This document shows, in pieces, positions 1 to 64,000 of a stretch of 64,000 nt of DNA (positions are counted from its first letter, which is position 1; the number at the start of each line of letters is the position of its first letter). The notes beneath the pieces are model-generated. The model had not been told where the DNA came from. It saw nothing but the letters and a program-made list of their open reading frames with translations, and searched no databases. The translations under genes were made by a program, and so were the position numbers. The stretch covers positions 62,001 to 126,000 of the forward strand of contig NZ_JAMTCS010000013.1 of the NCBI RefSeq assembly GCF_024171955.1. The letters run 5' to 3'. The stretch comes from Promicromonospora thailandica. GTDB lineage: Bacteria > Actinomycetota > Actinomycetes > Actinomycetales > Cellulomonadaceae.

Positions 1-557
1 CCGGTCCGACCGTGCCGCTGGTCGACGTGCGCGTGGTGGACCCGGAGGGCCGGCCGGTGCTGCGCGACGGCGCGACGTCGGGCGAGCTCCAGGTGGCCGG
101 GCCGACGATCGCGGCGGGGTACCACGGCGCGGACCCCGCCGGCGCCGACTCGTTCACCGCCGACGGGTGGCTGCGCACGGGCGACGTCGCCACCCTGGAC
201 GAGCTCGGCACCGTGCGGATCGTGGACCGCACCAAGGACATGATCAAGTCGGGCGGCGAGTGGATCTCGTCGGTGACCCTGGAGAACCACCTCATGGACC
301 ATCCGCACGTCCTGGAGGCGGCGGTGGTGGGCGTGGCCGACGAGCGCTGGGGCGAGCGGCCCCGCGCCTTCGTGGTCCTGGCGGACGACGCGCTCGACCT
401 GCCCGACGACCTGCCCGGCATCGAGGCCGCCCTGCGCGAGCACCTCGCCGGGCGGGTGGCGTCCTGGTGGGTGCCGGACCGGTTCGTGGTGCTGGACCGG
501 ATCCCACGGACGGCCACGGGCAAGTTCTCCAAGGTGGCGCTGCGGCGGCATGCTTGA
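1..557 (+). CDS. Acyl-CoA synthetase (AMP-forming), C-terminal part
   Basis: Only the last ~185 residues are present; the frame is open to the left edge. The segment carries the late ANL-superfamily motifs in order: GWLRTGD, the hinge and substrate motif around KDMIKSGGEWIS, and the catalytic lysine in PRTATGKFSK near the C-terminus. The IKSGGEWISSVTLEN pattern is typical of AlkK-like medium/long-chain fatty acid-CoA ligases, which adenylate an acid and then transfer it to CoA. The stop overlaps the start of the following TetR gene by 8 nt, so the two are translationally coupled. The exact chain-length specificity cannot be read from this fragment. Confidence 0.88.
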   Translation, partial: GPTVPLVDVRVVDPEGRPVLRDGATSGELQVAGPTIAAGYHGADPAGADSFTADGWLRTGDVATLDELGTVRIVDRTKDMIKSGGEWISSVTLENHLMDHPHVLEAAVVGVADERWGERPRAFVVLADDALDLPDDLPGIEAALREHLAGRVASWWVPDRFVVLDRIPRTATGKFSKVALRRHA

Positions 558-1173
558 GCCCGTGGAGAGCGACGACGTACTGCCCGGCGCCGAGGCCTAC
601 GGGCCCGTACCCCGCAGGCTGCTGGCCTCAGCGGTGCGGTGCTTCGCGGCGAACGGCTTCCACGGCACGACGACGCGGGACATCGCCGGGGGCGCGGGCC
701 TGAGCCCCGCCGCGCTCTACGTGCACTTCCCGTCCAAGGAGCTGGCGCTGTACGAGATCGTCCGCCGGGGGCACCAGCATGCGTACGACATCCTGAGCAC
801 CGAGGTCCCGAGCACCGACGCGGCGGACCCGGCCGCCCGGCTCGGGGCCCTCGTGGCCGCGTACACGCGGTTCCACGCGCACCGCCACGTCATCGCCCGC
901 GTGTGCCAGTACGACCTGGCGGCGCTGAGCGAGGACCACTACGCGGAGGTGCTGCGGATCCGGCACGAGACCAACGAGATCTTCCGGCTCGCCGTCGCCG
1001 CGGGCGTGGACGCCGGGGCGTTCGACCCGGACCTCGACGTGCGGCGGGTGGCCCGGGCCCTCATCTCGCTCGCGATCGACCTGGTGCGCTGGTACCGGCC
1101 GGACGGCCCGGAGACGCCGGAGCAGCTCGGCGAGCTCAACGCGCGGCTCGCGCTGCGGATGGTGGCGCGCTGA
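550..1173 (+). CDS. TetR/AcrR family transcriptional regulator
   Basis: 207 residues. The N-terminal helix-turn-helix (about residues 22-68) contains the classic TetR pattern FAANGFHGTTTRDIAGGAGLSP followed by LYVHFPSKELAL. The helical C-terminal half would bind a ligand. The ATG lies inside the last codons of the upstream acyl-CoA ligase, so the pair is one operon, and acyl-CoA or fatty acid sensing is a reasonable inference. It converges on another TetR gene with a 34-bp gap. Confidence 0.88.
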   Translation: MLEPVESDDVLPGAEAYGPVPRRLLASAVRCFAANGFHGTTTRDIAGGAGLSPAALYVHFPSKELALYEIVRRGHQHAYDILSTEVPSTDAADPAARLGALVAAYTRFHAHRHVIARVCQYDLAALSEDHYAEVLRIRHETNEIFRLAVAAGVDAGAFDPDLDVRRVARALISLAIDLVRWYRPDGPETPEQLGELNARLALRMVAR

Positions 1174-1207
1174 GGTCGCGCGGGCTGCGGACAGGGTGTG
1201 GATCGCC

Positions 1208-1891
1208 TCAGTCGAGCGGTGTCGCCGCGTCGCGCAGGGACCGCAGGGTGCGGCGGGCCGCCGGCGTGTCGGGCACCATGGCCAGCAGGAGCTGCCGGTC
1301 CGGCGTGCCCGACGCCGCGGAGGTCAGCGTGCGCACCCACTCCATCCCCGCCTCCAGCTCGCCGAGCGCGTCCGTGGCGCCGTCGCTGCGGGCCCAGTTG
1401 CGCAGGGCCGACCGGTGCATGGCGTCGATCAGCGCGGCCAGCCCGGTGCTCTGGTAGGCGGGCGTGCCGGGCGGCAGACGGGTGCGCAGGAACGCGGACG
1501 TCAGGGTCACGTAGCGCTCGTGCTCGACGATCTCCCGGTTGCGCAGCTCGGGCACGAGCCGGGTGAGCCGGTACCGGCGGAAGACGAGCTGGGGCCGGCT
1601 CAGGAAGTCCCGCAGCGACTCCTCGGTGCCGGCGATGACCACCTCCACGGGGTCGTCGTCCGGCCCGGCCGAGGCCAGGTGCCGGTCCAGCACCGCGAGC
1701 CGCGCCGAGTGGTCGGGGAACGGGAGCTCGTCCTTGCCGCCGAAGTGCCGGAACACCGTGCGGCGCGAGACCCGGGAGGCCTCCGCCACGGCCTCGACCG
1801 TGACCGCCTCGTAGCCCTGCTCCAGGAACAGCGCCATGGCGGTCTCCGCGATGCGGTACTTGGCGTCCTGCCCTCGTTCGGCCACCGCCAC
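1208..1891 (-). CDS. TetR family transcriptional regulator
   Basis: 227 residues starting with GTG. The N-terminal HTH shows ETAMALFLEQGYEAVTVEAV and RRTVFRHFGGKDEL, a textbook TetR DNA-binding domain. The C-terminal two thirds is the helical ligand domain, of unknown ligand. It stands alone between the convergent TetR gene and the esterase/MFS operon on the same strand, separated from that operon's last gene by 106 bp. Its target cannot be told from the sequence. Confidence 0.87.
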   Translation of the reverse strand: MAVAERGQDAKYRIAETAMALFLEQGYEAVTVEAVAEASRVSRRTVFRHFGGKDELPFPDHSARLAVLDRHLASAGPDDDPVEVVIAGTEESLRDFLSRPQLVFRRYRLTRLVPELRNREIVEHERYVTLTSAFLRTRLPPGTPAYQSTGLAALIDAMHRSALRNWARSDGATDALGELEAGMEWVRTLTSAASGTPDRQLLLAMVPDTPAARRTLRSLRDAATPLD

Positions 1892-1997
1892 CCCACTTCC
1901 TCGGTCGCTGCCGGGATCGGCCCGTCGCCGGCACCACAGTCTAGGAGGACGGCGGCGGCCCGGGCCCGTGGTGCGTTCGGGCCACCGCCGTCCCGGG

Positions 1998-3650
1998 TCA
2001 GGAGAAGGACCCCACCGACACCCGGGCGCGCCGGTCGTCGGCGTCGAGCACCACGCTCGCCGGCCACTGCGGCCAGCGGACGCCGATCCGGTGCGTCTGC
2101 GGGCTGCCCGTGCGGACGAACTGCCGCAGGCTGCCGATCATCAGCCCGGACAGCTCGAGCCGGCCCGGCGCGTTCTGCCGGCTGAACGCGTAGGAGAACA
2201 CCGTGCGCCCGAACGTGCCGAAGACGAACGGCAGGTCCATCGCGTGCACCGCGCCGTACACGTCGTCGAACGGCGGCGGCTGGTTGTCCCACGCGAACTG
2301 GTAGTACCAGACGCGGTCGTTCCCCGAGCTCTGCACGGCGTTCATCGAGTCACGCGCGATCCCGGTGAACACCAGGTCGGTCAGCGCGTCCGAGGCCTCG
2401 TCCCACCCGCCCGGGCCGTCGACGGGCAGGTACGCGTCGACGAGGAAGTCCCGCGCCGTCCACGGCGAGGGGCGGTCCGGGTCGAACTCGTACTGCATGG
2501 TGAACCGGTCTCGGTCGCCCGGCCGGTGCGCGCCCACGAGCCCGCCGAACAGCTTGCCCTCCTCGAGCGTGTTGCCCGCCAGCACGGGCACGTCCCGCGC
2601 CGCGCCCGCCGCCAGCACCGCGTACGGGTCCCGTGGCAGCACCGCTCCGTCGGCGATCACGGCCGGGGTGCCGTCCAGGCCGTGGCGCAGCGCGAGCCGC
2701 ACCAGGTCGTCGGCGGACATCTGGCGCAGCAGGGCCGCGCCCGCCGCCGGGCCGTCCAGCCCGGCCTCCTGCGCGGCGGCGTCCGCGAGCTGGTCGGCGT
2801 AGGCGCGGGCGGCGTCCGCCGTCGTCGTGCTGAGGCCGCCGCTCATCGGCACGGCCTTGTGGAACAGGCCCCGGGCCTGCTCGGCCACCAGCAGCGCCCA
2901 GACGTTCACCGCGCCCGCGGACTCACCCATCAGGGTCACGTTGCCCGGGTCGCCGCCGAACGCCCGGGCGTTCGCCTGGACGAACCGCAGCGCCTCGATC
3001 TGGTCGAGCGTGCCGTAGTTGCCCGAGTCCGTCTCCGGGTCGCCGGTGGTCCGGCCGGGCGCCAGCCAGCCGAACAGCCCGAGGCGGTAGTTCACGGTGA
3101 CGACCACGGCGTCGGCCTCGTGGGCCAGCGTGCGGCCGTCGTACATGGGGTCGGCCGAGTAGCCGACGACGTTGCTGCCGCCGTGCACGAAGACGACCAC
3201 CGGCAGGTTCCGCCGGGCCGTCGCCGGCCGGAAGACGTTGAGCGTGAGGCAGTCCTCCTGGCCCACGGGCTGCCGCAGGCCGTCGCGCACCTCCAGGTCG
3301 TAGTGCGGCCCGTCGGGCGACGGGCTGAAGAACCGGCCCGGCTGGGCGCAGCCCTCGCCGTACGCGCGGGCGGGCCGCACGCCGTGCCAGCGGTGGTGGG
3401 TCACGGGCGGCTTCCACCGCAGGTCGCCGACGGGCGGCTCGGCGTACGGGATGCCGAGCCAGCTGTGGGTGCCCGACCCGCGGCGGTCGTCGATGCCGAG
3501 CACCGGGCCGAGGGAGGTGTGCCGCAGCACCGTGCCCGGGTGCCCCGAGCGACCCGCCGGGGCGGGGGTCGCCGTCGCGGCCGGGGCGGCGAGGCCCGCG
3601 GCCAGGGCCAGCGCGGTGGCGAGCGCGACCACCAGGCGGCGGCGCCTCAT
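1998..3650 (-). CDS. Secreted type-B carboxylesterase
   Basis: 550 residues. An N-terminal signal peptide (RRRR, then an Ala/Leu-rich core, ending near residue 30) predicts export. The alpha/beta-hydrolase shows the oxyanion-hole motif FVHGGSN, the nucleophile elbow GESAGA, and a candidate catalytic histidine in AVHAMDLPFVFG, as in the COesterase family (PF00135), which hydrolyses carboxylic esters. The start was chosen because its ATG overlaps the TGA of the upstream MFS gene (ATGA), giving translational coupling, and because the signal peptide begins there. Pairing with an anion:cation symporter suggests the ester's acid product is then imported; this is inference. Confidence 0.9.
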   Translation of the reverse strand: MRRRRLVVALATALALAAGLAAPAATATPAPAGRSGHPGTVLRHTSLGPVLGIDDRRGSGTHSWLGIPYAEPPVGDLRWKPPVTHHRWHGVRPARAYGEGCAQPGRFFSPSPDGPHYDLEVRDGLRQPVGQEDCLTLNVFRPATARRNLPVVVFVHGGSNVVGYSADPMYDGRTLAHEADAVVVTVNYRLGLFGWLAPGRTTGDPETDSGNYGTLDQIEALRFVQANARAFGGDPGNVTLMGESAGAVNVWALLVAEQARGLFHKAVPMSGGLSTTTADAARAYADQLADAAAQEAGLDGPAAGAALLRQMSADDLVRLALRHGLDGTPAVIADGAVLPRDPYAVLAAGAARDVPVLAGNTLEEGKLFGGLVGAHRPGDRDRFTMQYEFDPDRPSPWTARDFLVDAYLPVDGPGGWDEASDALTDLVFTGIARDSMNAVQSSGNDRVWYYQFAWDNQPPPFDDVYGAVHAMDLPFVFGTFGRTVFSYAFSRQNAPGRLELSGLMIGSLRQFVRTGSPQTHRIGVRWPQWPASVVLDADDRRARVSVGSFS

Positions 3651-5032
3651 CGGTCGGCCCCGGTCACGGGCAGGGACGGGTCGGCGGCGGGGTGGGTGGC
3701 GGATTCGGCGGCGGGTCCGGCGTCGGTCGCGCGGTCCTCGGCGCGTACCGTCACGTGCAGCACGGGGACCAGGAGCACGCCGAGCGCGGAGAAGCCGACC
3801 AGCACGATCCACGCCGAGGTGCCCGCGCCCCACGTGCCCTCGGCCCACCCGTACAGGTACGGGCCGAGGAACCCGCCGAGCAGGCCGATCGTGTTGATGA
3901 AGGCCAGCCCGGCCGCGGCCATCAGGCCGGACATCCGGGCCGTCGCGACCGACCAGTAGATCGGCAGCACGCCGATGAGGAAGAACATGGCCAGCACGAT
4001 GAGCGAGATGCGCAGCACCGGGGCGGAGGCCAGCACGTAGGCGACCGACGTGACGGCCGTGCCGATCGAGCACCCGATGATCACGCGCACCTCGTCCCGC
4101 ACGCGGCGCTGCACCGCGGGGATGACCAGCACGCCGAGCAGCGCGCCGATGCCGACGCTCCCGCTGACCAGGCCGACGAGGAACGGGCGGCTGATGTCGA
4201 TGCTCTCGACGATCGAGGGGAAGTTGTACTGGATGGCCACCGACGCCACCTGGTTGGCGAGATAGACCAGGGCGAGGGCCAGGATGAAGGGGCGGCCGAA
4301 GGCGACCCGGACGTTGCCGCGCAGCGTCGTGTGGGCCGGTGCGCCCTGCGTCGCCGCGCGCTCCTCGAGCACCGCGGCCTCGTCCGGGGTGAGCCAGCGG
4401 GCGTCGGACGGCTTGTCGGGCAGCCACCGCCAGACGGCGAACCCGACCAGGATCGTGAAGCCGCCCTCGATGAGGAACATCCACTGCCAGCCGTGCAGGC
4501 CGCTGGTGCCCGCCAGCTCCATGAGCGCTCCGCCGAGCGGCCCGCCGAGGGTGAGGCCCGCGCACACGGCGAGGTACAGCAGGCCCACCATCGTGGCGCG
4601 CTGCGACTGCGCGAACCAGACCGTGATGATGTACATCAGGGCGGGGAAGAGGCCCGCCTCGGCGGCGCCGAGCAGGAACCGCACCACGTAGAAGCTGGCC
4701 TCGCCCTGCACGAACATCATCGCGGTGGTCAGGGCGCCCCACGTGAGCGCGATGCGGGTGATCCAGGCCCGCGGCCCCACCCGGTGCATGATCAGGTTGC
4801 TCGGCACCTCCAGCAGCGCGTAGCTGAGGAAGAAGATGCCCGCGCCCAGGCCGTACGCGGCGGCGCCGATGCCGACGTCGGTCTCCAGCGAGGACTTGGC
4901 GAGACCCACGTTCGTGCGGTCCACGAAGGCCATGAAGTAGGCGAGGCAGAGCAGCGGAAGGAGTCGGACGACGGCCTTGCGGCTCGCGACGGCGTGCAGC
5001 GCGTCGCGAGCCGTGGCCTGCGGCTGGTTCAT
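3647..5032 (-). CDS. MFS transporter, anion:cation symporter (ACS) type
   Basis: 461 residues with about 12 hydrophobic segments. The first helix pair contains LPLLCLAYFMAFVDRTNVGLAK, the signature of the ACS/phthalate permease subfamily, which takes up organic anions such as glucarate, allantoate or aromatic acids with protons. The start at 5032 is preferred over upstream in-frame codons because AGAGGA lies 5 nt before it. The stop overlaps the esterase start, so the pair is an operon. Confidence 0.88.
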   Translation of the reverse strand: MNQPQATARDALHAVASRKAVVRLLPLLCLAYFMAFVDRTNVGLAKSSLETDVGIGAAAYGLGAGIFFLSYALLEVPSNLIMHRVGPRAWITRIALTWGALTTAMMFVQGEASFYVVRFLLGAAEAGLFPALMYIITVWFAQSQRATMVGLLYLAVCAGLTLGGPLGGALMELAGTSGLHGWQWMFLIEGGFTILVGFAVWRWLPDKPSDARWLTPDEAAVLEERAATQGAPAHTTLRGNVRVAFGRPFILALALVYLANQVASVAIQYNFPSIVESIDISRPFLVGLVSGSVGIGALLGVLVIPAVQRRVRDEVRVIIGCSIGTAVTSVAYVLASAPVLRISLIVLAMFFLIGVLPIYWSVATARMSGLMAAAGLAFINTIGLLGGFLGPYLYGWAEGTWGAGTSAWIVLVGFSALGVLLVPVLHVTVRAEDRATDAGPAAESATHPAADPSLPVTGADR

Positions 5033-5156
5033 GGGGGTCCTCTCGTCGTTGAGTGGCACGCCGTGCCGTCTCAGCAGCGAGGATGCGGCACGCAGTGTCA
5101 CTGAATGTGGCACAGGACACCCCGGTCTGGCAAGGGTCTGCCAGGCCCGATCGAGC

Positions 5157-5915
5157 TCAGGAGACCCGGCGCCGGTAGGCCGCCGTCGCCACCGCGTAGC
5201 CGACGGCCAGGATGCCCGCGCACCAGGCGAGCGCCACCCAGATGTCGGTGCCGACCGGCTGCTCGGCGAGCAGGGCTCGGACCGTGTTCACGATGGAGGT
5301 CACGGGCTGGTTCTCGGCGAACCAGCGCACCGGGCCGGGCATCGTGCCGGTGGGCACGAACGCCGAGCTGATGAACGGCAGGAAGATGAGCGGGTAGGAG
5401 AACGCGCTCGCGCCGTCCACCGTCTTCGCCGACAGGCCGGCGAGCACGGCGAGCCACGTCAGGGCCAGGGTGAACAGGGCGATGATGCCGGCCACCGCGA
5501 GCCAGGCGAGCACGCCCGCGCCCGAGCGGAAGCCCATGGCCAGGGCCACCAGCACGACCACGGCGACCGAGGTCAGGTTCGCGACCAGCGAGGTCAGCAC
5601 GTGCGCCCAGAGCACGGCCGACCGGGCGATCGGCATCGAGCGGAACCGCTCGAGGATGCCGCCCTGCAGGTCGAGGAAGAGCCGGTAGGCGGTGTAGGCG
5701 ACGCCCGAGGCCACGGTGATCAGCAGGATCCCGGGCAGCAGGTAGTTCACGTAGCTCTCGGTGCCGGTCCGGATGGCGCCGCCGAAGACGTAGACGAACA
5801 GCAGCATGAGGGCGACCGGCGTCACCGCCGTGGTGACGATGGTGTCGGGGCTGCGGCCGATGTGGGTCAGGGACCGGCCGGTCAGGACGGCGGTGTCGCC
5901 GAGGAGGTTGCTCAT
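5157..5915 (-). CDS. ABC transporter permease, DrrB type
   Basis: 252 residues with six predicted membrane segments. The opening region TGRSLTHIGRSPDTIVTTAVTP and the segment FVYVFGGAI are typical of the ABC-2/DrrB family, which exports hydrophobic drugs such as daunorubicin. Its ATG overlaps the TGA of the ATPase gene (ATGA), giving a two-gene DrrA-DrrB operon. The substrate is unknown. The nearest regulator genes are the RHH gene upstream and the TetR gene downstream, but no direct link is visible. Confidence 0.9.
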   Translation of the reverse strand: MSNLLGDTAVLTGRSLTHIGRSPDTIVTTAVTPVALMLLFVYVFGGAIRTGTESYVNYLLPGILLITVASGVAYTAYRLFLDLQGGILERFRSMPIARSAVLWAHVLTSLVANLTSVAVVVLVALAMGFRSGAGVLAWLAVAGIIALFTLALTWLAVLAGLSAKTVDGASAFSYPLIFLPFISSAFVPTGTMPGPVRWFAENQPVTSIVNTVRALLAEQPVGTDIWVALAWCAGILAVGYAVATAAYRRRVS

Positions 5916-6733
5916 CGCTCTTCCTTCGTGGTGGTAGGGGTGGCGGTAGGAGTGGCGCCGCCGACGAGGGCGAGGAAGACGTCCTCCAGGGACGGCTGCT
6001 TCTCGACGTACTCGACCTTCGCGGGCGGCAGGAGGGCCTTGAGCTCGGCCAGCGTGCCGTCGACGACGATGCGGCCCTCGTGGAGGATCGCGATCCGGTC
6101 GGCGAGCTGTTCGGCCTCGTCCAGGTACTGCGTGGTCAGCAGCACCGTGGTGCCGTTCTCGGCGAGCGTCCGGACCGTGCGCCAGACGTCGATGCGGGCC
6201 TGGGGGTCCAGGCCCGTGGTCGGCTCGTCGAGGAAGACGACCTGCGGGTCGCCGATCAGGCTCATCGCGATGTCGAGGCGGCGACGCATGCCGCCCGAGT
6301 ACGTCCCGGCCCGGCGGTCGCCTGCCTCGGTCAGGGAGAACCGGGCCAGGAGGTCGGTGGCCGTCCCGGCGGGGTCCGGCACGTGCCGCAGCCTGGCCAC
6401 GAGCACCAGGTTCTCCCGACCCGTGAGCACCTCGTCGACGGCGGCGAACTGGCCGGTGAGGCTGATCGACTCGCGCACGTCGGCGGCCCGCGCGGCGACG
6501 TTGAAGCCGTTGACGTGCGCCGTGCCGCCGTCGGCCGCGAGCAGCGTGGACAGGATGCGCACCATCGTGGTCTTCCCGGCGCCGTTGGAGCCGAGGAGGG
6601 CGACGATGCTGCCGCGGGCGACCTCGAGGTCGACACCGCGCAGCACGGGCAGGTCGCCGCCCTGCTTCTGGTGGTAGGTCTTGCGCAGGTCGCGGACCCG
6701 GATCGCGGGCCCGGGTTCGGTGAGCTGGCTCAT
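5912..6733 (-). CDS. ABC transporter ATP-binding protein, DrrA type
   Basis: 273 residues. Walker A is GSNGAGKTT, the signature motif is YSGGMRRRLDIA, and Walker B is VVFLDEPTTGLD, followed by the H-loop region LLTTQYLDEAEQLAD. The C-terminal tail with LEDVFLALVGG is the DrrA-type extension. It powers the DrrB-like permease encoded directly downstream with a 4-nt overlap. It follows the DUF4097 gene on the same strand after 43 bp, so the three may be co-transcribed. Confidence 0.92.
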   Translation of the reverse strand: MSQLTEPGPAIRVRDLRKTYHQKQGGDLPVLRGVDLEVARGSIVALLGSNGAGKTTMVRILSTLLAADGGTAHVNGFNVAARAADVRESISLTGQFAAVDEVLTGRENLVLVARLRHVPDPAGTATDLLARFSLTEAGDRRAGTYSGGMRRRLDIAMSLIGDPQVVFLDEPTTGLDPQARIDVWRTVRTLAENGTTVLLTTQYLDEAEQLADRIAILHEGRIVVDGTLAELKALLPPAKVEYVEKQPSLEDVFLALVGGATPTATPTTTKEER

Positions 6734-6776
6734 GGTTCGTCTCTTCTCTCTGGTCTCTCGGGGGCGGGTTAGAGGT

Positions 6777-7619
6777 TCAGGGGCGGCGGATGATCACGTC
6801 GCCCCATCCGGTGCCGGCGTGGATCTCGGCGGTGGCCTCGTTCTCGACGGGGCCCTCGGTGGGGGTGAGGTCGTTGCGGACGCTGCCGTGCTCCGAGCTG
6901 ACGTCGAGCCAGGCGGCCGTGCCCTCGGGCACGTTGATCTCGATGGATCCGTAGGACGTCGTGGCGGTGACGCTGCCCGAGTCGACGCGCTCGACGCGGA
7001 TGCCGGCGTGCGCCGAGCGTGCCGTGAGCGTGCCGTGCACGCGGCGCACCGCGATCTCGGCGTGCGCGCCGACGATCTCGAGCGTGCCCGTCACGGCGTC
7101 CACGACCGTGGGGCCGTTGCTCGCGCGGACCGTGCCCTCGCCGGCGAGCTCGGTGATCCGCACGCCGCCGGCGCTCGCCTTGACGTGCGTGGGCCCGGTG
7201 GCCCGGCCGACCACGACGGACCCCGCCGAGACGGTGAGGTCGAGCCGCTCCGCCTCGTCGAGCCGGGCGTCGCCGCCGTTCAGGGTGAGGTCGACGGCGC
7301 CGAGGCGGCCCTCGGCGAACAGCGACCCGGCCTTGCCGCGCAGGTCGGAGCCGGTGGGCAGCTCGATGGTGACGATCGCCCCGCCGGCGGAGAACGGCAG
7401 CACGTACTGCTTCCAGGAGTTCGGGTACACGATCGTGACGGCGTCGCCGTCGCGGGTCACGCGGGTCTCCTCGGCGGCGCGCACGGCGCCGGACTTCGCC
7501 GGGTCGGCGGGCGTGACGGTGACGACGACGTCGTCGCGCTCGCTCGCGGTGACGCGCAGGCCGCCGAAGGGCACGTCCACGACGACGGGCACGGGGGCGG
7601 GGGCGGGGAAGGTGGGCAT
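6777..7619 (-). CDS. DUF4097-family beta-repeat protein
   Basis: 280 residues without signal peptide or membrane segment. The chain is built from short repeats with alternating Val/Thr/Ile and conserved Gly-Ser turns (for example GSLFAEGRL, ASAGGVRI, TTSYGSIEI, SSEHGSVRN), which predicts the right-handed beta-solenoid of DUF4097/DUF4098 (PF13349). The function of the family is unknown; members often sit beside membrane-stress regulators and ABC transporters, as here. CTGGAG precedes the ATG. The promoter side carries four TGRTGTCR-type repeats at a 12-bp period, so the upstream RHH protein probably controls it. Confidence 0.85.
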   Translation of the reverse strand: MPTFPAPAPVPVVVDVPFGGLRVTASERDDVVVTVTPADPAKSGAVRAAEETRVTRDGDAVTIVYPNSWKQYVLPFSAGGAIVTIELPTGSDLRGKAGSLFAEGRLGAVDLTLNGGDARLDEAERLDLTVSAGSVVVGRATGPTHVKASAGGVRITELAGEGTVRASNGPTVVDAVTGTLEIVGAHAEIAVRRVHGTLTARSAHAGIRVERVDSGSVTATTSYGSIEINVPEGTAAWLDVSSEHGSVRNDLTPTEGPVENEATAEIHAGTGWGDVIIRRP

Positions 7620-7662
7620 GACGGCTCCAGGTGGTGGGGGCGGGGTGCTGCGGGTGCGGGAG

Positions 7663-7706
7663 TGATGTCAGGAGTGGTGTCACGTCTGGTGTCGGGGTGG
7701 GTGTCA
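7663..7706 (-). promoter_or_regulatory. Four tandem operator-like repeats, 12-bp period
   Basis: On the + strand TGATGTCA (7663), TGGTGTCA (7675), TGGTGTCG (7687) and GGGTGTCA (7699) start exactly 12 bp apart; the last overlaps the stop codon of the RHH gene. They lie 44-87 bp upstream of the DUF4097 start. Same-face iterated half-sites are what cooperative ribbon-helix-helix repressors bind. Related copies occur in the RHH gene's own promoter. Confidence 0.65.
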
Positions 7707-8216
7707 GCGCACCCAGCCCGTGAGGCGGGTGGTCCCCGGCCGGCCCTCCTGCTGGTCCGGACGGCCCGCGGGCTGCTCGAGCGCGGCGGCGACCGCCCGC
7801 ACGAGCCACGTGTTGACCGAGACGCCGTCGCGTGCGGCCGCGTCCTCGGCGCGGGCCTTGAGGTGGTCGGGCAGACGCAGGGTGGTGCGCGTGGTGGCGC
7901 CGCCCTCCGCGTCGGCGGGCTGTCCGGGGGCCGGTACGGCGGGCGCGGCGGCCGGGGCCGCCGCCGGGGTGGGCGCGGGTGCCGTGACGACGAACTCGGG
8001 CGTCCCGCCGCGCAGCCGCACGTCGACCGATCCGGGTGCGAGCTCCGCGGAGATCTCGCCGGCCGCGGTCGACAGGGCGTCGAGCAGCACGAGCCGGGCG
8101 GCGGCGTCGAGCGGGGCGGTCAGGCGGGCGGCGAGCTCGCGCGCCTCGTCCCCGCCGGCGGCGGCCGCGACGGAGAGCTGGCGCTGCAGCTCGTCGACAT
8201 GTCTCGTGAGGTCCAT
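7704..8216 (-). CDS. Ribbon-helix-helix (Arc/HicB-like) regulator
   Basis: 170 residues in two parts. The C-terminal ~45 residues (TTRTTLRLPDHLKARAEDAA, then DGVSVNTWLVRAVAAAL) form a clear RHH DNA-binding unit of the Arc/CopG type. The N-terminal ~90 residues are helical with EARELAARL-type sequence, then a short strand, and are linked by an Ala/Pro-rich hinge. It lies directly upstream of the DUF4097 gene, with which it probably forms an autoregulated unit. A CATGAT hexamer (8223-8228) ends 6 nt before the start, so the mRNA may be leaderless, and this -10 overlaps a perfect 9-bp inverted repeat. No toxin partner is visible. Confidence 0.8.
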   Translation of the reverse strand: MDLTRHVDELQRQLSVAAAAGGDEARELAARLTAPLDAAARLVLLDALSTAAGEISAELAPGSVDVRLRGGTPEFVVTAPAPTPAAAPAAAPAVPAPGQPADAEGGATTRTTLRLPDHLKARAEDAAARDGVSVNTWLVRAVAAALEQPAGRPDQQEGRPGTTRLTGWVR

Positions 8217-8225
8217 GACGCCATC

Positions 8226-8288
8226 ATGACACCATGCGTGGTGTCATGGCAAGGGGTGTGACGTCGCACGTGATGTCAGGTGGTGTCG
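8226..8288 (-). promoter_or_regulatory. Operator cluster in the RHH promoter
   Basis: A perfect inverted repeat ATGACACCA (8226-8234) / TGGTGTCAT (8239-8247) overlaps the presumed -10 of the RHH gene. Further TGRYGTCR units follow at 8259 (TGACGTCG), 8271 (TGATGTCA) and 8281 (TGGTGTCG). The same unit is iterated before the DUF4097 gene, so this looks like autoregulation. The array lies in the divergent spacer of the ABC operon starting at 8412, which might share control. Confidence 0.6.
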
Positions 8289-8411
8289 GGGGTCTGTCGT
8301 ACCAGCGGGGTACTCGGGAGTCATCGCCAGGCTGATCCGGCCCGGACGGCGGCCGCGCAGGGTGGAGCCGTACCCGAAAGACCCCACACCCAGCACGAGA
8401 GAGGCCCCGAC

Positions 8412-9107
8412 GTGGCATCCCCACTGCTCTCCGCGAGCACCCTGCACAAGACCTACGGGTCCGGACCGGGCGCCTTCGAGGCGCTCCGCGGCCTGGACCT
8501 CGACATCGCCGAGGGTGAGTCCGTGGCGATCACCGGCAAGAGCGGCTCCGGCAAGTCGACGCTCATGCACCTGCTCGCCCTGCTCGACCGGCCCACCTCC
8601 GGCACCATCACCCTCGACGGCACCGACACCGCCCGGCTCTCCGCGCGGCAGCTGAACCGGACGCGCAACAGCACCTTCGGGTTCGTCTTCCAGCAGTTCT
8701 TCCTCAACGCGCAGGCGAGCGTGCTGGACAACGTCACGCTCCCGCTCAAGATCGCCGGGGTGCCGCGCCGCGAGCGCACGTCCCGGGGCCTGGCGGCCCT
8801 GGCCCAGCTCGAGCTCGACGACAAGGCGGACAACCGCGCCAACGACCTGTCCGGCGGGCAGAAGCAGCGCGTGGTCATCGCCCGGGCACTGATCAACCGG
8901 CCGCGCGTCATCTTCGCGGACGAGCCGACGGGCAACCTGGACACCGCAACCGGCGGGGTGGTCGAGGACATCCTGTTCGACCTCAACCGGAGCCAGGGCA
9001 TCAGCCTCGTCGTCGTCACGCACGACGACGACCTGGCCGCCCGGTGCGACCGCAGCGTCCAGATGCGTGACGGCCTGATCGCTGCACACGAGGGGGTGGC
9101 GGCATGA
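8412..9107 (+). CDS. ABC transporter ATP-binding protein, MacB/LolD type
   Basis: 231 residues. Walker A is GKSGSGKST, the signature is LSGGQKQRVVIARAL, and Walker B is VIFADEPTGNLD, the hallmark of the MacB/LolD/FtsE branch that works with FtsX-like permeases. GTG at 8412 is chosen because it starts the conserved first beta strand and is preceded by AGAGAGG; in-frame codons further left would add unconserved sequence. The stop overlaps the start of the permease by 4 nt (ATGA). Confidence 0.92.
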   Translation: MASPLLSASTLHKTYGSGPGAFEALRGLDLDIAEGESVAITGKSGSGKSTLMHLLALLDRPTSGTITLDGTDTARLSARQLNRTRNSTFGFVFQQFFLNAQASVLDNVTLPLKIAGVPRRERTSRGLAALAQLELDDKADNRANDLSGGQKQRVVIARALINRPRVIFADEPTGNLDTATGGVVEDILFDLNRSQGISLVVVTHDDDLAARCDRSVQMRDGLIAAHEGVAA

Positions 9108-10384
9108 AGGCCGTCGACGTCGTCGCGACCGCGTTCCGGAACGCCTTCCGGTCGCGCCTGCGCACCAGCCTGACGGTGCTGGCCATCTTCATCGGCGCCT
9201 TCACGCTCTCGCTGACCAACGGGCTGGGCACCGGCATCAACCGGTACATCGACGACACGGTGGCCTCGGTCGGCGTCGACGACGTGCTCACCGTGACCGT
9301 GACGGACGACGCGTTCCCCACCGAGGGCCCCGCGGAGTACGACCCCGACCAGATCGAGGCCGACGGCCCGCCCGGTGCCACCACGACGGCCCTGACCGAC
9401 GACGACCTCGAGACCGTCGCGGGCGTCGACGGCGTGCTCGCCGTCGAACCGGTCAAGGCCATCACCACCGACTACGTGCAGTACGACGGAGGGGACCGGT
9501 ACCAGCTCGGCGTCGCCCAGTTCGTGCCGGGGATGCGGGCCGAGCTCGCGTCGGGCCGCCAGGTGGACCTCGACGCGCCCGGCCCGGAGCTCGTGCTGCC
9601 GGAGGGGCACGTCGAGCCGCTCGGCCTCGGCACCCCGGTCGACGCCGTGGGGCGGACCGTCGTCCTGGCGGTCACCGACGGCACGGGCACCCAGGTGACG
9701 ACCGAGGCGACGGTGGTGGGCGTGGCCGAGCCCGGCGTGCTGAGCATGGGCGGCGCGATCCCGAACGACGCCCTGGCCGGCACGCTGTACGACCTGCAGA
9801 CCACCGGCGCACCCGCCGCGCAGGCCGCGCGGTACGCGTCGGCGTCGGTCACCTTCGACGCGTCCGCCGGCCCGGAGGCCCAGCAGGCGCTCGTGGACCG
9901 CCTGGCCGACGCCGGGTACACGGCCAGCACGCTGGAGGACCAGCTCGGCACCCTCACGTCCGTCATCGACGCCATCGTGCTCGTGCTCAACGGGTTCGCG
10001 GTGATCGCCCTGGTCGCGGCCGGCATCGGCATCGTCAACACGCTGTTCATGGCCGTCCAGGAGCGCACCCGTGAGGTGGGGCTCATGAAGGCCATGGGCC
10101 TGTCGAGCACGCGCGTCTTCTCCCTGTTCAGCATCGAGGCGGTCGTCATCGGGCTGGTGGGCAGCGCGCTGGGCGTGCTCGCCGCGATCGGTGTCGGCCA
10201 GGTGGTGGGCGGCATCTCCGGCAACCTGCTGCCCGACCTGCCGGGGCTGACCCTCATCGCGTTCGAGCCGGTGACGGTGGCCGTGGTGGTGCTCGGCGTC
10301 ATGGGCATCGCGTTCCTCGCCGGCACGCTGCCCGCGCTGCGCGCGGCACGGCAGGACCCGATCTCGTCGCTGCGGTACGAGTAG
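9104..10384 (+). CDS. ABC transporter permease, FtsX/MacB type
   Basis: 426 residues. One N-terminal membrane helix (LTVLAIFIGAFTLSLTNGLG) is followed by a large extracytoplasmic MacB_PCD-like domain (about residues 40-280) and three C-terminal helices with the FtsX motif QERTREVGLMKAMGLSSTRV. Such permeases do not form channels but transmit ATP-driven motion to extracytoplasmic partners or export peptides and lipids. It is translationally coupled to the ATPase upstream. A strong hairpin 13 bp after the stop ends the operon. Confidence 0.92.
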   Translation: MKAVDVVATAFRNAFRSRLRTSLTVLAIFIGAFTLSLTNGLGTGINRYIDDTVASVGVDDVLTVTVTDDAFPTEGPAEYDPDQIEADGPPGATTTALTDDDLETVAGVDGVLAVEPVKAITTDYVQYDGGDRYQLGVAQFVPGMRAELASGRQVDLDAPGPELVLPEGHVEPLGLGTPVDAVGRTVVLAVTDGTGTQVTTEATVVGVAEPGVLSMGGAIPNDALAGTLYDLQTTGAPAAQAARYASASVTFDASAGPEAQQALVDRLADAGYTASTLEDQLGTLTSVIDAIVLVLNGFAVIALVAAGIGIVNTLFMAVQERTREVGLMKAMGLSSTRVFSLFSIEAVVIGLVGSALGVLAAIGVGQVVGGISGNLLPDLPGLTLIAFEPVTVAVVVLGVMGIAFLAGTLPALRAARQDPISSLRYE

Positions 10385-10396
10385 GCGGACGCGCGG

Positions 10397-10427
10397 GACC
10401 CCGGCGGCCGGCCCGGCCGCCGGGGTC
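10397..10427. terminator. Bidirectional hairpin terminator
   Basis: Perfect 13-bp arms GACCCCGGCGGCC and GGCCGCCGGGGTC flank a 5-nt loop, between the convergent FtsX permease and udgX genes. The right arm overlaps the udgX stop codon. There is no U-run, as is common in actinobacteria. Confidence 0.7.
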
Positions 10428-11094
10428 AGCGCCCGGTGCGTGCCGCGAGGCGCAGGTCGGCGACCAGGGCCGCGAACGCCTCGGCATAGTCGGGCGTGCC
10501 GCGCAGGCGCAGCACCGCGGACGGGTGCGTCGTCAGCACCACGCGGTGCTCCGCGCCGTCCGCGGCGTCGAGCACCTGGCCGCGCTCGGCGCCGATCCGC
10601 ACGGGCCGGCCCAGCACGGCACGGCCGGCGATCGCCCCCAGGGCGACCACCACGCGCGGCCGCACCACGGCCAGCTCGGCGGTCAGCCAGGGCAGGCAGG
10701 CGCGGACGTGGGCGACGTCGGGCGTGCGGTGCAGGCGCCGCTTGCCGCGCTCGGTGAACCGGAAGTGCTTGACCGCGTTGGTGAGGTACGCGCCGTCGAG
10801 CCCGGCCTCGCGCAGCGCGTCGTCCAGGACCCGGCCCGCCGGTCCGACGAACGGCTCACCCTCCTGGTCCTCGTGGTCGCCGGGCTGCTCGCCCACCAGC
10901 ATCACGGTGGCGTCGGCCGGGCCCGCCGAGAAGACGGCCTGGGTCGCGGGCCGCCACAGCTCGCAGCCCCGGCAGTCGTGCACCGCGGAGGCGAGCGCGG
11001 CGACGTCGGCGTGCTCGGGCACCCACCGCTGGGCGCCCGGCCGCTCGGGCGCCGGGCGGGCCGGTCCGCCGCGGCTCGTGCGGGTGGGTGGCAC
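10426..11094 (-). CDS. udgX: UdgX-type uracil-DNA glycosylase (covalent)
   Basis: 222 residues. Motif A is GEQPGDHED (68-76), motif B is THPSAVLR (H190), and the insertion loop reads ERGKRRLH (residues 116-122). GEQPGD with a KRR-hydrophobic-H loop is the signature of UdgX, the family-4-like enzyme of mycobacteria and relatives that excises uracil and then becomes covalently bound to the abasic site through the loop histidine (here H122). Cysteines C41, C44 and C133 match iron-sulfur ligand positions of the family, but no fourth cysteine is present. A Gly/Pro/Arg-rich N-terminal tail of ~25 residues is unconserved. It has an AGGAGGAG ribosome site and stands alone. Confidence 0.87.
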   Translation of the reverse strand: MPPTRTSRGGPARPAPERPGAQRWVPEHADVAALASAVHDCRGCELWRPATQAVFSAGPADATVMLVGEQPGDHEDQEGEPFVGPAGRVLDDALREAGLDGAYLTNAVKHFRFTERGKRRLHRTPDVAHVRACLPWLTAELAVVRPRVVVALGAIAGRAVLGRPVRIGAERGQVLDAADGAEHRVVLTTHPSAVLRLRGTPDYAEAFAALVADLRLAARTGR

Positions 11095-11237
11095 GGGACT
11101 CCTCCTCCGGTCGGCGCTCCCGCCCAGCCTCGCCCGCCCGTCGCGTGCTCGCGACGTGAGCGGGCGGCCCGTCCCGCGACCTGGGCGTATGACAGCCCAC
11201 GCATGCGGTTTCCGGTGTTCGGGGTGAATATGACCCG

Positions 11238-12725
11238 GTGCCGATAGCGACGGGTCAGCAGGGGGCAGGGGTGCCGGGTACGGGAGCCGGGGTGGCGGGC
11301 GTCGACATCGGGGGCACCGGGTCGCGGCTGCGGGTCTCGGCCGCCCCGGGCGGCCGGTCGTACGAGGTCACCGGGCCACCCGCCGGCGTCGTCGGCGGCC
11401 GCTCGACGGTGCCCGAGGTGGTGCGGGGCCTGTGCCGCGGCTTCGCGGCCGAGTTCGGCGGGCGCCCGCGCGTGAGCGCGGCCGCCGTCGGGATGCGCGG
11501 GTTCCGGTCCCAGACGCAGGCGGGCACCCTCGACCCCCACCACGTGCACGACGTGCTCGCCGAGGAGCTGCGCACCAGCGCCACGGCCGTGGCGAGCGAC
11601 GCCGTCACCGCCCACCTGGGCGCGCTCGGCTCGGGACCGGGCGCCACGCTCGCCGTCGGCACGGGCGCGGTGGCCGTGGCGTGCGACGACGTCGGCCGGT
11701 GGCACCTGGCCGACGGGATGGGCCCGCACGTGGGCGACAACGGCGGCGGCGCCTGGATCGGACGGCGCGGCCTCGACGCCGCCGCACGCGCGATGGACGG
11801 CCGCCGGATGGGCGCCTCCGCCGCCCTCGTGCAGGCCGCCGAGCAGCACTTCGGACGCCGGGAGCGCTGGACGTCGGTCACGGACGTGTCGCAGTTCGCC
11901 GGGTTCGCGCCCGAGGTCATCCAGGCCGCCGGCCGCGGCGACCTCGCCTGCCGGGAGATCCTCGACGAGGCGGCCCGCTCCCTGGCCGACGGGCTGTGCG
12001 CCGTGCTGAGCCACCCCGGCGTCGAGCCCGTCGCCGTCACCACCGGCAAGCTGCTCACGCACGCGCCGATGTTCCGCTCCATGGTGCTCCAGCACCTCCT
12101 CGAGAAGCGTGCCGACGTGCGTGTGCAGCCCAGCGCCGGCATGCCGCTCGACGGCGCGCTGCACCTGGCGCGGATGCTCGCCGCCCACCCCGTCGTCGTC
12201 CAGGAGCACGTGCCGCTGCTCGCCGTCCGCATCGGCGCCGGACCCCGGCTGGACGACTCGATCACCATGCCCAAGGTGGTGCTCCCGGCCGTGCGGCCGC
12301 TGCCCGCACAGGACCGCTCGCCGTCGGCCTGGGCGCTCGAGGTCCGCTCGGACCACGAGTGGTCCGCCGACCAGGTGCGGTCCGACGGCGTGCCGCAGCC
12401 CGGCGCGGGCGACGCCGTCGTGCCGCTGACCGGCGAGCGCCTCGTGGTCGGCAGGGCGTCGCGCAGCCGCGGCGTCGTGCCCGACATCGTGTGCGAGGAC
12501 ACGGGCGTCTCCCGGCGGCACTGCGAGATCGCCTGGGTCGAGGGCGGCTGGAGCGTGATCGACCTGGGGTCTGCCAACGGCACCTACGTCGCCGCCCGCG
12601 GCGACGACCTGCCCACCGTGCCCCTGCGGCCCGGGGAACGCCGCTGGCTCGCCGACGGCGATCGCGTCTACGTGGGCGGCTGGACCTGCCTCACGGCGCG
12701 CGTGGTCACGGCGAACGTGCGCTGA
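11238..12725 (+). CDS. BadF/GlcNAc-kinase-like ATPase fused to an FHA domain
   Basis: 495 residues. The first ~325 form an ASKHA fold: phosphate-1 motif VDIGGTGSRLRV (~22-33), a second nucleotide segment LAVGTGAVAVACDD (~138-151), a GDNGGGAWIGRRG loop (~166-178), and an adenosine-site-like TTGKLLTHAPMF. This matches BadF/BadG/N-acetylglucosamine kinase-like proteins (PF01869), which use ATP to phosphorylate sugars or drive reductases. A linker of ~65 residues leads to a complete FHA domain (395-490) with GR at 405, SRRH (425-428) and SANGTY (445-450), the residues that bind phosphothreonine. The fusion is unusual. GTG 11238 opens the frame; GTG 11271 or 11292, both nearer purine-rich stretches, are alternatives that keep all motifs. 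Confidence 0.85.
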   Translation: MPIATGQQGAGVPGTGAGVAGVDIGGTGSRLRVSAAPGGRSYEVTGPPAGVVGGRSTVPEVVRGLCRGFAAEFGGRPRVSAAAVGMRGFRSQTQAGTLDPHHVHDVLAEELRTSATAVASDAVTAHLGALGSGPGATLAVGTGAVAVACDDVGRWHLADGMGPHVGDNGGGAWIGRRGLDAAARAMDGRRMGASAALVQAAEQHFGRRERWTSVTDVSQFAGFAPEVIQAAGRGDLACREILDEAARSLADGLCAVLSHPGVEPVAVTTGKLLTHAPMFRSMVLQHLLEKRADVRVQPSAGMPLDGALHLARMLAAHPVVVQEHVPLLAVRIGAGPRLDDSITMPKVVLPAVRPLPAQDRSPSAWALEVRSDHEWSADQVRSDGVPQPGAGDAVVPLTGERLVVGRASRSRGVVPDIVCEDTGVSRRHCEIAWVEGGWSVIDLGSANGTYVAARGDDLPTVPLRPGERRWLADGDRVYVGGWTCLTARVVTANVR

Positions 12726-12764
12726 GCCCGGCGAAATGGCCTGGACCGGGCGGCACGCCGTTCC

Positions 12765-12770
12765 TAGGTT
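12765..12770 (+). promoter_or_regulatory. -10 hexamer, leaderless start of the DUF4037 gene
   Basis: TAGGTT ends 6 nt before the GTG at 12777, placing transcription start at or next to the start codon; no ribosome binding site is visible. Confidence 0.5.
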
Positions 12771-12776
12771 GAGCGG

Positions 12777-13811
12777 GTGACCGGCATCGACCTCGCCCGC
12801 GCCTACTGGGGCGACGTCGTCCGCCCCCTCCTCGACCGGGCGCTGCCCGGCCTGCCCCGGGCGGCCGGCCGGCTCGGCACCGGGTCCGACGTGCTCGGGC
12901 TGGACGACGAGACCTCCCGCGACCACGACTGGGGGCTGCGCCTGACGCTGCTGGTCCCCGCCGAGCGCGTCCGGGAGGTCGACACGCTCCTGGCCGGCGC
13001 GCTCCCGGAGACCTACCAGGGCCTGCCGACGGCGTTCCCCCTCACCTGGGACCCGGCCGTCCGGCACCGCGTCGAGGTCGCGGCCCCCGCCGACCTCGTC
13101 CGCGCCCGCACCGGGCTCGACGTCGCCGCCGGACCCGACCTCGCCGGCTGGCTGTCCCTCACGGGGCAGTCCGTGCTCGAGATCACCGCCGGACCCGTCT
13201 TCGAGGACACCTCCGGCGAGATCACCGCCCTGCGTGACCGCCTCGCCTGGTACCCGCACGACCTCTGGCTGCACGTGCTCGCCGCCGAGTGGGCACGCGT
13301 CGAGCAGGAGCTGCCCTTCGTCGGGCGCACCGGACAGCGCGGTGACGACCTCGGCTCCCGCCTGCTCGCCGCGCGTCTCACGACCGGCCTGGTCCGGCTC
13401 GCGTTCCTGCTGGAGCGGCGCTGGCCGCCCTACCCCAAGTGGGCCGGCACCCTGTTCGCCCGGCTGCCCGTGGCGCCGTCCGCCGGCGGGCACCTGTCCG
13501 CGGCGCTCGCGGCGCCGACGTGGCCGGAGCGGGACGCCGCCCTCGGCGCGGCGTGCGAGGCGCTGCACGACCGGCAGCGCGACCTCGGCCTCCCGGCGCT
13601 CGAGGGCGGGGCGACCGAACCCTTCCACGACCGGCCGTTCACGGGCCTGCGCGACGTGCCGGGCGTGCTCCGCGCCGCGGTCACCGACCCGGAGGTGCGC
13701 GCGCTGCCGCCGCGCGGCGCCGTCGAGCAGTGGGTGGACGACGTCGCGGTCCTCACCGACGCGGCGGCGCGCGTGCGGCTGGCGCGGACCGGCGCGTCGG
13801 CAGCGTGCTGA
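12777..13811 (+). CDS. DUF4037 nucleotidyltransferase-like protein
   Basis: 344 residues. The N-terminal part LARAYWGDVVRPLL and GTGSDVLGLDDETSRDHDWG places it in DUF4037: the GSD...DHD arrangement resembles the active-site GS-x(n)-DxD of minimal nucleotidyltransferases. The C-terminal half is helical with HDLWLHVLAAEWARVEQELPF, conserved in the family. No substrate is known for DUF4037. It is a single gene with a leaderless-type promoter between the FHA fusion gene and the TetR gene. Confidence 0.8.
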   Translation: MTGIDLARAYWGDVVRPLLDRALPGLPRAAGRLGTGSDVLGLDDETSRDHDWGLRLTLLVPAERVREVDTLLAGALPETYQGLPTAFPLTWDPAVRHRVEVAAPADLVRARTGLDVAAGPDLAGWLSLTGQSVLEITAGPVFEDTSGEITALRDRLAWYPHDLWLHVLAAEWARVEQELPFVGRTGQRGDDLGSRLLAARLTTGLVRLAFLLERRWPPYPKWAGTLFARLPVAPSAGGHLSAALAAPTWPERDAALGAACEALHDRQRDLGLPALEGGATEPFHDRPFTGLRDVPGVLRAAVTDPEVRALPPRGAVEQWVDDVAVLTDAAARVRLARTGASAAC

Positions 13812-13831
13812 TCCGGCCGCGCAGGAACCCG

Positions 13832-13837
13832 TAGCCT
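13832..13837 (+). promoter_or_regulatory. -10 hexamer, leaderless start of the TetR gene
   Basis: TAGCCT ends 6 nt before the ATG at 13844, implying transcription starts at the A of the start codon. Confidence 0.5.
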
Positions 13838-13843
13838 GGCGCC

Positions 13844-14443
13844 ATGGCGCGACCGAGACAGTTCGACGAGGACGAGGTGCTGCGCGCGGTCCGCGACCAG
13901 TTCTGGGACGCGGGCTACGCGGGCACGTCGCTGCAGGACCTGATGCGGGTGAGCGGCCTGGGCAAGGGCAGCCTGTACGCGGCCTTCGGGGACAAGCACG
14001 AGCTCTTCCTGCGCGCGCTGCGCGGGTACGTCGCGGCGATCGACCGCGGGCTGCGCCGCTCCGTGGAGTCCGCGCCGCGCGCCGTCGACGCCCTGCGGGC
14101 CTTCGTGCTGGCGCCCGTCGGCGACGACGACGGGGCGTCCGCCCGGCGCGGCTGCCTGCTCGCCAACACCACGGCCGAGCTGGCGTCGGCCGACCCGGTC
14201 GTCGCCGCCGCGGCCCGGAAGGCGTACGACGACACGACGGCGGTGCTGGCGCAGGCCGTCGCCCGGGCGCAGGACGAGGGTGACGTGCCGGCGTCGGCCG
14301 ACCCCGTGGGCACCGCGCGGGCGCTGCTCGCCGCGCAGCAGGGCGTCACCTACCTGGGGCGCACCGGCATGGACGTGCGCACGCTCGAGGCGACGGCGCG
14401 CTCGCTCGCCGACCAGCTGCTGCCCGCCGGCGCGGCGGGCTGA
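13844..14443 (+). CDS. TetR family transcriptional regulator
   Basis: 199 residues. The HTH region FDEDEVLRAVRDQFWDAGYA then GTSLQDLMRVSGLGKGSLYAAFGDKHELF is typical of TetR_N. The C-terminal part with ARRGCLLANTTAEL matches the TetR subgroup of AcuR/YxaF-like regulators that sense small electrophiles or aldehydes; the ligand here is unknown. It lies 54 bp upstream of jetA on the same strand. A functional link to the defence operon is possible but the TACCCT element before jetA suggests jetA has its own promoter. Confidence 0.88.
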   Translation: MARPRQFDEDEVLRAVRDQFWDAGYAGTSLQDLMRVSGLGKGSLYAAFGDKHELFLRALRGYVAAIDRGLRRSVESAPRAVDALRAFVLAPVGDDDGASARRGCLLANTTAELASADPVVAAAARKAYDDTTAVLAQAVARAQDEGDVPASADPVGTARALLAAQQGVTYLGRTGMDVRTLEATARSLADQLLPAGAAG

Positions 14444-14497
14444 GCCGGGCCGGCGCCGGTCCGTGGATGTCGGCGGCTCGACGTACCCTGACCGGCG

Positions 14498-16018
14498 ATG
14501 ACTACACGTGCAGAGGGTGCTTACCTCGGTGCGCTCCGCGCCTTCCAGGAGCCGATGCTCGACCTGCTGCACCGCAGGTACGCGCCGCTGGTCGTGTCGC
14601 TGCTGTCCCTCGTGTTCACGCCCGAGCGGCCCACGGTGCCGGTGGCCGAGGCGCACACCGAGATCGGTGACGCGCTGGACCAGCTCCGCGCGCGCGGCTA
14701 CGAGCACCACGCCGACGGCACGCGGGCGATCCCGCTGGGCACCGCGCGCGAGCTGTGCCGCCAGTGGGCCGACGTCGGCTGGCTGAAGCGGCAGATCGTC
14801 GACGGCGACGTGGAGGTGTACCAGCTCTCGGCGCACGCCGTCGGCGCGCTCGAGGTGGCGGGGCGGGCCGGGGGCGCGCGGGCGCGGATCTCGCAGTCGC
14901 GGGTGCGGACGCTGCTGGACGCCGTGGAGCAACTCGCGCAGGACGCGGACCCGGACGTGCTGGTGCGGATGTCGCGCCTGGACGCGCAGGTCCGGCGGCT
15001 GCAGGACGAGCTCGCGCGGCTCCAGCGCACCGGCACGGTCGAGGAGGTGGGCGACGACGTGCTGCTGGAGGAGGCCGAGAACGTGCTGCACCTCGTGCGC
15101 GAGCTGCCCGCCGACTTCGCGCGCGTGGCCGAGTCCCTCCGGGCCATGCAGCGCGACGTCGTGACCGCGCTGCGGCAGGACGAGCGGCCGTCGGGCGACG
15201 TGCTGCGCGAGTACCTGGAGCGCGGCCAGCAGGTCATGGAGTCGACCCCGGAGGGGCGCGCGTTCTCGGGCGCGCTGCGGCTCATCGGCGACCCGCAGCG
15301 CATCGACGAGCTCTCCGACCAGCTCGACGTCGTGCTGCGGCACCGCTTCACGAGCCGGCTGCCGCGGCAGCAGCGTGCCGAGCTGCGCGACGTCGCGCGC
15401 CGCATCGAGCAGGGCGTCGCCGAGGTGATCAAGGCCCAGCGGCAGGCGTCCCACGTCATCGCGACCCAGGTGCGCAACCACGACCCGCTGCGCGACCGGC
15501 AGGTGGACGAGCTGCTGCGCGAGGTGATGGTCGGCCTGCAGGCCTGGGTGCCGACCACGAGGCGCGGGCAGGACGTGGACCCGGTGCGCCGGCTGCCGGT
15601 CGCGGAGGTCGCGCACCTGCGGCAGACCACGAGCACGCTGCGCGACCCGGAGCCGCCCGCCCCGCTGGAGGCATGGGACGACGGGGACGACGACGGGGAC
15701 ACCGAGCCGGACGGCGTGGCTCGCGAGTGGGGCGGACCCCACTACGCCGAGCTGCGGGAGCACCTGGCGGCGTACGCGGGCCCGTCGGGCGAGGCCGACC
15801 TGGCGGCGGCGTTCGGCGCGGCGCCGGAGCGGATCAGGCGGCCGGTGGACCTGCTCGGGCTGCTGGAGATCGCGCACCGGGACGGCATGGAGGAGACCGG
15901 CCGGGTGGCGCTCGTCGAGGCGGTCCGGCCCGACGGGTCGCGCAGACGGTTCGCGTTCGAGGGTGTCACGGTACGGACGCACGGCAGGCACGAGAAGGAC
16001 GGGACGGACCATGAGTGA
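14498..16018 (+). CDS. jetA: JetA-like kleisin (DUF3375), Wadjet subunit
   Basis: 506 residues. The DUF3375 family (MukF-like) is recognised from the opening [29 protein letters not shown], the [22 protein letters not shown] winged-helix segment, a long helical middle with [16 protein letters not shown] heptads, and a C-terminal winged helix followed by an acidic stretch (DDGDDDGD). JetA is the kleisin that bridges the SMC heads and holds the JetB dimer in the Wadjet complex, which captures and extrudes small circular DNA. Its stop overlaps the jetB start by 8 nt. TACCCT ends 8 nt before the ATG, so the transcript probably starts almost at the initiation codon. Confidence 0.9.
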
Positions 16019-16700
16019 GACCGCAGTCGAGGAGGCGCCGGTGCCGGCGTCCGGGCCCGTGGACGGGTTCGTCGAGCCCGTACCGATGGAGGAGGACGAC
16101 CCGGGACAGTTCCCCGGGGACACGGGCACGCTGGACGCGCCCGTGCGTCGGGTGCTGGTGCGGCTGCTGCAGCGCCGGTTCCTGGTGGCGGAGCGCAACC
16201 GGGCCCAGTGGCGCACGCTGCTGGAGAACCAGCAGGTCATCGAGTCACGCCTGCACGACCTGTACGTCCGGCTCGTGGTCGACCACGATCGGGGCATCGC
16301 CTACAAGAGGCAGGTGCGCTCGGCCGAGCTCGACGTGCCCATCCTGCTCAAGGACGACCCGTACAGCCGTGCCGAGACCCTGGTGCTCGTGCACCTGCGC
16401 ACCGTGTTCCAGCGGGAGCGGGGCGCCGGGGAGACCTCGGCGCGCGTGGACGTGGAGGAGGTCGAGCAGACCGTGCTGACGTTCTTCGACCCCGACGACA
16501 AGAGCCTGGCCACCCGGCAGACGGAGATCCGCAACGCGGTGCGGCGGCTGGAGAAGGACGGCGTCGTCGAGGAGGAGTCCGAGGGCCGGTACCGGGTCAC
16601 GCCGCTGGTCGAGATCGTGCTCAGCAACGAGCGGCTCGTCGAGCTGCGGTCCTGGCTGCGTGACCGCACCGCCGCGTCCGGCGAGGAGGCCGCCCGATGA
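16011..16700 (+). CDS. jetB: JetB-like KITE protein (DUF4194), Wadjet subunit
   Basis: 229 residues. After a Pro/acid-rich N-terminus, the winged-helix region [19 protein letters not shown], then [24 protein letters not shown], identifies DUF4194 (MukE-like). The C-terminal winged helix includes [21 protein letters not shown]. In Wadjet, JetB dimers bind the kleisin JetA and contact DNA. The ATG is inside the jetA end, and the gene overlaps jetC by 4 nt (ATGA), so the three are one tightly coupled operon. Confidence 0.9.
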
Positions 16701-19700
16701 CCATGATCGACACCCTGTTCGGGATGATCCCGGCCGCGTCCACGGGCCGGCAGTGGGTGGCCCGCGACCTCCAGCTCGTCAACTGGGGCGGCTACGACGG
16801 CTACCACCGCGTGCGGCTGGCGCCCACCGCGACGCTGCTGTCCGGTGGTTCCGGCTCGGGCAAGTCCACCCTGATGGACGCCTACATCGCGCTGCTCATG
16901 CCGCACACCACGCCGTTCAACGGCGCGTCCAACGGCAGCGTCGTGGGGCGGCCGCGGGGCAAGGACCAGCGCAACATCCTGTCCTACGCCCGCGGCAAGA
17001 TCGACGAGTCGCGCACCGACGACGGCACCCGCCAGCGCGTGCTGCGCGGCGACGGCCGGGACACGTGGTCGGCGATCGCGATGACCTGGGCGGACCAGGC
17101 GGGTGCGGAGTTCACCGCCGTGCGTGCCTGGTACGTGCCGGCCGCGGCGCGCACGCTCGAGGAGGTGGTCGCGCTGCGGGCCACGTGCGACGGCCCGTTC
17201 GACCTGCGCGACCTGGAGTCCGCGGCGGCCCGCCGCCTGGCCCGCCCGGCCGTGGTCGACGCCGGGCTCACGCCCTTCGACACCGACCGCGAGCTCACGG
17301 CGCGGCTGCACTCCACGCTGGGCATCGGCGCGTCCGGCGACGGCAACAAGGCCGTGGCGCTGCTGGGCCGCATCCAGGCCGGCCAGCAGATCACCACCGT
17401 GGACGCCCTCTACAAGGCGATGGTCCTGGAGGAGCCCGACACGCTCGCCACGGCCGACGAGGTGGTCGAGCACTTCGACGAGCTCGCCGGCACGCGCGAG
17501 CAGATGATCACCGCGCGCCAGCAGGTCAACGCGCTGTCCGGCATCCGGGCCCACCACGCCGCGCTGGGCGGCGCCGTGGAGCGCCTGCGCGTCATCGAGC
17601 GGGTCGGGTCGTTCGCCGACGCGGCGTCGCCCGCCGCGCTGTGGCGGCACGAGCGGCGCCTGGACCTGCTGCGGGCCGTCGAGCGCGACGTGCAGGCGGG
17701 GCACCGGGACGCGCTGGCCCGCGCGGAGGAGACGCGGGCCCGGATCGCCGCGGCCAAGTCGGAGCTCGACGGCGCGCAGGAGACCCTGCGGGCGTCGGGC
17801 GGCGACCGGCTGGCCACCGCGCAGCGCGAGCTGAAGGGCGTCGACGCGCGGCTCGCCGAGGTCGGGCGCGCCCGGGGCCGGCTGGACACGGCGCTCGGCG
17901 TGCTGGGCGTGCCCGCCGCCACGGAGGCCGAGTTCGCCGCGGTCGCGGCCCGGGCCCGCGCGGCGACGGCCGACGCCGGCGCGAAGCGCGCCGCGCGGGA
18001 TGCGTTCGGCGATGCGATGTCGGTGCGCAACACCGCGCGGGCGGACCTCGCGGAGCTGGAGGCCGAACGGTCGGCGGCCGCCGCGCGGCGCGGCAACATC
18101 CCCGACCACCTGCACCGGGCGCGCGCCGTCCTCGCGGAGGCCGCCGGGCTCACGCCGGAGGACCTGCCGTTCGTGGGCGAGCTGCTGGAGGTGCGCACCG
18201 AGTTCGAGCCGTGGCGCGGGGCGTTCAACCTCGCGCTCGGCGGGTTCGCCACGAAGATGCTCATCGACACCGCCCACGTCCAGGCGTTCCGCAAGGCGAT
18301 CGACGGTGTGCCCACGACCACCCGGGTGCGGTTCGAGGGCGTGCCCACCGGCATGCGCGACGACGTCGGCGTGGACTCGCGGACCCTGCCCGGACGCCTC
18401 GACGTGCGCGGCGGGCCGTTCGCCGGATGGCTCAGGCACGAGCTGGCGCAGCGTTTCGCCTACGTCTGCGTCGACACCCCCGGGCAGCTCGGCCAGCACA
18501 AGATGGCGCTGACCCGCGCCGGGCAGCAGTCCGAGGGGCGCCGGGGCGCGCACGGCGGCAGCCTGCGGTCCAACGTGCTCGGGTTCACCAACGGCCTCGT
18601 CCTGGCCGACCTGGACGACCGGATCGCCCGCGCCCGGCAGCGCCTCGCCGAGGTGGAGCAGCGCGTCGCGGACGCCGAGGCCCGGCTCAACCGGCACGAC
18701 GACGAGCTCGAGGCGTACCGCACGGTCAGCGCGCTGACCTGGGACCAGGTCGACGTGGCCGCCGTGGAGGCCGAGCGCGCCCGCTGGGCCGACGTGATCC
18801 AGGAGGTCACGGCCGGCAATCCCGAGATCACGCACCTGCGGGAGCAGTCGGCCCGGCTCGGGACGCTGATCGACGACCTCAACCAGGAGCTCGGCAAGAC
18901 GACGGCGCAGGCCGAGTCGCTGGAGGAACGCTGGACCGCCGTCACCGACGAGGTGGACGAGGCGCAGCGGGCTCTCGACGACGCCGAGGCGGCCGAGGTC
19001 GCCGTCGGCCCGGACGAGCGCACGTACCTCGACGCGCTCTTCGGCACCGCCGACCCGCCCCAGGCGCACGACCCGGAGGCCGCCGCGGCCGCGCTCGCGG
19101 CGTTCGACGGCGCGCTGCGGCAGGCCGCCGAACGGCTCAAGGCTGACCGCGAGGCCGCCCGCGCCGCGCTCGACGGGTCCCGGGAGGCGCTGCGCCGCAC
19201 GTTCGAGACGTTCAAGGAGCGCTGGCAGGACCCGAACCTGGGCACCGACCCGGACGAGTCCTTCGCCGACTACGACAGGATCCTGACCGACCTGGAGGCG
19301 AACGGCCTGCACGAGCTGGAGGCCGAGTGGCGCAACAGCCTGCTGCGGCTGTCGGGCAACGACCTGGCCGACCTGCACAGCGCCCTGGCGGGCGCGGTGC
19401 GGGAGATCAAGGAGCGGATCGGCCCGGTCAACGAGATCCTGGCGGACCTGCCGTTCGCCGACGACGGGCACCGGCTGCGGATCGACGCGCGCGACAACCA
19501 GTCGGCCGTCGTCGGTGCCTTCCGCAAGGAGCTGCGCGCCCTGCGCGAGACCCTCGGCCAGGAGGCCACCGACGCGGAACGGGAGCGGCGCTACCTGCGC
19601 ACGGCGCGCCTCGTCGACCGGATCCGGCGCACCGCACCGGACTTCGCCGACCTCGTGGACGTCCGGCGCCACGTGCGGCTCAGCGCCGAGAAGGTGGACC

Positions 19701-20059
19701 TCGACGGCAACCACGTGGCCCACTACGACGGCATCGGGGAGAAGTCCGGCGGCGAGTCGCAGGAGCTGGTCGCGTTCATCGTCGGTGCCGCGCTGCGCTA
19801 CCAGCTCGGCGACGCCGGGGCCGAGCGGCCGCGGTACGCGCCCGTGTTCCTGGACGAGGCCCTCATCAAGGCGGACGCCCGGTTCACCGGCCGCGCCGTC
19901 GGCGCGTGGCGCGGGCTGGGGTTCCAGCTCGTCATCGGCGCGCCGAACGACAAGTACAGCGCCCTGGAACCGCACGTGGACCTCAAGTACGTGGTGCTCA
20001 AGGACGACTCGGGACGCTCGCGCACCAAGGCGGTAGCCGGGGTGGCCGACCGTCCCTAG
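16697..20059 (+). CDS. jetC: JetC-like SMC ATPase, Wadjet subunit
   Basis: 1120 residues. Walker [10 protein letters not shown] lies at 50-58. Long coiled coils run through the Arg/Glu/Ala-rich middle, with the hinge region near residues 500-600. The C-terminal head has the signature [14 protein letters not shown] (from ~1014) and Walker [13 protein letters not shown] (~1049). This is the MukB/JetC class that powers loop extrusion of plasmid DNA. The usual fourth gene jetD (Toprim-like nuclease) does not follow: the stop TAG is immediately shared, base for base, with a convergent VanY-like gene. All catalytic motifs appear intact. Confidence 0.92.
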
Positions 20060-20700
20060 CGGCCCCGCCCCACCGTGGCCGCCCCCGGCGAGCTGTCCTC
20101 CAGCAGGTCCGGGCACGAGCCGCCCGGGGCGGTCCGCAGCTCGAAGTGCCACACCTCGTTGGCGTACACCTGGCACAGGCCGTGGTCAGTGCCGTGCTCC
20201 AGCATCCAGTAGGCGCCCTCGGTGGGCCCGATGTCCACGGCCTCGCCCGTGACGTGCCGGGACAGCTCGGGGGTGCTCACGGTGCGGCGCGCCTCCTCGA
20301 GGCTGCCGGTCCGGCGCACGGCGTCGTCCAGGAGCCGCTGCTGGAACGCGGGGCTGCGCCAGCCGCTGGTGACCCAGAGGTCCACGCCGGCCGCCGCGGC
20401 GTCGTCGGCGGCCCGGCGGACGGTCGCGGCCAGGTCGGGGTCCAGCCCGGTGATCGCGGGCAGGTCGTCGTCCAGGGTCGCCCCGCCGTCCGGCACGGCG
20501 CCCCCGGCCACACCGGTGGGCCCCGACGGGCCGGTGCCCGTCAGGTCCTCGACGACCTCCACCACGGGGGAGCCGGCTCGGTCGAGCAGGGGGTACGCGC
20601 CGAAGACCGCGAGCAGCACGGCGGCCGCGGCGACCAGGGCCACCGGCGTCCGGCGGGCGGGCGGGGCGGGGGAGAGCGGGGTGCGTTCGTCGGTCGTCAT
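20056..20700 (-). CDS. VanY-like D-alanyl-D-alanine carboxypeptidase
   Basis: 214 residues. One N-terminal membrane helix (about 19-38) anchors an extracytoplasmic Peptidase_M15/VanY domain. The zinc and substrate motifs are visible: SGWRSPAFQQRL, SRHVTGEAVDIGP (SxHxxGxAxD) and EVWHFEL (ExxH). The enzyme removes the terminal D-Ala from peptidoglycan stem pentapeptides. The gene is divergent from a VanRS-like two-component system with 88 bp between starts, which suggests joint control. Its stop codon overlaps that of jetC tail to tail (CTAG). Confidence 0.88.
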   Translation of the reverse strand: MTTDERTPLSPAPPARRTPVALVAAAAVLLAVFGAYPLLDRAGSPVVEVVEDLTGTGPSGPTGVAGGAVPDGGATLDDDLPAITGLDPDLAATVRRAADDAAAAGVDLWVTSGWRSPAFQQRLLDDAVRRTGSLEEARRTVSTPELSRHVTGEAVDIGPTEGAYWMLEHGTDHGLCQVYANEVWHFELRTAPGGSCPDLLEDSSPGAATVGRGR

Positions 20701-20788
20701 GCGCCCAGCCCAGCGTGCGCCCTGTTGCGAGAGCGTCTCCGGTTCTCGATACGCCCGCGATATGCGCGCGCCGGTAGCGTGTGGAGGC

Positions 20789-21472
20789 ATGCGCGTGCTG
20801 GTGGTGGAGGACGAGCCGTACCTCGCGGAGGCGATCCGCGACGGGCTGCGGCTGGAGGCGATGGCCGCCGACGTCGCGCCCGACGGCGGCGCGGCCCTGG
20901 ACCTCGTGGCCACCACCGCCTACGACGTGGTGGTGCTCGACCGGGACGTCCCGGTGGTGCACGGCGACGAGGTGGCGCGCCGCGTGGTGGCCGGGCACCC
21001 CGGCGTCCGCATCCTGATGCTGACCGCCGCCGGCGGGCTCACCGACAAGGTGACCGGGTTCGAGCTGGGCGCCGACGACTACCTCACCAAGCCGTTCGCG
21101 ATGCGCGAGCTCGTGCTCCGGCTGCGTGCCCTGGCGCGCCGGCCGGAGGCGACCGCGCCGCCGGTGCTCCAGGTCGGGCCGGTCCGGCTCGACCCCTACC
21201 GCCGCGAGGTCTACCGCGACGACCGCTACGTCGCGCTGACGCGCAAGCAGTTCGCCGTCCTGGAGGTGCTCGTGCGGGCCGGCGGCGGCGTGGTCAGCGC
21301 CGAGGAGCTGCTCCACCGCGCCTGGGACGAGAACGCCGACCCGTTCACCAACGCCGTGCGCATCACCATCTCCACGCTGCGCAAGCGGCTCGGCGACCCG
21401 TGGCTCATCCACACGGTGCCCGGCGTCGGCTACCGGTTCGGCGCGGGGCCCGACGACGGACCCGGGGCATGA
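20789..21472 (+). CDS. OmpR/VanR-family response regulator
   Basis: 227 residues. The receiver domain has the acidic pair VVEDE, phospho-acceptor aspartate in VVVLDRDVPVVHG, and lysine in LTKPF; the C-terminal winged helix ends with RITISTLRKRLGDPWLIHTVPGVGYRF. It is closest in style to VanR/CseB of actinobacteria. GGAGG is 4 nt before the ATG, and TAGCGT (20775-20780) is the likely -10. It overlaps the kinase gene by 4 nt (ATGA) and is divergent from the vanY-like gene. Confidence 0.92.
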   Translation: MRVLVVEDEPYLAEAIRDGLRLEAMAADVAPDGGAALDLVATTAYDVVVLDRDVPVVHGDEVARRVVAGHPGVRILMLTAAGGLTDKVTGFELGADDYLTKPFAMRELVLRLRALARRPEATAPPVLQVGPVRLDPYRREVYRDDRYVALTRKQFAVLEVLVRAGGGVVSAEELLHRAWDENADPFTNAVRITISTLRKRLGDPWLIHTVPGVGYRFGAGPDDGPGA

Positions 21473-22614
21473 CGCCCGCCGGGACCGCCCGCCGGCGCGG
21501 GCTGTCGGTGCGGATGCGGCTGACGCTCAGCTACGCCGGCTTCCTCGTCGTGGCCGGCACGGTCATGTTCGCGGGCCTCCTGCTCGTGCTGCGGTACGTG
21601 CCCGACGAGAACCTCACCGTCATGCGCGGCGGCGGCTTCGCGCCCGACCGCTCCGACCTGCTCGACGTCGCGGTGCCGATCTCGGCGGCCGCCGTCGGCT
21701 TCCTGGCTCTGGTGGGTCTCGCGGGCGGCTGGGTCCTGGCCGGCCGCATGCTGCGGCCGCTGGACCGTATCGGCGAGGCGGCGGCGCTGGCCGCCGGTGG
21801 TTCGCTCACCCACCGCATCGCCCTGGACGGGCCCGACGACGAGCTGCGCCGGCTCGCCGACACCTTCGACCTCATGCTCGCCCGCCTGGAGCGTGCGTTC
21901 GAGAACCAGCGACGGTTCACCGCCAACGCGTCGCACGAGCTGCGGACGCCGAACACCGTGATGAAGGCGCTGATCGAGGTGGCGCAGGCCGACCCGGCCG
22001 GGCGGGACGTGGACCGCCTGCTGGAGCGGCTGCACGAGACGAACGAGCGGTCGATCGGGATCGTGGAGTCGCTGCTCCGCCTCGCCCGGCTCGACCACTC
22101 GCGCGGCGGGCGCGGTGACCTGCTCGCGGAACCGGCCGACCTCGCCGACGTGGCCCGTGCCGCGCTCGCGGCCGTGCCGGACACCGCGGCCCCGGGCGCC
22201 CCACGGATCGTCCCGGTGCTCGGTGCGGCGCCCGTGCGCGGCGACCGCGCGCTGCTCGAGCAGCTCGCCGGCAACCTGGTGGGCAACGCCGTACGGCACA
22301 ACCTGCGCGCGGGCGGCACCGTCTGGCTGACCACGGGACCCGACGACCAGGGACGGTCGGCCCTGGTCGTCGAGAGCACGGGGGAGCCGCTGGACACGCA
22401 GGCGGTGGACACGCTGGTGGAGCCGTTCGTCCGGGCGGCGGACCGGACGCGCCGTCAGGGCCGGGTGCCCGGGAGCGGGCTGGGCCTCGCGATCGTCGCC
22501 GCGGTCGCCCGGGCCCACGACGCGGACCTCGCGCTGCGGGCCCGGCCGGGCGGCGGCCTGCGCGTCACGGTCACGTTCCCGGCGGCGGCTCAGCGGGAGG
22601 CGAGCGCCGGGTAG
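21469..22614 (+). CDS. Sensor histidine kinase, VanS-like
   Basis: 381 residues. Two membrane helices (about 21-42 and 67-92) flank a short ~25-residue extracytoplasmic loop, followed by a HAMP linker (GRMLRPLDRIGEAAALAAGG). The H-box is FTANASHELRTPNTVMKAL; N-box EQLAGNLVGNAVRHN and G-box GSGLGLAIVAAVARAH follow. The very short sensor loop suggests sensing in the membrane, as in VanS or CseC. The start overlaps the regulator stop. Its last 25 nt overlap the convergent SDR gene. Confidence 0.92.
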   Translation: MTPAGTARRRGLSVRMRLTLSYAGFLVVAGTVMFAGLLLVLRYVPDENLTVMRGGGFAPDRSDLLDVAVPISAAAVGFLALVGLAGGWVLAGRMLRPLDRIGEAAALAAGGSLTHRIALDGPDDELRRLADTFDLMLARLERAFENQRRFTANASHELRTPNTVMKALIEVAQADPAGRDVDRLLERLHETNERSIGIVESLLRLARLDHSRGGRGDLLAEPADLADVARAALAAVPDTAAPGAPRIVPVLGAAPVRGDRALLEQLAGNLVGNAVRHNLRAGGTVWLTTGPDDQGRSALVVESTGEPLDTQAVDTLVEPFVRAADRTRRQGRVPGSGLGLAIVAAVARAHDADLALRARPGGGLRVTVTFPAAAQREASAG

Positions 22615-23294
22615 AGCGCGGTCAGGGGCGCCGACAGGGCCTCCTTGACCTCGCGGCTCGCCTCGTCGGCGAGCACCTCGTGGTCCCCGGCCTCCAGGCC
22701 GTCGAGGATGGCCGCCACCATGTCGCGCGGGTCCTCCTTCGGCACGTCGAGCGCCGCGGTCATCGGCGTGTCCGTGTACCCGAGGTGCGCGCCGACCACG
22801 TGCGTGCCCTGGCCGAGCAGCTCGAGGCGCAGCGCGTTGGTGAACGACCAGAAGGCGGCCTTGGTGGCGGAGTAGGTGCCCATGGCCAGCCAGCTGAGCG
22901 AGGAGTGCACGTCGACGATCGCGCCACCCCCGTTGCGGCCCAGCACGGGCGCGAACGCCTGCACGACGGCGACCTGGCCGTACACGTTGGTCTCGAAGAC
23001 CCTGCGGATGTCGTCGAGCGGGGTACGCAGCACCGGCAGGCGCGGCGCGCTGATGCCCGCGTTGTTGATGAGCACCGTCACGTCCGGGGCCTGCTCCGCG
23101 GCCGCGGCGACCGACTCGGGCGAGGTGATGTCCAGGGTCAGGGGCACGACGCGCTCGTCGTCCCACGCACGGGGGGTACGGGCGCTGGCGTAGACCTTCG
23201 TCGCGCCCCTCAGGAGGGCCTCGGCCACGAATCCGCGGCCGAGGCCGCCGTTCGCACCCGTGACCAGGACGACGGCGTTGCGGAGGTCGGTCAT
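22590..23294 (-). CDS. Short-chain dehydrogenase/reductase
   Basis: 234 residues. The Rossmann motif is LVTGANGGLGRGFVAEAL, the NNAG motif is LINNAGISAP, and the catalytic residues lie in DVHSSLSW and YSATKAAFWSF (YxxxK). Such SDR oxidoreductases use NAD(P)H on aldehydes, ketones or alcohols. The start at 23294 is supported by the conserved first strand and a GAAAG-type site upstream. The gene is divergent from an HxlR regulator across a short region with a palindrome, the usual layout of a redox-stress inducible SDR. Confidence 0.9.
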   Translation of the reverse strand: MTDLRNAVVLVTGANGGLGRGFVAEALLRGATKVYASARTPRAWDDERVVPLTLDITSPESVAAAAEQAPDVTVLINNAGISAPRLPVLRTPLDDIRRVFETNVYGQVAVVQAFAPVLGRNGGGAIVDVHSSLSWLAMGTYSATKAAFWSFTNALRLELLGQGTHVVGAHLGYTDTPMTAALDVPKEDPRDMVAAILDGLEAGDHEVLADEASREVKEALSAPLTALYPALASR

Positions 23295-23336
23295 GGATGT
23301 ACTCGCTTTCTGGCGGGCGCCGGCAGGCACCGCTGA

Positions 23337-23377
23337 GTTGGAAACTCCAACGTAGCATCTCGATTGGAAAACACAAC
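23337..23377. promoter_or_regulatory. HxlR operator: palindrome plus degenerate second copy
   Basis: A perfect GTTGGA-AAC-TCCAAC palindrome (23337-23351) is followed 26 bp later by a degenerate version ATTGGAAAACACAAC (23363-23377), in the spacer between the divergent SDR and HxlR genes. The two sites on related helix faces fit binding of two HxlR dimers. Confidence 0.6.
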
Positions 23378-23386
23378 CCAGCGCGT

Positions 23387-23392
23387 TAGGCT
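23387..23392 (+). promoter_or_regulatory. -10 hexamer, leaderless start of the HxlR gene
   Basis: TAGGCT ends 6 nt before the ATG at 23399, just downstream of the operator copies. Confidence 0.5.
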
Positions 23393-23398
23393 GGCGGT

Positions 23399-23866
23399 AT
23401 GGACGTGACCCCGCGCGAACGCAACGACCGGTGCTCGATCGCACGCAGCCTGCAGGTGCTGGGGGAGAAGTGGTCGCTGCTCGTGGTGCGCGAGGCGGTG
23501 CTCGGCGTCACCCGGTTCGCCGACTTCCGCGCGCGGCTCGGTGTCGCGCCCGACGTGCTCGCCGCGCGGCTGGAGACCCTGGTCGAGGGCGGGGTGCTGG
23601 AGCGCCGGCCCTACCGGGACGCGGGGCAGCGGCAGCGCGACGAGTACGTGCTCACCCCGATGGGCATGGAGCTCCAGCCGGTGCTGGCCGCCTTCGTCGC
23701 GTGGGGCGACGAGCACCGCCCGTCGGGGTTCGGGCCGTCGATCGTGTACGTCGACAAGGAGACGAGCAAGCCCGTGCGCCTGGCGTTCCTGGCCGACGAC
23801 GGGCGGGAGCTCGGCGTGGACGACGTCACCGTCGTGGCGGGCCCGGGGGCGCCGGTCGCGGCGTGA
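23399..23866 (+). CDS. HxlR family transcriptional regulator
   Basis: 155 residues. The winged helix with CSIARSLQVLGEKWSLLVVREAVLGVTRFADFRARLGVAPDVLAARL and EYVLTPMGMEL is a full HxlR domain; the C-terminal ~40 residues form an extra beta-rich tail. A cysteine at the start of the helix (NDRCSIA) is at the place where redox-sensing HxlR proteins (HypR, QorR) form disulfides. It probably represses the divergent SDR gene through the GTTGGA palindromes. Confidence 0.88.
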   Translation: MDVTPRERNDRCSIARSLQVLGEKWSLLVVREAVLGVTRFADFRARLGVAPDVLAARLETLVEGGVLERRPYRDAGQRQRDEYVLTPMGMELQPVLAAFVAWGDEHRPSGFGPSIVYVDKETSKPVRLAFLADDGRELGVDDVTVVAGPGAPVAA

Positions 23867-23867
23867 T

Positions 23868-23906
23868 CCCGGGCCGGGCGGCGCGCCGTGCGGTGCCCGG
23901 CCCGGG
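23868..23906. terminator. Bidirectional hairpin terminator
   Basis: Arms CCCGGGCCGGGC (23868-23879) and GCCCGGCCCGGG (23895-23906) form a perfect 12-bp stem with a 15-nt loop between convergent hxlR-type and GntR genes. Confidence 0.65.
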
Positions 23907-23912
23907 TGGCGG

Positions 23913-24578
23913 TCAGTCCTGCGGGGCGTCCGGGGGCGTGGTCGGTAGCGTCGTCCACACCGTCGCGGCGATCTGCGCGGCGCGATCGCCGTCGCGGTCC
24001 GCGAGCGCCGCGATGAGGTCGTCGTGGCGGTCCGCGGACGCGGCGCCGGCCACCGAGGAGAACCGGAGCCGCTCGGCGCGGCGCAGCACGGGGGTGTACT
24101 GGTCCAGCACGGCGGCCAGCGCCCGGTTGGAGGCGACCCGGACGCAGACGTCGTGCAGCTCGTCGTCGGCCAGGAGCGCCGCCTCGATGTCGCCCGCGTC
24201 GACCGCCGCGCGGAACCGGGTGTTCGCCTGGCGCATCGCGTCGAGGTCGTCCGGGGTGAGGTTGCCGACCGACTCGCGCACCGCGAGCTGCTGCATCGCC
24301 GCGACCACGTCGCGGGCCTCGTGCACGGCGCGCTCGGACAGGGAGCTCACGGTGGTGGAGCGGCCCGGCTGTGCCGCGACGAGCCCGGCCTCGGCGAGGC
24401 GGAGCAGGGCCTCGCGGACCGGGGTGCGGCTGACGCCGAGCCAGCCGGCCAGGTCGATGTCGCGCAGCTGCTCGCCGGGGGCGAGGGTGCCGTCGACGAT
24501 GGCGTCGCGGAGCCGGTGGTAGACGTCGTCCCGGAGCAGGCGCCGGTCGATCGCCGGGGCGTTCTGTGGGATGGGCAT
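23913..24578 (-). CDS. GntR family regulator, FadR subfamily (FCD)
   Basis: 221 residues from ATG 24578 (a GTG 21 nt upstream would add MESAIYC). The winged helix DVYHRLRDAIVDGTLAPGEQLRDIDLAGWLGVSRTPVREALLRL is followed by an all-helical FCD domain with the conserved DDELHDVCVRVASN. FCD regulators respond to small carboxylates. GCAATATATTGC abuts the ATG and recurs in the divergent promoter, so the protein probably represses itself and the hydrolase gene at 24693. Confidence 0.88.
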   Translation of the reverse strand: MPIPQNAPAIDRRLLRDDVYHRLRDAIVDGTLAPGEQLRDIDLAGWLGVSRTPVREALLRLAEAGLVAAQPGRSTTVSSLSERAVHEARDVVAAMQQLAVRESVGNLTPDDLDAMRQANTRFRAAVDAGDIEAALLADDELHDVCVRVASNRALAAVLDQYTPVLRRAERLRFSSVAGAASADRHDDLIAALADRDGDRAAQIAATVWTTLPTTPPDAPQD

Positions 24579-24649
24579 GCAATATATTGCGCTCTCCACG
24601 GGAATATACGCAAGCCGCTGTCGCTTCTACCGCGTGCGCGATATATTGC
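24579..24649. promoter_or_regulatory. GntR operator copies (GCAATATATTGC)
   Basis: A perfect 12-bp palindrome GCAATATATTGC at 24579-24590 and a one-mismatch copy GCGATATATTGC at 24638-24649 flank a degenerate half copy (GGAATATACGCA, 24601-24612). This AT-rich island stands out in a GC-rich window and covers the divergent promoters of the GntR and hydrolase genes. Confidence 0.65.
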
Positions 24650-24692
24650 ATACTGGTCGCGCGACCGTAGAACGAGAGACAAGGAACCCGTC

Positions 24693-25508
24693 ATGAACCT
24701 CAAGCGCTCCCTCCTCGCCGCGGGCGTCGCGCTGGCCGCGGCCTTCGCCGTCGGCACCGCCCCGGCCCTCGCCGGCGGGAAGCCCACCGGGCCCGAGAAG
24801 CCCACCGTCGTGCTGGTCCACGGCGCCTTCGCCGACTCCTCGAGCTGGAACGGCGTGCTCCCCGACCTGCAGCGCAAGGGCTACCCGGTCATCGCCCCGG
24901 CCAACCCGCTGCGCGGACTGCACAGCGACGCGGCCTACCTGCGCAGCGTGCTCGACACCATCGACGGCCCGATCGTGCTCGCGGGCCACTCCTACGGCGG
25001 GTCGGTGCTGAGCGAGGCCGCCGCGGGCGACCCCGACGTCAAGGCGCTCGTCTACATCGCGAGCTTCCAGCTCGACGTGGGCGAGAGCACCGCGGAGCTG
25101 GCCGGGAAGTTCCCCGGTGGGCAGCTCGGCGCGGCACTCGACCAGCGGCCGTTCCCCACCGCGGACGGCGGCACCGGCACCGACCTCTACGTCCAGCCCG
25201 CACAGTTCCGCCGCGTGTTCGCCGCCGACGTGCCACGCCGCACCACCGACCTGATGGCCGCCACGCAGCGCCCGATCGCGGAGTCCGCGCTCGCCGACAC
25301 CGCCACGCAGGCTGCCTGGAAGACCATCCCGAGCTGGTCGCTGATCACCACGCAGGACCTGACCATCCCGCTGCGCTCGATGCGCTTCATGTCCGACCGC
25401 GCGGGCTCGCACAGCGTCGAGATCAAGGCCTCGCACGCGGTCGCGGTGTCCCGGCCGCACGCCGTGTCCGGCATCATCGACACGGCCGCCCGCGCCACGG
25501 CCCGCTGA
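24693..25508 (+). CDS. Secreted alpha/beta hydrolase
   Basis: 271 residues. A signal peptide (LKRSLLAAGVALAAAF, cleavage after APALA near residue 27) directs export. The fold shows LVHGAFADSSSW (oxyanion region), nucleophile S100 in AGHSYGGS, and a C-terminal histidine in KASHAVAVSRP. It resembles salicylate esterase/EstC-like hydrolases common in actinobacteria. It is divergent from the GntR regulator and followed after 38 bp by an MBL-fold gene on the same strand, likely one operon. Confidence 0.88.
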   Translation: MNLKRSLLAAGVALAAAFAVGTAPALAGGKPTGPEKPTVVLVHGAFADSSSWNGVLPDLQRKGYPVIAPANPLRGLHSDAAYLRSVLDTIDGPIVLAGHSYGGSVLSEAAAGDPDVKALVYIASFQLDVGESTAELAGKFPGGQLGAALDQRPFPTADGGTGTDLYVQPAQFRRVFAADVPRRTTDLMAATQRPIAESALADTATQAAWKTIPSWSLITTQDLTIPLRSMRFMSDRAGSHSVEIKASHAVAVSRPHAVSGIIDTAARATAR

Positions 25509-25546
25509 CCCGACCGTCCCCGCCCGACACACCCAGGGAGAACCTC

Positions 25547-26335
25547 ATGTTCGCGACCAGCTCCGCTTCCGGCCACGTCCCCGTCCGTGTGCTGGGCGGC
25601 CCGACGGCGGTCCTCGAGTACGGCGGCCTGTGCCTCCTCACCGACCCGACGTTCGACGCACCCGGCGAGTACCCCTCGCCGGGGCGCCCGGTGCTGGTCA
25701 AGACGGCACCGTCCGACCTGGGCCCGGCCGACGTCCTGCCCGTCGACGTCGTGCTGCTGTCCCACGACGAGCACCCCGACAACCTCGACGTCGCGGGCCG
25801 CGCCCTGCTGACCGACGTACCGCTGACGCTCACGACACCGGCCGGCGCGCAGCGGCTCGGCGGCGCGGCGCGCGGCCTCACCGACTGGGAGACGGTCGAG
25901 CTCGGCCGGCCGGACGGCGGGCAGGTCACGGTCACCGGGGTGCCCGCCGTGCACGGCCCCGGCCCGCGCGACCTCATCGAGGCCGGGCTCGGCCAGGTGG
26001 TCGGCTTCGTGCTCACGGGCGACGGCCTGCCCACCGTGTACGTCAGCGGGGACAACGCGTCGCTCGACCTGGTGACGGCGGTGGCCGACCGGTTCGGCCC
26101 GGTCGACACCGCCGTGCTGCACGTGGGCGCTCCGCGCCTGCCCGTCGTGCTCGACGGCGCGGCGATCGTCCTGACCAGCGTCCAGGCCGTCGAGGCCGCG
26201 CGGATCCTCGGCGCCCGCCGGGTGGTCCCCGCCCACTACGACGGCTGGGCCCACTTCAGCGAGGGCCGCGAGGACGTGATCGCGGCCTTCACGGCGGCGG
26301 GCCTCTCGGACCTCCTGGACCTCGCCGGCCACTGA
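25547..26335 (+). CDS. MBL-fold metallo-hydrolase, UlaG-like
   Basis: 262 residues. The fold is that of L-ascorbate-6-phosphate lactonase-like proteins: TAVLEYGGLCLLTDPTF, the metal motif LLSHDEHPDNLD, VPAVHGPGP, YVSGDNAS and VVPAHYDGWAHF. The metal motif departs from the canonical HxHxDH: the site reads HDEHPDN, so one metal ligand is replaced by Glu and the last by Asn. GGGAG precedes the ATG. It probably shares the transcript and the GntR control of the secreted hydrolase. Confidence 0.83.
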   Translation: MFATSSASGHVPVRVLGGPTAVLEYGGLCLLTDPTFDAPGEYPSPGRPVLVKTAPSDLGPADVLPVDVVLLSHDEHPDNLDVAGRALLTDVPLTLTTPAGAQRLGGAARGLTDWETVELGRPDGGQVTVTGVPAVHGPGPRDLIEAGLGQVVGFVLTGDGLPTVYVSGDNASLDLVTAVADRFGPVDTAVLHVGAPRLPVVLDGAAIVLTSVQAVEAARILGARRVVPAHYDGWAHFSEGREDVIAAFTAAGLSDLLDLAGH

Positions 26336-26398
26336 CGCGCCGGCCCGTCTACCGGGACCGGGTGCCTCCCGGATGTCGTCGTCAGTGCGGAGTGCGGG

Positions 26399-27376
26399 CT
26401 AGCGGCAGAACGGCCGCGCACCGGCGGCACCGAGGATGCCGCCGACCACGTGCCGCTCGAACGAGCCGGCGCCCGGCAGCGTCGAGTCCTCGGTCCAGGC
26501 CTCCGGGTCGTGGCCGAGTGACGTGACCCACGCGCGGCCGCCGTCGTAGTACTGGCACCACGACACCGGGTGCTCGCCCGGGTGCCCGGGGTGACCGTTG
26601 AACCCGGCGCCCGAGCCGGTCGTGCGGGTGTCCACCTCGGCGAGGAACCGCACGTCCGTCGGGAACGGCTCGAGGTGGTACCACTCGTCGCGGAAGTCCC
26701 ACCGGCGCGGCAGGTCCCGCGTCGAGACGTCGCGCCGGTCCACCGTGACCACCTGCCCGTCGCGGTGCGGGCCGTGGTCGTAGAAGTGCGTGCCGCCGAG
26801 CAGGCCCTGGAACCACGGCCAGTGGTACATCGCGCCCAGCGTGTTGTGGATCGCCACGAACCCGCCGCCCGAGCGGACGTACTGCAGCAGCGTGGTCTGC
26901 GCCGCGTCGTCGAGCATGGTGCGGGAGGTGCTGAGGAAGACGACGGCGTCGTACGGCGCGAGCCGGCCGGGGGAGTCGAGCTGGCGCACGTCCTCGGTCC
27001 AGTCCACCTCGAAGCCGTGCTCCTGGCCCCAGCGGACCACGGCGTTCTGCGCCACGTGCTCCGCGGTGAGCGGCGGGTTCAGGCCCGGCGGCAGCAGCGG
27101 CCCGAGGTGGGCGTGCCGCGAGACGCCGGTCGCGGTGAGCACGAGCACGCGCACCCGGCCGTCGTCCTCGCGGGGCAGGTCCCAGTCGTTGTAGCAGGCC
27201 GGGTCGGTGCCGCGGCAGACGCCGTAGTCCGCCACCTTGTCCCGGTACGGTTCCGGGCGACCCCCGGACGACGAGGTCGCACCGAGCCCGGCGAGCAGCG
27301 CGGCCAGGATCGCGAGGCCGAGCACCCCCTGTCCGGCGCTGCCGAGCGACTTCCCGAGCACGGATCGAAGCGACAT
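26399..27376 (-). CDS. Secreted or anchored ThuA-domain protein
   Basis: 325 residues. An N-terminal hydrophobic helix (about 17-34) anchors or exports a ThuA domain (PF06283): VRVLVLTATGVSRHAHLG, YDAVVFLSTSRTML, GGGFVAIHNTLGAMYHWPWF and GRAWVTSLGHDPEAW. ThuA proteins take part in trehalose and other carbohydrate catabolism as oxidoreductase- or amidotransferase-like enzymes. The start at 27376 has AGAGGAG upstream. It faces a LacI regulator and lies just downstream of a broken lipoprotein gene, hinting at a former sugar operon. Confidence 0.85.
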   Translation of the reverse strand: MSLRSVLGKSLGSAGQGVLGLAILAALLAGLGATSSSGGRPEPYRDKVADYGVCRGTDPACYNDWDLPREDDGRVRVLVLTATGVSRHAHLGPLLPPGLNPPLTAEHVAQNAVVRWGQEHGFEVDWTEDVRQLDSPGRLAPYDAVVFLSTSRTMLDDAAQTTLLQYVRSGGGFVAIHNTLGAMYHWPWFQGLLGGTHFYDHGPHRDGQVVTVDRRDVSTRDLPRRWDFRDEWYHLEPFPTDVRFLAEVDTRTTGSGAGFNGHPGHPGEHPVSWCQYYDGGRAWVTSLGHDPEAWTEDSTLPGAGSFERHVVGGILGAAGARPFCR

Positions 27377-27402
27377 CGCGTTCTCCTCTGCACAGTTCTG
27401 CC

Positions 27403-27467
27403 TCGCTGAGTGCTGGACATTCGCCCTTTCGTGGGGTGGGAAGGGGCGGATACCCCGCACTCAGCGG
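27403..27467. repeat. Dispersed hairpin repeat, family B (degenerate copy)
   Basis: An imperfect inverted repeat with ends GCTGAGTGC (27405) and GCACTCAGCGG (27457-27467) around a GT-rich loop. It shares CCGCTGAGTGCGGG and TTCGCCC with the perfect hairpin at 56950-57014. It lies between the ThuA gene and the short lipoprotein remnant, whose stop codon it supplies. Confidence 0.6.
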
Positions 27468-27592
27468 TCCAGCGCTCGCCGGCCACCACCCGTGTCGGGG
27501 CCCTTCGTACCCGGGTTCGGCGGGCAGGCGGACAGGGACAGAACCGAGGCCGCGGCGGGTGCCGCTACGGTCGTGCGTCGGGCTGCTGTCAT
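27461..27592 (-). pseudogene. Truncated lipoprotein (signal peptide and lipobox only)
   Basis: A 43-residue frame starts MTAARRTTVAA, has a hydrophobic core and a lipobox LSLSAC, then a Pro/Gly/Thr linker (PPNPGTKGPDTGGG) and stops at once. GGGAG lies 6 nt before the ATG. This is what remains of a lipoprotein, such as a sugar-binding protein of an ABC importer; the mature domain is missing and the stop falls inside the adjacent hairpin repeat. It is preceded by LacI-type operators and followed by the ThuA gene. Confidence 0.5.
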
Positions 27593-27626
27593 GGTCCACT
27601 CCCTCGTGGGGCCACCTCGTCGTGGC

Positions 27627-27650
27627 AAGCGCTTCCGTAACCGCTTACGG
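27627..27650. promoter_or_regulatory. LacI-type operators
   Basis: AAGCGCTT (27627-27634) is a perfect palindrome with the central CG typical of LacI-family sites. It abuts CCGTAA-CCGC-TTACGG (27635-27650), a second near-perfect site. They lie between the divergent lipoprotein remnant/ThuA genes and the LacI gene. Confidence 0.65.
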
Positions 27651-27745
27651 CACTCTAGGAACTGGGACGCTGGGTGACAAGGATTGTGGGAGTGCGTATC
27701 ACCCGTACGAGCTGCCCGTGCACGAGCCGACGGCGAGGAGATCAG

Positions 27746-28777
27746 ATGCGGAAGCACACCGCCGGGCTACGCCTGGTCGACGTCGCCGAGCGGGCGGGCG
27801 TGTCCATCGCCACCGCGTCCCGCGCCCTGTCGGGGTCCGCCGGGGTCTCGGAGGTGCTGGCCGAGCGGGTACGCGCCGTCGCAGCAGACCTCGGGTACGT
27901 CGCCAACGTGCACGCGCGCTCCCTGGCGAGCGGCGCGAGCCCCGGTGTCGGCCTCGTGGTGCACGAGATCGGCGACCCCTACTTCGCCGAGATCGCCAGC
28001 GGGGTGCTGGAGGTCGCCGGGGCGCACGACCGCATGGTGCAGATCTGCCACACCGGTCGTGACCCCTACGCGGAGGTGGCCCAGCTGCGGGCGCTGGTCA
28101 ACGCCCGCGTGGGGATCATCGTCGTCGCGGGGTCGGGGCACCTCGACCGGGACGTCCAGGCCCGGATGAAGGTCGAGGTGCACGCCTTCGAGGCGGCCGG
28201 CGGACGGGTCGCCGTCATCGGCCGGCACCCGCAGCTCGGTGTCGACGCCGTGGTGCCGGCCAACGTCGAGGGGGGCCGCGCGATCGCGGAGCACCTGCTC
28301 GGGCTCGGGCACCGGCGCATCGCCGTCGCCGCCGGGTCGCGCCGGCTGGCCACGATGGCGGACCGCCTGACCGGCGTCTCCCGGGCGCTCGAGGCCCACG
28401 GGCTGCGGCTCGCCGACCTGCCCGTGGTCGAGGCCGAGTTCACGCTGGAGGGCGGCAAGGAGGCCGCCCGGCGCATCCTCGACGAGCACCCGGACGTGAC
28501 GGCCGTGCTGGCGCTCAACGACGACATGGCGGTCGGCGTCCTGTCGGTGCTCCGGGAGCGGGGCATCTCCGTGCCCGACGACGTCTCGGTCACCGGCTTC
28601 GACGACGTCACCGTCGCGGGACACCTGTCGCCCGCCCTGACGACCGTGCACCTGCCGATGAAGGAGATGGGGCGCCAGGCCCTGGAGCTCGCGCTGCTGC
28701 CCCGGGCGACCCGCCCGAGGCGCCGTCCGGCGGCGCAGCGCCTGATGGTCCGGGCGTCGACGTCCCGGGCCCGCTGA
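27746..28777 (+). CDS. LacI family transcriptional regulator
   Basis: 343 residues. The N-terminal HTH reads LRLVDVAERAGVSIATASRALSG, with the hinge helix VANVHARSLASGAS, followed by a periplasmic-binding-like sensor domain (VGLVVHEIGDPYFAEI ... VTGFDDVTVAGHLSPALTTV). The ATG at 27746 has GAGGAG 5 nt upstream. LacI proteins of this type sense sugars. The two operators 96-119 bp upstream, next to the ThuA and lipoprotein remnant genes, suggest these are its targets. Confidence 0.9.
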   Translation: MRKHTAGLRLVDVAERAGVSIATASRALSGSAGVSEVLAERVRAVAADLGYVANVHARSLASGASPGVGLVVHEIGDPYFAEIASGVLEVAGAHDRMVQICHTGRDPYAEVAQLRALVNARVGIIVVAGSGHLDRDVQARMKVEVHAFEAAGGRVAVIGRHPQLGVDAVVPANVEGGRAIAEHLLGLGHRRIAVAAGSRRLATMADRLTGVSRALEAHGLRLADLPVVEAEFTLEGGKEAARRILDEHPDVTAVLALNDDMAVGVLSVLRERGISVPDDVSVTGFDDVTVAGHLSPALTTVHLPMKEMGRQALELALLPRATRPRRRPAAQRLMVRASTSRAR

Positions 28778-28840
28778 ACCCCCAGACCGCCGCACCCCGC
28801 CCTGCTGCCGCACCCCCCTGCGCGGTCCCGGCCGCCCTCC

Positions 28841-28910
28841 TCCTCTTCGAGACCGAGGTTGCTTCGCTTTGCGGGCCCGCAAAGCGAAGCAACCTCGGTC
28901 TCGAAGGGGA
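28841..28910. repeat. 62-bp perfect palindrome (70 bp with one mismatch)
   Basis: 28845-28875 and 28876-28906 are exact reverse complements with no spacer, centred on GGGCCC; three further pairs beyond one mismatch extend it to 28841-28910. Each arm contains GAGACCGAGGTTGCTTCGC. It lies in the 187-bp spacer after the LacI gene and before the ArsR gene and may act as a terminator. No mobile-element gene accompanies it. Confidence 0.8.
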
Positions 28911-28930
28911 CTGCAGAGGTGTCGCAGGGG

Positions 28931-28958
28931 TTGACGCATGCCGTTATGGGTATATGTT
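28931..28958 (+). promoter_or_regulatory. Promoter of the ArsR operon
   Basis: TTGACG (28931-28936) and TATGTT (28953-28958) are 16 bp apart. The -10 ends 6 nt before the ATG at 28965, so the transcript is probably leaderless. Confidence 0.6.
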
Positions 28959-28964
28959 TGGTCC

Positions 28965-29333
28965 ATGGCACGAGCAGCGACCACCACCGACGCGTTCAAC
29001 GCGGTCGCCGAGCCGCGGCGTCGCGAGATCCTCGACGCCCTGGCCGGCGGCGAGCTGGCGGTGGGTGACCTCGTCGAGCTGCTCGGCCTCGCCCAGCCAC
29101 AGGTGTCCAAGCACCTGCGGGTCCTGCGGGAGGTGGGGCTGGTGGACGTGCGCGACGACGGGCGCCGCCGGCTCTACCGGGTCAACGGCGCGCCGCTGCG
29201 GGCGGTGCACGACTGGGTCTCCCGCTACGAGCACCTCTGGAACGAGCGGTTCGACCTGGTCGACGCCGTGCTGGACGAGCTCACCGACACCGGGGCCGAA
29301 CCCCCCGGGCCGACCACGCCAGAAGGAGACTGA
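28965..29333 (+). CDS. ArsR/SmtB-type transcriptional regulator
   Basis: 122 residues. The winged helix FNAVAEPRRREILDALAGGE, then DLVELLGLAQPQVSKHLRVLREVGLVDVRDDGRRRLYRVN, is complete. There is no cysteine, so it is not a classical metal sensor; this clade usually pairs with AHSA1/SRPBCC genes, as here. The partner gene starts 1 nt after its stop. Autoregulation of the two-gene operon is likely. Confidence 0.9.
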   Translation: MARAATTTDAFNAVAEPRRREILDALAGGELAVGDLVELLGLAQPQVSKHLRVLREVGLVDVRDDGRRRLYRVNGAPLRAVHDWVSRYEHLWNERFDLVDAVLDELTDTGAEPPGPTTPEGD

Positions 29334-29334
29334 G

Positions 29335-29847
29335 ATGACCACGACGACCAAGGGCAGCGCCGTCCTGACGCTGCCGTCCGACACCGAGATCCTGGTGACC
29401 CGGGAGTTCAACGCACCGCGCGACCTCGTGTGGCGCGTGTTCACCGAGCCCGAGCTGATCCGGCGCTGGTGGGCCGGGCAGCGCGGCACCGTGACCGAGG
29501 CGAGCGTGGACCTGCGGGTGGGCGGCACGTGGCGCTACGTCATGACGACGACCGACGGCTTCGACGTCGCCTTCCACGGCGAGTACCGCGAGATCGAGGC
29601 ACCCGCGCGGATGACGCACACGGAGGTCTTCGAGGGGATGCCCGACGGCGACTCGGACCCCAGCCTCAACCACTACACGTTCGCCGAGCACGACGGCCGC
29701 ACCACGCTCACGGTCCGCACCGTCGTGTCGAGCAAGGAGGTGCGCGACATGATCATCGCCACCGGCATGGAGGGCGGGATGCAGGAGGGCTACGACCTGG
29801 TGGAGGAGCTCGCCGTGGAGCTCGCGGGGGAGCAGGCGCCGGCGTGA
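29335..29847 (+). CDS. SRPBCC (AHSA1-like) domain protein
   Basis: 170 residues. The START/Bet v1-like fold is seen from TREFNAPRDLVWRVFTEPELIRRWWAG, DLRVGGTWRYVM, FHGEYREIEAPARMTHTEVF and the long C-terminal helix GYDLVEELAVELAG. Such AHSA1 proteins bind hydrophobic ligands in the cavity; the bacterial ArsR-linked members have no settled function. AGAAGGAG lies before the ATG. It is co-transcribed with the ArsR gene. Confidence 0.88.
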   Translation: MTTTTKGSAVLTLPSDTEILVTREFNAPRDLVWRVFTEPELIRRWWAGQRGTVTEASVDLRVGGTWRYVMTTTDGFDVAFHGEYREIEAPARMTHTEVFEGMPDGDSDPSLNHYTFAEHDGRTTLTVRTVVSSKEVRDMIIATGMEGGMQEGYDLVEELAVELAGEQAPA

Positions 29848-29864
29848 CACGCGCTCCGGCCACT

Positions 29865-29900
29865 GCGGGCGGCGCGCGGCCGGTGCCGCGCGCCGCCCGC
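29865..29900. terminator. Bidirectional hairpin terminator
   Basis: Perfect 16-bp arms GCGGGCGGCGCGCGGC and GCCGCGCGCCGCCCGC with a CGGT loop, between the convergent AHSA1 and MFS genes. Confidence 0.7.
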
Positions 29901-29929
29901 CGTCGGATGCCGGGTCAGGTCATGCAGGG

Positions 29930-31210
29930 TCAGGCCGTCTGCGCGCCCCGCCGCCCCGTGCCCAGGAGGACCGACGCAGCCGCGAGCAGCACGAGCATGA
30001 GCACGCCGAAGGCGAGCACGGCGGTGCCGGCCGGCACGGTCCGCAGCAGGATCCCGAGCAGCACCACCGGCAGCGACATGCCGGCGTAGGCGGCGAGGAA
30101 CAGGCCGGCCAGGGCCTCGGCGCGCGAGCCGCCCGCCGCGACGGAGACCACGGTGCCGACCCCGGACTTGAACAGGGTGCCCGCGCCCGCGCCGGTGACG
30201 ACGCCCCCGATCACGAGCAGGGGGAAGACCGCGGCGAGCATCGCGCCGACGATGAGGACGAGCCCCGCGGTCAGGAGGGACACCCCGAGCACGTGCTGCG
30301 TCCGCACACCGCGCCGGCCCGTGACGATCTGGGCCAGGCCGGCCGCGCCGAACACCGTGAACGTCACGGCCCCGGCCACGCCGTGCGACGTGACGTGCAG
30401 GTCGTGCGCCAGGAAGGACGGCGCGAGCGAGGTGAACAGCCCGAACATCGCGAAGCTGACGAACGCCGCCACGAGGGCGCCCGCGTACCGGCCGCGCGAC
30501 TCGGCGGGCACCGTGACGCGCTGCGGCCGGTAGTGCCACGGCTCGTCGACGGCCTCGACGGTCTCGGGCACGAACGCCACGAGCAGCAGGCCGAGCACCA
30601 GGGCGAACAGGAACACGAGGTAGGGGGTGTGCAGGGGAGCGGGTGCGATGTCGGCCAGGATGCCCGCCACGAGCGGGCCCGCCCCGATGCCGCCGAGGTT
30701 CGCCGCGGTCGAGATGGTCTCGGCGTGCCGGCTCGGCGGCCTGCCGGCGGCCGCGCGCCCGGCCGCGAGCAGCTCGGTGAGGTGCGCGGTGGCGGTCGCG
30801 GTGAGCAGCCCGATGCCGAGGCCGGAGAGGACGCGCGCGACGAGCAGCGGGCCGAGATCGGTCGACGTGACGAAGACGAGGCCCGCGAGCACGTTGAGCA
30901 GCACGGCGGGTGCGATGAGGCGCAGGCGGCCGAAGCGGTCCGACAGGTGCCCCGCCAGGAACAGGGCCGCGGCGACGCCGACCGCGTACGCGGCGAACAC
31001 CAGGGTGACGGCCAGCGGGCCGAACCCCTCGCGTTCCTGGTAGAGGACGTACAGCGGCGCGGGCGCGCCCGCGAAGGCCATCGTGACGGCGAAGAGGGCG
31101 GCCACGATCCAGAAGCCGCGGGCGTGGTGCCGGGGCCGGCGTCGGGCGAGCGTCCCGGTCTCTGGCTGGTCCGGGAGGCCGGACGGTCGAACGGTGGTGG
31201 AGGGTGTCAC
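29930..31210 (-). CDS. MFS transporter
   Basis: 426 residues with 12 predicted membrane segments. Motif A is GHLSDRFGRLR; APLYVLYQEREGFGP and GLGIGLLTATATAHLTEL are typical of drug/sugar efflux MFS proteins of actinobacteria. It is divergent from a LysR gene across 82 bp holding a LysR-type palindrome, so LysR control is likely. The substrate is unknown. Confidence 0.88.
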   Translation of the reverse strand: MTPSTTVRPSGLPDQPETGTLARRRPRHHARGFWIVAALFAVTMAFAGAPAPLYVLYQEREGFGPLAVTLVFAAYAVGVAAALFLAGHLSDRFGRLRLIAPAVLLNVLAGLVFVTSTDLGPLLVARVLSGLGIGLLTATATAHLTELLAAGRAAAGRPPSRHAETISTAANLGGIGAGPLVAGILADIAPAPLHTPYLVFLFALVLGLLLVAFVPETVEAVDEPWHYRPQRVTVPAESRGRYAGALVAAFVSFAMFGLFTSLAPSFLAHDLHVTSHGVAGAVTFTVFGAAGLAQIVTGRRGVRTQHVLGVSLLTAGLVLIVGAMLAAVFPLLVIGGVVTGAGAGTLFKSGVGTVVSVAAGGSRAEALAGLFLAAYAGMSLPVVLLGILLRTVPAGTAVLAFGVLMLVLLAAASVLLGTGRRGAQTA

Positions 31211-31267
31211 GCCTACGATCGTGCGCCTGCCGGGTCATCAAGTCCAACGAATCCTGGCGAACCCGAT

Positions 31268-31284
31268 TATCGCGATCGGCGATA
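31268..31284. promoter_or_regulatory. LysR-type operator
   Basis: TATCGC-GATCG-GCGATA is a perfect inverted repeat of 6-bp arms in T-N11-A geometry, 9 bp before the LysR start and 58 bp from the divergent MFS start. Confidence 0.65.
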
Positions 31285-31292
31285 CTGAGACG

Positions 31293-32198
31293 ATGCAGCC
31301 GCACCAGCTCCAGTACTTCGTGGCGATCGCCGAGACGGGCAGCTTCACCGCCGGCGCCCAGCGGGCCCGGGTGGTGCAGTCCGCGGCGTCGGCGGCCGTC
31401 AAACAGCTCGAGCGTGAGCTCGGGTGCGTGCTGTTCGTGCGCGGACGGCGCATCGCGCTGACCCCGGAGGGCGAGGCGCTGCTGCCCCGGGCGCGGGACG
31501 TGCTCGCCGCCATCGACGCGGCCCGGGCGGCGGTGGCTGCGACGCGCGGCCAGATCGTCGGCACCGTGAGCCTCGGCATGATGAACCACCTGGCCCGCTT
31601 CGACGTCGCGGCCCTGCTGGCCGACTTCCGGCGGGCGCACCCCGGCGTCGTCGTGCACGCGCGGCAGACGGGGACCGGGTCGCGGGGGAGCCTGGAGGCG
31701 GTGCGCCGCGGCGACCTCGACCTGGCGCTCGCCTCGACGGTGTCGGAGACGGCCCCCGGGCTCGTGCTGCGCACGCTGGACAGCGAGCCGATCCGGTTCG
31801 TGTGCCACCGGACCCACCCGCTGGCCGGCACCGGCACCGTCCGGCTCGCGCAGCTCGCCGACGAGCCGTTCGTCGAGTCGCCCGTCGGGTGGGGCAACCG
31901 CGCCGTCGTCGACCAGGCGTTCGCCGCCGCGGGCCTGCGGCGCGACGTGCACACGGAGGCGACCGACTTCGTGCTGGGCCAGGCGCTGGTGCGCGAGGGC
32001 CTGGGGGTGATGTTCGTGCCGGCGTCCGCGGTGTCGCCGGACCCGGAGATCGTCGCGCTCGACGTCGAGCCGGCACTCACCTGGAGCGTCCGGCTCGCCC
32101 ACTCGGCGAGCCGCCCGCTGTCGGCCGCCGCGGCCGCGCTCGCCGACCGGCTCGAGCGCGGCGCCCCGCACGGCCGCGCGGGCACCCGAAGCCGTTAG
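31293..32198 (+). CDS. LysR family transcriptional regulator
   Basis: 301 residues. The N-terminal HTH reads LQYFVAIAETGSFTAGAQRA then SAASAAVKQLERELGCVLF; the C-terminal periplasmic-binding-like domain (GTVSLGMMNHLARFDVAALL onward) senses the coinducer. It is divergent from the MFS gene and probably controls it via the TATCGC palindrome. The DHA2 exporter downstream starts 56 bp after its stop and might also be a target. Confidence 0.9.
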   Translation: MQPHQLQYFVAIAETGSFTAGAQRARVVQSAASAAVKQLERELGCVLFVRGRRIALTPEGEALLPRARDVLAAIDAARAAVAATRGQIVGTVSLGMMNHLARFDVAALLADFRRAHPGVVVHARQTGTGSRGSLEAVRRGDLDLALASTVSETAPGLVLRTLDSEPIRFVCHRTHPLAGTGTVRLAQLADEPFVESPVGWGNRAVVDQAFAAAGLRRDVHTEATDFVLGQALVREGLGVMFVPASAVSPDPEIVALDVEPALTWSVRLAHSASRPLSAAAAALADRLERGAPHGRAGTRSR

Positions 32199-32254
32199 CG
32201 CGGGCAACTATGTAAGGTGCAGGTAACCCCCTCGCGAAGGATCGTGCCTGCCCC

Positions 32255-33709
32255 ATGAGGTTCCGCTTTCCCCCTGCCGACCGTTCCCGGCTCACCCGCA
32301 TGCCGAGCCCGAACCTGGTGATCGCGGTGCTCGCGTTCGCCGGCATGGGCGCGTCGTTCATGCAGACGATCCTGCTGCCGATCCAGTCCGAGCTGCCGGT
32401 GCTGCTCGGGACGTCGCGCGACGTCACGGCGTGGGTCATCACGGTGACGCTCCTGGTGGCGGCGATCTGCACGCCCATCTCCGGGCGGCTGGGCGACATG
32501 TACGGCAAGAAGACGGTCGCGCTCGCGCTGCTCGGCCTGCTGGCGCTGGGTTCGGTGGTCGCGGCGCTGTCGCCGTCGGTGGTGCTGCTCATCGTCGGCC
32601 GGGGCCTGCAGGGCATGGGCATGGGCGTCGTACCGCTCGGCATCTCGATCCTGCGCGACGTGCTCCACCGCGACCGCCTCGGCTCGGGCATCGCGCTGGT
32701 CAGCGCCACGCTCGGCGTCGGCGGCGCGCTCGGCCTGCCCATCAGCGCATTCGTCACCGAACGCTACGACTGGCACGTGGTCTTCTGGGTCGCCGCGGGC
32801 ATCGGGCTGCTCGCGCTGGCGCTGGTCGCGTGGGTGGTGCCCGTGAGCACGCTGCGCACGGGCGGGCGGCTCGACGTCGTCGGCGTGACCGGCCTTGCCG
32901 TCGGCCTGACCGGGGTGCTGCTGGCGGTCTCGCGCGGCAACGACTGGGGCTGGGGCTCGCCCCGCACGCTCGGGCTGCTGCTCGGCGGCGCCGCCGTGCT
33001 CCTCGTATGGGGCTGGTACGAGCTGCGCGTGCCGGAGCCCCTGGTCGACCTGCGGGTCACGGCACGCGGCACGGTGCTGTTCACCAACCTCGCCTCGATC
33101 GCCATGGGCTTCGCCCTGTTCGCGTCGAACGTCGTCTTCCCCCAGCTCCTGGAGCTGCCGACGGCGGCCGGCGGCCTGGGCCTGAGCCTGATGCAGGCGA
33201 GCCTCGTGCTCATGCCGTCCGGCCTGGTGATGCTCGCGATGTCGCCCGTGGCCGGGCGGCTCGAGCACCGCATCGGCCCCAAGCCGCTGCTCGCCGCCGG
33301 CGCGGCCGTCATCGCGGTCTCCTACGTGATCGCCGTGGTGGTCGACCTCGACGTGTGGAGCGTGCTCGTGGTCAACGTCGTGGTCGGCGTCGGCATCGGG
33401 CTGGGGTTCGCGGCGATGCCCGCCCTCATCATGCGGGTGGTCCCCGCGCACGAGACCGGGGCCGCGAACGGGCTCAACACCCTCATGCGGTCCCTGGGCA
33501 CGACGTCGGCCGCCGCCGTCGTGGGCGGGGTGCTCGCCGCGGGCGGCGCGGAGCTGGACGGCGTGCCCGTCCCGTCCGACGACGCCTTCCGCACCGCCCT
33601 GCTGCTGGGCCTGCTCGCCTCGGTCGTGTGCACCGTGCTGGCGCTGCTGATCCCGCGGCCCACACCTCCCGCCCACGAGCACACCTCGCTGCCGGACGGC
33701 GTGCTGTAG
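32255..33709 (+). CDS. MFS multidrug exporter, DHA2 (EmrB/QacA) family
   Basis: 484 residues with 14 predicted membrane segments. Motif A is GRLGDMYGKKT and motif C-like GATLGVGGALGLPI follows; QTILLPIQSELPVLLG and the 14-helix layout place it in DHA2 proton-driven drug exporters. It lies 56 bp after the LysR gene on the same strand. The next gene is 259 bp away, beyond a repeat cluster. Confidence 0.9.
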   Translation: MRFRFPPADRSRLTRMPSPNLVIAVLAFAGMGASFMQTILLPIQSELPVLLGTSRDVTAWVITVTLLVAAICTPISGRLGDMYGKKTVALALLGLLALGSVVAALSPSVVLLIVGRGLQGMGMGVVPLGISILRDVLHRDRLGSGIALVSATLGVGGALGLPISAFVTERYDWHVVFWVAAGIGLLALALVAWVVPVSTLRTGGRLDVVGVTGLAVGLTGVLLAVSRGNDWGWGSPRTLGLLLGGAAVLLVWGWYELRVPEPLVDLRVTARGTVLFTNLASIAMGFALFASNVVFPQLLELPTAAGGLGLSLMQASLVLMPSGLVMLAMSPVAGRLEHRIGPKPLLAAGAAVIAVSYVIAVVVDLDVWSVLVVNVVVGVGIGLGFAAMPALIMRVVPAHETGAANGLNTLMRSLGTTSAAAVVGGVLAAGGAELDGVPVPSDDAFRTALLLGLLASVVCTVLALLIPRPTPPAHEHTSLPDGVL

Positions 33710-33779
33710 CGCGGGCGAGTGCCGGGCGCGGCGAGATGCGCGCCCGGTGGGTCCGGCGGGGCGACCCTCTCGCGCGCGG

Positions 33780-33847
33780 GTGTTGCTGAGCGTCGACGGT
33801 GTCTACTCAGTGCAACGTCTGTGAGCGCAACGTCTGCTCAGCGCAAC
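33780..33847. repeat. Dispersed hairpin repeat, family A, plus 15-bp tandem units
   Basis: 33780-33815 is an imperfect hairpin beginning GTGTTGCTGAG and ending GTGCAAC. It matches the reverse complement of the hairpin at 41077-41115 at 27 of the first 29 positions. From 33807 three 15-bp units follow: TCAGTGCAACGTCTG, TGAGCGCAACGTCTG and CTCAGCGCAAC. The rest of the 259-bp spacer holds only a Zur-like site. Confidence 0.65.
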
Positions 33848-33923
33848 CGACGGGAGCGAGCCGCGCCGCGTGCGCCTCTCGGCAGGACGCCGCCGCCCCG
33901 GCGTGGCAGGCTGTGCGCCATGT

Positions 33924-33938
33924 TGAGAACGACTCTCG
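33924..33938. promoter_or_regulatory. Probable second Zur box
   Basis: TGAGAACGACTCTCG matches the strong Zur box at 36272 (TGAGAACGGTTCTCA) at 12 of 15 positions and keeps the GAGA/TCTC dyad. It lies 31 bp before the ATP-grasp start. Confidence 0.5.
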
Positions 33939-33968
33939 TTCGCGGCTCAGCGCGCGGGGCGTGCTGAC

Positions 33969-35231
33969 GTGGCGACCCTCCTGATGATCGAGAGCTGGCT
34001 CCAGTCGACCGGCCTCGCCCTGCCGACCCTCCTGCGCGACTCCGGTCACCGCTACGTGCTCGTCACCCGCGACCCCGACCTGTACCGGCTGCCCGACGGC
34101 GCGCCCCACCCCGTCCTCGCGCTGGCCGCCGAGGTGGTCGTCGCCGAGACCAACGACGACGACGCCCTGCTCGCCGCCGTCGACCAGGTCGCGACGCGGC
34201 ACCCCGTCGACGGCGTGCTCACCACCTGCGACTACTACCTGCCCGCCGTCGCGCGCGTCGCCGAGGGGCTGGGCCTGCCCGGGGCATCCGCCGCCGCCCT
34301 GCGCACCGCCACCCGCAAGCACCTGGTGCGCCGGGCGCTCGCGGCCGCCGGCGTGCCCGACGTCCCGTTCGCCGTCGCGGCCGACGAGGCGCAGGCCCGC
34401 AAGGAGGCCGCGGGTCTCGGCTACCCCCTCGTGGTCAAACCCGTCGACATGAACTCCGGCACCGGCGTACGCCGCGTGACCGACGAGGCGGGGCTGGCGC
34501 TCGCCGTCGCCGAGATCACCGGACCCGAGCGCAACACCCGCGACCAGCCGCTGGAACGGCTCGTGCTGCTCGAACGGGTCCTGGACGGTCCGGAGTACAG
34601 CGTCGAGACCGTGACCCGCGACGGCGTCACACGGGTGCTGGGCATCACCGCGAAGTCGGTGGCAGAGCCCGGCGTCGAGGCGGGGACGGGGTTCGTCGAG
34701 TCGGGGCACCTGTTCCCGGCCCCGCTCCCGCCCGAGCAGCGGGACGCGATCGAGCGGCACGTCGTCGCGGCGCTCGCCGCCGTCGGCCTGACGCACGGCA
34801 TCAGCCACACCGAGGTGCGGCTCACCGCGGCAGGCCCGCGGCTCATCGAGCTCAACCCGCGCCAGGGCGGCGGGTACATCTTCGAGCTGGTCCGCCTCGT
34901 CACCGGCTACAACCCGCTGCGGGTGCTGGTGGACCTGGCGCTCGGCCGCGAGCCGGCGCCCGGTCCGTCGGTCGCCACGAGCGCCGCGGTCAGGTTCCTG
35001 CTGCCCCCGGCGGACGGCGTCGTGCGGGAGGTGCGGGGTGCGGAGCGCCTGAGGGACGACGACCGCGTGCTCGGCCACGAGACGCCGTCGCCCGGCCGCG
35101 CGGTGCGGCCGGGCGACAACAACGAACGTATCGGGCACGTGCTGGTCGCGGACCCGACCGGGCACGCGGCCAAGGACTGGGCCGACGAGCTCGTCGCCGG
35201 GCTCGAGGTGCGGGTGGACCCGGTGGCCTGA
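33969..35231 (+). CDS. ATP-grasp ligase
   Basis: 420 residues. An N-terminal Rossmann-like domain (LMIESWLQSTGLALPTLLRDSGH; VDGVLTTCDYYLPAVARVAE) precedes an ATP-grasp domain with the ATP-binding strand YPLVVKPVDMNSGTGV and the metal site ISHTEVRLTAAGPRLIELNPRQGGGY. Members join a carboxylate to an amine via acyl-phosphate, as in amino-acid ligases. The GTG is the first in frame and no good ribosome site is seen. A Zur-like box before it suggests expression under zinc limitation. The convergent neighbours are Zur-type ribosomal genes. The substrate is unknown. Confidence 0.85.
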   Translation: MATLLMIESWLQSTGLALPTLLRDSGHRYVLVTRDPDLYRLPDGAPHPVLALAAEVVVAETNDDDALLAAVDQVATRHPVDGVLTTCDYYLPAVARVAEGLGLPGASAAALRTATRKHLVRRALAAAGVPDVPFAVAADEAQARKEAAGLGYPLVVKPVDMNSGTGVRRVTDEAGLALAVAEITGPERNTRDQPLERLVLLERVLDGPEYSVETVTRDGVTRVLGITAKSVAEPGVEAGTGFVESGHLFPAPLPPEQRDAIERHVVAALAAVGLTHGISHTEVRLTAAGPRLIELNPRQGGGYIFELVRLVTGYNPLRVLVDLALGREPAPGPSVATSAAVRFLLPPADGVVREVRGAERLRDDDRVLGHETPSPGRAVRPGDNNERIGHVLVADPTGHAAKDWADELVAGLEVRVDPVA

Positions 35232-35249
35232 CGGCCGCGCCCGGACATG

Positions 35250-35284
35250 CGAACGCCCCGGCGCCATGGGCGTCGGGGCGTTCG
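35250..35284. terminator. Bidirectional hairpin terminator
   Basis: CGAACGCCCCG (35250-35260) pairs perfectly with CGGGGCGTTCG (35274-35284), between the convergent ATP-grasp gene and rpmG. Confidence 0.75.
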
Positions 35285-35292
35285 TCAGCGGG

Positions 35293-35460
35293 TCAGCGTT
35301 CCTCGCGGAAGTCGACGTGCTTGCGGATGACGGGGTCGAACTTGCGCAGTACGAGCCGGTCAGGATCGTTGCGCCGGTTCTTGCGGGTCACGTAGGTGAA
35401 CCCGGTGCCCGCCGTCGAGCGGAGCTTGATCACGGGACGCAGGTCGGTACGTGCGGCCAT
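35293..35460 (-). CDS. rpmG: Ribosomal protein L33, cysteine-free form
   Basis: 55 residues: the L33 core [21 protein letters not shown] and [20 protein letters not shown] is complete. It has no cysteine, so it is the zinc-independent (C-minus) paralog used when zinc is scarce. Its ATG overlaps the TGA of the L31 gene. It is the last gene of the Zur operon. Confidence 0.95.
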
Positions 35461-35753
35461 CAGTGACCACCCTTGTTGTCGCTGGTGTGCTTGGCGTAGC
35501 GCTGCCGGAACTTCTCGACCCGGCCGGCGGTGTCGACCACGCGGGCCGAACCGGTCCAGAACGGGTGGCTGGCGCTGCTGATCTCGACGTCCACCACCGG
35601 GTAGGTGTTGCCGTCGGACCACTCGATGCTCGCCCGAGGGCGGCCGGGGCCGGCGTCGGTGTCACCCGCGAGCGTCGAGCGGGTCAGGAACGTGAAGCCG
35701 GCACTCGTGTCCCGGAAGACGACCGGGCCGTAGGTGGGGTGGATGTTCTTCAT
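35460..35753 (-). CDS. rpmE2: Ribosomal protein L31 type B, cysteine-free
   Basis: 97 residues: [27 protein letters not shown] and the signature [30 protein letters not shown] identify type B L31. The zinc CxxC pairs of type A are absent. Under zinc limitation it replaces the zinc form on the 50S subunit, freeing metal. It overlaps rpmG by 3 nt and follows rpmJ by 16 bp. Confidence 0.96.
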
Positions 35754-35769
35754 GGTGTGCTCCTTCCGC

Positions 35770-35892
35770 TCAGCCCTGGCGCGCCTTCCAGCGCGGGTTG
35801 AGCCGGTTGATGACGAACGTCTTTCCGCGGCGGCGCACGACCTTCGCGCCGAGCTTGTCCTTCAGGGACCGCAGTGATGCGCGAACCTTCAT
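35770..35892 (-). CDS. rpmJ: Ribosomal protein L36, cysteine-free
   Basis: 40 residues: [30 protein letters not shown] followed by NPRWKARQG. The Cys and His zinc ligands of the standard L36 are missing, the form called ykgO/rpmJ2 in other bacteria. GAAGGAG lies before the ATG. It lies between the S14 and L31 genes. Confidence 0.94.
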
Positions 35893-35920
35893 GAGTCGCT
35901 CCTTCTTCTCGGGTCGCGCG

Positions 35921-36226
35921 TCACCAGCTGGACGTGGTGACGCCGGGCAGCTCGCCCCGGTGGGCCATCTCGCGCAGGCGGATGCGCGACAGGCCGAACT
36001 TCCGCGAGTAGGCGCGGGGCCGTCCGTCGACGACGTCGCGGTTGCGCACCCGGGTGGCGCTCGCGTCGCGGGGCTGTCGGGCGAGCTCGCGGACGGCGGC
36101 CATGCGGTCGACGTCCGGCAGGTCCAGGTTCCGCAGCGTGCGGCGCAGCTCGGCGCGGCGCTCGGCGTACCGGGCCACCAGCTCACGCCGTCGGGCGTCC
36201 GCCGCGATCTTCGACTTCTTGGCCAT
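35921..36226 (-). CDS. rpsN: Ribosomal protein S14, cysteine-free long form
   Basis: 101 residues: [27 protein letters not shown] and the C-terminal [33 protein letters not shown]. It is the zinc-independent long S14 with no CxxC. AGGAGAGG precedes the ATG. It is the first gene of the operon and follows the Zur box at 36272 by 46 bp. Confidence 0.95.
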
Positions 36227-36271
36227 GGAACCTCTCCTGGTGTCTCGTCACGCGCTACATGGATCTACAAC

Positions 36272-36286
36272 TGAGAACGGTTCTCA
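36272..36286 (-). promoter_or_regulatory. Zur box of the C-minus ribosomal protein operon
   Basis: TGAGAACGGTTCTCA is a near-perfect palindrome (TGAGAA/TTCTCA) fitting actinobacterial Zur sites. It lies 46 bp upstream of rpsN. The remainder of the 287-bp spacer to the GNAT gene holds a weak inverted repeat (36310-36317/36334-36341) and nothing else recognised. Confidence 0.8.
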
Positions 36287-36513
36287 TGTATTCCGCGCTG
36301 GTGGAGATGGTTCCAGGGTTCGTTCCCTCCACTCCTGGAACGGGCGGCGGCCGCGGAATCATCCCGGTCTCAAGTGCTGCCTGAGGGTTGGGACGGGGGA
36401 GGGCTCAGGTTCAACTTCAGGTTGAGGGTTCGGTGCGGCACGGGGGCACGCGGGAGTGGTGGCGCCGTGGGGCCACCAGATGTCAGTCGGTGGGGCGGGC
36501 GGTGAGGGTCGGG

Positions 36514-37029
36514 TCAGCGGGGGCAGAGGTAGGCCGCCGACGTCGGGCGGGTGCCCGACGGGGTGGTCCAGCTGGCCGGGCCCGACGTGACCCGTGCCCA
36601 CCCGAGGCGTTCGTAGAGGCGGACGGCGGGGCCGCCGTCGTCCACCACGTCGAGCGCGAGGCGACGGCCGCGGCGCGTCGGGGCGTCCTCGACACGTTCG
36701 AGGAGCGCGGCGGCGACGCCGGTGCCGCGCGCCGCGGGCGTGACGAACAGGCGGCTGATGCCGGCCAGTCCCGTCAGGGAGACCCCGGCGGCCTCGGCGA
36801 GACGGTCGGCGTGCTCGACCAGCTTGCCGTCGACGAGCATCACGTGGCCGACGAGGACGCCGTCCGCCAGCGCCACCCAGGCGCCGAGGGTGCCCTCGGG
36901 GGTGAGCCAGGCGTGCGGGTCGTCGGGCCAGGTGAGGGGATAGCGGTCGTGCTCGTGGACCAGCCGGAGGGCCTCGACCGCGCGGTCCAGGTGGGCCGTG
37001 TGGCGCGGGGCGATGAGGAGGTCGGGCAC
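36514..37029 (-). CDS. GNAT family N-acetyltransferase
   Basis: 171 residues. The acetyl-CoA site is ISRLFVTPAARGTGVAAALLERV, followed by ALDVVDDGGPAVRLYERLGWARV, a full GNAT core. Substrate unknown. TACGTT (37036-37041, read on this strand) ends 6 nt before the GTG, so the gene is probably leaderless. Confidence 0.88.
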   Translation of the reverse strand: MPDLLIAPRHTAHLDRAVEALRLVHEHDRYPLTWPDDPHAWLTPEGTLGAWVALADGVLVGHVMLVDGKLVEHADRLAEAAGVSLTGLAGISRLFVTPAARGTGVAAALLERVEDAPTRRGRRLALDVVDDGGPAVRLYERLGWARVTSGPASWTTPSGTRPTSAAYLCPR

Positions 37030-37035
37030 GCGGAC

Positions 37036-37041
37036 AACGTA
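37036..37041 (-). promoter_or_regulatory. -10 hexamer, leaderless start of the GNAT gene
   Basis: On the minus strand TACGTT ends exactly 6 nt before the GTG at 37029. Confidence 0.45.
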
Positions 37042-37066
37042 GCGGATCGGTGCGGCAGGGGTTCGG

Positions 37067-37477
37067 TCAGCCGCAGGGGTCGCCGCCGGAGTAGCACGGA
37101 TCGTCGTCGACGTACCGCTCCGTGGGCGGCGGTTCCCTGACGGTGCCCAGGTCGACGTGCGGCACGGCGAGCACCGTCACGGCGACCAGCGCGAACACCG
37201 CCACCAGGGTGTGCCAGACGTAGGCGAAGCCGCGTGCGTCCCGTCGCCGGGCGGAGTGGAACGTCCACGCGACGCCGGCCACCATGAGGGCCGAGACGAC
37301 GAGGTAGGTCGCAGTGTGCTCCGGCCGGGGGTCGGTAGAGGTCAGGAACCCGTAGGCGCTCCAGAGGTTGACGAGCAGCACCAGCGGGCCGATCAGCGCG
37401 GCGAACAGCGAGCCGAGCGCCTCACCCGCGACACCGGGGCGATCCGCTGCCCGCTTGTCGTCCCGGTCGGTCGGCAT
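37067..37477 (-). CDS. Small membrane protein of unknown function
   Basis: 136 residues with three hydrophobic helices (GSLFAALIGPLVLLVNLWSAYGF; YLVVSALMVAGVAWTF; YVWHTLVAVFALVAVTVLAV) and a short C-terminal tail with two cysteines (DDDPCYSGGDPCG). The ATG at 37477 has AGGAG 6 nt upstream; a GTG two codons earlier is possible. I do not recognise a family. Confidence 0.6.
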   Translation of the reverse strand: MPTDRDDKRAADRPGVAGEALGSLFAALIGPLVLLVNLWSAYGFLTSTDPRPEHTATYLVVSALMVAGVAWTFHSARRRDARGFAYVWHTLVAVFALVAVTVLAVPHVDLGTVREPPPTERYVDDDPCYSGGDPCG

Positions 37478-37503
37478 GCGCACTCCTGTCGTCGGCAGTC
37501 GTC

Positions 37504-37923
37504 GTGGCCCGGATCGTACGCGCCGGGAATTCGTGCGGCGGAAGTGCCGTGCCTGTTCGGGCCCTGCTGCCGTACCCGTCCCCGCACCCCGACGCGCGAC
37601 CGCCCCGCCTGCTGCGGTTCAGCGCCCGGCACTGGCAGGCCGTCGTGGACGGCGCCAAGACGGCCACCATGCGCCTCGGGGACCGCGTCGCGCCAGGGCC
37701 GGTCACGATGCTCTTCGAGTTCGAGGACCGGTACCGGTCCCTGTCCGGGATAGTCGAGTCAGCGGAACCGATCCGCTTCGCCGACATCGCCGACACGCAG
37801 GCCGCGGCGGAGGGCTGTTCTGCCGACGAGCTGAGGGCTTCGTCGCGGGCGTACGACGACCCGGGGATCGGCGACGAGGACCTGATCTATCACCTCCGCT
37901 TTCGAGCGGACCAGCCCGACTGA
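37504..37923 (+). CDS. ASCH domain protein
   Basis: 139 residues; the first ~30 may be unconserved, and GTG at 37555 is an alternative start. The ASCH fold is seen in LLRFSARHWQAVVDGAKTATMRLGDRVAPGPVTMLFEFEDRY and the end EDLIYHLRF. ASCH proteins bind RNA or modified cytidine; some hydrolyse N4-acetylcytidine. It lies just upstream of the IS element insertion site; the IS starts 12 bp after its stop. Confidence 0.75.
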   Translation: MARIVRAGNSCGGSAVPVRALLPYPSPHPDARPPRLLRFSARHWQAVVDGAKTATMRLGDRVAPGPVTMLFEFEDRYRSLSGIVESAEPIRFADIADTQAAAEGCSADELRASSRAYDDPGIGDEDLIYHLRFRADQPD

Positions 37924-37956
37924 TCAGACCGCGGCTAGGGCGTGTTTCGGAAGTCG

Positions 37957-38244
37957 TTAGCGCTGTGTGATCCAGTTCAGGACGTCGGTGGCGATGGTGG
38001 CGGGGTCGGCGGCGATGGTCGTGTCGTCCTGATCGGTGACCGGGTCGAGGCGTTCGATGTCGTAGCCGCCCAGGCCTCCACGACGGGTCAGCACGGCGAT
38101 GGACCACTCCAGGTCCTCGTCGTCGGGGTAGACCACGAAGAAGGTGTTGTCCCTGGTGTTCAACGCACCGATCATCCTGACCAGGGCGGCGTGGTCAGGG
38201 TGCGGGACGTGGTCGCCGCCCTCGGCGTCGGCGTAGTAGCTCAC
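37957..38244 (-). CDS. Small protein carried inside the IS element
   Basis: 95 residues starting with GTG that overlaps the transposase TGA (GTGA), so it is translated from the transposase mRNA. Sequence: NTFFVVYPDDEDLEWSIAVL and GYDIERLDPVTDQDDTTI, then an amphipathic end ATDVLNWITQR. There is no signal or membrane segment. The alternation of strands faintly recalls small immunity proteins, but I do not recognise a family. It lies between the transposase and the left IS end. Confidence 0.6.
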   Translation of the reverse strand: MSYYADAEGGDHVPHPDHAALVRMIGALNTRDNTFFVVYPDDEDLEWSIAVLTRRGGLGGYDIERLDPVTDQDDTTIAADPATIATDVLNWITQR

Positions 38245-39161
38245 GGCGACCAGGATGCCAGCGGTCGGCCCGCCCGGACGACGGCGACGATCCAGTCATC
38301 GATCGCGGCGACCTTCACGCTCGCCTCGTAGCGGACCTGGAGCTTGTCATACCTCGTGGCCACGGCGCGGTGGCGCTTGAGCCGGTTGAACATGCACTCC
38401 ACCGCGTGCCGCTTCTTGTAGTCCTCGTAGTCGACCTTCGGCGGCCGCCCACCCGCCGAGCCCTTCTTGAGACGGTTGGCGCGGTGGTCCTTCTTCTCCG
38501 GGATCGTGGCCCTGATACCGCGGCGGCGCAGCAGACGACGGTTACCCGCCGAGGCGTAGGCCTTGTCACCGCGGACCCGGTCCGGCGTCGTGCGCGGCCG
38601 CCCGATCCCGCCCGGCCGCGCCACGCGCACCTGGTCAAGCACCGGCCCCAGCTGCGGACTGTCACCCCGCTGCCCACCAGTGATGACCATCCCCATGAGC
38701 TTTTGCCCCTGCTCGCAGGCCGCGTGGATCTTCGTGGTCCACCCACCGCGCGAGCGACCCAGCCCGTGATCGACCGGCTCGGCCCCGGGTGGCTCCTTCT
38801 GCTCATCGGGGTCCTTGCGCGCGCCGGCGGCGTGCTGGTGCGCGCGGGCGATCGTGGAGTCCACCGCCACCTCCCAGCAGATCTGCCCGCCACCGTCTGC
38901 CAGCGTCCGCAACACGTCCAGGACCTGGTCCCAGACACCCTCACGCTGATAGCGGCGAAAGACCCGATACAGGCTCGACCATGGCCCGTACCGGTCAGGC
39001 ACGTCCCGCCACGGGCATCCTGCTCGGACCCGGTGCCGGATCCCGTCGACCTGCCGCCGCAGATTCCGTGCCGGACGACCACGCGCCGCTACCGGCAGCA
39101 ACGGCCCGACCACTGCCCACGCCTCGTCCGTCAGATCATGTCGTCCAGCCGCGTCCACCAC
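38241..39161 (-). CDS. IS5-family transposase
   Basis: 306 residues in one frame, with no frameshift. An N-terminal HTH-like domain (LTDEAWAVVGPLLP; GCPWRDVPDRYGPW) is followed by the DDE catalytic residues in VAVDSTIARAHQHA, VRGDKAYASAGNRRLL and RHAVECMFNRLKRHRAVATRYDKL. It appears intact and would cut and paste the element bounded by the 37935/39217 ends. Confidence 0.93.
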   Translation of the reverse strand: MVDAAGRHDLTDEAWAVVGPLLPVAARGRPARNLRRQVDGIRHRVRAGCPWRDVPDRYGPWSSLYRVFRRYQREGVWDQVLDVLRTLADGGGQICWEVAVDSTIARAHQHAAGARKDPDEQKEPPGAEPVDHGLGRSRGGWTTKIHAACEQGQKLMGMVITGGQRGDSPQLGPVLDQVRVARPGGIGRPRTTPDRVRGDKAYASAGNRRLLRRRGIRATIPEKKDHRANRLKKGSAGGRPPKVDYEDYKKRHAVECMFNRLKRHRAVATRYDKLQVRYEASVKVAAIDDWIVAVVRAGRPLASWSP

Positions 39162-39213
39162 GAACCCGAAGCATGCCGAAACCGCAGGTCACAGACCAAT
39201 TCCGAAACACGCC

Positions 39214-39858
39214 CTAGGCCCGGACCCGGCCCTCCAGGGCGAGCCCCGTGCCGAGACCGATCATCGCGATGCCGCCCGCGACCCCGAGATGGTCGAGGCG
39301 CTGGGGCTTGCGCGAGAACCAGGTCCGGGCCTGCGCGGCGAGGAGCGTGACGACGGAGTCCTGGCACAGGGCCATCGCGGCGAAGATCAGCCCGAGGACC
39401 AGCAGCTGGGGCGTGGCCGGGGCGGCGTCGTTCATGAACTGCGGCAGGAATGCCGCGAAGAAGACGAGGGTCTTGGGGTTGGTCGTGCCGACGACGAAGC
39501 CCGCCCACAGCGCGCGCAGCACGCCGCCACGGCGGGCGGTCGCGGGCGTGTCGAGGGCGAGGCGGGCGTCGGAGCGGTGCCGGATCGCCTGGACGCCGAG
39601 GTAGACGACGTACCCGGCGCCGACCAGCTTGAGCACCGTGTACGCGGTCGCGGAGGCCTCGACCAGCGCCCCCAGCCCGACCGCCACGCACACGACCTGC
39701 ACCAGGAGCCCCAGGGCGTTGCCGGACACGGACAGCAGCGCATCGCGTCGTCCGACCGTCAAGGCCCGCCCGATGGCGAACAGGACGCTCGGCCCGGGCA
39801 GCGCGATGAAGACGAACGACGCCGCGAGGAAGGCGACGAGCTGCGTGGTCGTGGGCAT
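39214..39858 (-). CDS. LysE/RhtB family amino acid exporter
   Basis: 214 residues with six membrane segments. LPGPSVLFAIGRALTVGRRDALLSVSGNALG is the LysE signature, and GTTNPKTLVFFAAFLPQF follows. These proteins export basic or neutral amino acids. The stop TAG belongs to the CTAG at the edge of the IS element. TACGAT (39865-39870 on this strand) ends 6 nt before the ATG. Confidence 0.9.
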   Translation of the reverse strand: MPTTTQLVAFLAASFVFIALPGPSVLFAIGRALTVGRRDALLSVSGNALGLLVQVVCVAVGLGALVEASATAYTVLKLVGAGYVVYLGVQAIRHRSDARLALDTPATARRGGVLRALWAGFVVGTTNPKTLVFFAAFLPQFMNDAAPATPQLLVLGLIFAAMALCQDSVVTLLAAQARTWFSRKPQRLDHLGVAGGIAMIGLGTGLALEGRVRA

Positions 39859-39864
39859 GCGGCG

Positions 39865-39870
39865 ATCGTA
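39865..39870 (-). promoter_or_regulatory. -10 hexamer, leaderless start of lysE-like gene
   Basis: On the minus strand TACGAT ends exactly 6 nt before the ATG at 39858. Confidence 0.5.
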
Positions 39871-39897
39871 GCGAGCACGGCGCGGTCCGGGACAGGG

Positions 39898-40353
39898 TCA
39901 GGCGAAGTGGCCGCGCGCGGCGGCCCGGGCGACGGCGGTGCGGTAACCGTCGGGCATCACGAGGTCCGGGACCTCGCCGGGGCGCACGAGGACGAGCTCC
40001 TTGTGCTCGTGGCTGAAGGCGGGTGCGGCGTCGCCGTCGTACGCGGCGAGGTAGGTGACGACGAAGACGTGTCGGTGCGGGAAGACCTCGTAGACCCAGG
40101 CGTGGAACGGCTCGCCGACCGTGGTGCGCCAGCCGAGCTCCTCCTGGATCTCGCGCTCGAGGCACGACGCCGGGTCCTCACCGGGCTCGAGCTTGCCGCC
40201 GGGCAGCTCCCACTCGTCGCGCTCGTTGCGCAGCAGGGGGAGGCGGCCGCGCCAGCTGATGACGGCCTTGACCGAGACGGGGAGCTGGTACTCGAACCAG
40301 CCGCCGTCGTGCCGGACGAGGTAGGGCTCTTCGGGGGAGCGGGTGGTGAGCAC
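39898..40353 (-). CDS. Nudix hydrolase
   Basis: 151 residues. The Nudix box is GGKLEPGEDPASCLEREIQEELGW (G-x5-E-x7-REUXEEXGU), within the usual alpha-beta-alpha fold. It would hydrolyse a nucleoside diphosphate derivative; the substrate is unknown. A GAGAGG site precedes the GTG. It lies divergently from the short coding region at 40422. Confidence 0.9.
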   Translation of the reverse strand: MLTTRSPEEPYLVRHDGGWFEYQLPVSVKAVISWRGRLPLLRNERDEWELPGGKLEPGEDPASCLEREIQEELGWRTTVGEPFHAWVYEVFPHRHVFVVTYLAAYDGDAAPAFSHEHKELVLVRPGEVPDLVMPDGYRTAVARAAARGHFA

Positions 40354-40421
40354 GGGGCCTCTCAGAGATACGGGGCGATCAGGGGCTATGTCCGGGTCGG
40401 GCGTTATGTGATCCTGCTGAG

Positions 40422-40883
40422 ATGGACGACCTCCTCGCCCAGTTGCCTGCCCTCGTCGGTGTGACGCTCGGCGTCGTCGGAACCCTGGCGACCACCATGG
40501 TGACGGATGCCGCCCGTTGGCGCCGCGAGCGCTTCTATGACGCCTGCCTGCGCTACACGACGGCGCTCCGGCGGTACGCGCAGCTCATCGCCGGGATCAC
40601 CGCGTCGCGGCGACCCGGTGCGACGACGCCGCCTGTCGGTTCCGTCGCAGGGTTCGCGCAGCTCGCCGACCTGGACCGGGCTGTCACCGACGCCTGGGAG
40701 GAACTCTGCCTGCTCGCGGACACCGATACAGTGCGCGCCGCACGTCGCATGCGGGCTGCCGCCAAGCGCCTGGAAGAGACCGCGCGGGTCGACGCTGCCG
40801 CCGCCCTCGATCAGGACGAGTGGGTGGAGCAGTACCAGTTCGAGCCTCATTCACTCGGACCGGCCGTCGGACGACGGCGGTGA
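40422..40883 (+). CDS. Hypothetical protein with one N-terminal membrane helix
   Basis: 153 residues. A single hydrophobic segment (LPALVGVTLGVVGTLATTMV) is followed by a charged, helical region RWRRERFYDACLRYTTALRRY and AWEELCLLADTDTVRAARRMRAAAKRLEETARV, which could form a coiled coil. This layout is common in small actinobacterial membrane-anchored proteins of unknown role. A small hairpin 33 nt beyond the stop may end the transcript. Confidence 0.6.
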   Translation: MDDLLAQLPALVGVTLGVVGTLATTMVTDAARWRRERFYDACLRYTTALRRYAQLIAGITASRRPGATTPPVGSVAGFAQLADLDRAVTDAWEELCLLADTDTVRAARRMRAAAKRLEETARVDAAAALDQDEWVEQYQFEPHSLGPAVGRRR

Positions 40884-40915
40884 ATGACGGGTACGGCTGC
40901 TCGGGGGCCGAGGCT

Positions 40916-40934
40916 GTCCGGACGAACTCCGGAC
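40916..40934 (+). terminator. Possible hairpin terminator
   Basis: GTCCGGA (40916-40922) and TCCGGAC (40928-40934) pair perfectly over a 5-nt loop, 33 nt after the stop of the upstream gene. Confidence 0.35.
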
Positions 40935-41076
40935 CGTGCCGGTGGCGCGCCCCGCACCCGGACTCGCGGTCGTCGTCGCTCGCTTCTGGAGAGCGAGAAC
41001 TCGGTCGGAAGGACGCGATCGGGTCCCTTTTCGAGATGCGGAGGGGAGCCGGTCCGAAAGTGACCTTTCCGCACGT

Positions 41077-41115
41077 GTGTTGCTGAGAGTAGACACGGTC
41101 GACTCTCAGCAACAC
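41077..41115. repeat. Dispersed hairpin repeat, family A (perfect copy)
   Basis: GTGTTGCTGAGAGT (41077-41090) and ACTCTCAGCAACAC (41102-41115) form a perfect 14-bp stem over an 11-nt loop. The related copy at 33780 is on the other strand. It sits in a 406-bp gene-free stretch (40884-41289) in which I see no other supported feature apart from the small hairpin at 40916. Confidence 0.7.
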
Positions 41116-41289
41116 CTCCCCGGAGAAGTCACCTCCGGCGACGCGAGCCGCCGCGTCCAGAAGCTGGGCGAGCCGCCGGTCGTCCGGGATGCCCGCCGCC
41201 GTCGGCATGCAGCAGGTGACGGTGACGACCAACTATCCCGAACGGGCCATCGGACTGCGCGACGCCCCGTAGCGTTCGCGCAGGCCCCC

Positions 41290-41928
41290 TCACACCTCCA
41301 GGTACCGCACCACCGCCAGCACCCGCCGGCTGTACCCGCCCTCGGCGGCCAGCCCCAGCTTGTCGAAGATCGCGTTCGCGTGCTTCTCCACCGCCGACAC
41401 CGACACGTACAGTGCCGCCGCGATGCCCGCGTTGGTGCGGCCCTCGGCCATGAGCCCCAGCACCTCGCGCTCGCGGTCGCTCAGCATGCCGAGCGGGTGC
41501 GTGGTCGAGCGGAAGAGCTGCCCCACCACCTCCGGGTCCAGCACCAGGCCGCCGGAAGCGACCCGCGCCAGCGCGTCCAGGAAGTCGTCCACCCGCATCA
41601 CCCGGTCCTTGAGCAGGTAGCCGACGCCGCGTGCCTCGTCGCCCAGCAGCACCCGCGTGAACTCCTGCTCCACGTACTGCGACAGCACCAGGATGCCTAC
41701 CTCGGGCCAGCGCTCGCGGATCCGCACGGCCGCGCGGACGCCCTCGTCGGTGTGGGTGGGCGGCATGCGCACGTCCAGGACGACGACGTCGGGCCGCTCC
41801 GCCGCCAGGCGCGCCAGCAGGGGTTCGGCGGAGCCGTACGCCGCGACGACGTCGTGCCCCTCGTCGGTCAGGAGGCTGCGCACGCCCTCGCGCAGCAGCG
41901 CGGAGTCCTCGGCCAGCATCACGCGCAC
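41290..41928 (-). CDS. NarL/FixJ-type response regulator
   Basis: 212 residues. The receiver shows VMLAEDSALLREGV, phospho-acceptor in VVVLDVRMPPTHTDEG and LLKDRV; the C-terminal LuxR-type HTH is SDREREVLGLMAEGRTNAGIAAALYVSVSAVEKHANAIFDKLGL. The GTG at 41928 gives the usual VRVMLAED start and overlaps the kinase stop by 10 nt. It pairs with the kinase upstream. Confidence 0.9.
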   Translation of the reverse strand: MRVMLAEDSALLREGVRSLLTDEGHDVVAAYGSAEPLLARLAAERPDVVVLDVRMPPTHTDEGVRAAVRIRERWPEVGILVLSQYVEQEFTRVLLGDEARGVGYLLKDRVMRVDDFLDALARVASGGLVLDPEVVGQLFRSTTHPLGMLSDREREVLGLMAEGRTNAGIAAALYVSVSAVEKHANAIFDKLGLAAEGGYSRRVLAVVRYLEV

Positions 41929-43094
41929 GGCAGCGTCACCCCGATCCGGGTGGGCCCGCCCGCGGGACTGTCGACCGTGATCGCACCGCCCGCGGCGGCC
42001 ACCCGGCCGGCCAGGCCGGCCAGCCCGTGGCCGGGGAGGGCCTGCGCCCCGCCGACGCCGTCGTCGCCCACCGTCACGCGCACGACGGCGCCGCCGTCGT
42101 GCGCGTCCGAGGTCAGCTCGACCTGCGCCGTGCGTGCTCCCGAGTGCTTCGCCACGTTCGTCAGCGCCTCCGCCACCACGTAGTACACGGTCGTCTCCAC
42201 GGGCCCCGGCAGCCGCACGGCGCAGCGCCACTCCAGCGTCGTCGGCACCGCCGCCCGGTCCACGAGCTGCCGCAGCACCGGCTCGAGCCCGTGCGTGTCC
42301 AGCGTCGTCGGGCGCACGCGCCACGCCACCTCCCTCAGGTCGGTCACCAGCAGCCCCACCTCCCGGGACGCCTGCTCCAGCAGCCCGACGCCCGGGCCGC
42401 CGGCGGCGACGCCCGCCCGTCGCGCGCGGTCCACCAGCAGCCCCACGGCCACCGCGCGCTGCTGCACGCCGTCGTGCAGGTCGCGCTCGATCCGGCCGCG
42501 CTCGGCGTCCAGCGCGGCCAGCAGCTCGGCACGGCTGACCGTCAGGGACTCCACCTGCGCGGCCAGCCGCTCGCTCCGGCTCGGCGCGAGCCAGCGCGCC
42601 GCGGCCGCCCGGTCCAGCACCCCGACGCCGTACAGCCCCATGAGGTCCAGGTACAGCAGCACGGCGCCGAGCGGCACGAGGATGAGCATCGACGCGGTCG
42701 TCACGCCCGGCTCCTCGCCCCGGACGGGCATCTCGACCGTGAACCGCACGTCGAACAGCCACGACGCCAGCCCCACCACCACCGCGAACAGCCCGTACGC
42801 CAGCAGCGCCAGCACCACCAGGCCGAGCAGGCCCACCGCGACCCGAGTCGCCAGGTACGCCGCGGCGCGCGGGGAGGTCAGCGGGGCGTCGTCGTCGGCC
42901 CAGGCCAGCAGGCGGGACGTACGCCGGCGGTGCCAGGCGACCAGAGCCGCGACCGGCCGCACCGGCCGGGCACCCCGCGGCGTCAGCACGGCGACGCAGC
43001 CGAGCACCAGGTCCAGCGGCCACGCCAGCGACCCGAGCGCCGCACCGCCCAGCACACGAAGGGGCCGGTGCAGGACGGCGGGGGAGCGGCTCAC
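41919..43094 (-). CDS. NarL-type sensor histidine kinase
   Basis: 391 residues. Four hydrophobic segments span roughly residues 8-180. The HisKA_3 phospho-site is ERGRIERDLHDGVQQRAVAVGLL, and the ATPase part has EALTNVAKHSGARTAQVEL and GDDGVGGAQALPGHGLAGLAGRVAAAGG. No separate sensor domain is visible, so it likely senses membrane state. GTG at 43094 is chosen because the upstream 24 codons are Arg/Pro-rich without family match. Confidence 0.87.
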   Translation of the reverse strand: MSRSPAVLHRPLRVLGGAALGSLAWPLDLVLGCVAVLTPRGARPVRPVAALVAWHRRRTSRLLAWADDDAPLTSPRAAAYLATRVAVGLLGLVVLALLAYGLFAVVVGLASWLFDVRFTVEMPVRGEEPGVTTASMLILVPLGAVLLYLDLMGLYGVGVLDRAAAARWLAPSRSERLAAQVESLTVSRAELLAALDAERGRIERDLHDGVQQRAVAVGLLVDRARRAGVAAGGPGVGLLEQASREVGLLVTDLREVAWRVRPTTLDTHGLEPVLRQLVDRAAVPTTLEWRCAVRLPGPVETTVYYVVAEALTNVAKHSGARTAQVELTSDAHDGGAVVRVTVGDDGVGGAQALPGHGLAGLAGRVAAAGGAITVDSPAGGPTRIGVTLPCA

Positions 43095-43210
43095 CCGCCC
43101 AGGATAGGGACGCCGGGCCCCGCCCGGACTGCGGAAAACCACACCCGACCTGCGGCATACCGTCACGGCCCGGGGGTGGACCGCAGTCCACCGGCCCCCT
43201 CGCCGTCACA

Positions 43211-43216
43211 TAGCGT
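43211..43216 (+). promoter_or_regulatory. -10 hexamer, leaderless start of the DedA gene
   Basis: TAGCGT ends 6 nt before the ATG at 43223. Confidence 0.5.
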
Positions 43217-43222
43217 TGGGGC

Positions 43223-43876
43223 ATGACGACACACAGCTTCGCCACGACCGTCGCCGACTGGGCCATCGGGCTCATGGAGGCTCTCGGCGCACCCGGCGCC
43301 GGCGTCGCGATCGCCCTGGAGAACCTGTTCCCGCCCCTGCCCAGCGAGGTGATCCTGCCCCTGGCCGGGTTCACGGCCTCGCAGGGCACCCTGGTGCTGT
43401 GGCAGGTCCTCGTCTGGACGACGGCGGGCTCCGTCGTCGGCGCCGTGCTCCTGTACGCGCTCGGCGCCTGGCTGGGCCGGGACCGCCTGCGAGCGATCGT
43501 CGACCGCATGCCGCTGGTGAAGCTGGAGGACGTCGACAAGGCCGAGGACTGGTTCAACCGGCACGGCGACTGGGCCGTGCTGATCGGGCGCGTCATCCCG
43601 ATCGTGCGGAGCCTCATCTCCATCCCCGCCGGCGTCGAGCGCATGCCGGTGTGGCGCTTCCTCGCCTTCACGACGCTGGGTTCCGGCGTCTGGAACACCC
43701 TCCTGGTCGGGGCCGGCTACCTCCTGGGCGACCAGTGGCACATCGTCGAGGAGAGCGTCGGCGTGTTCCAGAAGGTCGTCATCGTCGTCGCCGTCCTGCT
43801 CGTGGTGTGGTGGCTGGTCAAGACCCTGCGCGGACGCCAGGACCAGGACAACCCGCGGCACGCGCGGCAGCGCTGA
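43223..43876 (+). CDS. DedA family membrane protein
   Basis: 217 residues. ENLFPPLPSEVILPLAGFTASQG, GRVIPIVRSLISIPAGVERMPVWRFLAFTTLGSGVWNTLLVGAGYLLG and a C-terminal helix identify the DedA (VTT/SNARE-associated) family, thought to flip undecaprenyl phosphate or phospholipids. It is 17 bp upstream of the serine hydrolase gene. Confidence 0.92.
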   Translation: MTTHSFATTVADWAIGLMEALGAPGAGVAIALENLFPPLPSEVILPLAGFTASQGTLVLWQVLVWTTAGSVVGAVLLYALGAWLGRDRLRAIVDRMPLVKLEDVDKAEDWFNRHGDWAVLIGRVIPIVRSLISIPAGVERMPVWRFLAFTTLGSGVWNTLLVGAGYLLGDQWHIVEESVGVFQKVVIVVAVLLVVWWLVKTLRGRQDQDNPRHARQR

Positions 43877-43893
43877 GCGGGCATGATGCTGCC

Positions 43894-45303
43894 GTGACCG
43901 TCGACCGCACCGCCTCCATCCTCCGTTCCGTCGCCCCCTACCTCGCCGAGTGGGCCGCCTTCCAGGCCGCCTACCACGGCCAGCCCGGCCTGCAGCTCGC
44001 CGTCGGGCGTCGCGGCGAGGTCTTCGTCGACCTCGCCTGGGGCGCGGCGAACCTCGAGACCGGCGAACCCCTCACCAGCGACCACCTCTTCCGCGTCGCC
44101 TCCCACTCCAAGACGTTCACCGGCGTGCTCGTCATGCAGCTCGTCGAACGCGGCGCGCTGCGCCTCGACGACCCGGTGAGCACGCACGTGCCCGAGCTCA
44201 CCGGCACACCCGCCGCCGGCGTCACCCTCCGGGAGCTGCTCGGCCACCAGGGCGGCATCGTCCGCGACTCCTCCGACGGCGACTTCTGGCAGCACCACAA
44301 GCCGTTCCTCGACCGCGACGAGGTGCTCGACGTCGTCCGCACCGAGGGCGTCGTCTTCGAGCCCAACGAGCACTTCAAGTACACGAACATCGGCTACAGC
44401 CTGCTCGGCATCGTCATCGAGCGGGTCACCGGCACCACCTACGGCGAGGCCGCCCGCACCGCCGTCGTCGAACCGCTCGGCCTCACCCGCACCGGGACCG
44501 AGCTCGACCCCGCCCGCTCGGCCGAGTACGCCGCCGGGCACACCGGCCGCATCGCGCACGACGACGCCCGCCGCGTCGTCCCGCACGTCGACACCCGCGC
44601 CATGGCCGCCGCCACCGGCTGGTACTCGACCGCCCTCGAGATGGTCCGCTACGGCTCCGCCCACGTGCTCGGCGACACCACGCTCCTCACCGACGCGAGC
44701 AAGCGGATCATGCAGCGCGAGGAGTCCCGCGTCGTCGTGCGCGGGCAGGAGCGCGGGCGCTACGGCGTCGGCCTCGAGGTCGGCGCGGTCGGTGACCGCG
44801 AGCTCGTCGGGCACTCCGGCGGGTACCCCGGGCACATCACCCGCACCTGGATCGACCCCGTCGACGGCCTCGTCGTCTCCGCCCTGACCAACGCCGTCGA
44901 CGGCATCGCCACCCAGATCGCCAACGGCGTCATCACGCTCGTCGACCTGGCGCTCGCGGCCGCGGACGAGGTCGCGAAGGCGTCCGGCACCGCCGGCCCG
45001 GTCGAGCCGGTGCCCGCGGACGCCCCGGTCGGCCGGTTCGCCAACCTGTGGGGCGTGGCCGACGTCGTGGACCTCGGGGGCATGCTCCACGTCCTGAACT
45101 CGCGGGCCGCGCAGCCGGTCGAGCAGGCCACGCGCCTCGTGGTCCGCGACGGCGCGCTGTTCCACGAGTCGGTGGCCGGCTTCGGCACGGTCGGCGAGCC
45201 GGTCCAGGTGGAGCGGGCCGACGACGGCGCGGTGACCGCCGTCCGGCTCGGCGCGATGACCTCGTGGCCGGTGGAGGAGTACCGCCGGCGCGCCGCCGGG
45301 TAG
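43894..45303 (+). CDS. Serine hydrolase, beta-lactamase/PBP4*-like
   Basis: 469 residues. The class-C-like motifs are RVASHSKTFTG (SxxK), KYTNIGYSLLG (YxN) and GHSGGYPGH (HxG). A C-terminal ~110-residue beta-rich part with LWGVADVVDLGGML follows. Such proteins are esterases or D-aminopeptidases acting on small amides or lactones; no signal peptide is seen, so it is cytoplasmic. The GTG at 43894 is the nearest start to the conserved fold. Confidence 0.83.
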   Translation: MTVDRTASILRSVAPYLAEWAAFQAAYHGQPGLQLAVGRRGEVFVDLAWGAANLETGEPLTSDHLFRVASHSKTFTGVLVMQLVERGALRLDDPVSTHVPELTGTPAAGVTLRELLGHQGGIVRDSSDGDFWQHHKPFLDRDEVLDVVRTEGVVFEPNEHFKYTNIGYSLLGIVIERVTGTTYGEAARTAVVEPLGLTRTGTELDPARSAEYAAGHTGRIAHDDARRVVPHVDTRAMAAATGWYSTALEMVRYGSAHVLGDTTLLTDASKRIMQREESRVVVRGQERGRYGVGLEVGAVGDRELVGHSGGYPGHITRTWIDPVDGLVVSALTNAVDGIATQIANGVITLVDLALAAADEVAKASGTAGPVEPVPADAPVGRFANLWGVADVVDLGGMLHVLNSRAAQPVEQATRLVVRDGALFHESVAGFGTVGEPVQVERADDGAVTAVRLGAMTSWPVEEYRRRAAG

Positions 45304-45355
45304 ACGGCCCCGGCCACCGCCCCGGCGCTCGCGGGTGACGTACCCCCGGTCGCGG

Positions 45356-45361
45356 TAGCGT
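45356..45361 (+). promoter_or_regulatory. -10 hexamer, leaderless start of the metallopeptidase gene
   Basis: TAGCGT ends 6 nt before the GTG at 45368. Confidence 0.5.
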
Positions 45362-45367
45362 TGTCGG

Positions 45368-46252
45368 GTGACGTTCAACGAGGGCGGTCAGTTCGAGGGC
45401 GGCCGGGTCCGCAAGGGTGGACGCGGGGCGGTCGGTGCCGGGGTGGGCGGCGGGGCCGCGCTCGTCATCGCGCTGCTGTACATGGTGCTCACCGGCAACA
45501 GCCCCGCCGACATCCTGGGCGGCACCGCCCCCGACGGCGGGGGCGGCGGCGAGCAGGGCTACATCGGCGACTGCACCGCCGAGCAGGCCAACACCGACCC
45601 CGAGTGTCGCCTCAACGCGGCCGTCCAGTCGCTCGACGCCTACTGGGCGACGACCCTGCCGGACCAGGGCGGCATCGAGTACGAGCTGCCCGAGGTCGTC
45701 AGCTTCACGCAGGCCGTGAGCACGGGCTGCGGCAACGCGACGTCGGCGACCGGGCCGTTCTACTGCCCCGCGGACACCACGGTGTACGAGGACCTCGCGT
45801 TCTACGACCAGCTCTCCAGCCAGTTCGGCGCCGAGGGCGGCCCGCTCGCGGAGATGTACGTGACGGCGCACGAGTTCGGCCACCACATCGAGAACCAGCT
45901 CGGCCTGTTCGAGCGGGCCGACCGGTCGGGTACCGGCCCGGAGTCCGACTCGGTGCGCATCGAGCTCATGGCCGACTGCCTCGCCGGCATGTGGGCCGGC
46001 AACGCCGCCACGACCGAGGACCCGGACACGGGCGTCACGTTCCTCGAGCCGATCTCCCGGGAGCAGCTCGAGCAGGCGCTGTCCGCCGCCGCGGCCGTGG
46101 GCGACGACAACATCCAGCGCCGCTCGGGCGGCGACGTGAACCCTGAGGCGTTCTCGCACGGCTCCAGCGAGCAGCGCGTGAAGTGGTTCTCGATCGGCTA
46201 CGAGGGGGGCACCATCCAGGACTGCAACGCGCTGGACGCCGCCACCCTCTGA
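45368..46252 (+). CDS. Neutral zinc metallopeptidase, YpfJ/KPN_02809 family
   Basis: 294 residues. The N-terminus MTFNEGGQFEGGRVRKGGRG is conserved in this family and is followed by one membrane helix (GGGAALVIALLYMVLTG). The zinc site HEFGHHIENQLG and the distal glutamate in RIELMADCLAGMWA are present; two cysteine pairs flank a disulfide-like region (TGCGNATSATGPFYCP). Function is unknown. Its stop lies 16 bp before the thrS leader peptide, whose promoter overlaps the end of this gene. Confidence 0.9.
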   Translation: MTFNEGGQFEGGRVRKGGRGAVGAGVGGGAALVIALLYMVLTGNSPADILGGTAPDGGGGGEQGYIGDCTAEQANTDPECRLNAAVQSLDAYWATTLPDQGGIEYELPEVVSFTQAVSTGCGNATSATGPFYCPADTTVYEDLAFYDQLSSQFGAEGGPLAEMYVTAHEFGHHIENQLGLFERADRSGTGPESDSVRIELMADCLAGMWAGNAATTEDPDTGVTFLEPISREQLEQALSAAAAVGDDNIQRRSGGDVNPEAFSHGSSEQRVKWFSIGYEGGTIQDCNALDAATL

Positions 46253-46255
46253 CGT

Positions 46256-46261
46256 TACGGT
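46256..46261 (+). promoter_or_regulatory. -10 hexamer of the thrS leader transcript
   Basis: TACGGT ends 7 nt before the ATG of the leader peptide, implying a leaderless leader-peptide mRNA. It starts 3 nt after the stop of the metallopeptidase gene. Confidence 0.45.
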
Positions 46262-46268
46262 GAACGGT

Positions 46269-46319
46269 ATGCACCTCAGCGCACGCACGACGACGCCGGA
46301 CCCCTCCGGCGCGCGCTGA
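46269..46319 (+). CDS. Threonine leader peptide of thrS
   Basis: A 16-residue frame MHLSARTTTPDPSGAR contains three consecutive ACG threonine codons (46287-46295), then stops at TGA 46317-46319, 91 bp upstream of a threonyl-tRNA synthetase gene. Consecutive codons for the amino acid charged by the downstream enzyme are the hallmark of ribosome-mediated attenuation. The codons sit just before a small hairpin and a terminator. Confidence 0.7.
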   Translation: MHLSARTTTPDPSGAR

Positions 46320-46360
46320 CCTGCACCAGCAACCAGGCCCCGGAGCTCGCTCCGGGGCCT
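46295..46360 (+). promoter_or_regulatory. thrS transcription attenuator
   Basis: Three mutually exclusive pairings can form. Pause hairpin GCCGGA (46295-46300)/TCCGGC (46305-46310); terminator AGGCCCCGGAG (46335-46345)/CTCCGGGGCCT (46350-46360); antiterminator CTCCGG (46304-46309)/CCGGAG (46340-46345). A ribosome stalled on the Thr codons would cover the first arm and free 46304-46309 to block the terminator; a ribosome at the leader stop would cover 46304-46309 and let the terminator form. The stem is followed by TTCGTCGT. Confidence 0.65.
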
Positions 46361-46410
46361 TCGTCGTACGACGGCGGCGCGCGGGGCGGCTCCCTCTCGA
46401 AGGAGCAACC

Positions 46411-47685
46411 ATGAACGCCCCCGCCACCCCCGTCCGGAACGCCCCCGTGGACCATCGCGAGCTCGGCCGCGACATGCGGATCTTCGACACCAGCCCGTTG
46501 GTCGGCCCCGGGCTGCCGCTGTGGCTGCCCGCGGGCGCCGCCGTCCGCCACGAGCTGGAGCAGTACGCCCGCGAGGTGGCGCTGCGCACCGGCTGCGAGC
46601 CCGTGTACTCGCCCGTGCTCGGCAAGCGGTCGCTGTTCGAGCGGTCGGGCCACTGGGCCAAGTTCGCCGACGACATGTTCCCGCCCATGTCGCTCGGCCC
46701 CGACGGAGCGCCGGACGCCGACCCGCTCGTGCTGCGCCCCGCCAACTGCCCGCACCACGCGCAGATCTACGCCGCCGAACCCCGCTCCTACCGCGACCTG
46801 CCGGTGCGGTACTCGGAGCTGGCGCCGATGTTCCGCGCCGAGCGGTCCGGCGTGCTGTCCGGGCTGAGCCGCGTGCGGCAGATCGACCTGGACGACACCC
46901 ACGTGTTCTGCCGCCCGGACCAGGTCGAGGCGGAGGTGCGCACCGCGCTGGCCGCCGTCCTGGAGGTGCTCGGCACCCTGGGCATCGAGGTGTCGTACCT
47001 GCGGCTGTCGGGCCGGGACGACACCGACCGCTGGCTGGGCGACCCCGGGCGGTGGGCCGCCGCGCAGGCGGCGCTGGCCGCGGTGCTCGACGACCTCGCC
47101 GGGCCCCGCGCCTGGCGCGCCGAGCCGGGCGAGGCGGCGTTCTACGGGCCCAAGATCGACGTCCAGGTGCTCGACGCGCGGGGCCACGAGGAGACCCTGG
47201 CGACCGTGCAGCTCGACTTCAACCAGCCGGAGCGCTTCGATCTGACCTACGTCGCGGCCTCGGGAGACCGGGAGCGGGTGGTGATGATCCACCGTGGCAC
47301 CGTCGGGGCCATGGAGCGGATGGTCGCCTTCCTCCTGGAGCGGCACGCGGGCCGGCTCCCGTTCTGGCTCGCGCCCGTGCAGCTCTGCCTGCTCCCGGTC
47401 TCGGACGGCGCCCCGGGCGACGCTGCCGACGCTCTCGCCAGGGATCTGCGCGGGCGCGGGCTGCGGGTCCGCGTGGAGCGGCACGGGTCGCTGGGCAACC
47501 GCATCCGGCTGGCCCGGCAGCGGCGGGACGCGCTGCTCGGGGTGCTCGGCCCGCGCGAGGCGGACGCGGGGCTGCTCGCGGTGACCGACCCGGCGTCGGG
47601 TGAGCGGTTCTCCGTACCGCTCGCCGACCTGCCGGGCCGGCTCGCCGCCGCGGCCCGCGACCGGGTCGCGCGGCCGCTGTCGTAG
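46411..47685 (+). CDS. thrS: Short threonyl-tRNA synthetase without TGS/editing domains
   Basis: 424 residues against ~640-690 for typical bacterial ThrRS. The catalytic core starts directly: class II motif 1 region GPGLPLWLPAGAAVRHELEQY, zinc ligands in RPANCPHHAQIY, DDTHVFC and VMIHRGTVGAMERM, and motif 2 MFRAERSG. The C-terminal anticodon-binding domain (WLAPVQLCLLPVSDGAPG onward) is complete. The N-terminal TGS and N2 editing domains are absent. GAAGGAG lies before the ATG. It may be a second, inducible ThrRS, for instance a paralog surviving a ThrRS inhibitor, or one specialised for starvation. Confidence 0.9.
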   Translation: MNAPATPVRNAPVDHRELGRDMRIFDTSPLVGPGLPLWLPAGAAVRHELEQYAREVALRTGCEPVYSPVLGKRSLFERSGHWAKFADDMFPPMSLGPDGAPDADPLVLRPANCPHHAQIYAAEPRSYRDLPVRYSELAPMFRAERSGVLSGLSRVRQIDLDDTHVFCRPDQVEAEVRTALAAVLEVLGTLGIEVSYLRLSGRDDTDRWLGDPGRWAAAQAALAAVLDDLAGPRAWRAEPGEAAFYGPKIDVQVLDARGHEETLATVQLDFNQPERFDLTYVAASGDRERVVMIHRGTVGAMERMVAFLLERHAGRLPFWLAPVQLCLLPVSDGAPGDAADALARDLRGRGLRVRVERHGSLGNRIRLARQRRDALLGVLGPREADAGLLAVTDPASGERFSVPLADLPGRLAAAARDRVARPLS

Positions 47686-47695
47686 GGCGTGCGGC

Positions 47696-48376
47696 TCAGC
47701 GCGACCAGGTGCGCCGGTCGCGGGCCGCGAGGTAGACGATCTCGAGCTCGCGGTCGGTCAGCATCGGACGGCGCGACTCCAGCCAGGGGACCAGCTCGTC
47801 CTCGGTGAGCACCTCGACGTCGTCGCGCGGGCCGACCACGCGCGGCTGGTCGCTGCGGACGAACACGATCAGCGCCCGCACGGTGACCGGCACCCGGGTG
47901 GCGCGGTTCAGGATCTCCTGGGCGCGGCGGGCGGCCTCGCGCGCGGCGTCGGCGGTCACGTCCTCCACCGGGCGGTACACCGCCTGGACGGTGAACACGC
48001 CCGCGGGACCGATCACGACGTCGTCCAGGACGATGGCGCCCGCGCCCTGGGCCGTGCGGGTCGGGGCGTCGGTGCGCACCGAGTGCAGCACCCGCCAGGC
48101 GGGGTGCTTGGCCACGAGCTCCCACAGCTCGCTCGCGACGCCGCGCACGCCCACGATCCGGCGGCTCAGGGCGCGGTGCCGCGGGTCGTAGCCGCCGCGC
48201 AGCCGCCCGCGCACCAGGGACGCGAGATGCTGCCGGCGGTAGGTGCGGCGCTGCGCGATCAGGTGCTTGGCGGGGCGGTGGTGGGTGAGGTCGTCCGCGC
48301 GGGACAGGCGCCCGACGCGCAGGTTCGGCAGCGCGTCGGAGACGGTGAGGGGAACGCTCGGCGAGTCGGTGCCCAT
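47696..48376 (-). CDS. NERD-like (nuclease-related) domain protein
   Basis: 226 residues. The segment WRVLHSVRTDAPTRTAQGAGAIVLDDVVIGPAGVFTVQAVYRPVEDV resembles the NERD fold, in which a D and a later Q/E-x-K act as nuclease residues; here the final K is replaced (FTVQAVY), so activity is doubtful. ATG 48376 is used; an upstream start would add a low-complexity Arg/Ala stretch. It is divergent from the zinc-finger gene at 48534. Confidence 0.6.
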   Translation of the reverse strand: MGTDSPSVPLTVSDALPNLRVGRLSRADDLTHHRPAKHLIAQRRTYRRQHLASLVRGRLRGGYDPRHRALSRRIVGVRGVASELWELVAKHPAWRVLHSVRTDAPTRTAQGAGAIVLDDVVIGPAGVFTVQAVYRPVEDVTADAAREAARRAQEILNRATRVPVTVRALIVFVRSDQPRVVGPRDDVEVLTEDELVPWLESRRPMLTDRELEIVYLAARDRRTWSR

Positions 48377-48533
48377 GAGCGGACCGTACGTGCCGCCTGC
48401 CGGGTCCGCTCGCCCAGCCCGTGAACCCGCCCGAGCGGCCCGGACAAAGGCGTTTATACCCCTCCAGGCGAGGCGTCTCGGACCAATCCGCCGAAGTGCT
48501 GTGACATCGGCACGGTCCGGGCGTCTGGGGTGC

Positions 48534-48764
48534 ATGAGGCTCACCGAACCGGCGACGTGCGACACCACCCGGGCCGCGCTCGACGACTACCTGAGGCACC
48601 GTCTGCCGCCCGGCCGCCGCCGTCGGCTGGTGGACCACGTGGTGCAGTGCGTGCGGTGCATGCGGGTCTTCACGGACGTCCGGGAGTCCGCCTGGACCGC
48701 GGCTACCCCCACCCGGGCCCCGCATGTCAGACGTACAGGCCGCCCGGGCGGCCCGTACGTCTGA
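48534..48764 (+). CDS. Single zinc-finger (ZAS-type) small protein
   Basis: 76 residues. AALDDYLRHRLPPGRRRRLVDHVVQCVRCMRVF contains HxxxCxxC (H-V-V-Q-C-V-R-C), the zinc-binding core of anti-sigma factors (zf-HC2), but no membrane helix or sigma partner follows. The last ~20 residues (HVRRTGRPGGPYV region) are encoded by a palindromic terminator and overlap it. Confidence 0.65.
   Translation: MRLTEPATCDTTRAALDDYLRHRLPPGRRRRLVDHVVQCVRCMRVFTDVRESAWTAATPTRAPHVRRTGRPGGPYV
48727..48764. terminator. 38-bp palindromic terminator inside the zinc-finger gene end
   Basis: TCAGACGTACAGGCCGCCC (48727-48745) and GGGCGGCCCGTACGTCTGA (48746-48764) pair with one mismatch and no loop spacer. It covers the last codons and stop of the zinc-finger gene and lies 11 bp before the stop of the convergent GH43 gene. 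Confidence 0.7.
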
Positions 48765-48774
48765 CGCGTGCGGT

Positions 48775-51108
48775 TCAGTCGAGGTCGCGGATCAGGACCT
48801 CGTCGAAGACCGCCGTGGTCGCGGGCGAGGCCCCGCCGCCCGCGTAGACGCCGACCCGCGGGTCGGCGTCCGCCGGGAGCGTCCACGTGGCACCGAACCG
48901 CCACGTGCGGCCGTCCCGCGAGGTCGCCGACCGGAACCGATGCTCACCGGTGGCCGCGTCGGTCGTGTGGAACAGGCGCAGGTGCATCGTGTCCGCGACC
49001 GGTCCGGAGACGTGCCCGCCCCACCAGCGCCCGTCGGCCGTGAGCTCCTTGCCGAACTCGACCTGGCGGGTCTGCCAGATCGAGACCGGGGCCAGGCGCA
49101 GGAAGTCGTCGTCGCCCGCGTGCACGAGCAGGCCGGCCTGCTGGTAGTTGCGGACCGTGTCCTGCCCGAGCGGCAGCGTCACCGTGGTCTCCAGCACGTA
49201 GTCGCCGTCCGGGGCGTCGCGCAGCAGCGCCGGGGCGTCGTTGGCCTCGCCGACGAGGTCGTGCCCCGTCAGCGGCCAGGACAGCGCGCCGTCGCCGACC
49301 GTGACGTCGGCAGGGCCGTGCAGCCATTCCCAGCCCGGGTCGAGCGCACCGGAGAAGTCCTCCGCGAACGTGACGGCACCGGCCCGCGGCTCGGCGGCTC
49401 GCCGTGTCACCGGCTCGTGCGCGGCCACCACGGTCAGGTTGTCGACCTGCACCTCGGCCCCCGCGGCGGCGAGGTGCACGGGCGCCCGGCGCGGCAGCGC
49501 GGCCCGCGGCTCGAGGCGCACCTCGGCGTCGAGGTCACCCAGCCCGCTGGAGGACAGCCGGGCGACGACCCCGCCGTCGGCGGCCGTCACGGTCAGCACG
49601 TGCCAGGACGTCAGGTCCGTGCTCGCGGGCAGCGCGGCGCGCCGCACCCGGTGGCCCTGCGCGACGACGAGCTCCCGGGCCCCGGCGTCGAGCTCCACCG
49701 ACACGGCCGGCCGGCCGGAACCGCCGAGGGTCGCCGTGAACGACCCGGCGTCGTCGGGCAGCCGGACGTCCGTCTCGACCCGCACGTCGCGGGGCGCGGG
49801 CGCCGTGCGGACCACGGCCGCGTCGCGCCGGGTGGGCACCAGCCGGGCGAGCGCACCGGCGTCGCCCGCGGAGTCCGTGCCCCGGGCGAGCGTGCCCGAC
49901 ACGCGTCGCAGGCCGTGCCCGGAGGCCGGGTCGGCGCTGGTGATGCGCAGGTCGCTCGCGGCGACGGGCGCGGTCCGCGGACCCTCGCTGGGGCCGGCGC
50001 CCGCGTTGACCACGGGCCAGCCGTCGATCCAGTCCATGCGGTCCAGCAGGGTGGGCCGGCGGTTGACGCCCCCGGGCCGGTCGAGCCACGCGTCGTCCTT
50101 GTCGATGGCGTGGTAGAGCATCCAGTCCTGCCCGGAGGCGTCGGTGAGCACCGCGTGGTGCCCGACGCCGATCCAGCGGTTGCCGTTCTGCACGACCACC
50201 TGTGTGCCGCCCACGCGCGACTCGTTCAGGCCCACGCCCTCGTGGTCGACGAACGGGCCCAGCGGCGAGCGCGACCGGCCGGTGTACACGCTGTACCCCG
50301 TGACGGGTCCGGCGCAGCAGTTGGCCGACGACCCCATGAGGTAGTACCAGCCGTCCCGCTCGACGACGAAGGCGCCCTCGTACCGGTCGCCCACGGTGAC
50401 CCGGGTCGGCGTGCCCACGGCGCGGGTGCCGGTCGCGTCCAGCTCGGTCACCCAGATGCCGCCGTTGAAGCCGCCGAAGTAGAGGTACTGCGTGCCGTCC
50501 CGGTCGGCGAAGAGCGCGGGGTCGATCGTGTTGAGGTAGCCGCCGCCCGGCGCGGGCCGCGGGTCGAGCACGGGGCCGCCCGAGTCGGTCCACGGCCCGG
50601 TCGGGGTCGGCGCCGTCGCGACGCCGACCGTGTAGTCCCACGGGTCGGGGTTGGCCGCGGTGTCCGTGACCGTGTAGTACATGACGTACCGGCCGTCGAC
50701 GTAGCGGATGTCCGGCGCCCAGAAGAACGACGCGTCCGCGGCCCACTCCGGCCGGTTCTCCTCGTCGAAGATCGTGCCCACGTAGTCCCACGACGCCAGG
50801 TCCCGCGAACGGGCCACGTGCATGTTCCCGAACGGGCCGCCCGAGACCAGCGGGTCGCTCGTCGCGTACAGGTACCACCAGCCGTCCTTGCCGCGGACGA
50901 CCGCCGGGTCCGCGTAGGTGTCGGCGAACGGTTCGGTGACCGGGTTGGTGTACGTGGTGGCGGGGGTCCCGGGTGCCGCGGGGGCCGTGACGGGCGGAGC
51001 CGGCGGGGGAGCGGCGGCGGCGGGTGCGGCGCCCCCGCCGTCGGACAGGAGGGCCGTCCCCACGCCGAGCGTGAGCGTGGCGAGGGCGGCGACGAACCGT
51101 GTTCGCAT
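48775..51108 (-). CDS. Secreted glycoside hydrolase family 43 enzyme
   Basis: 777 residues. A signal peptide (residues 1-33) precedes a GH43 five-bladed propeller (~50-360): catalytic D67 in YADPAVV, the central aspartate in NTIDPALFAD and the acid Glu in YEGAFVVERDG. C-terminal regions (~400-560 and ~590-777) look like two concanavalin-like beta-sandwich modules, the last resembling GH43_C2 (SIWQTRQVEFGKEL). GH43 acts on arabinan or xylan side chains. TGGTAC-N6-GTACCA lies 84 bp upstream and may be its operator. It is alone in its transcript. Confidence 0.9.
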   Translation of the reverse strand: MRTRFVAALATLTLGVGTALLSDGGGAAPAAAAPPPAPPVTAPAAPGTPATTYTNPVTEPFADTYADPAVVRGKDGWWYLYATSDPLVSGGPFGNMHVARSRDLASWDYVGTIFDEENRPEWAADASFFWAPDIRYVDGRYVMYYTVTDTAANPDPWDYTVGVATAPTPTGPWTDSGGPVLDPRPAPGGGYLNTIDPALFADRDGTQYLYFGGFNGGIWVTELDATGTRAVGTPTRVTVGDRYEGAFVVERDGWYYLMGSSANCCAGPVTGYSVYTGRSRSPLGPFVDHEGVGLNESRVGGTQVVVQNGNRWIGVGHHAVLTDASGQDWMLYHAIDKDDAWLDRPGGVNRRPTLLDRMDWIDGWPVVNAGAGPSEGPRTAPVAASDLRITSADPASGHGLRRVSGTLARGTDSAGDAGALARLVPTRRDAAVVRTAPAPRDVRVETDVRLPDDAGSFTATLGGSGRPAVSVELDAGARELVVAQGHRVRRAALPASTDLTSWHVLTVTAADGGVVARLSSSGLGDLDAEVRLEPRAALPRRAPVHLAAAGAEVQVDNLTVVAAHEPVTRRAAEPRAGAVTFAEDFSGALDPGWEWLHGPADVTVGDGALSWPLTGHDLVGEANDAPALLRDAPDGDYVLETTVTLPLGQDTVRNYQQAGLLVHAGDDDFLRLAPVSIWQTRQVEFGKELTADGRWWGGHVSGPVADTMHLRLFHTTDAATGEHRFRSATSRDGRTWRFGATWTLPADADPRVGVYAGGGASPATTAVFDEVLIRDLD

Positions 51109-51191
51109 GGGCGTGTCCCTTCGTGCGGCGCCGTGCGGGCGCCGCCTGTCGCGTCCTTGTGACAGTGCTGCCGGCCAGTGGTGCAGCCGAG

Positions 51192-51209
51192 TGGTACAAC
51201 GTAGTACCA
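51192..51209 (-). promoter_or_regulatory. Possible operator TGGTAC-N6-GTACCA
   Basis: A perfect 6-bp inverted repeat with 6-nt spacer (AACGTA) lies between the divergent GH43 and ABC-F genes, 84 bp before the GH43 start. Its geometry would suit a sugar-responsive repressor. The rest of the spacer shows only a TAGACT (-10 like) element near 51266 for the ABC-F gene. Confidence 0.45.
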
Positions 51210-51337
51210 GTCGGAAGCATACCGTGCGGTGAGGCACACCACGGCTGACCGGGCGCCGTACCCACTAGACTGGTCCGGCCCCCGCCGCCGTGGGCCGACC
51301 TGCCGTACCACCCACCCTGACCGTGAGGAACACCTGC

Positions 51338-52936
<1,599 letters not shown>

Positions 52937-52946
52937 CGTCGGTCGC

Positions 52947-53882
52947 TCAGCGGAGCTGGGCCTCGATCAGGGCGTCCTCCTCGTCCTCCGCGGTGCGGCG
53001 CCGGTCGCGGGGGGCCCTGCGTGCGCGGACGCCCTCGCCGTCGCCCACCTCGCCCGAGGCCAGCAGCAGGTCGCCCGCCGAGACGGTCTCGCCGCGCAGC
53101 GCGCCGCGCTCGCGCCGCCACAGCAGCACGTAGCCCCCGATCGCGCCGATCGCGAAGATGCACCACTGGAACGCGTAGGACAGGTGCGAGCCCGGGTCGG
53201 TGTCGGGCTTGGGCAGGGGCGTGAGGCCGGTCGCGGGCGCCGGGTCCTCCGCGCGCAGCGCGCCGTACGCGCCGACGGTCCGGCCCTGCGCCCACTGGCC
53301 ACCGTCCGGCCCGGCCGCGAGCACCTGGGCGGTCGAGATCGCCTGCACCTGGCCGGGCGGCGCGCCGCGGTCGGACGGCGGCTCGTCCGCGCGCAGCGAC
53401 GCGACCACCGTCACCTCGCCGGACGGCGGGGCGGGCACGGCGTCGGGCTCCGAGGCGTCCGAACCCAGGGGGACGAACCCGCGGTCGACGACGACCACGA
53501 CCTCCTGCCCGTCCGCCAGGCGCGCCTCGAAGGGGACCAGCACGTGGTACCCGCCGCGCCCGCCGACCGGACGGTTGCGCAGCAGCACGGTCGCGTCGGC
53601 GACGTACTCGCCGGTCAGCTCGACGCGCTGCCACACCTCGGCCTCCGGGACGACGGCGCCGGGCCCGGGCAGGATCTCCTCGACCCGCACCACGGGGGCC
53701 GACCAGTTCGCCTCGACCAGCGCGATCTCGGCGTCGCGCGCCTGGGCCCGGTTCCACTGCCAGCGGCCCGCCACCAGGCACAGGGCGGCCAGCACCACCG
53801 CGGCCACCGCGAGGACCACCCACTGCCGGGTGGTGCGGGGCCCGCGGGACTCCTCACCGTGCTGCGCCGGGGCGTCGCTCAC
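52947..53882 (-). CDS. SURF1 family protein, cytochrome oxidase assembly
   Basis: 311 residues from GTG 53882 (overlapping the upstream gene's TGA as GTGA). One N-terminal membrane helix (RQWVVLAVAAVVLAALCLVAGRWQW), a ~190-residue extracytoplasmic SURF1 domain with RGFVPLG, and a second helix (YAFQWCIFAIGAIGGYVLLW). SURF1 helps insert heme a into subunit I of cytochrome c oxidase. The GRWQW motif is conserved in the family. It forms an operon with the small gene and DUF3099 upstream. Confidence 0.9.
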   Translation of the reverse strand: MSDAPAQHGEESRGPRTTRQWVVLAVAAVVLAALCLVAGRWQWNRAQARDAEIALVEANWSAPVVRVEEILPGPGAVVPEAEVWQRVELTGEYVADATVLLRNRPVGGRGGYHVLVPFEARLADGQEVVVVVDRGFVPLGSDASEPDAVPAPPSGEVTVVASLRADEPPSDRGAPPGQVQAISTAQVLAAGPDGGQWAQGRTVGAYGALRAEDPAPATGLTPLPKPDTDPGSHLSYAFQWCIFAIGAIGGYVLLWRRERGALRGETVSAGDLLLASGEVGDGEGVRARRAPRDRRRTAEDEEDALIEAQLR

Positions 53883-54121
53883 GGCACCCGGTCCAGCTCG
53901 GACACGGCGACGGTCTGCTTCCAGAACGACCGCGTCGCGAGGAACTGCTCCAGGTGCTCCCGGTGGTCGTCGCACGCGAGCCACACCTTGCGGCGGTCGG
54001 GTGTGTGCAGCTTCGGGTTGTTCCAGAGCAGGCCCCACGCCGCGGGCGCACGGCAGCCCTTCGCGCTGCAGATCAGCTCGCCGGCGGGCACGGCGTCCGG
54101 CACGGCTCCGAGGAGGTCCAT
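53879..54121 (-). CDS. Small zinc-ribbon-like protein
   Basis: 80 residues: ELICSAKGCRAPAAWGLLWNNPKLHTPDRRKVWLACDDHREHLEQFLATRSFW. CxxxxC and CDDH may bind zinc. This small protein is conserved between SURF1 and DUF3099 genes in actinobacteria; function unknown. Its TGA overlaps the SURF1 GTG. Confidence 0.75.
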   Translation of the reverse strand: MDLLGAVPDAVPAGELICSAKGCRAPAAWGLLWNNPKLHTPDRRKVWLACDDHREHLEQFLATRSFWKQTVAVSELDRVP

Positions 54122-54132
54122 CGTTCGTCCCC

Positions 54133-54462
54133 TCAGTCGTCGACGTGGTCGATGACGCGGCCGGTACCGGGGGTCTCGGCGGGCTGCGGCAGCTCGGTCA
54201 GGGCCGGTGCGGCGGGCGGCGTCACGGGGGAGGTGTCGTGCGTGGTCCGCTCCCGGCCCGCGTTGGCCACCAGCACCGCCGAGTACGGGAGCACCACGGC
54301 CGCCGCGACGAGCGCCCACCGGAGCCATCCGTCGACGAGCACGGCGCCGATGATGCAGACCACGCGGATCGACATCTGGATGAGGTAGCTGCGCGTACGG
54401 CGTGCCTGGTCCACCGCCAGCGGCTCGGGGGCCGAGGTGATGGACGGTACCGGCTCGGTCAT
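54133..54462 (-). CDS. DUF3099 membrane protein
   Basis: 109 residues. RRTRSYLIQMSIRVVCIIGAVLV and WALVAAAVVLPYSAVLVANAG are two membrane helices typical of DUF3099, with a Pro/Thr-rich C-terminal tail. It is the first gene of the SURF1 operon. TAGACT (54469-54474 on this strand) ends 6 nt before the ATG. Confidence 0.88.
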   Translation of the reverse strand: MTEPVPSITSAPEPLAVDQARRTRSYLIQMSIRVVCIIGAVLVDGWLRWALVAAAVVLPYSAVLVANAGRERTTHDTSPVTPPAAPALTELPQPAETPGTGRVIDHVDD

Positions 54463-54468
54463 CCAGCC

Positions 54469-54474
54469 AGTCTA
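54469..54474 (-). promoter_or_regulatory. -10 hexamer, leaderless start of the DUF3099 operon
   Basis: On the minus strand TAGACT ends exactly 6 nt before the ATG at 54462. Confidence 0.5.
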
Positions 54475-54733
54475 CGTCCGGGTCGGGTCCGGCCGGCACG
54501 GCGGCGGGTGTGCGATATGCGACGTCACGAACGCCGCCGCTGCTCCGTCGGGGCGGCCGGAGAATTGGAGGAAACCGACAAGAACCGCAGGATCCCTGTG
54601 GCCCGGCGCGCGCGGCGCACGTGCGACGCGCGGGGTAGCGTCGCAGCGGACCCGGTTCGAGCCGGGTCGCGGCCGCGGCCCCCCAGCTTCGCGCGGCCTC
54701 GTGCGAGAGCCCCCCACCACCGAGGAGCACAAG

Positions 54734-55480
54734 GTGACCACCACGTCCGCCACCCAGAGCATCGCCGCAGGTCCGACCGGCCGCGTAGTCGTCGTGACGG
54801 GAGCCGCGCGCGGCATCGGGCGCGCCATCGCCGAGCGGTTCGTGGCCGACGGCGACCGGGTCGCGACGATCTACCGCGGCGGAGACCTGCCCAAGGGCGT
54901 CGCGCCCTACGTGGCGGACGTGACCGACACCGAGGCCGTCGACGCCGCCTTCGCCGCGATCGAGAAGGACCTGGGCCCCGTCGAGGTGCTCGTCGCCAAC
55001 GCGGGCGTGACCAAGGACCAGCTCCTCATGCGCATGAGCGACGAGGACTTCGAGTCGGTCGTCGACGTCAACCTCAAGGGCACCTTCCGCTGCGTCCGCC
55101 GCGCGTCGAAGGGCATGATCCGGGCGCGCAAGGGCCGCATCGTGCTGGTCGGCTCGGTCGTCGGGCAGTCCGGCGGTCCGGGTCAGGTCAACTACGCCTC
55201 GTCGAAGGCGGCGCTCGTGGGCATGGCGCGCTCCATCACCCGCGAGCTCGGCGCGCGCGGCATCACGGCGAACGTCGTGGCGCCGGGCTACGTCGAGACC
55301 GACATGACGGCCGCGCTGCCCGAGGACGTCCGCAACGGCTACCTCAAGTCCATCCCGGCCGCGCGCTTCGCCACGACGGACGAGGTGGCGCACGTCGTGT
55401 CGTTCGTCGCGTCCGACGCCGCGGGCTACGTGAGCGGCGCCGTCATCCCCGTCGACGGCGGCCTCGGCATGGGGCACTGA
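54734..55480 (+). CDS. fabG: 3-oxoacyl-ACP reductase
   Basis: 248 residues. Rossmann motif VVVVTGAARGIGRAIAERF, NAGVTKDQLLMRMSDEDF, catalytic Ser in VGSVVGQSGGPGQVNYASSKAAL (YxxxK). It reduces 3-oxoacyl-ACP with NADPH in fatty-acid elongation. The GTG at 54734 has GAGGAG; TAGCGT (54636-54641) is a possible -10. It is followed by the enoyl-ACP reductase after 127 bp, the MabA-InhA order of mycobacteria. Confidence 0.92.
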   Translation: MTTTSATQSIAAGPTGRVVVVTGAARGIGRAIAERFVADGDRVATIYRGGDLPKGVAPYVADVTDTEAVDAAFAAIEKDLGPVEVLVANAGVTKDQLLMRMSDEDFESVVDVNLKGTFRCVRRASKGMIRARKGRIVLVGSVVGQSGGPGQVNYASSKAALVGMARSITRELGARGITANVVAPGYVETDMTAALPEDVRNGYLKSIPAARFATTDEVAHVVSFVASDAAGYVSGAVIPVDGGLGMGH

Positions 55481-55607
55481 GGTACATATCCACCATTCGT
55501 GACATCACGCACGGCGCGGAGTTTCGTCCCGGGCCGTGATCCGCATTACGCTCGCACCCAGCACAGGGGTTCGCCTCGGCACGCCTGCGCTCGAACGGAA
55601 GGACATC

Positions 55608-56378
55608 ATGGGTCTCCTCGAAGGTAAGAAGCTGCTCGTCACGGGCGTGCTGACCGATTCGTCGATCGCGTTCCACGCCGCCCGCCTCGCGCAGGAGGAG
55701 GGCGCCGAGGTCGTTCTCTCGTCCTTCGGGCGGCAGATGAAGCTCACGCAGGCGTTCGCCAAGCGGCTGCCCGTGGAGGCGCCGGTGGTCGAGCTCGACG
55801 CGACCAGCCAGGAGAACCTCGACGGGCTGGCCGACGCCGTGCGCGGTGCGGGCTTCGACCGCATCGACGGCCTGGTGCACTCGATCGGGTTCGCGCCGCA
55901 GTCCGTCATGGGCGGCAACTTCCTCTCCGGCACCTGGGAGGACGTCGCGACCGCGCTGCACGTGTCGACGTTCTCGTACAAGTCGATCGCCGTCGCGGCC
56001 CAGCCGCTGATGACGGACGGCGGCGCCGTCGTCGGCCTCACGTTCGACGCGCAGTTCGCCTGGCCGGTGTACGACTGGATGGGCGTGGCGAAGGCGGGCC
56101 TCGAGTCCGCGAACCGCTACCTGGCGCGCGACCTCGGCCCCGAGGGCATCCGCTGCAACCTCGTCTCGGCCGGCCCGATCCGCACCACCGCCGCCAAGTC
56201 CATCCCGGGCTTCGCGACGATGGAGGACGCGTGGCCGAAGCGTGCGCCGCTCGGCTGGGACCAGACCACCGCGGAGCCCGCGGCACGCGCCGTGTGCGCG
56301 CTGCTGTCCGACTGGTTCCCGGCGACCACGGGGGAGATCGTGCACGTCGACGGCGGCGTGCACGCGATGGGTCAGTAA
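55608..56378 (+). CDS. fabI: Enoyl-ACP reductase, InhA type
   Basis: 256 residues. GLLEGKKLLVTGVLTDSSIAFHAARLAQEEGAEVVLSSFG starts the fold; VYDWMGVAKAGLESANRYLARDLGPEGIRCNLVSAGPIRT contains the FabI Tyr and Lys. It makes the final NADH-dependent step of each elongation cycle and is the target class of isoniazid and triclosan. Start 55608 has AAGGA upstream. It is co-directional with fabG and sixA. Confidence 0.93.
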   Translation: MGLLEGKKLLVTGVLTDSSIAFHAARLAQEEGAEVVLSSFGRQMKLTQAFAKRLPVEAPVVELDATSQENLDGLADAVRGAGFDRIDGLVHSIGFAPQSVMGGNFLSGTWEDVATALHVSTFSYKSIAVAAQPLMTDGGAVVGLTFDAQFAWPVYDWMGVAKAGLESANRYLARDLGPEGIRCNLVSAGPIRTTAAKSIPGFATMEDAWPKRAPLGWDQTTAEPAARAVCALLSDWFPATTGEIVHVDGGVHAMGQ

Positions 56379-56400
56379 CCAGCTTTCTCGGGAGGCACTG

Positions 56401-56943
56401 ATGGGCACAGCTCCGGGCACCCAGCCCGCCACGTCGCCGGTGCGGCGGCTGGTGCTGCTCCGGCACGCGAAGGCGGAGCCGCCGTCGGAGCTGCCCGACG
56501 AGCAGCGTCCGTTGGCGCTGCGCGGGCGGGACCAGGCGGTGAAGGTCGGCGCGGCGCTGGCCGAGGCGGGCCTGCTGCCCGACGCCGTCGTCGTCTCCGG
56601 AGCGGTCCGCACGCGGCAGACGTGGGACCTCGCGCGCAAGCACCTGGGCGAGCCGCCGGTGGTCTACACCGACGACCTGCTCGGTGCGATGCCGCGCGGG
56701 GTCCTCGCGATCGTGCGCGAGGTCGACCCGGAGGCGCGGACCGTGCTCGTCGTCGGGCACGAGCCCGCGATGGCGGGCACCGCCGAGCTGCTGGCCGGCC
56801 CCGGCTCGGCGGACGACGCGATCGCCCAGGTCCGCGTCGGCGTCCCCACGGCGACCTACTCGGTGCTGGAGTCCGACCTGGCCTGGCCGGAGTGGGACCG
56901 CCGTCAGGCCCGCCTCCTCACGGTCACCCGCCCGACCTCCTGA
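56401..56943 (+). CDS. SixA-type phosphohistidine phosphatase
   Basis: 180 residues. The histidine phosphatase signature RRLVLLRHAKAEPP and the second His in VLVVGHEPAMAG are present; the core [38 protein letters not shown] matches SixA. It would remove phosphate from phosphohistidines. GGGAGG precedes the ATG 22 bp after fabI, so it probably belongs to the fabG-fabI-sixA unit. Confidence 0.88.
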   Translation: MGTAPGTQPATSPVRRLVLLRHAKAEPPSELPDEQRPLALRGRDQAVKVGAALAEAGLLPDAVVVSGAVRTRQTWDLARKHLGEPPVVYTDDLLGAMPRGVLAIVREVDPEARTVLVVGHEPAMAGTAELLAGPGSADDAIAQVRVGVPTATYSVLESDLAWPEWDRRQARLLTVTRPTS

Positions 56944-56949
56944 CCCCAC

Positions 56950-57014
56950 CCGCTGAGTGCGGGATCTTCGCCCTACTCTGTGTGCCAGGAGGGCGAAGAT
57001 CCCGCACTCAGCGG
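56950..57014. repeat. Dispersed hairpin repeat, family B (perfect copy)
   Basis: CCGCTGAGTGCGGG starts a 25-bp arm (56950-56974) that pairs perfectly with 56990-57014 over a 15-nt loop. It lies between the convergent sixA and serB genes and probably terminates both. A degenerate relative sits at 27403-27467. Confidence 0.75.
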
Positions 57015-57016
57015 TT

Positions 57017-57637
57017 TCAGAGGAGGTTCAGGACCGCGTCGAGGCGGCCGTCGATCGCGTGGGGGGCCTGGGCGCGGACCACCGGCTTGGCGTTGAACGC
57101 CACGCCCACGCCCGCGACGGCGATCATGCCGAGGTCGTTCGCGCCGTCGCCCACGGCGACGGTGTGCTCCAGCGGCACACCCGCCGCGGCGGCCCACTCG
57201 CGCAGCGTCGCGGCCTTCGCCTCGCGGTCGACGACGGGGCCCACCGTGCGGCCGGTCAGCACGCCGTCGGCCACCTCGAGGCGGTTCGCCCGCACGAGCT
57301 CGACGCCGAGCTCCGCCACGACCGGGCGCGCGATCTCCTCGAACCCGCCCGACACCAGCCCGAACACCCAGCCCCGCGCGTGGCACTCGGCCACGAGCTC
57401 CCGGGCGCCCGGCGTCAGCTCGACGGCCGCGCGCACCTTCTCCAGCGCCGCGACGGGTACGCCCGCCAGCGTCGCCACGCGCTCCCGCAGCGAGGCGGCG
57501 AAGTCCAGCTCGCCCCGCATCGCGCGCTCGGTCACGGCCGCGACCTCGTCGCGCGTGCCCGCATGCTCGGCGAGGAGCTCGATGACCTCCTGCCGGAAGA
57601 ACGTCGAGTCGGCGTCGGTCACGATGAGTCGCTTCAC
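57017..57637 (-). CDS. serB: Phosphoserine phosphatase (HAD)
   Basis: 206 residues. Motif I IVTDADSTFF (DxDST), motif II SGG, and motif III/IV VAVGDGANDLGMIAVAGVGVAFNAKP are those of SerB. It dephosphorylates phosphoserine in the last step of serine synthesis. No ACT domain is present. CACACT 6 nt before the GTG is a possible leaderless -10. It lies downstream of glgC on the same strand. Confidence 0.93.
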   Translation of the reverse strand: MKRLIVTDADSTFFRQEVIELLAEHAGTRDEVAAVTERAMRGELDFAASLRERVATLAGVPVAALEKVRAAVELTPGARELVAECHARGWVFGLVSGGFEEIARPVVAELGVELVRANRLEVADGVLTGRTVGPVVDREAKAATLREWAAAAGVPLEHTVAVGDGANDLGMIAVAGVGVAFNAKPVVRAQAPHAIDGRLDAVLNLL

Positions 57638-57692
57638 GCCCCCAGTGTGCCGGACCCCGCAGTCCGCGCGCCGAGCCGTCCACGTGCGACGG

Positions 57693-58934
57693 TCAGTCGA
57701 CGACCGTGCCCTTCGGGACCACCACCAGGCCGCTCTCCGTGACGGTGAAGCCGCGCGCACGGTCCTCGTCGTGGTCGACGCCGATGCGCGCCCGCTCGTT
57801 GACCACCACGTTCTTGTCCACGATCGCCCGGTGCACGTGCGCGTACCGGTGCACCTGGACGTCGTCCATGAGCACCGAGTTGGACACGTTCGACCACGAG
57901 TGCAGGTGCACCCCGGGGGAGAGCACCGACCCGGCCGCCTGCGCGCCCGAGATGAGCACACCGGGGGACACGATCGACTCGACGGCGTGCCCCATCCGAC
58001 CCGGCCCCACGTGCACGAACTTGGCCGGCGGCAGCCCGGTGTAGCCCGTGTACAGGGGCCACTCGTTGTTGTAGAGGTTGAACACCGGGGTCACCGAGAT
58101 CAGGTCGATGTTGGCGTCGTAGAACGAGTCGATGGTGCCCACGTCGCGCCAGTAGCCGCGGTCGCGCTCCGTGGACCCGGGCACGTCGTTGCGGATGAAG
58201 TCGTAGACGCCCGCCTCCCCCTGCGCCACGAACGCCGGGATGATGTCGCCGCCCATGTCGTGCCGGGAGTCGGGGTTGGCCGCGTCCTTGGTGACGGCCT
58301 CGACCAGCGCGTCGGCGTCGAACACGTAGTTGCCCATCGACGCGAGGATCTCGCCGGGGGAGTCCGGCAGGCCCACGGGCTCGGTCGGCTTCTCCAGGAA
58401 CTCGCGGATCTTCGTCGGGTCGGACGGGTCCACGTCGATGACACCGAACTGGTCGGCCATGCCGATCGGCTGCCGGATCGCCGCGACCGTGGCGCGTGCG
58501 CCCGAGTCGATGTGCGCGTCCACCATCTGCGAGAAGTCCATGCGGTACACGTGGTCCGCGCCCACCACGACCACGATGTCGGGCCGCTCGTCGTCGATGA
58601 TGTTGAGGCACTGGTAGATCGCGTCCGCGCTGCCCAGGTACCAGTGCTTGCCCACGCGCTGCTGCGCCGGCACCGGCGCCACGAAGTTGCCCAGCAGCGG
58701 CGACATGCGCCAGGTCTTGGAGATGTGCCGGTCCAGGGAGTGCGACTTGTACTGCGTCAGCACCACGACGTGCAGGTAGCGCGAGTTGACGATGTTGGAC
58801 AGGGCGAAGTCCACCAGCCGGTAGATGCCGCCGAAGGGCACGGCCGGCTTGGCGCGGGCGGCGGTCAGCGGCATCAGCCGCTTCCCCTCACCACCGGCGA
58901 GGACGATCGCGAGCACGCGAGGGGAGGAAGCCAT
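57693..58934 (-). CDS. glgC: Glucose-1-phosphate adenylyltransferase
   Basis: 413 residues. [41 protein letters not shown] has the nucleotide motif GGEGxRL; downstream are [14 protein letters not shown] and the C-terminal left-handed beta-helix ([19 protein letters not shown]). It forms ADP-glucose from Glc-1-P and ATP. It is divergent from the glgM gene across 75 bp; TAATCT (58941-58946) ends 6 nt before the ATG. Confidence 0.95.
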
Positions 58935-58940
58935 ACGTCG

Positions 58941-58946
58941 AGATTA
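58941..58946 (-). promoter_or_regulatory. -10 hexamer, leaderless start of glgC
   Basis: On the minus strand TAATCT ends exactly 6 nt before the ATG at 58934. Confidence 0.5.
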
Positions 58947-58996
58947 GGGCTTTTCGGCCGGGTACGTCAGGTGACGCGCCCGGACGGCCCGCGCGC

Positions 58997-59002
58997 TAGG
59001 TT
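58997..59002 (+). promoter_or_regulatory. -10 hexamer, near-leaderless start of glgM
   Basis: TAGGTT ends 7 nt before the GTG at 59010. Confidence 0.45.
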
Positions 59003-59009
59003 GGGGCAC

Positions 59010-60275
59010 GTGCCCGACCTCGCCGCCAGCCCGGCCCCCGAGACCGCCCGCAGTGCCGACCTTCGGGTCGACCTCCTCACCCGGGAGTACCCGCCGCACG
59101 TGTACGGCGGCGCCGGCGTGCACGTCGCGGAGCTCGCCGTCGTCCTCGCCCAGCACGCCGACGTGCGGGTGCGTTGCTTCGACGGCCCGCGCGACGCCCC
59201 CACGGAGGCCGCGGGCGTCACCGGCTACGACACCCCGGCGGCACTGGCCGCCGCCAACCCCGCGCTGGCCACCCTGGGCACGGACCTCCTGATGGCCGAC
59301 GACGTCGCCGGCGCCGACCTGGTCCACTCCCACACCTGGTACGCCAACATGGCCGGGCACCTGGGCGGCCTGCTGCACGGCGTGCCGCACGTCGTCACCG
59401 CGCACTCCCTGGAGCCGCTGCGCCCCTGGAAGGCCGAGCAGCTGGGCGGCGGCTACGCGCTGTCCTCGTGGGCCGAGCGCACCGCCTACCTGGGTGCGGC
59501 GGGCGTCATCGCCGTCTCGGCGGGCATGCGCGCCGACATCCTGCGCGTCTACCCCGAGCTCGACCCCGAGCGGGTGCACGTGGTGCACAACGGCATCGAC
59601 CTGACGGGCTGGCAGCGCCCCGCGCCCGACGACGCCGACGCCCGCGCCACCGTGCACCGCCACGGCATCGACCCGGACCGCCCCGCCGTCGTCTTCGTCG
59701 GCCGGATCACCCGGCAGAAGGGCCTGCCCTACCTGCTGCGCGCGGCCGCGCAGCTGCCGCCCGAGGTGCAGCTCGTGCTGTGCGCGGGGGCGCCCGACAC
59801 CCCGGAGATCATGGCCGAGGTGCGCGCCCTGGTCGAGACGCTGCGCGAGACCCGCACCGGCGTCGTCTGGATCGAGCAGATGCTGCCGCGGCCCGACCTG
59901 ACCGCGGTGCTCGCCGCCTGCACGGTCTTCGTCTGCCCGAGCGTCTACGAGCCGCTCGGCATCGTGAACCTCGAGGCCATGGCCGTGGGCCTGCCCGTGG
60001 TCGGCACGGCCACGGGCGGCATCCCCGAGGTGGTCGACGACGGCGTCACCGGCCTCCTGGTCCCCCTCGAGCAGGCCGACGACGGCACCGGCACCCCGCT
60101 GGACCCCGACCGCTTCGTGGCCGACCTCGCCGCCGCGCTGACCCGGGTCGCCACCGACCCGGCCCGCGCCGCGGCGATGGGCGCGGCCGGCCGCCGCCGG
60201 GCGGAGGAGCACTTCGCCTGGACGGCGATCGCCGAGCGCACCGTCGACGTCTACCGGCAGGTGCTGGCCGGCTGA
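59010..60275 (+). CDS. glgM: GT4 alpha-maltose-1-phosphate/glycogen synthase
   Basis: 421 residues. LLTREYPPHVYGGAGVHVAELA (GT4 N-lobe with glycine loop), VVFVGRITRQKGLPYLLRAA, and FVCPSVYEPLGIVNLEAMAVGLPVVGTATGGIPEVV (E-x7-E) identify the GT4 enzyme paired with glgC in actinobacteria. In mycobacteria it transfers glucose from ADP-glucose to Glc-1-P, giving maltose-1-P for the GlgE route; it is often annotated GlgA. The GTG at 59010 opens the conserved N-terminus. It converges on a hypothetical gene with a 7-bp gap. Confidence 0.9.
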   Translation: MPDLAASPAPETARSADLRVDLLTREYPPHVYGGAGVHVAELAVVLAQHADVRVRCFDGPRDAPTEAAGVTGYDTPAALAAANPALATLGTDLLMADDVAGADLVHSHTWYANMAGHLGGLLHGVPHVVTAHSLEPLRPWKAEQLGGGYALSSWAERTAYLGAAGVIAVSAGMRADILRVYPELDPERVHVVHNGIDLTGWQRPAPDDADARATVHRHGIDPDRPAVVFVGRITRQKGLPYLLRAAAQLPPEVQLVLCAGAPDTPEIMAEVRALVETLRETRTGVVWIEQMLPRPDLTAVLAACTVFVCPSVYEPLGIVNLEAMAVGLPVVGTATGGIPEVVDDGVTGLLVPLEQADDGTGTPLDPDRFVADLAAALTRVATDPARAAAMGAAGRRRAEEHFAWTAIAERTVDVYRQVLAG

Positions 60276-60282
60276 CGCGGGC

Positions 60283-61044
60283 TCAGGCCACCCGGCCGTA
60301 GGTGGCCGCGCTCAGCGCGTGCCGGGCCGTACGGTCCACCTCACGCAGCGCCGTCGACCGCTGGTCCACCTGGAAGACGTTCACGGCGCCGCCGTCGTCC
60401 ACCGTGCCCAGCGCGACGATCGCGCGCAGGCGCGTCGCGAGGTCCAGCACGCGCGCCCGCCGGCCGTCCAGGTGCGGCACCGGCCACGACGCCGTGCTCG
60501 CCGACCGGATGCGCTCGATCGCGTCCGCCGCGTCGTCGCGCCAGCGCGCCACGTCGAGCTGGTCCAGGGCGTCGGTCGCGGTCATCAGGCTCGTGCGCAG
60601 CTCGCGCTCGGCGTCGGCCACCGAGCCGATCGTGCCGAGCACCAGCGTGGTCCACTCCGGAACCGGCACCACGCGCCAGGCCACCAGGTGGCCCGGCTCG
60701 ATGTGGCTGCCGAACGCCTGCACGCGCGGCACCGCGGCCCAGCTGCCCGCGGGCGTCGTGACCACCACGCACTCGCCCGCCTCGGTCGCGTCGTGGTTGG
60801 CCGCGGCCGGCACGCCCGCGGGGTCGCCCGGCGCGGGCAGGAGCGCGCACACCTCCCGCGGGCCCGTCGTCCAGGCCGTGAAGAGGGTGCCGAGGTCGGT
60901 GCCGTCGGCGAATCCCGGCAGCCCCTCCACGGTGTGCGGCTCGTCGTCGCCCACCACCGACTTCACGGCGTCCGACGTGTCGCCCACGCCCTGCAGCCAC
61001 AGGGCGAGCAGCACGCTCCGGGGGAGGTCCTGGTCACTGTCCAC
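60283..61044 (-). CDS. Conserved actinobacterial hypothetical protein
   Basis: 253 residues from GTG 61044. The chain DQDLPRSVLLALWLQGVGDTSDAVKSVVGDDEPHTV is conserved among actinobacteria beside the glg genes; later segments include ECVVVTTPAGSWAAVPRVQAFGSHIEPGHLVAWRVVPVP. No known domain or membrane segment is seen. It is divergent from the ABC ATPase gene at 61088. Confidence 0.7.
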   Translation of the reverse strand: MDSDQDLPRSVLLALWLQGVGDTSDAVKSVVGDDEPHTVEGLPGFADGTDLGTLFTAWTTGPREVCALLPAPGDPAGVPAAANHDATEAGECVVVTTPAGSWAAVPRVQAFGSHIEPGHLVAWRVVPVPEWTTLVLGTIGSVADAERELRTSLMTATDALDQLDVARWRDDAADAIERIRSASTASWPVPHLDGRRARVLDLATRLRAIVALGTVDDGGAVNVFQVDQRSTALREVDRTARHALSAATYGRVA

Positions 61045-61087
61045 CGCAGCACTGTAAATGACGGACGACCAGGTAGGGTCGTTGCCC

Positions 61088-61873
61088 ATGAGCTCGGTTC
61101 TCCACCTTGCGGGCGTCACCGTCCGGCGCGGCACCTCGACCATCCTCGACTCCGTGGACTGGCAGGTGAACGAGGGCGAACGGTGGATCGTGCTCGGCCC
61201 CAACGGCGCGGGCAAGACGACCCTCCTGCAGATCGTCGCCGCACGCCTGCACCCGACGTCCGGCACGGCCACCGTGCTCGACTCGACGCTCGGCCGGGTC
61301 GACGTGTTCGAGCTGCGCCCCCGCATCGGCCTGTCCAGCGCGGCGCTCGCGGAGCGGCTGCCGACGGCGGAGACGGTGCGCGACGTCGTGCTCACCGCGG
61401 CCTACGGCGTGACGGGGCGCTGGACCGAGAGCTACGACGAGCTCGACGAGCAGCGCGCGAAGGACCTGCTCTCGGCGTTCGACGTCGACCACCTCGCCGA
61501 CCGCACGTACGGCACCCTCTCGGAGGGCGAGCGCAAGCGCGTGCAGATCGCCCGCGCGCTCATGACCGACCCCGAGCTGCTGCTGCTCGACGAGCCGGGC
61601 GCCGGCCTCGACCTCGGCGGCCGCGAGGAGCTGGTGGCCGCCCTGTCCGAGCTCGCGAGCGACCCCGCCTCGCCCGTGCTGGTGCACGTGACCCACCACG
61701 TCGAGGAGATCCCGCCGGGCTTCACGCACCTGCTGCTGATGAAGAAGGGCGGCATCCAGGCCGCCGGCCCGCTCGAGGAGGTCCTCACCGCGGACAACCT
61801 CTCCGCGGCCTTCGGGGTGCCTCTCGTGGTCGCCCACGGCGGGGGCCGCTGGCTCGCGCGCTCCGCGCGCTGA
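61088..61873 (+). CDS. ABC transporter ATP-binding protein (stand-alone)
   Basis: 261 residues. Walker A GPNGAGKTT, signature TLSEGERKRVQIARAL and Walker B LLLLDEPGAGLD are clear; the Q-loop-like and H-loop (VLVHVTHHVEEIP) are present. The signature has E for G (LSEGE). No permease gene is adjacent. ATG 61088 follows GGTAGGG; a start at 61058 is also possible. It may have a role other than transport or have an unlinked permease. Confidence 0.85.
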   Translation: MSSVLHLAGVTVRRGTSTILDSVDWQVNEGERWIVLGPNGAGKTTLLQIVAARLHPTSGTATVLDSTLGRVDVFELRPRIGLSSAALAERLPTAETVRDVVLTAAYGVTGRWTESYDELDEQRAKDLLSAFDVDHLADRTYGTLSEGERKRVQIARALMTDPELLLLDEPGAGLDLGGREELVAALSELASDPASPVLVHVTHHVEEIPPGFTHLLLMKKGGIQAAGPLEEVLTADNLSAAFGVPLVVAHGGGRWLARSAR

Positions 61874-61923
61874 ACGCCGCGGCGCGGGCCTCGCGTCACG
61901 ATCTGGCACCACACCCTGCCTTT

Positions 61924-62023
61924 GCTACCGCTGTGTCGGTGGACCTTGGTAAAGTCCGGGCAAAGGTCCGAGGTAGCGGGAGATTCCCCGCGAGGGCCCG
62001 CCGGCGGAGAAGTTCCGCCGGCG
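61924..62023 (+). ncRNA. Possible structured 5' leader of the NfeD gene
   Basis: Nested complementary segments: GCTACC (61924-61929)/GGTAGC (61972-61977) around GGACCTT (61941-61947)/AAGGTCC (61963-61969), followed by a strong hairpin CGCCGGCGGA (61999-62008)/TCCGCCGGCG (62014-62023), all within the 190-bp spacer before NfeD. The pairing supports a folded RNA. No known riboswitch is recognised, and the transcription start is not known. Confidence 0.35.
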
Positions 62024-62063
62024 ACCGGTCGCCAGCCGGAGGGGACGCTCGGAGGGAGCGATC

Positions 62064-62495
62064 ATGGCCTGGTTGTGGTGGGTAGGCGCGGCACTGATCT
62101 TCGCGTTGATCGAGCTGCTGTCGCTGGACTTCGTCTTCATCATGTTCGCGGGCGGCGCGCTGGCCGCGTCCGTGGCGAACGCGTCGGGAGCGGAGCTGTG
62201 GGTGCAGGCGGTCGTCTTCGTGGTCGCCACGGTCGTCCTGCTCGTGACGCTGCGGCCCACGCTGATCCGTCACCTGCGCAACAACACGCCGAAGGCGCCC
62301 ACCAACGCGGAGGCGAACGTGGGTCGCACCGCCTCGGTGGTCCAGGAGGTCAGCACGGCCTCGGGCCTCATCAAGCTCAGCGGCGAGGTGTGGAGCGCGC
62401 GGGCCGTGCCCGGGTCGCCTCCGCTCGCCGCCGGCACTAGCGTTCGTGTGGTCCAGATCGACGGCGCGACCGCTGTCGTCGAGCCGGAGGCGTAG
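62064..62495 (+). CDS. NfeD-like membrane protein
   Basis: 143 residues. Two or three membrane helices (WWVGAALIFALIELLSLDFVFIMFAGGALAAS; ELWVQAVVFVVATVVLLVTL) precede an OB-fold NfeD C-domain (GRTASVVQEVSTASGLIKLSGEVWSARA). NfeD partners SPFH proteins in bacterial lipid microdomains; the stomatin-like gene follows after 129 bp. AGGGAG precedes the ATG. Confidence 0.9.
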   Translation: MAWLWWVGAALIFALIELLSLDFVFIMFAGGALAASVANASGAELWVQAVVFVVATVVLLVTLRPTLIRHLRNNTPKAPTNAEANVGRTASVVQEVSTASGLIKLSGEVWSARAVPGSPPLAAGTSVRVVQIDGATAVVEPEA

Positions 62496-62526
62496 CCGCC
62501 CGCCGCCTGGGCGCGGCCACGGTGCA

Positions 62527-62563
62527 GTCCCAGCAAGCACGTCCCAGCAAGCAAGTCCCAGGC
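62527..62563. repeat. Short tandem repeats, 14-bp period
   Basis: GTCCCAGCAAGCA occurs at 62527 and 62541, followed by a shortened GTCCCAGGCA unit. It lies in the spacer between NfeD and SPFH genes. No function is evident. Confidence 0.5.
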
Positions 62564-62624
62564 AGTCCAAGTCAGAAGCTTGAAACCGTCCGTGCGGGCC
62601 TAGGTGCCCGCGTGAGGAGACGTC

Positions 62625-63791
62625 GTGGAGTCATTCGGGCAAGTCCTGCTCTACCTGATCATCGCCCTGGTCGTGATCGTCGGCATCGTCGCGGTGATCC
62701 GTGCGGTCCGGATCGTGCCGCAGTCCGTCGCGCTCGTCGTCGAGCGCCTGGGTCGCTACTCGAAGACGCTCGACCCGGGCCTGCACGTCCTGGTGCCGTT
62801 CGTCGACCGCGTCCGGGCCGGCGTGGACCTGCGCGAGCAGGTCGTGTCGTTCCCGCCCCAGCCGGTGATCACCAGCGACAACCTGGTGGTCGAGATCGAC
62901 ACCGTCATCTACTTCCAGGTGACGGACGCCAAGTCCGCGGTCTACGAGATCGCGAACTACATCACGGCCATCGAGCAGCTCACCGTGACCACGCTGCGTA
63001 ACGTGATCGGCTCGATGGACCTGGAGCAGACGCTCACCAGCCGCGACCAGATCAACGGCCAGCTCCGCGGCGTGCTCGACGAGGCGACGGGACGCTGGGG
63101 CATCCGCGTCAACCGCGTCGAGCTCAAGTCGATCGACCCGCCGCCGTCGGTGCAGGGCTCGATGGAGCAGCAGATGCGCGCCGAACGTGACCGCCGTGCC
63201 GCGATCCTCACGGCCGAGGGTGTCAAGCAGTCCGCGATCCTCACGGCCGAGGGCCAGAAGCAGTCGGAGATCCTCAAGGCCGAGGGTGACGCCCAGGCGC
63301 AGATCCTGCGTGCCGAGGGTGAGTCCCGCGCCATCATGCAGGTCTTCGAGGCCATCCACCGCGGCGACGCCGACCCCAAGCTGCTGGCCTACCAGTACCT
63401 GCAGACGCTGCCGCAGATCGCCAACGGCACCTCCAACACCACCTGGGTCATCCCCACCGAGTTCACCGCGGCGCTGGGCAACATCGCCCAGGGCTTCGGC
63501 GGGGGTGCGGGTCCGGCGGGTCCCGGCGTGCCGCCGGTGCCGCCGAGCACCCCCTCGGGCCCGCGCGAGCCCGCGGACTCCGTGCTCGACGAGCCCCTGC
63601 TGCCGGACCCGGCGGAGGCCCTCGCGGAGGCCCAGCGCCAGGCGGAGGCCGCCACGGCCGACGCGACGAGCGCCGGTACGCGCTCGGGCGACCCGTTCGA
63701 CCCGAGCCACGAGCGCGGGCAGCGCCCGGGCGGTGGCTCGGCGACGCCCCCGCCGGTGCCCCCGGCCCCGCCGGCACCTCCGGCAGGCTGA
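62625..63791 (+). CDS. SPFH/stomatin-like (Band 7) protein
   Basis: 388 residues. An N-terminal membrane anchor (VLLYLIIALVVIVGIVAVIRAV) leads to the Band 7 domain (VPQSVALVVERLGRYSKTLDPGLHVLVPFVDRV ... ITSDNLVVEIDTVIYFQVTD), a coiled AEG-repeat (AEGVKQSAILTAEGQKQSEI) and a Pro/Ala-rich tail. GTG 62625 has GAGGAG upstream. With NfeD it likely forms a flotillin-like microdomain scaffold or QmcA-type protease modulator. Confidence 0.93.
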   Translation: MESFGQVLLYLIIALVVIVGIVAVIRAVRIVPQSVALVVERLGRYSKTLDPGLHVLVPFVDRVRAGVDLREQVVSFPPQPVITSDNLVVEIDTVIYFQVTDAKSAVYEIANYITAIEQLTVTTLRNVIGSMDLEQTLTSRDQINGQLRGVLDEATGRWGIRVNRVELKSIDPPPSVQGSMEQQMRAERDRRAAILTAEGVKQSAILTAEGQKQSEILKAEGDAQAQILRAEGESRAIMQVFEAIHRGDADPKLLAYQYLQTLPQIANGTSNTTWVIPTEFTAALGNIAQGFGGGAGPAGPGVPPVPPSTPSGPREPADSVLDEPLLPDPAEALAEAQRQAEAATADATSAGTRSGDPFDPSHERGQRPGGGSATPPPVPPAPPAPPAG

Positions 63792-63818
63792 CACACGGTC
63801 CCGGTCGCTGACCGGACC

Positions 63819-63846
63819 AGCCCTCCGCGCCTCGTGCCGGAGGGCT
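63819..63846 (+). terminator. Rho-independent terminator
   Basis: AGCCCTCCG (63819-63827) pairs with CGGAGGGCT (63838-63846), followed by TTTGT, 28 bp after the SPFH stop. Confidence 0.75.
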
Positions 63847-63886
63847 TTGTCGTGCCCGGGTCCGGCCCAGGGCGGACCGAGTTGCG

Positions 63887-63902
63887 GAGTGAGTGCTCAC
63901 TC
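63887..63902. promoter_or_regulatory. TetR-type operator palindrome
   Basis: GAGTGAG-TG-CTCACTC is a 16-bp inverted repeat 15 bp before the TetR start at 63918, in the style of TetR self-operators. Confidence 0.6.
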
Positions 63903-63917
63903 ATTTAGTGTCGGGGC

Positions 63918-64000
63918 ATGCAGAACGCGCGATCCCGGGCCTCCCGCATGTCTCCGGAGGACCGGCAGGCCGCCATCGTCGACGCGGTGCTCCCGCTCGT
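63918..64000 (+). CDS. TetR family regulator, N-terminal fragment (runs off window)
   Basis: The ATG at 63918 opens MQNARSRASRMSPEDRQAAIVDAVLPL; EDRQAAIVDAVLPL is the first helix of a TetR HTH. A second ATG at 63948 is also usable. The rest lies beyond the window. The GAGTGAG palindrome before it suggests autoregulation. Confidence 0.65.
   Translation, partial: MQNARSRASRMSPEDRQAAIVDAVLPL

Follow-up and report, generated by a model that had tools for sequence, protein, structure and literature searches.

A short open reading frame with consecutive threonine codons stands directly upstream of a short threonyl-tRNA synthetase gene (thrS) in Promicromonospora thailandica, and it raises the question of whether the supply of threonyl-tRNA is sensed there and used to control the synthetase, and whether such an arrangement has been described before. 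We examined the locus within the 64-kb stretch of DNA under analysis (the window) and in related genomes. The original prediction had proposed a threonine leader peptide with a promoter element, a hairpin, a terminator and a competing antiterminator. On re-reading of the sequence its coordinates for the frame, the three ACG codons, the -10 element, the hairpin, the terminator and the antiterminator were all correct, and folding added one element, the outer stem P1 (46276-46282/46313-46319). The positions of all features are collected in Table 1. The antiterminator CTCCGG/CCGGAG uses bases of both P2 and the terminator hairpin. By the criteria of a scripted frame scan (TANNNT, 5–9 nt, ATG or GTG, 8–28 codons), the leader is the sole frame with three consecutive threonines (TTT) and a TANNNT 5' of it on either strand of the window, and the RNA from 46269 to 46411 had a folding z of -3.9 against dinucleotide shuffles.

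Table 1. Features of the thrS leader region, in positions of the window.
Feature	Position	Strand	Basis or remark
-10 element TACGGT	46256..46261	+	read in sequence; T 13 nt ahead of leader ATG
Leader ORF MHLSARTTTPDPSGAR*, 16 codons	46269..46319	+	ATG 46269, stop TGA 46317-46319
Thr control codons, ACG x3	46287..46295	+	read in sequence
Outer stem P1, UCAGCGC/GCGCUGA	46276-46282/46313-46319	+	folding and partner swapping
Hairpin P2, CGCCGGA/TCCGGCG	46294-46300/46305-46311	+	immediately 3' of Thr codons
Antiterminator CTCCGG/CCGGAG	46304-46309/46340-46345	+	partner swapping and masked folding
Terminator-like hairpin AGGCCCCGGAG/CTCCGGGGCCT	46335-46345/46350-46360; element 46335..46367	+	loop 46346-46349, tail TTCGTCGT
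thrS Shine-Dalgarno GGAG	46402..46405	+	possible weak hairpin 46389-46393/46402-46406
Short thrS, 424 aa	46411..47685	+	catalytic and anticodon-binding domains only

The short thrS gene and its enzyme

The product of the short thrS matched the threonine-tRNA ligase model TIGR00418 with 388.8 bits (cutoff 383.65), and its only domain matches were PF00587 and PF03129. The editing motif C[RKH]GPH was found in none of 60 short relatives, compared with 21 of 33 other ThrRSs. A full-length ThrRS is also encoded in the same genome (open frame of 678 aa). Of the 13 genus members, 12 had a short ThrRS; in the family, 16 of 150 genomes had one, its own included, and all 16 also had a second ThrRS match. 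As judged from these comparisons, the short ThrRS is a second ThrRS of its genome that lacks the editing domain.

In a midpoint-rooted tree of 60 sequences (45 short and 15 others, L132 being left out), the short enzymes formed one side of a branch with a support of 100/100. Neighbors among them frequently came from different families, which suggests horizontal transfer of the short thrS between lineages. In the genus labelled g33, which a leader peptide shared with Streptomyces lividans (see below) points to being Streptomyces, the gene was found in 75 of 150 genomes and is hence an accessory gene. A ThrRS match was also present in 25 plasmid records, and in the eight actinobacterial ones that were opened (L191–L198) the Thr leader preceded the short gene in every case. 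Leader and short thrS appear to move together, plasmids included. The hosts of these plasmid-filed copies were Streptomyces, Kitasatospora, Embleya, Streptantibioticus, Nonomuraea and Mycobacterium; records filed as plasmids include megabase replicons, and the 11.9-Mb Nonomuraea record is more likely a chromosome. Two short thrS copies (L155 of genome G354, and one on G651:C504) are each interrupted by a single in-frame stop within the match, due to either decay or sequencing error.

Several positions of the enzyme were compared with E. coli ThrRS. At the position of Gln381, 58 of 60 short enzymes have Leu (2 gaps), and at that of Gln479, 58 of 60 have Thr or Ser (2 gaps), while Gln occupies both positions in all 33 other ThrRSs; 1nyq, the best solved relative, likewise has Leu and Thr at these positions. 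A zinc-free backup enzyme was considered and rejected. The zinc ligands, which we take to be at E. coli positions 334, 385 and 511, are kept (Cys in 60/60, His in 58/60 and His in 58/60 short enzymes, with 2 gaps at each His), and counting on the E. coli sequence ruled out that a His-to-Ser change marks a lost zinc ligand. The active-site zinc of ThrRS is described as universal (PMC4787780). Self-resistance to borrelidin or obafluorin seems less likely, as there was no class-specific sign at either of two positions, 489 and Gly463, that are given in PMC4389257 and PMC11252418. Gln stands at position 489 in 58 of the 60 short enzymes, the other two having gaps, as it does in 27 of 33 other ThrRSs. 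At the position of E. coli Gly463, 58 of 60 keep Gly, one has Ala and one a gap, so that the Ser for Gly463 of ObaO-type self-resistance occurred in none of these 60. For Streptomyces coelicolor, a threonyl-tRNA synthetase gene, SCO3778, has been listed among the targets bound by sigma-E exclusively under ethanol stress (PMC10771440).

Conservation and specificity of the leader

The original prediction had proposed that leaders of orthologous short thrS genes be aligned for conserved Thr codons and covarying stems. In a first set of 57 actinobacterial short thrS genes, comprising 53 from the best 80 of 396 relatives and 4 from further genomes, every leader had at least two consecutive Thr codons (57/57), and a TTT leader frame preceded none of the 27 other genes among the same best 80. 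With later loci added, the Thr codons proved to be conserved throughout, with at least two in a row in 94/94 parsed leaders and three in 87/94, the other 7 having only two. The leader peptide itself is conserved, mostly as ...TTTP..., and the first Thr codon among the 87 TTT leaders is ACG in 74, ACC in 9, ACT in 3 and ACA in 1. A Thr leader was present at all 11 short-thrS genomes of a 396-genome phylum sample, our own included, and at 28 of 29 further g33 loci, the 29th beginning near a contig end and being read off-position. Duplicate records of named loci (L005, L006, L008–L016, L019) were dropped, as was L131, in which the script found no P2. L167 (read off-position), L160 and L161 (upstream unread) and L199 were kept outside the leader comparison; L154 and L156 were outside the 94 leaders, and L156 and L187 are one gene.

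The promoter element is conserved as well. Of 57 leaders, 56 have a TANNNT that begins 12–14 nt ahead of the start codon, compared with 4 of 1140 control windows, a spacing that fits a leaderless leader mRNA; L079 and L163 lack a -10 at the usual position, and a consensus scan of the locus called no promoter. Since the leader ATG lies at the expected transcription start, the leader mRNA is probably leaderless, with transcription beginning at or beside this ATG.

A covariance model built from relatives gave 73.2 bits at the locus, whose own sequence is included in the model, and among 150 candidates scored in the same genome the next were the antisense of the locus (22.8 bits) and a match of 19.5 bits. 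Model matches at E <= 0.001 were obtained in 29 of 396 genomes of the phylum. In 12 of these 29 the match precedes a short thrS, and in 17 no thrS was found in the flank. None of the 18 loci of those 17 genomes combined a -10 with a frame that has a run of Thr codons, and L139, whose frame encodes TTTP, lacks the -10; these matches resemble plain terminators or chance, and the possibility that the same leader stands before other genes was rejected for these 18 loci. A ThrRS match at E <= 1e-92 was found in 15 genomes, apparently of the same 396-genome draw, and was short in 11, including one genome with a Thr leader that the covariance model had missed (G457). The other four had open frames of 628–725 aa, taken as full-length ThrRS, and no leader was seen upstream of the two of these that were read. 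At the full-length thrS locus of our own genome (L002), Thr codons lie within the N-terminus and a separate leader was not seen. The Thr-rich stretch near this N-terminus reads TEATTTTATTTG, and several other family members have a similar one.

The occurrence of the leader also bears on the origin of the hairpin at 46335-46360, which might be the terminator of an upstream zinc-peptidase gene, the Thr-rich frame being accidental. The stop codon of that gene, at 46252, is indeed just 17 nt 5' of the leader ATG. However, among 11 loci inspected the peptidase lies upstream in the Promicromonospora locus only, and therefore the terminator is not that of the upstream gene, while the leader is present in all 11 (upstream ORFs were picked by length and GC3 and without family search, and some are unsure). 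At L084 the upstream ORF is divergent and the leader is still there. Given also the conserved -10 and the covarying pairings, we regard a peptidase terminator as very improbable.

A T-box or other known riboswitch that senses uncharged tRNA-Thr directly would have a parallel in thrZ, the second thrS of Bacillus, which is under T-box control. Yet no Rfam family reached its gathering score in the window, and searches at E up to 5 returned only weak matches to five families, the T-box not among them. As the leader is also short (~100 nt) and contains a conserved coding frame, direct tRNA sensing is scarcely credible here.

Alternative pairings and the proposed switch

Clustering of the 94 leaders at 80% over their first 75 nt gave 38 clusters, which are not independent lineages, and the 3' side of P2 was paired with the terminator 5' arm of its own or of other clusters. 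The antiterminator pairing energy averaged -12.14 kcal/mol for own and -10.72 kcal/mol for swapped partners, and 0 of 10,000 swaps were as good (z -4.3, n=38 clusters), in a test that does not preserve phylogeny and whose controls have the same relatedness. For five such controls, made from reversed or other segments, z was -2.0 (239/10,000 swaps), -0.5, +1.9, -0.6 and -1.1. For P1, 0 of 10,000 swaps were as good (z -4.0, n=38 clusters), compared with z -0.8 and -0.25 for two reversed controls. In a set of 35 labelled groups, from which L082 was left out (it is included in the 38 clusters), the signal was weaker for the antiterminator (213/5000 by run length, 73/5000 by energy) and stood at 0/5000 for P1; in 9 of these 35 groups the antiterminator has just 4–5 contiguous pairs. 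The partner sets include CTCCGG/CCGGAG, TCCCGG/CCGGGA (L150), ACCCG/CGGGT (L149) and CCCCGG/CCGGGG (L079), with compensating changes mostly from distant leaders (the phylum sample and the g33 loci). P2 is nearly invariant across the leaders and hence gives no covariation signal. In the terminator, 4 pairs changed on both sides in an alignment of 44 sequences, which was made without L082, the extra Promicromonospora rows and the extra g21 rows. Covariation of the stems was therefore borne out for the antiterminator, and for P1 in addition, whereas the hairpin after the Thr codons hardly varies. A mutually exclusive antiterminator, as predicted from the sequences, is backed by this covariation.

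We also folded the leaders with the terminator 3' arm absent and with assumed ribosome footprints masked. When a ribosome was placed so that its A site held the first Thr codon, at least 3 antiterminator pairs formed in 36 of 38 clusters, compared with 2 of 38 when no ribosome was placed. With the ribosome at the stop codon, the antiterminator was seen in 2 of 38 clusters, a number that rose to 5 when the forward footprint was extended to 15 nt. Three strict cut-offs were all satisfied in 27 of 38 clusters (26 with the larger footprint). These folds are in keeping with the proposal that a ribosome stalled on the Thr codons and one at the stop codon would favor opposite structures. Once completed, the terminator retained most of its pairs in all three printed states in 36 of 38 clusters, L058 and L082 losing it.

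The terminator-like hairpin is GC-rich, strong and conserved. It lies where the original prediction had placed it, but the tail, TTCGTCGT, with 4 T in 8, is U-poor and weaker than had been implied, and the consensus scan of the locus called no terminator. Because the completed terminator is stronger than the antiterminator and the tail is U-poor, control must be kinetic.

The poor U tail also favors a different kind of control, in which the leader acts on thrS translation via a hairpin with the Shine-Dalgarno GGAG, or in which Rho terminates instead of the hairpin. A stem of at least 4 pairs including the ribosome-binding site was found in 33 of 36 clusters, and in the swap test of own against other partners it reached 24/10,000, with 7422/10,000 for the reversed control. 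Overall, however, the Shine-Dalgarno hairpin exceeded shuffled upstream sequence only modestly (z 2.1), in 7 of 36 clusters no such hairpin was scored, and the alternative pairing that covaries involves the terminator arm. We consider translational or Rho-dependent control unlikely; the Shine-Dalgarno hairpin is perhaps a second layer of control. At our locus, the hairpin GCTCC/GGAGC at 46389-46406 includes the Shine-Dalgarno of thrS.

Our preferred reading, to which we assign a probability of roughly 0.87, is ribosome-mediated attenuation of transcription, of the trp/thr type, with specificity for threonyl-tRNA and with an auxiliary ThrRS as its target. From parts that are conserved, that covary in the antiterminator and P1, and that are tied to one gene clade, we infer leader translation, stalling, termination and read-through as the steps of this attenuator. 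Transcription would start at or beside the leader ATG. With ample Thr-tRNA, the ribosome would pass ACG-ACG-ACG, arrive at the stop codon (46317) and mask CTCCGG (46304-46309), so that the antiterminator would be blocked and the terminator (46335-46360) would stop transcription. If no ribosome is present, the P1/P2 hairpin would sequester CTCCGG, and the terminator would form too. When Thr-tRNA is scarce, a ribosome stalled on the Thr codons would mask the 5' arm of P2 and free CTCCGG, which could then pair with CCGGAG (46340-46345) ahead of the emergence of the terminator 3' arm. With the antiterminator formed, RNA polymerase would read through into the short thrS.

Relation to known systems and meaning

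The leader of the enterobacterial thr operon, thrL, consists of a Thr-codon leader with a terminator and an antiterminator and controls biosynthesis genes, whereas the leader described here precedes a ThrRS gene, and a search of the window against Rfam gave nothing at the gathering threshold. An attenuator-controlled synthetase gene is found in trpRS1 of Streptomyces. In actinobacteria, ribosome-mediated attenuators have been described before trp operons, leuS and trpS2 (PMC1262725). These share with our leader a cognate-codon leader peptide, a terminator, an alternative hairpin and synthetase targets, but differ in serving amino acids other than Thr. The same 2005 survey, in its available text, reports no conserved RNA structure upstream of actinobacterial threonine genes (PMC1262725).

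For Streptomyces lividans TK24, a leaderless Thr leader, thrL, is listed before thrS (PMC8079986), and the peptide of L189, a leader before a short thrS, is identical, letter for letter, to the thrL peptide MKRVRPFLETTPGFVPAR in Table 4 of that paper. A Thr leader before thrS therefore has a precedent; the original prediction had known of none described for an editing-less ThrRS. While L189 precedes a short thrS, SLIV_19410 of S. lividans was compared by leader peptide alone; the thrL-thrS pair of S. lividans very likely belongs to the same family as the leaders found here. The earlier listing concerns one species, its authors call termination unclear, and the available text of the account makes no mention of a short enzyme, an antiterminator or other genera (PMC8079986). 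In the literature covered, which lay mostly outside subscription journals and was in part available as excerpts, we found no description of the antiterminator, of the breadth of the family or of the link to an editing-less enzyme. S. lividans thrL is the single earlier annotated member that we found there of a well-supported family whose kind is known.

Conditional second synthetases for threonine have other forms. Bacillus thrZ encodes a second ThrRS under T-box control that has kept its editing domain. In Anabaena, the second ThrRS T2 is associated with low zinc and is impaired in editing, with the editing domain kept (PMC9437257, PMC4787780). Both are conditional second enzymes alongside a housekeeping one, as the short ThrRS would be, but they are governed by other sensors and retain the editing domain that the short ThrRS is without. 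It is conceivable, although we think it rather doubtful, that the short enzyme is a starvation-induced, error-prone ThrRS that lacks proofreading, is switched on when Thr-tRNA is scarce and may also charge tRNA-Thr with serine. If so, any charged tRNA-Thr would close the switch, since Ser-tRNA-Thr would also serve the Thr codons of the leader, and accuracy would be traded for continued translation.

With these data, a single annotated Streptomyces leader becomes a regulatory family across many actinobacterial families, unmatched in Rfam, and this family provides a test set for attenuation on probably leaderless mRNA in high-G+C bacteria. The arrangement suggests that these bacteria retain an editing-less ThrRS for conditional use as a second enzyme, governed by Thr-tRNA supply, and it raises the question of whether threonine codons are mistranslated upon threonine starvation or loss of ThrRS.
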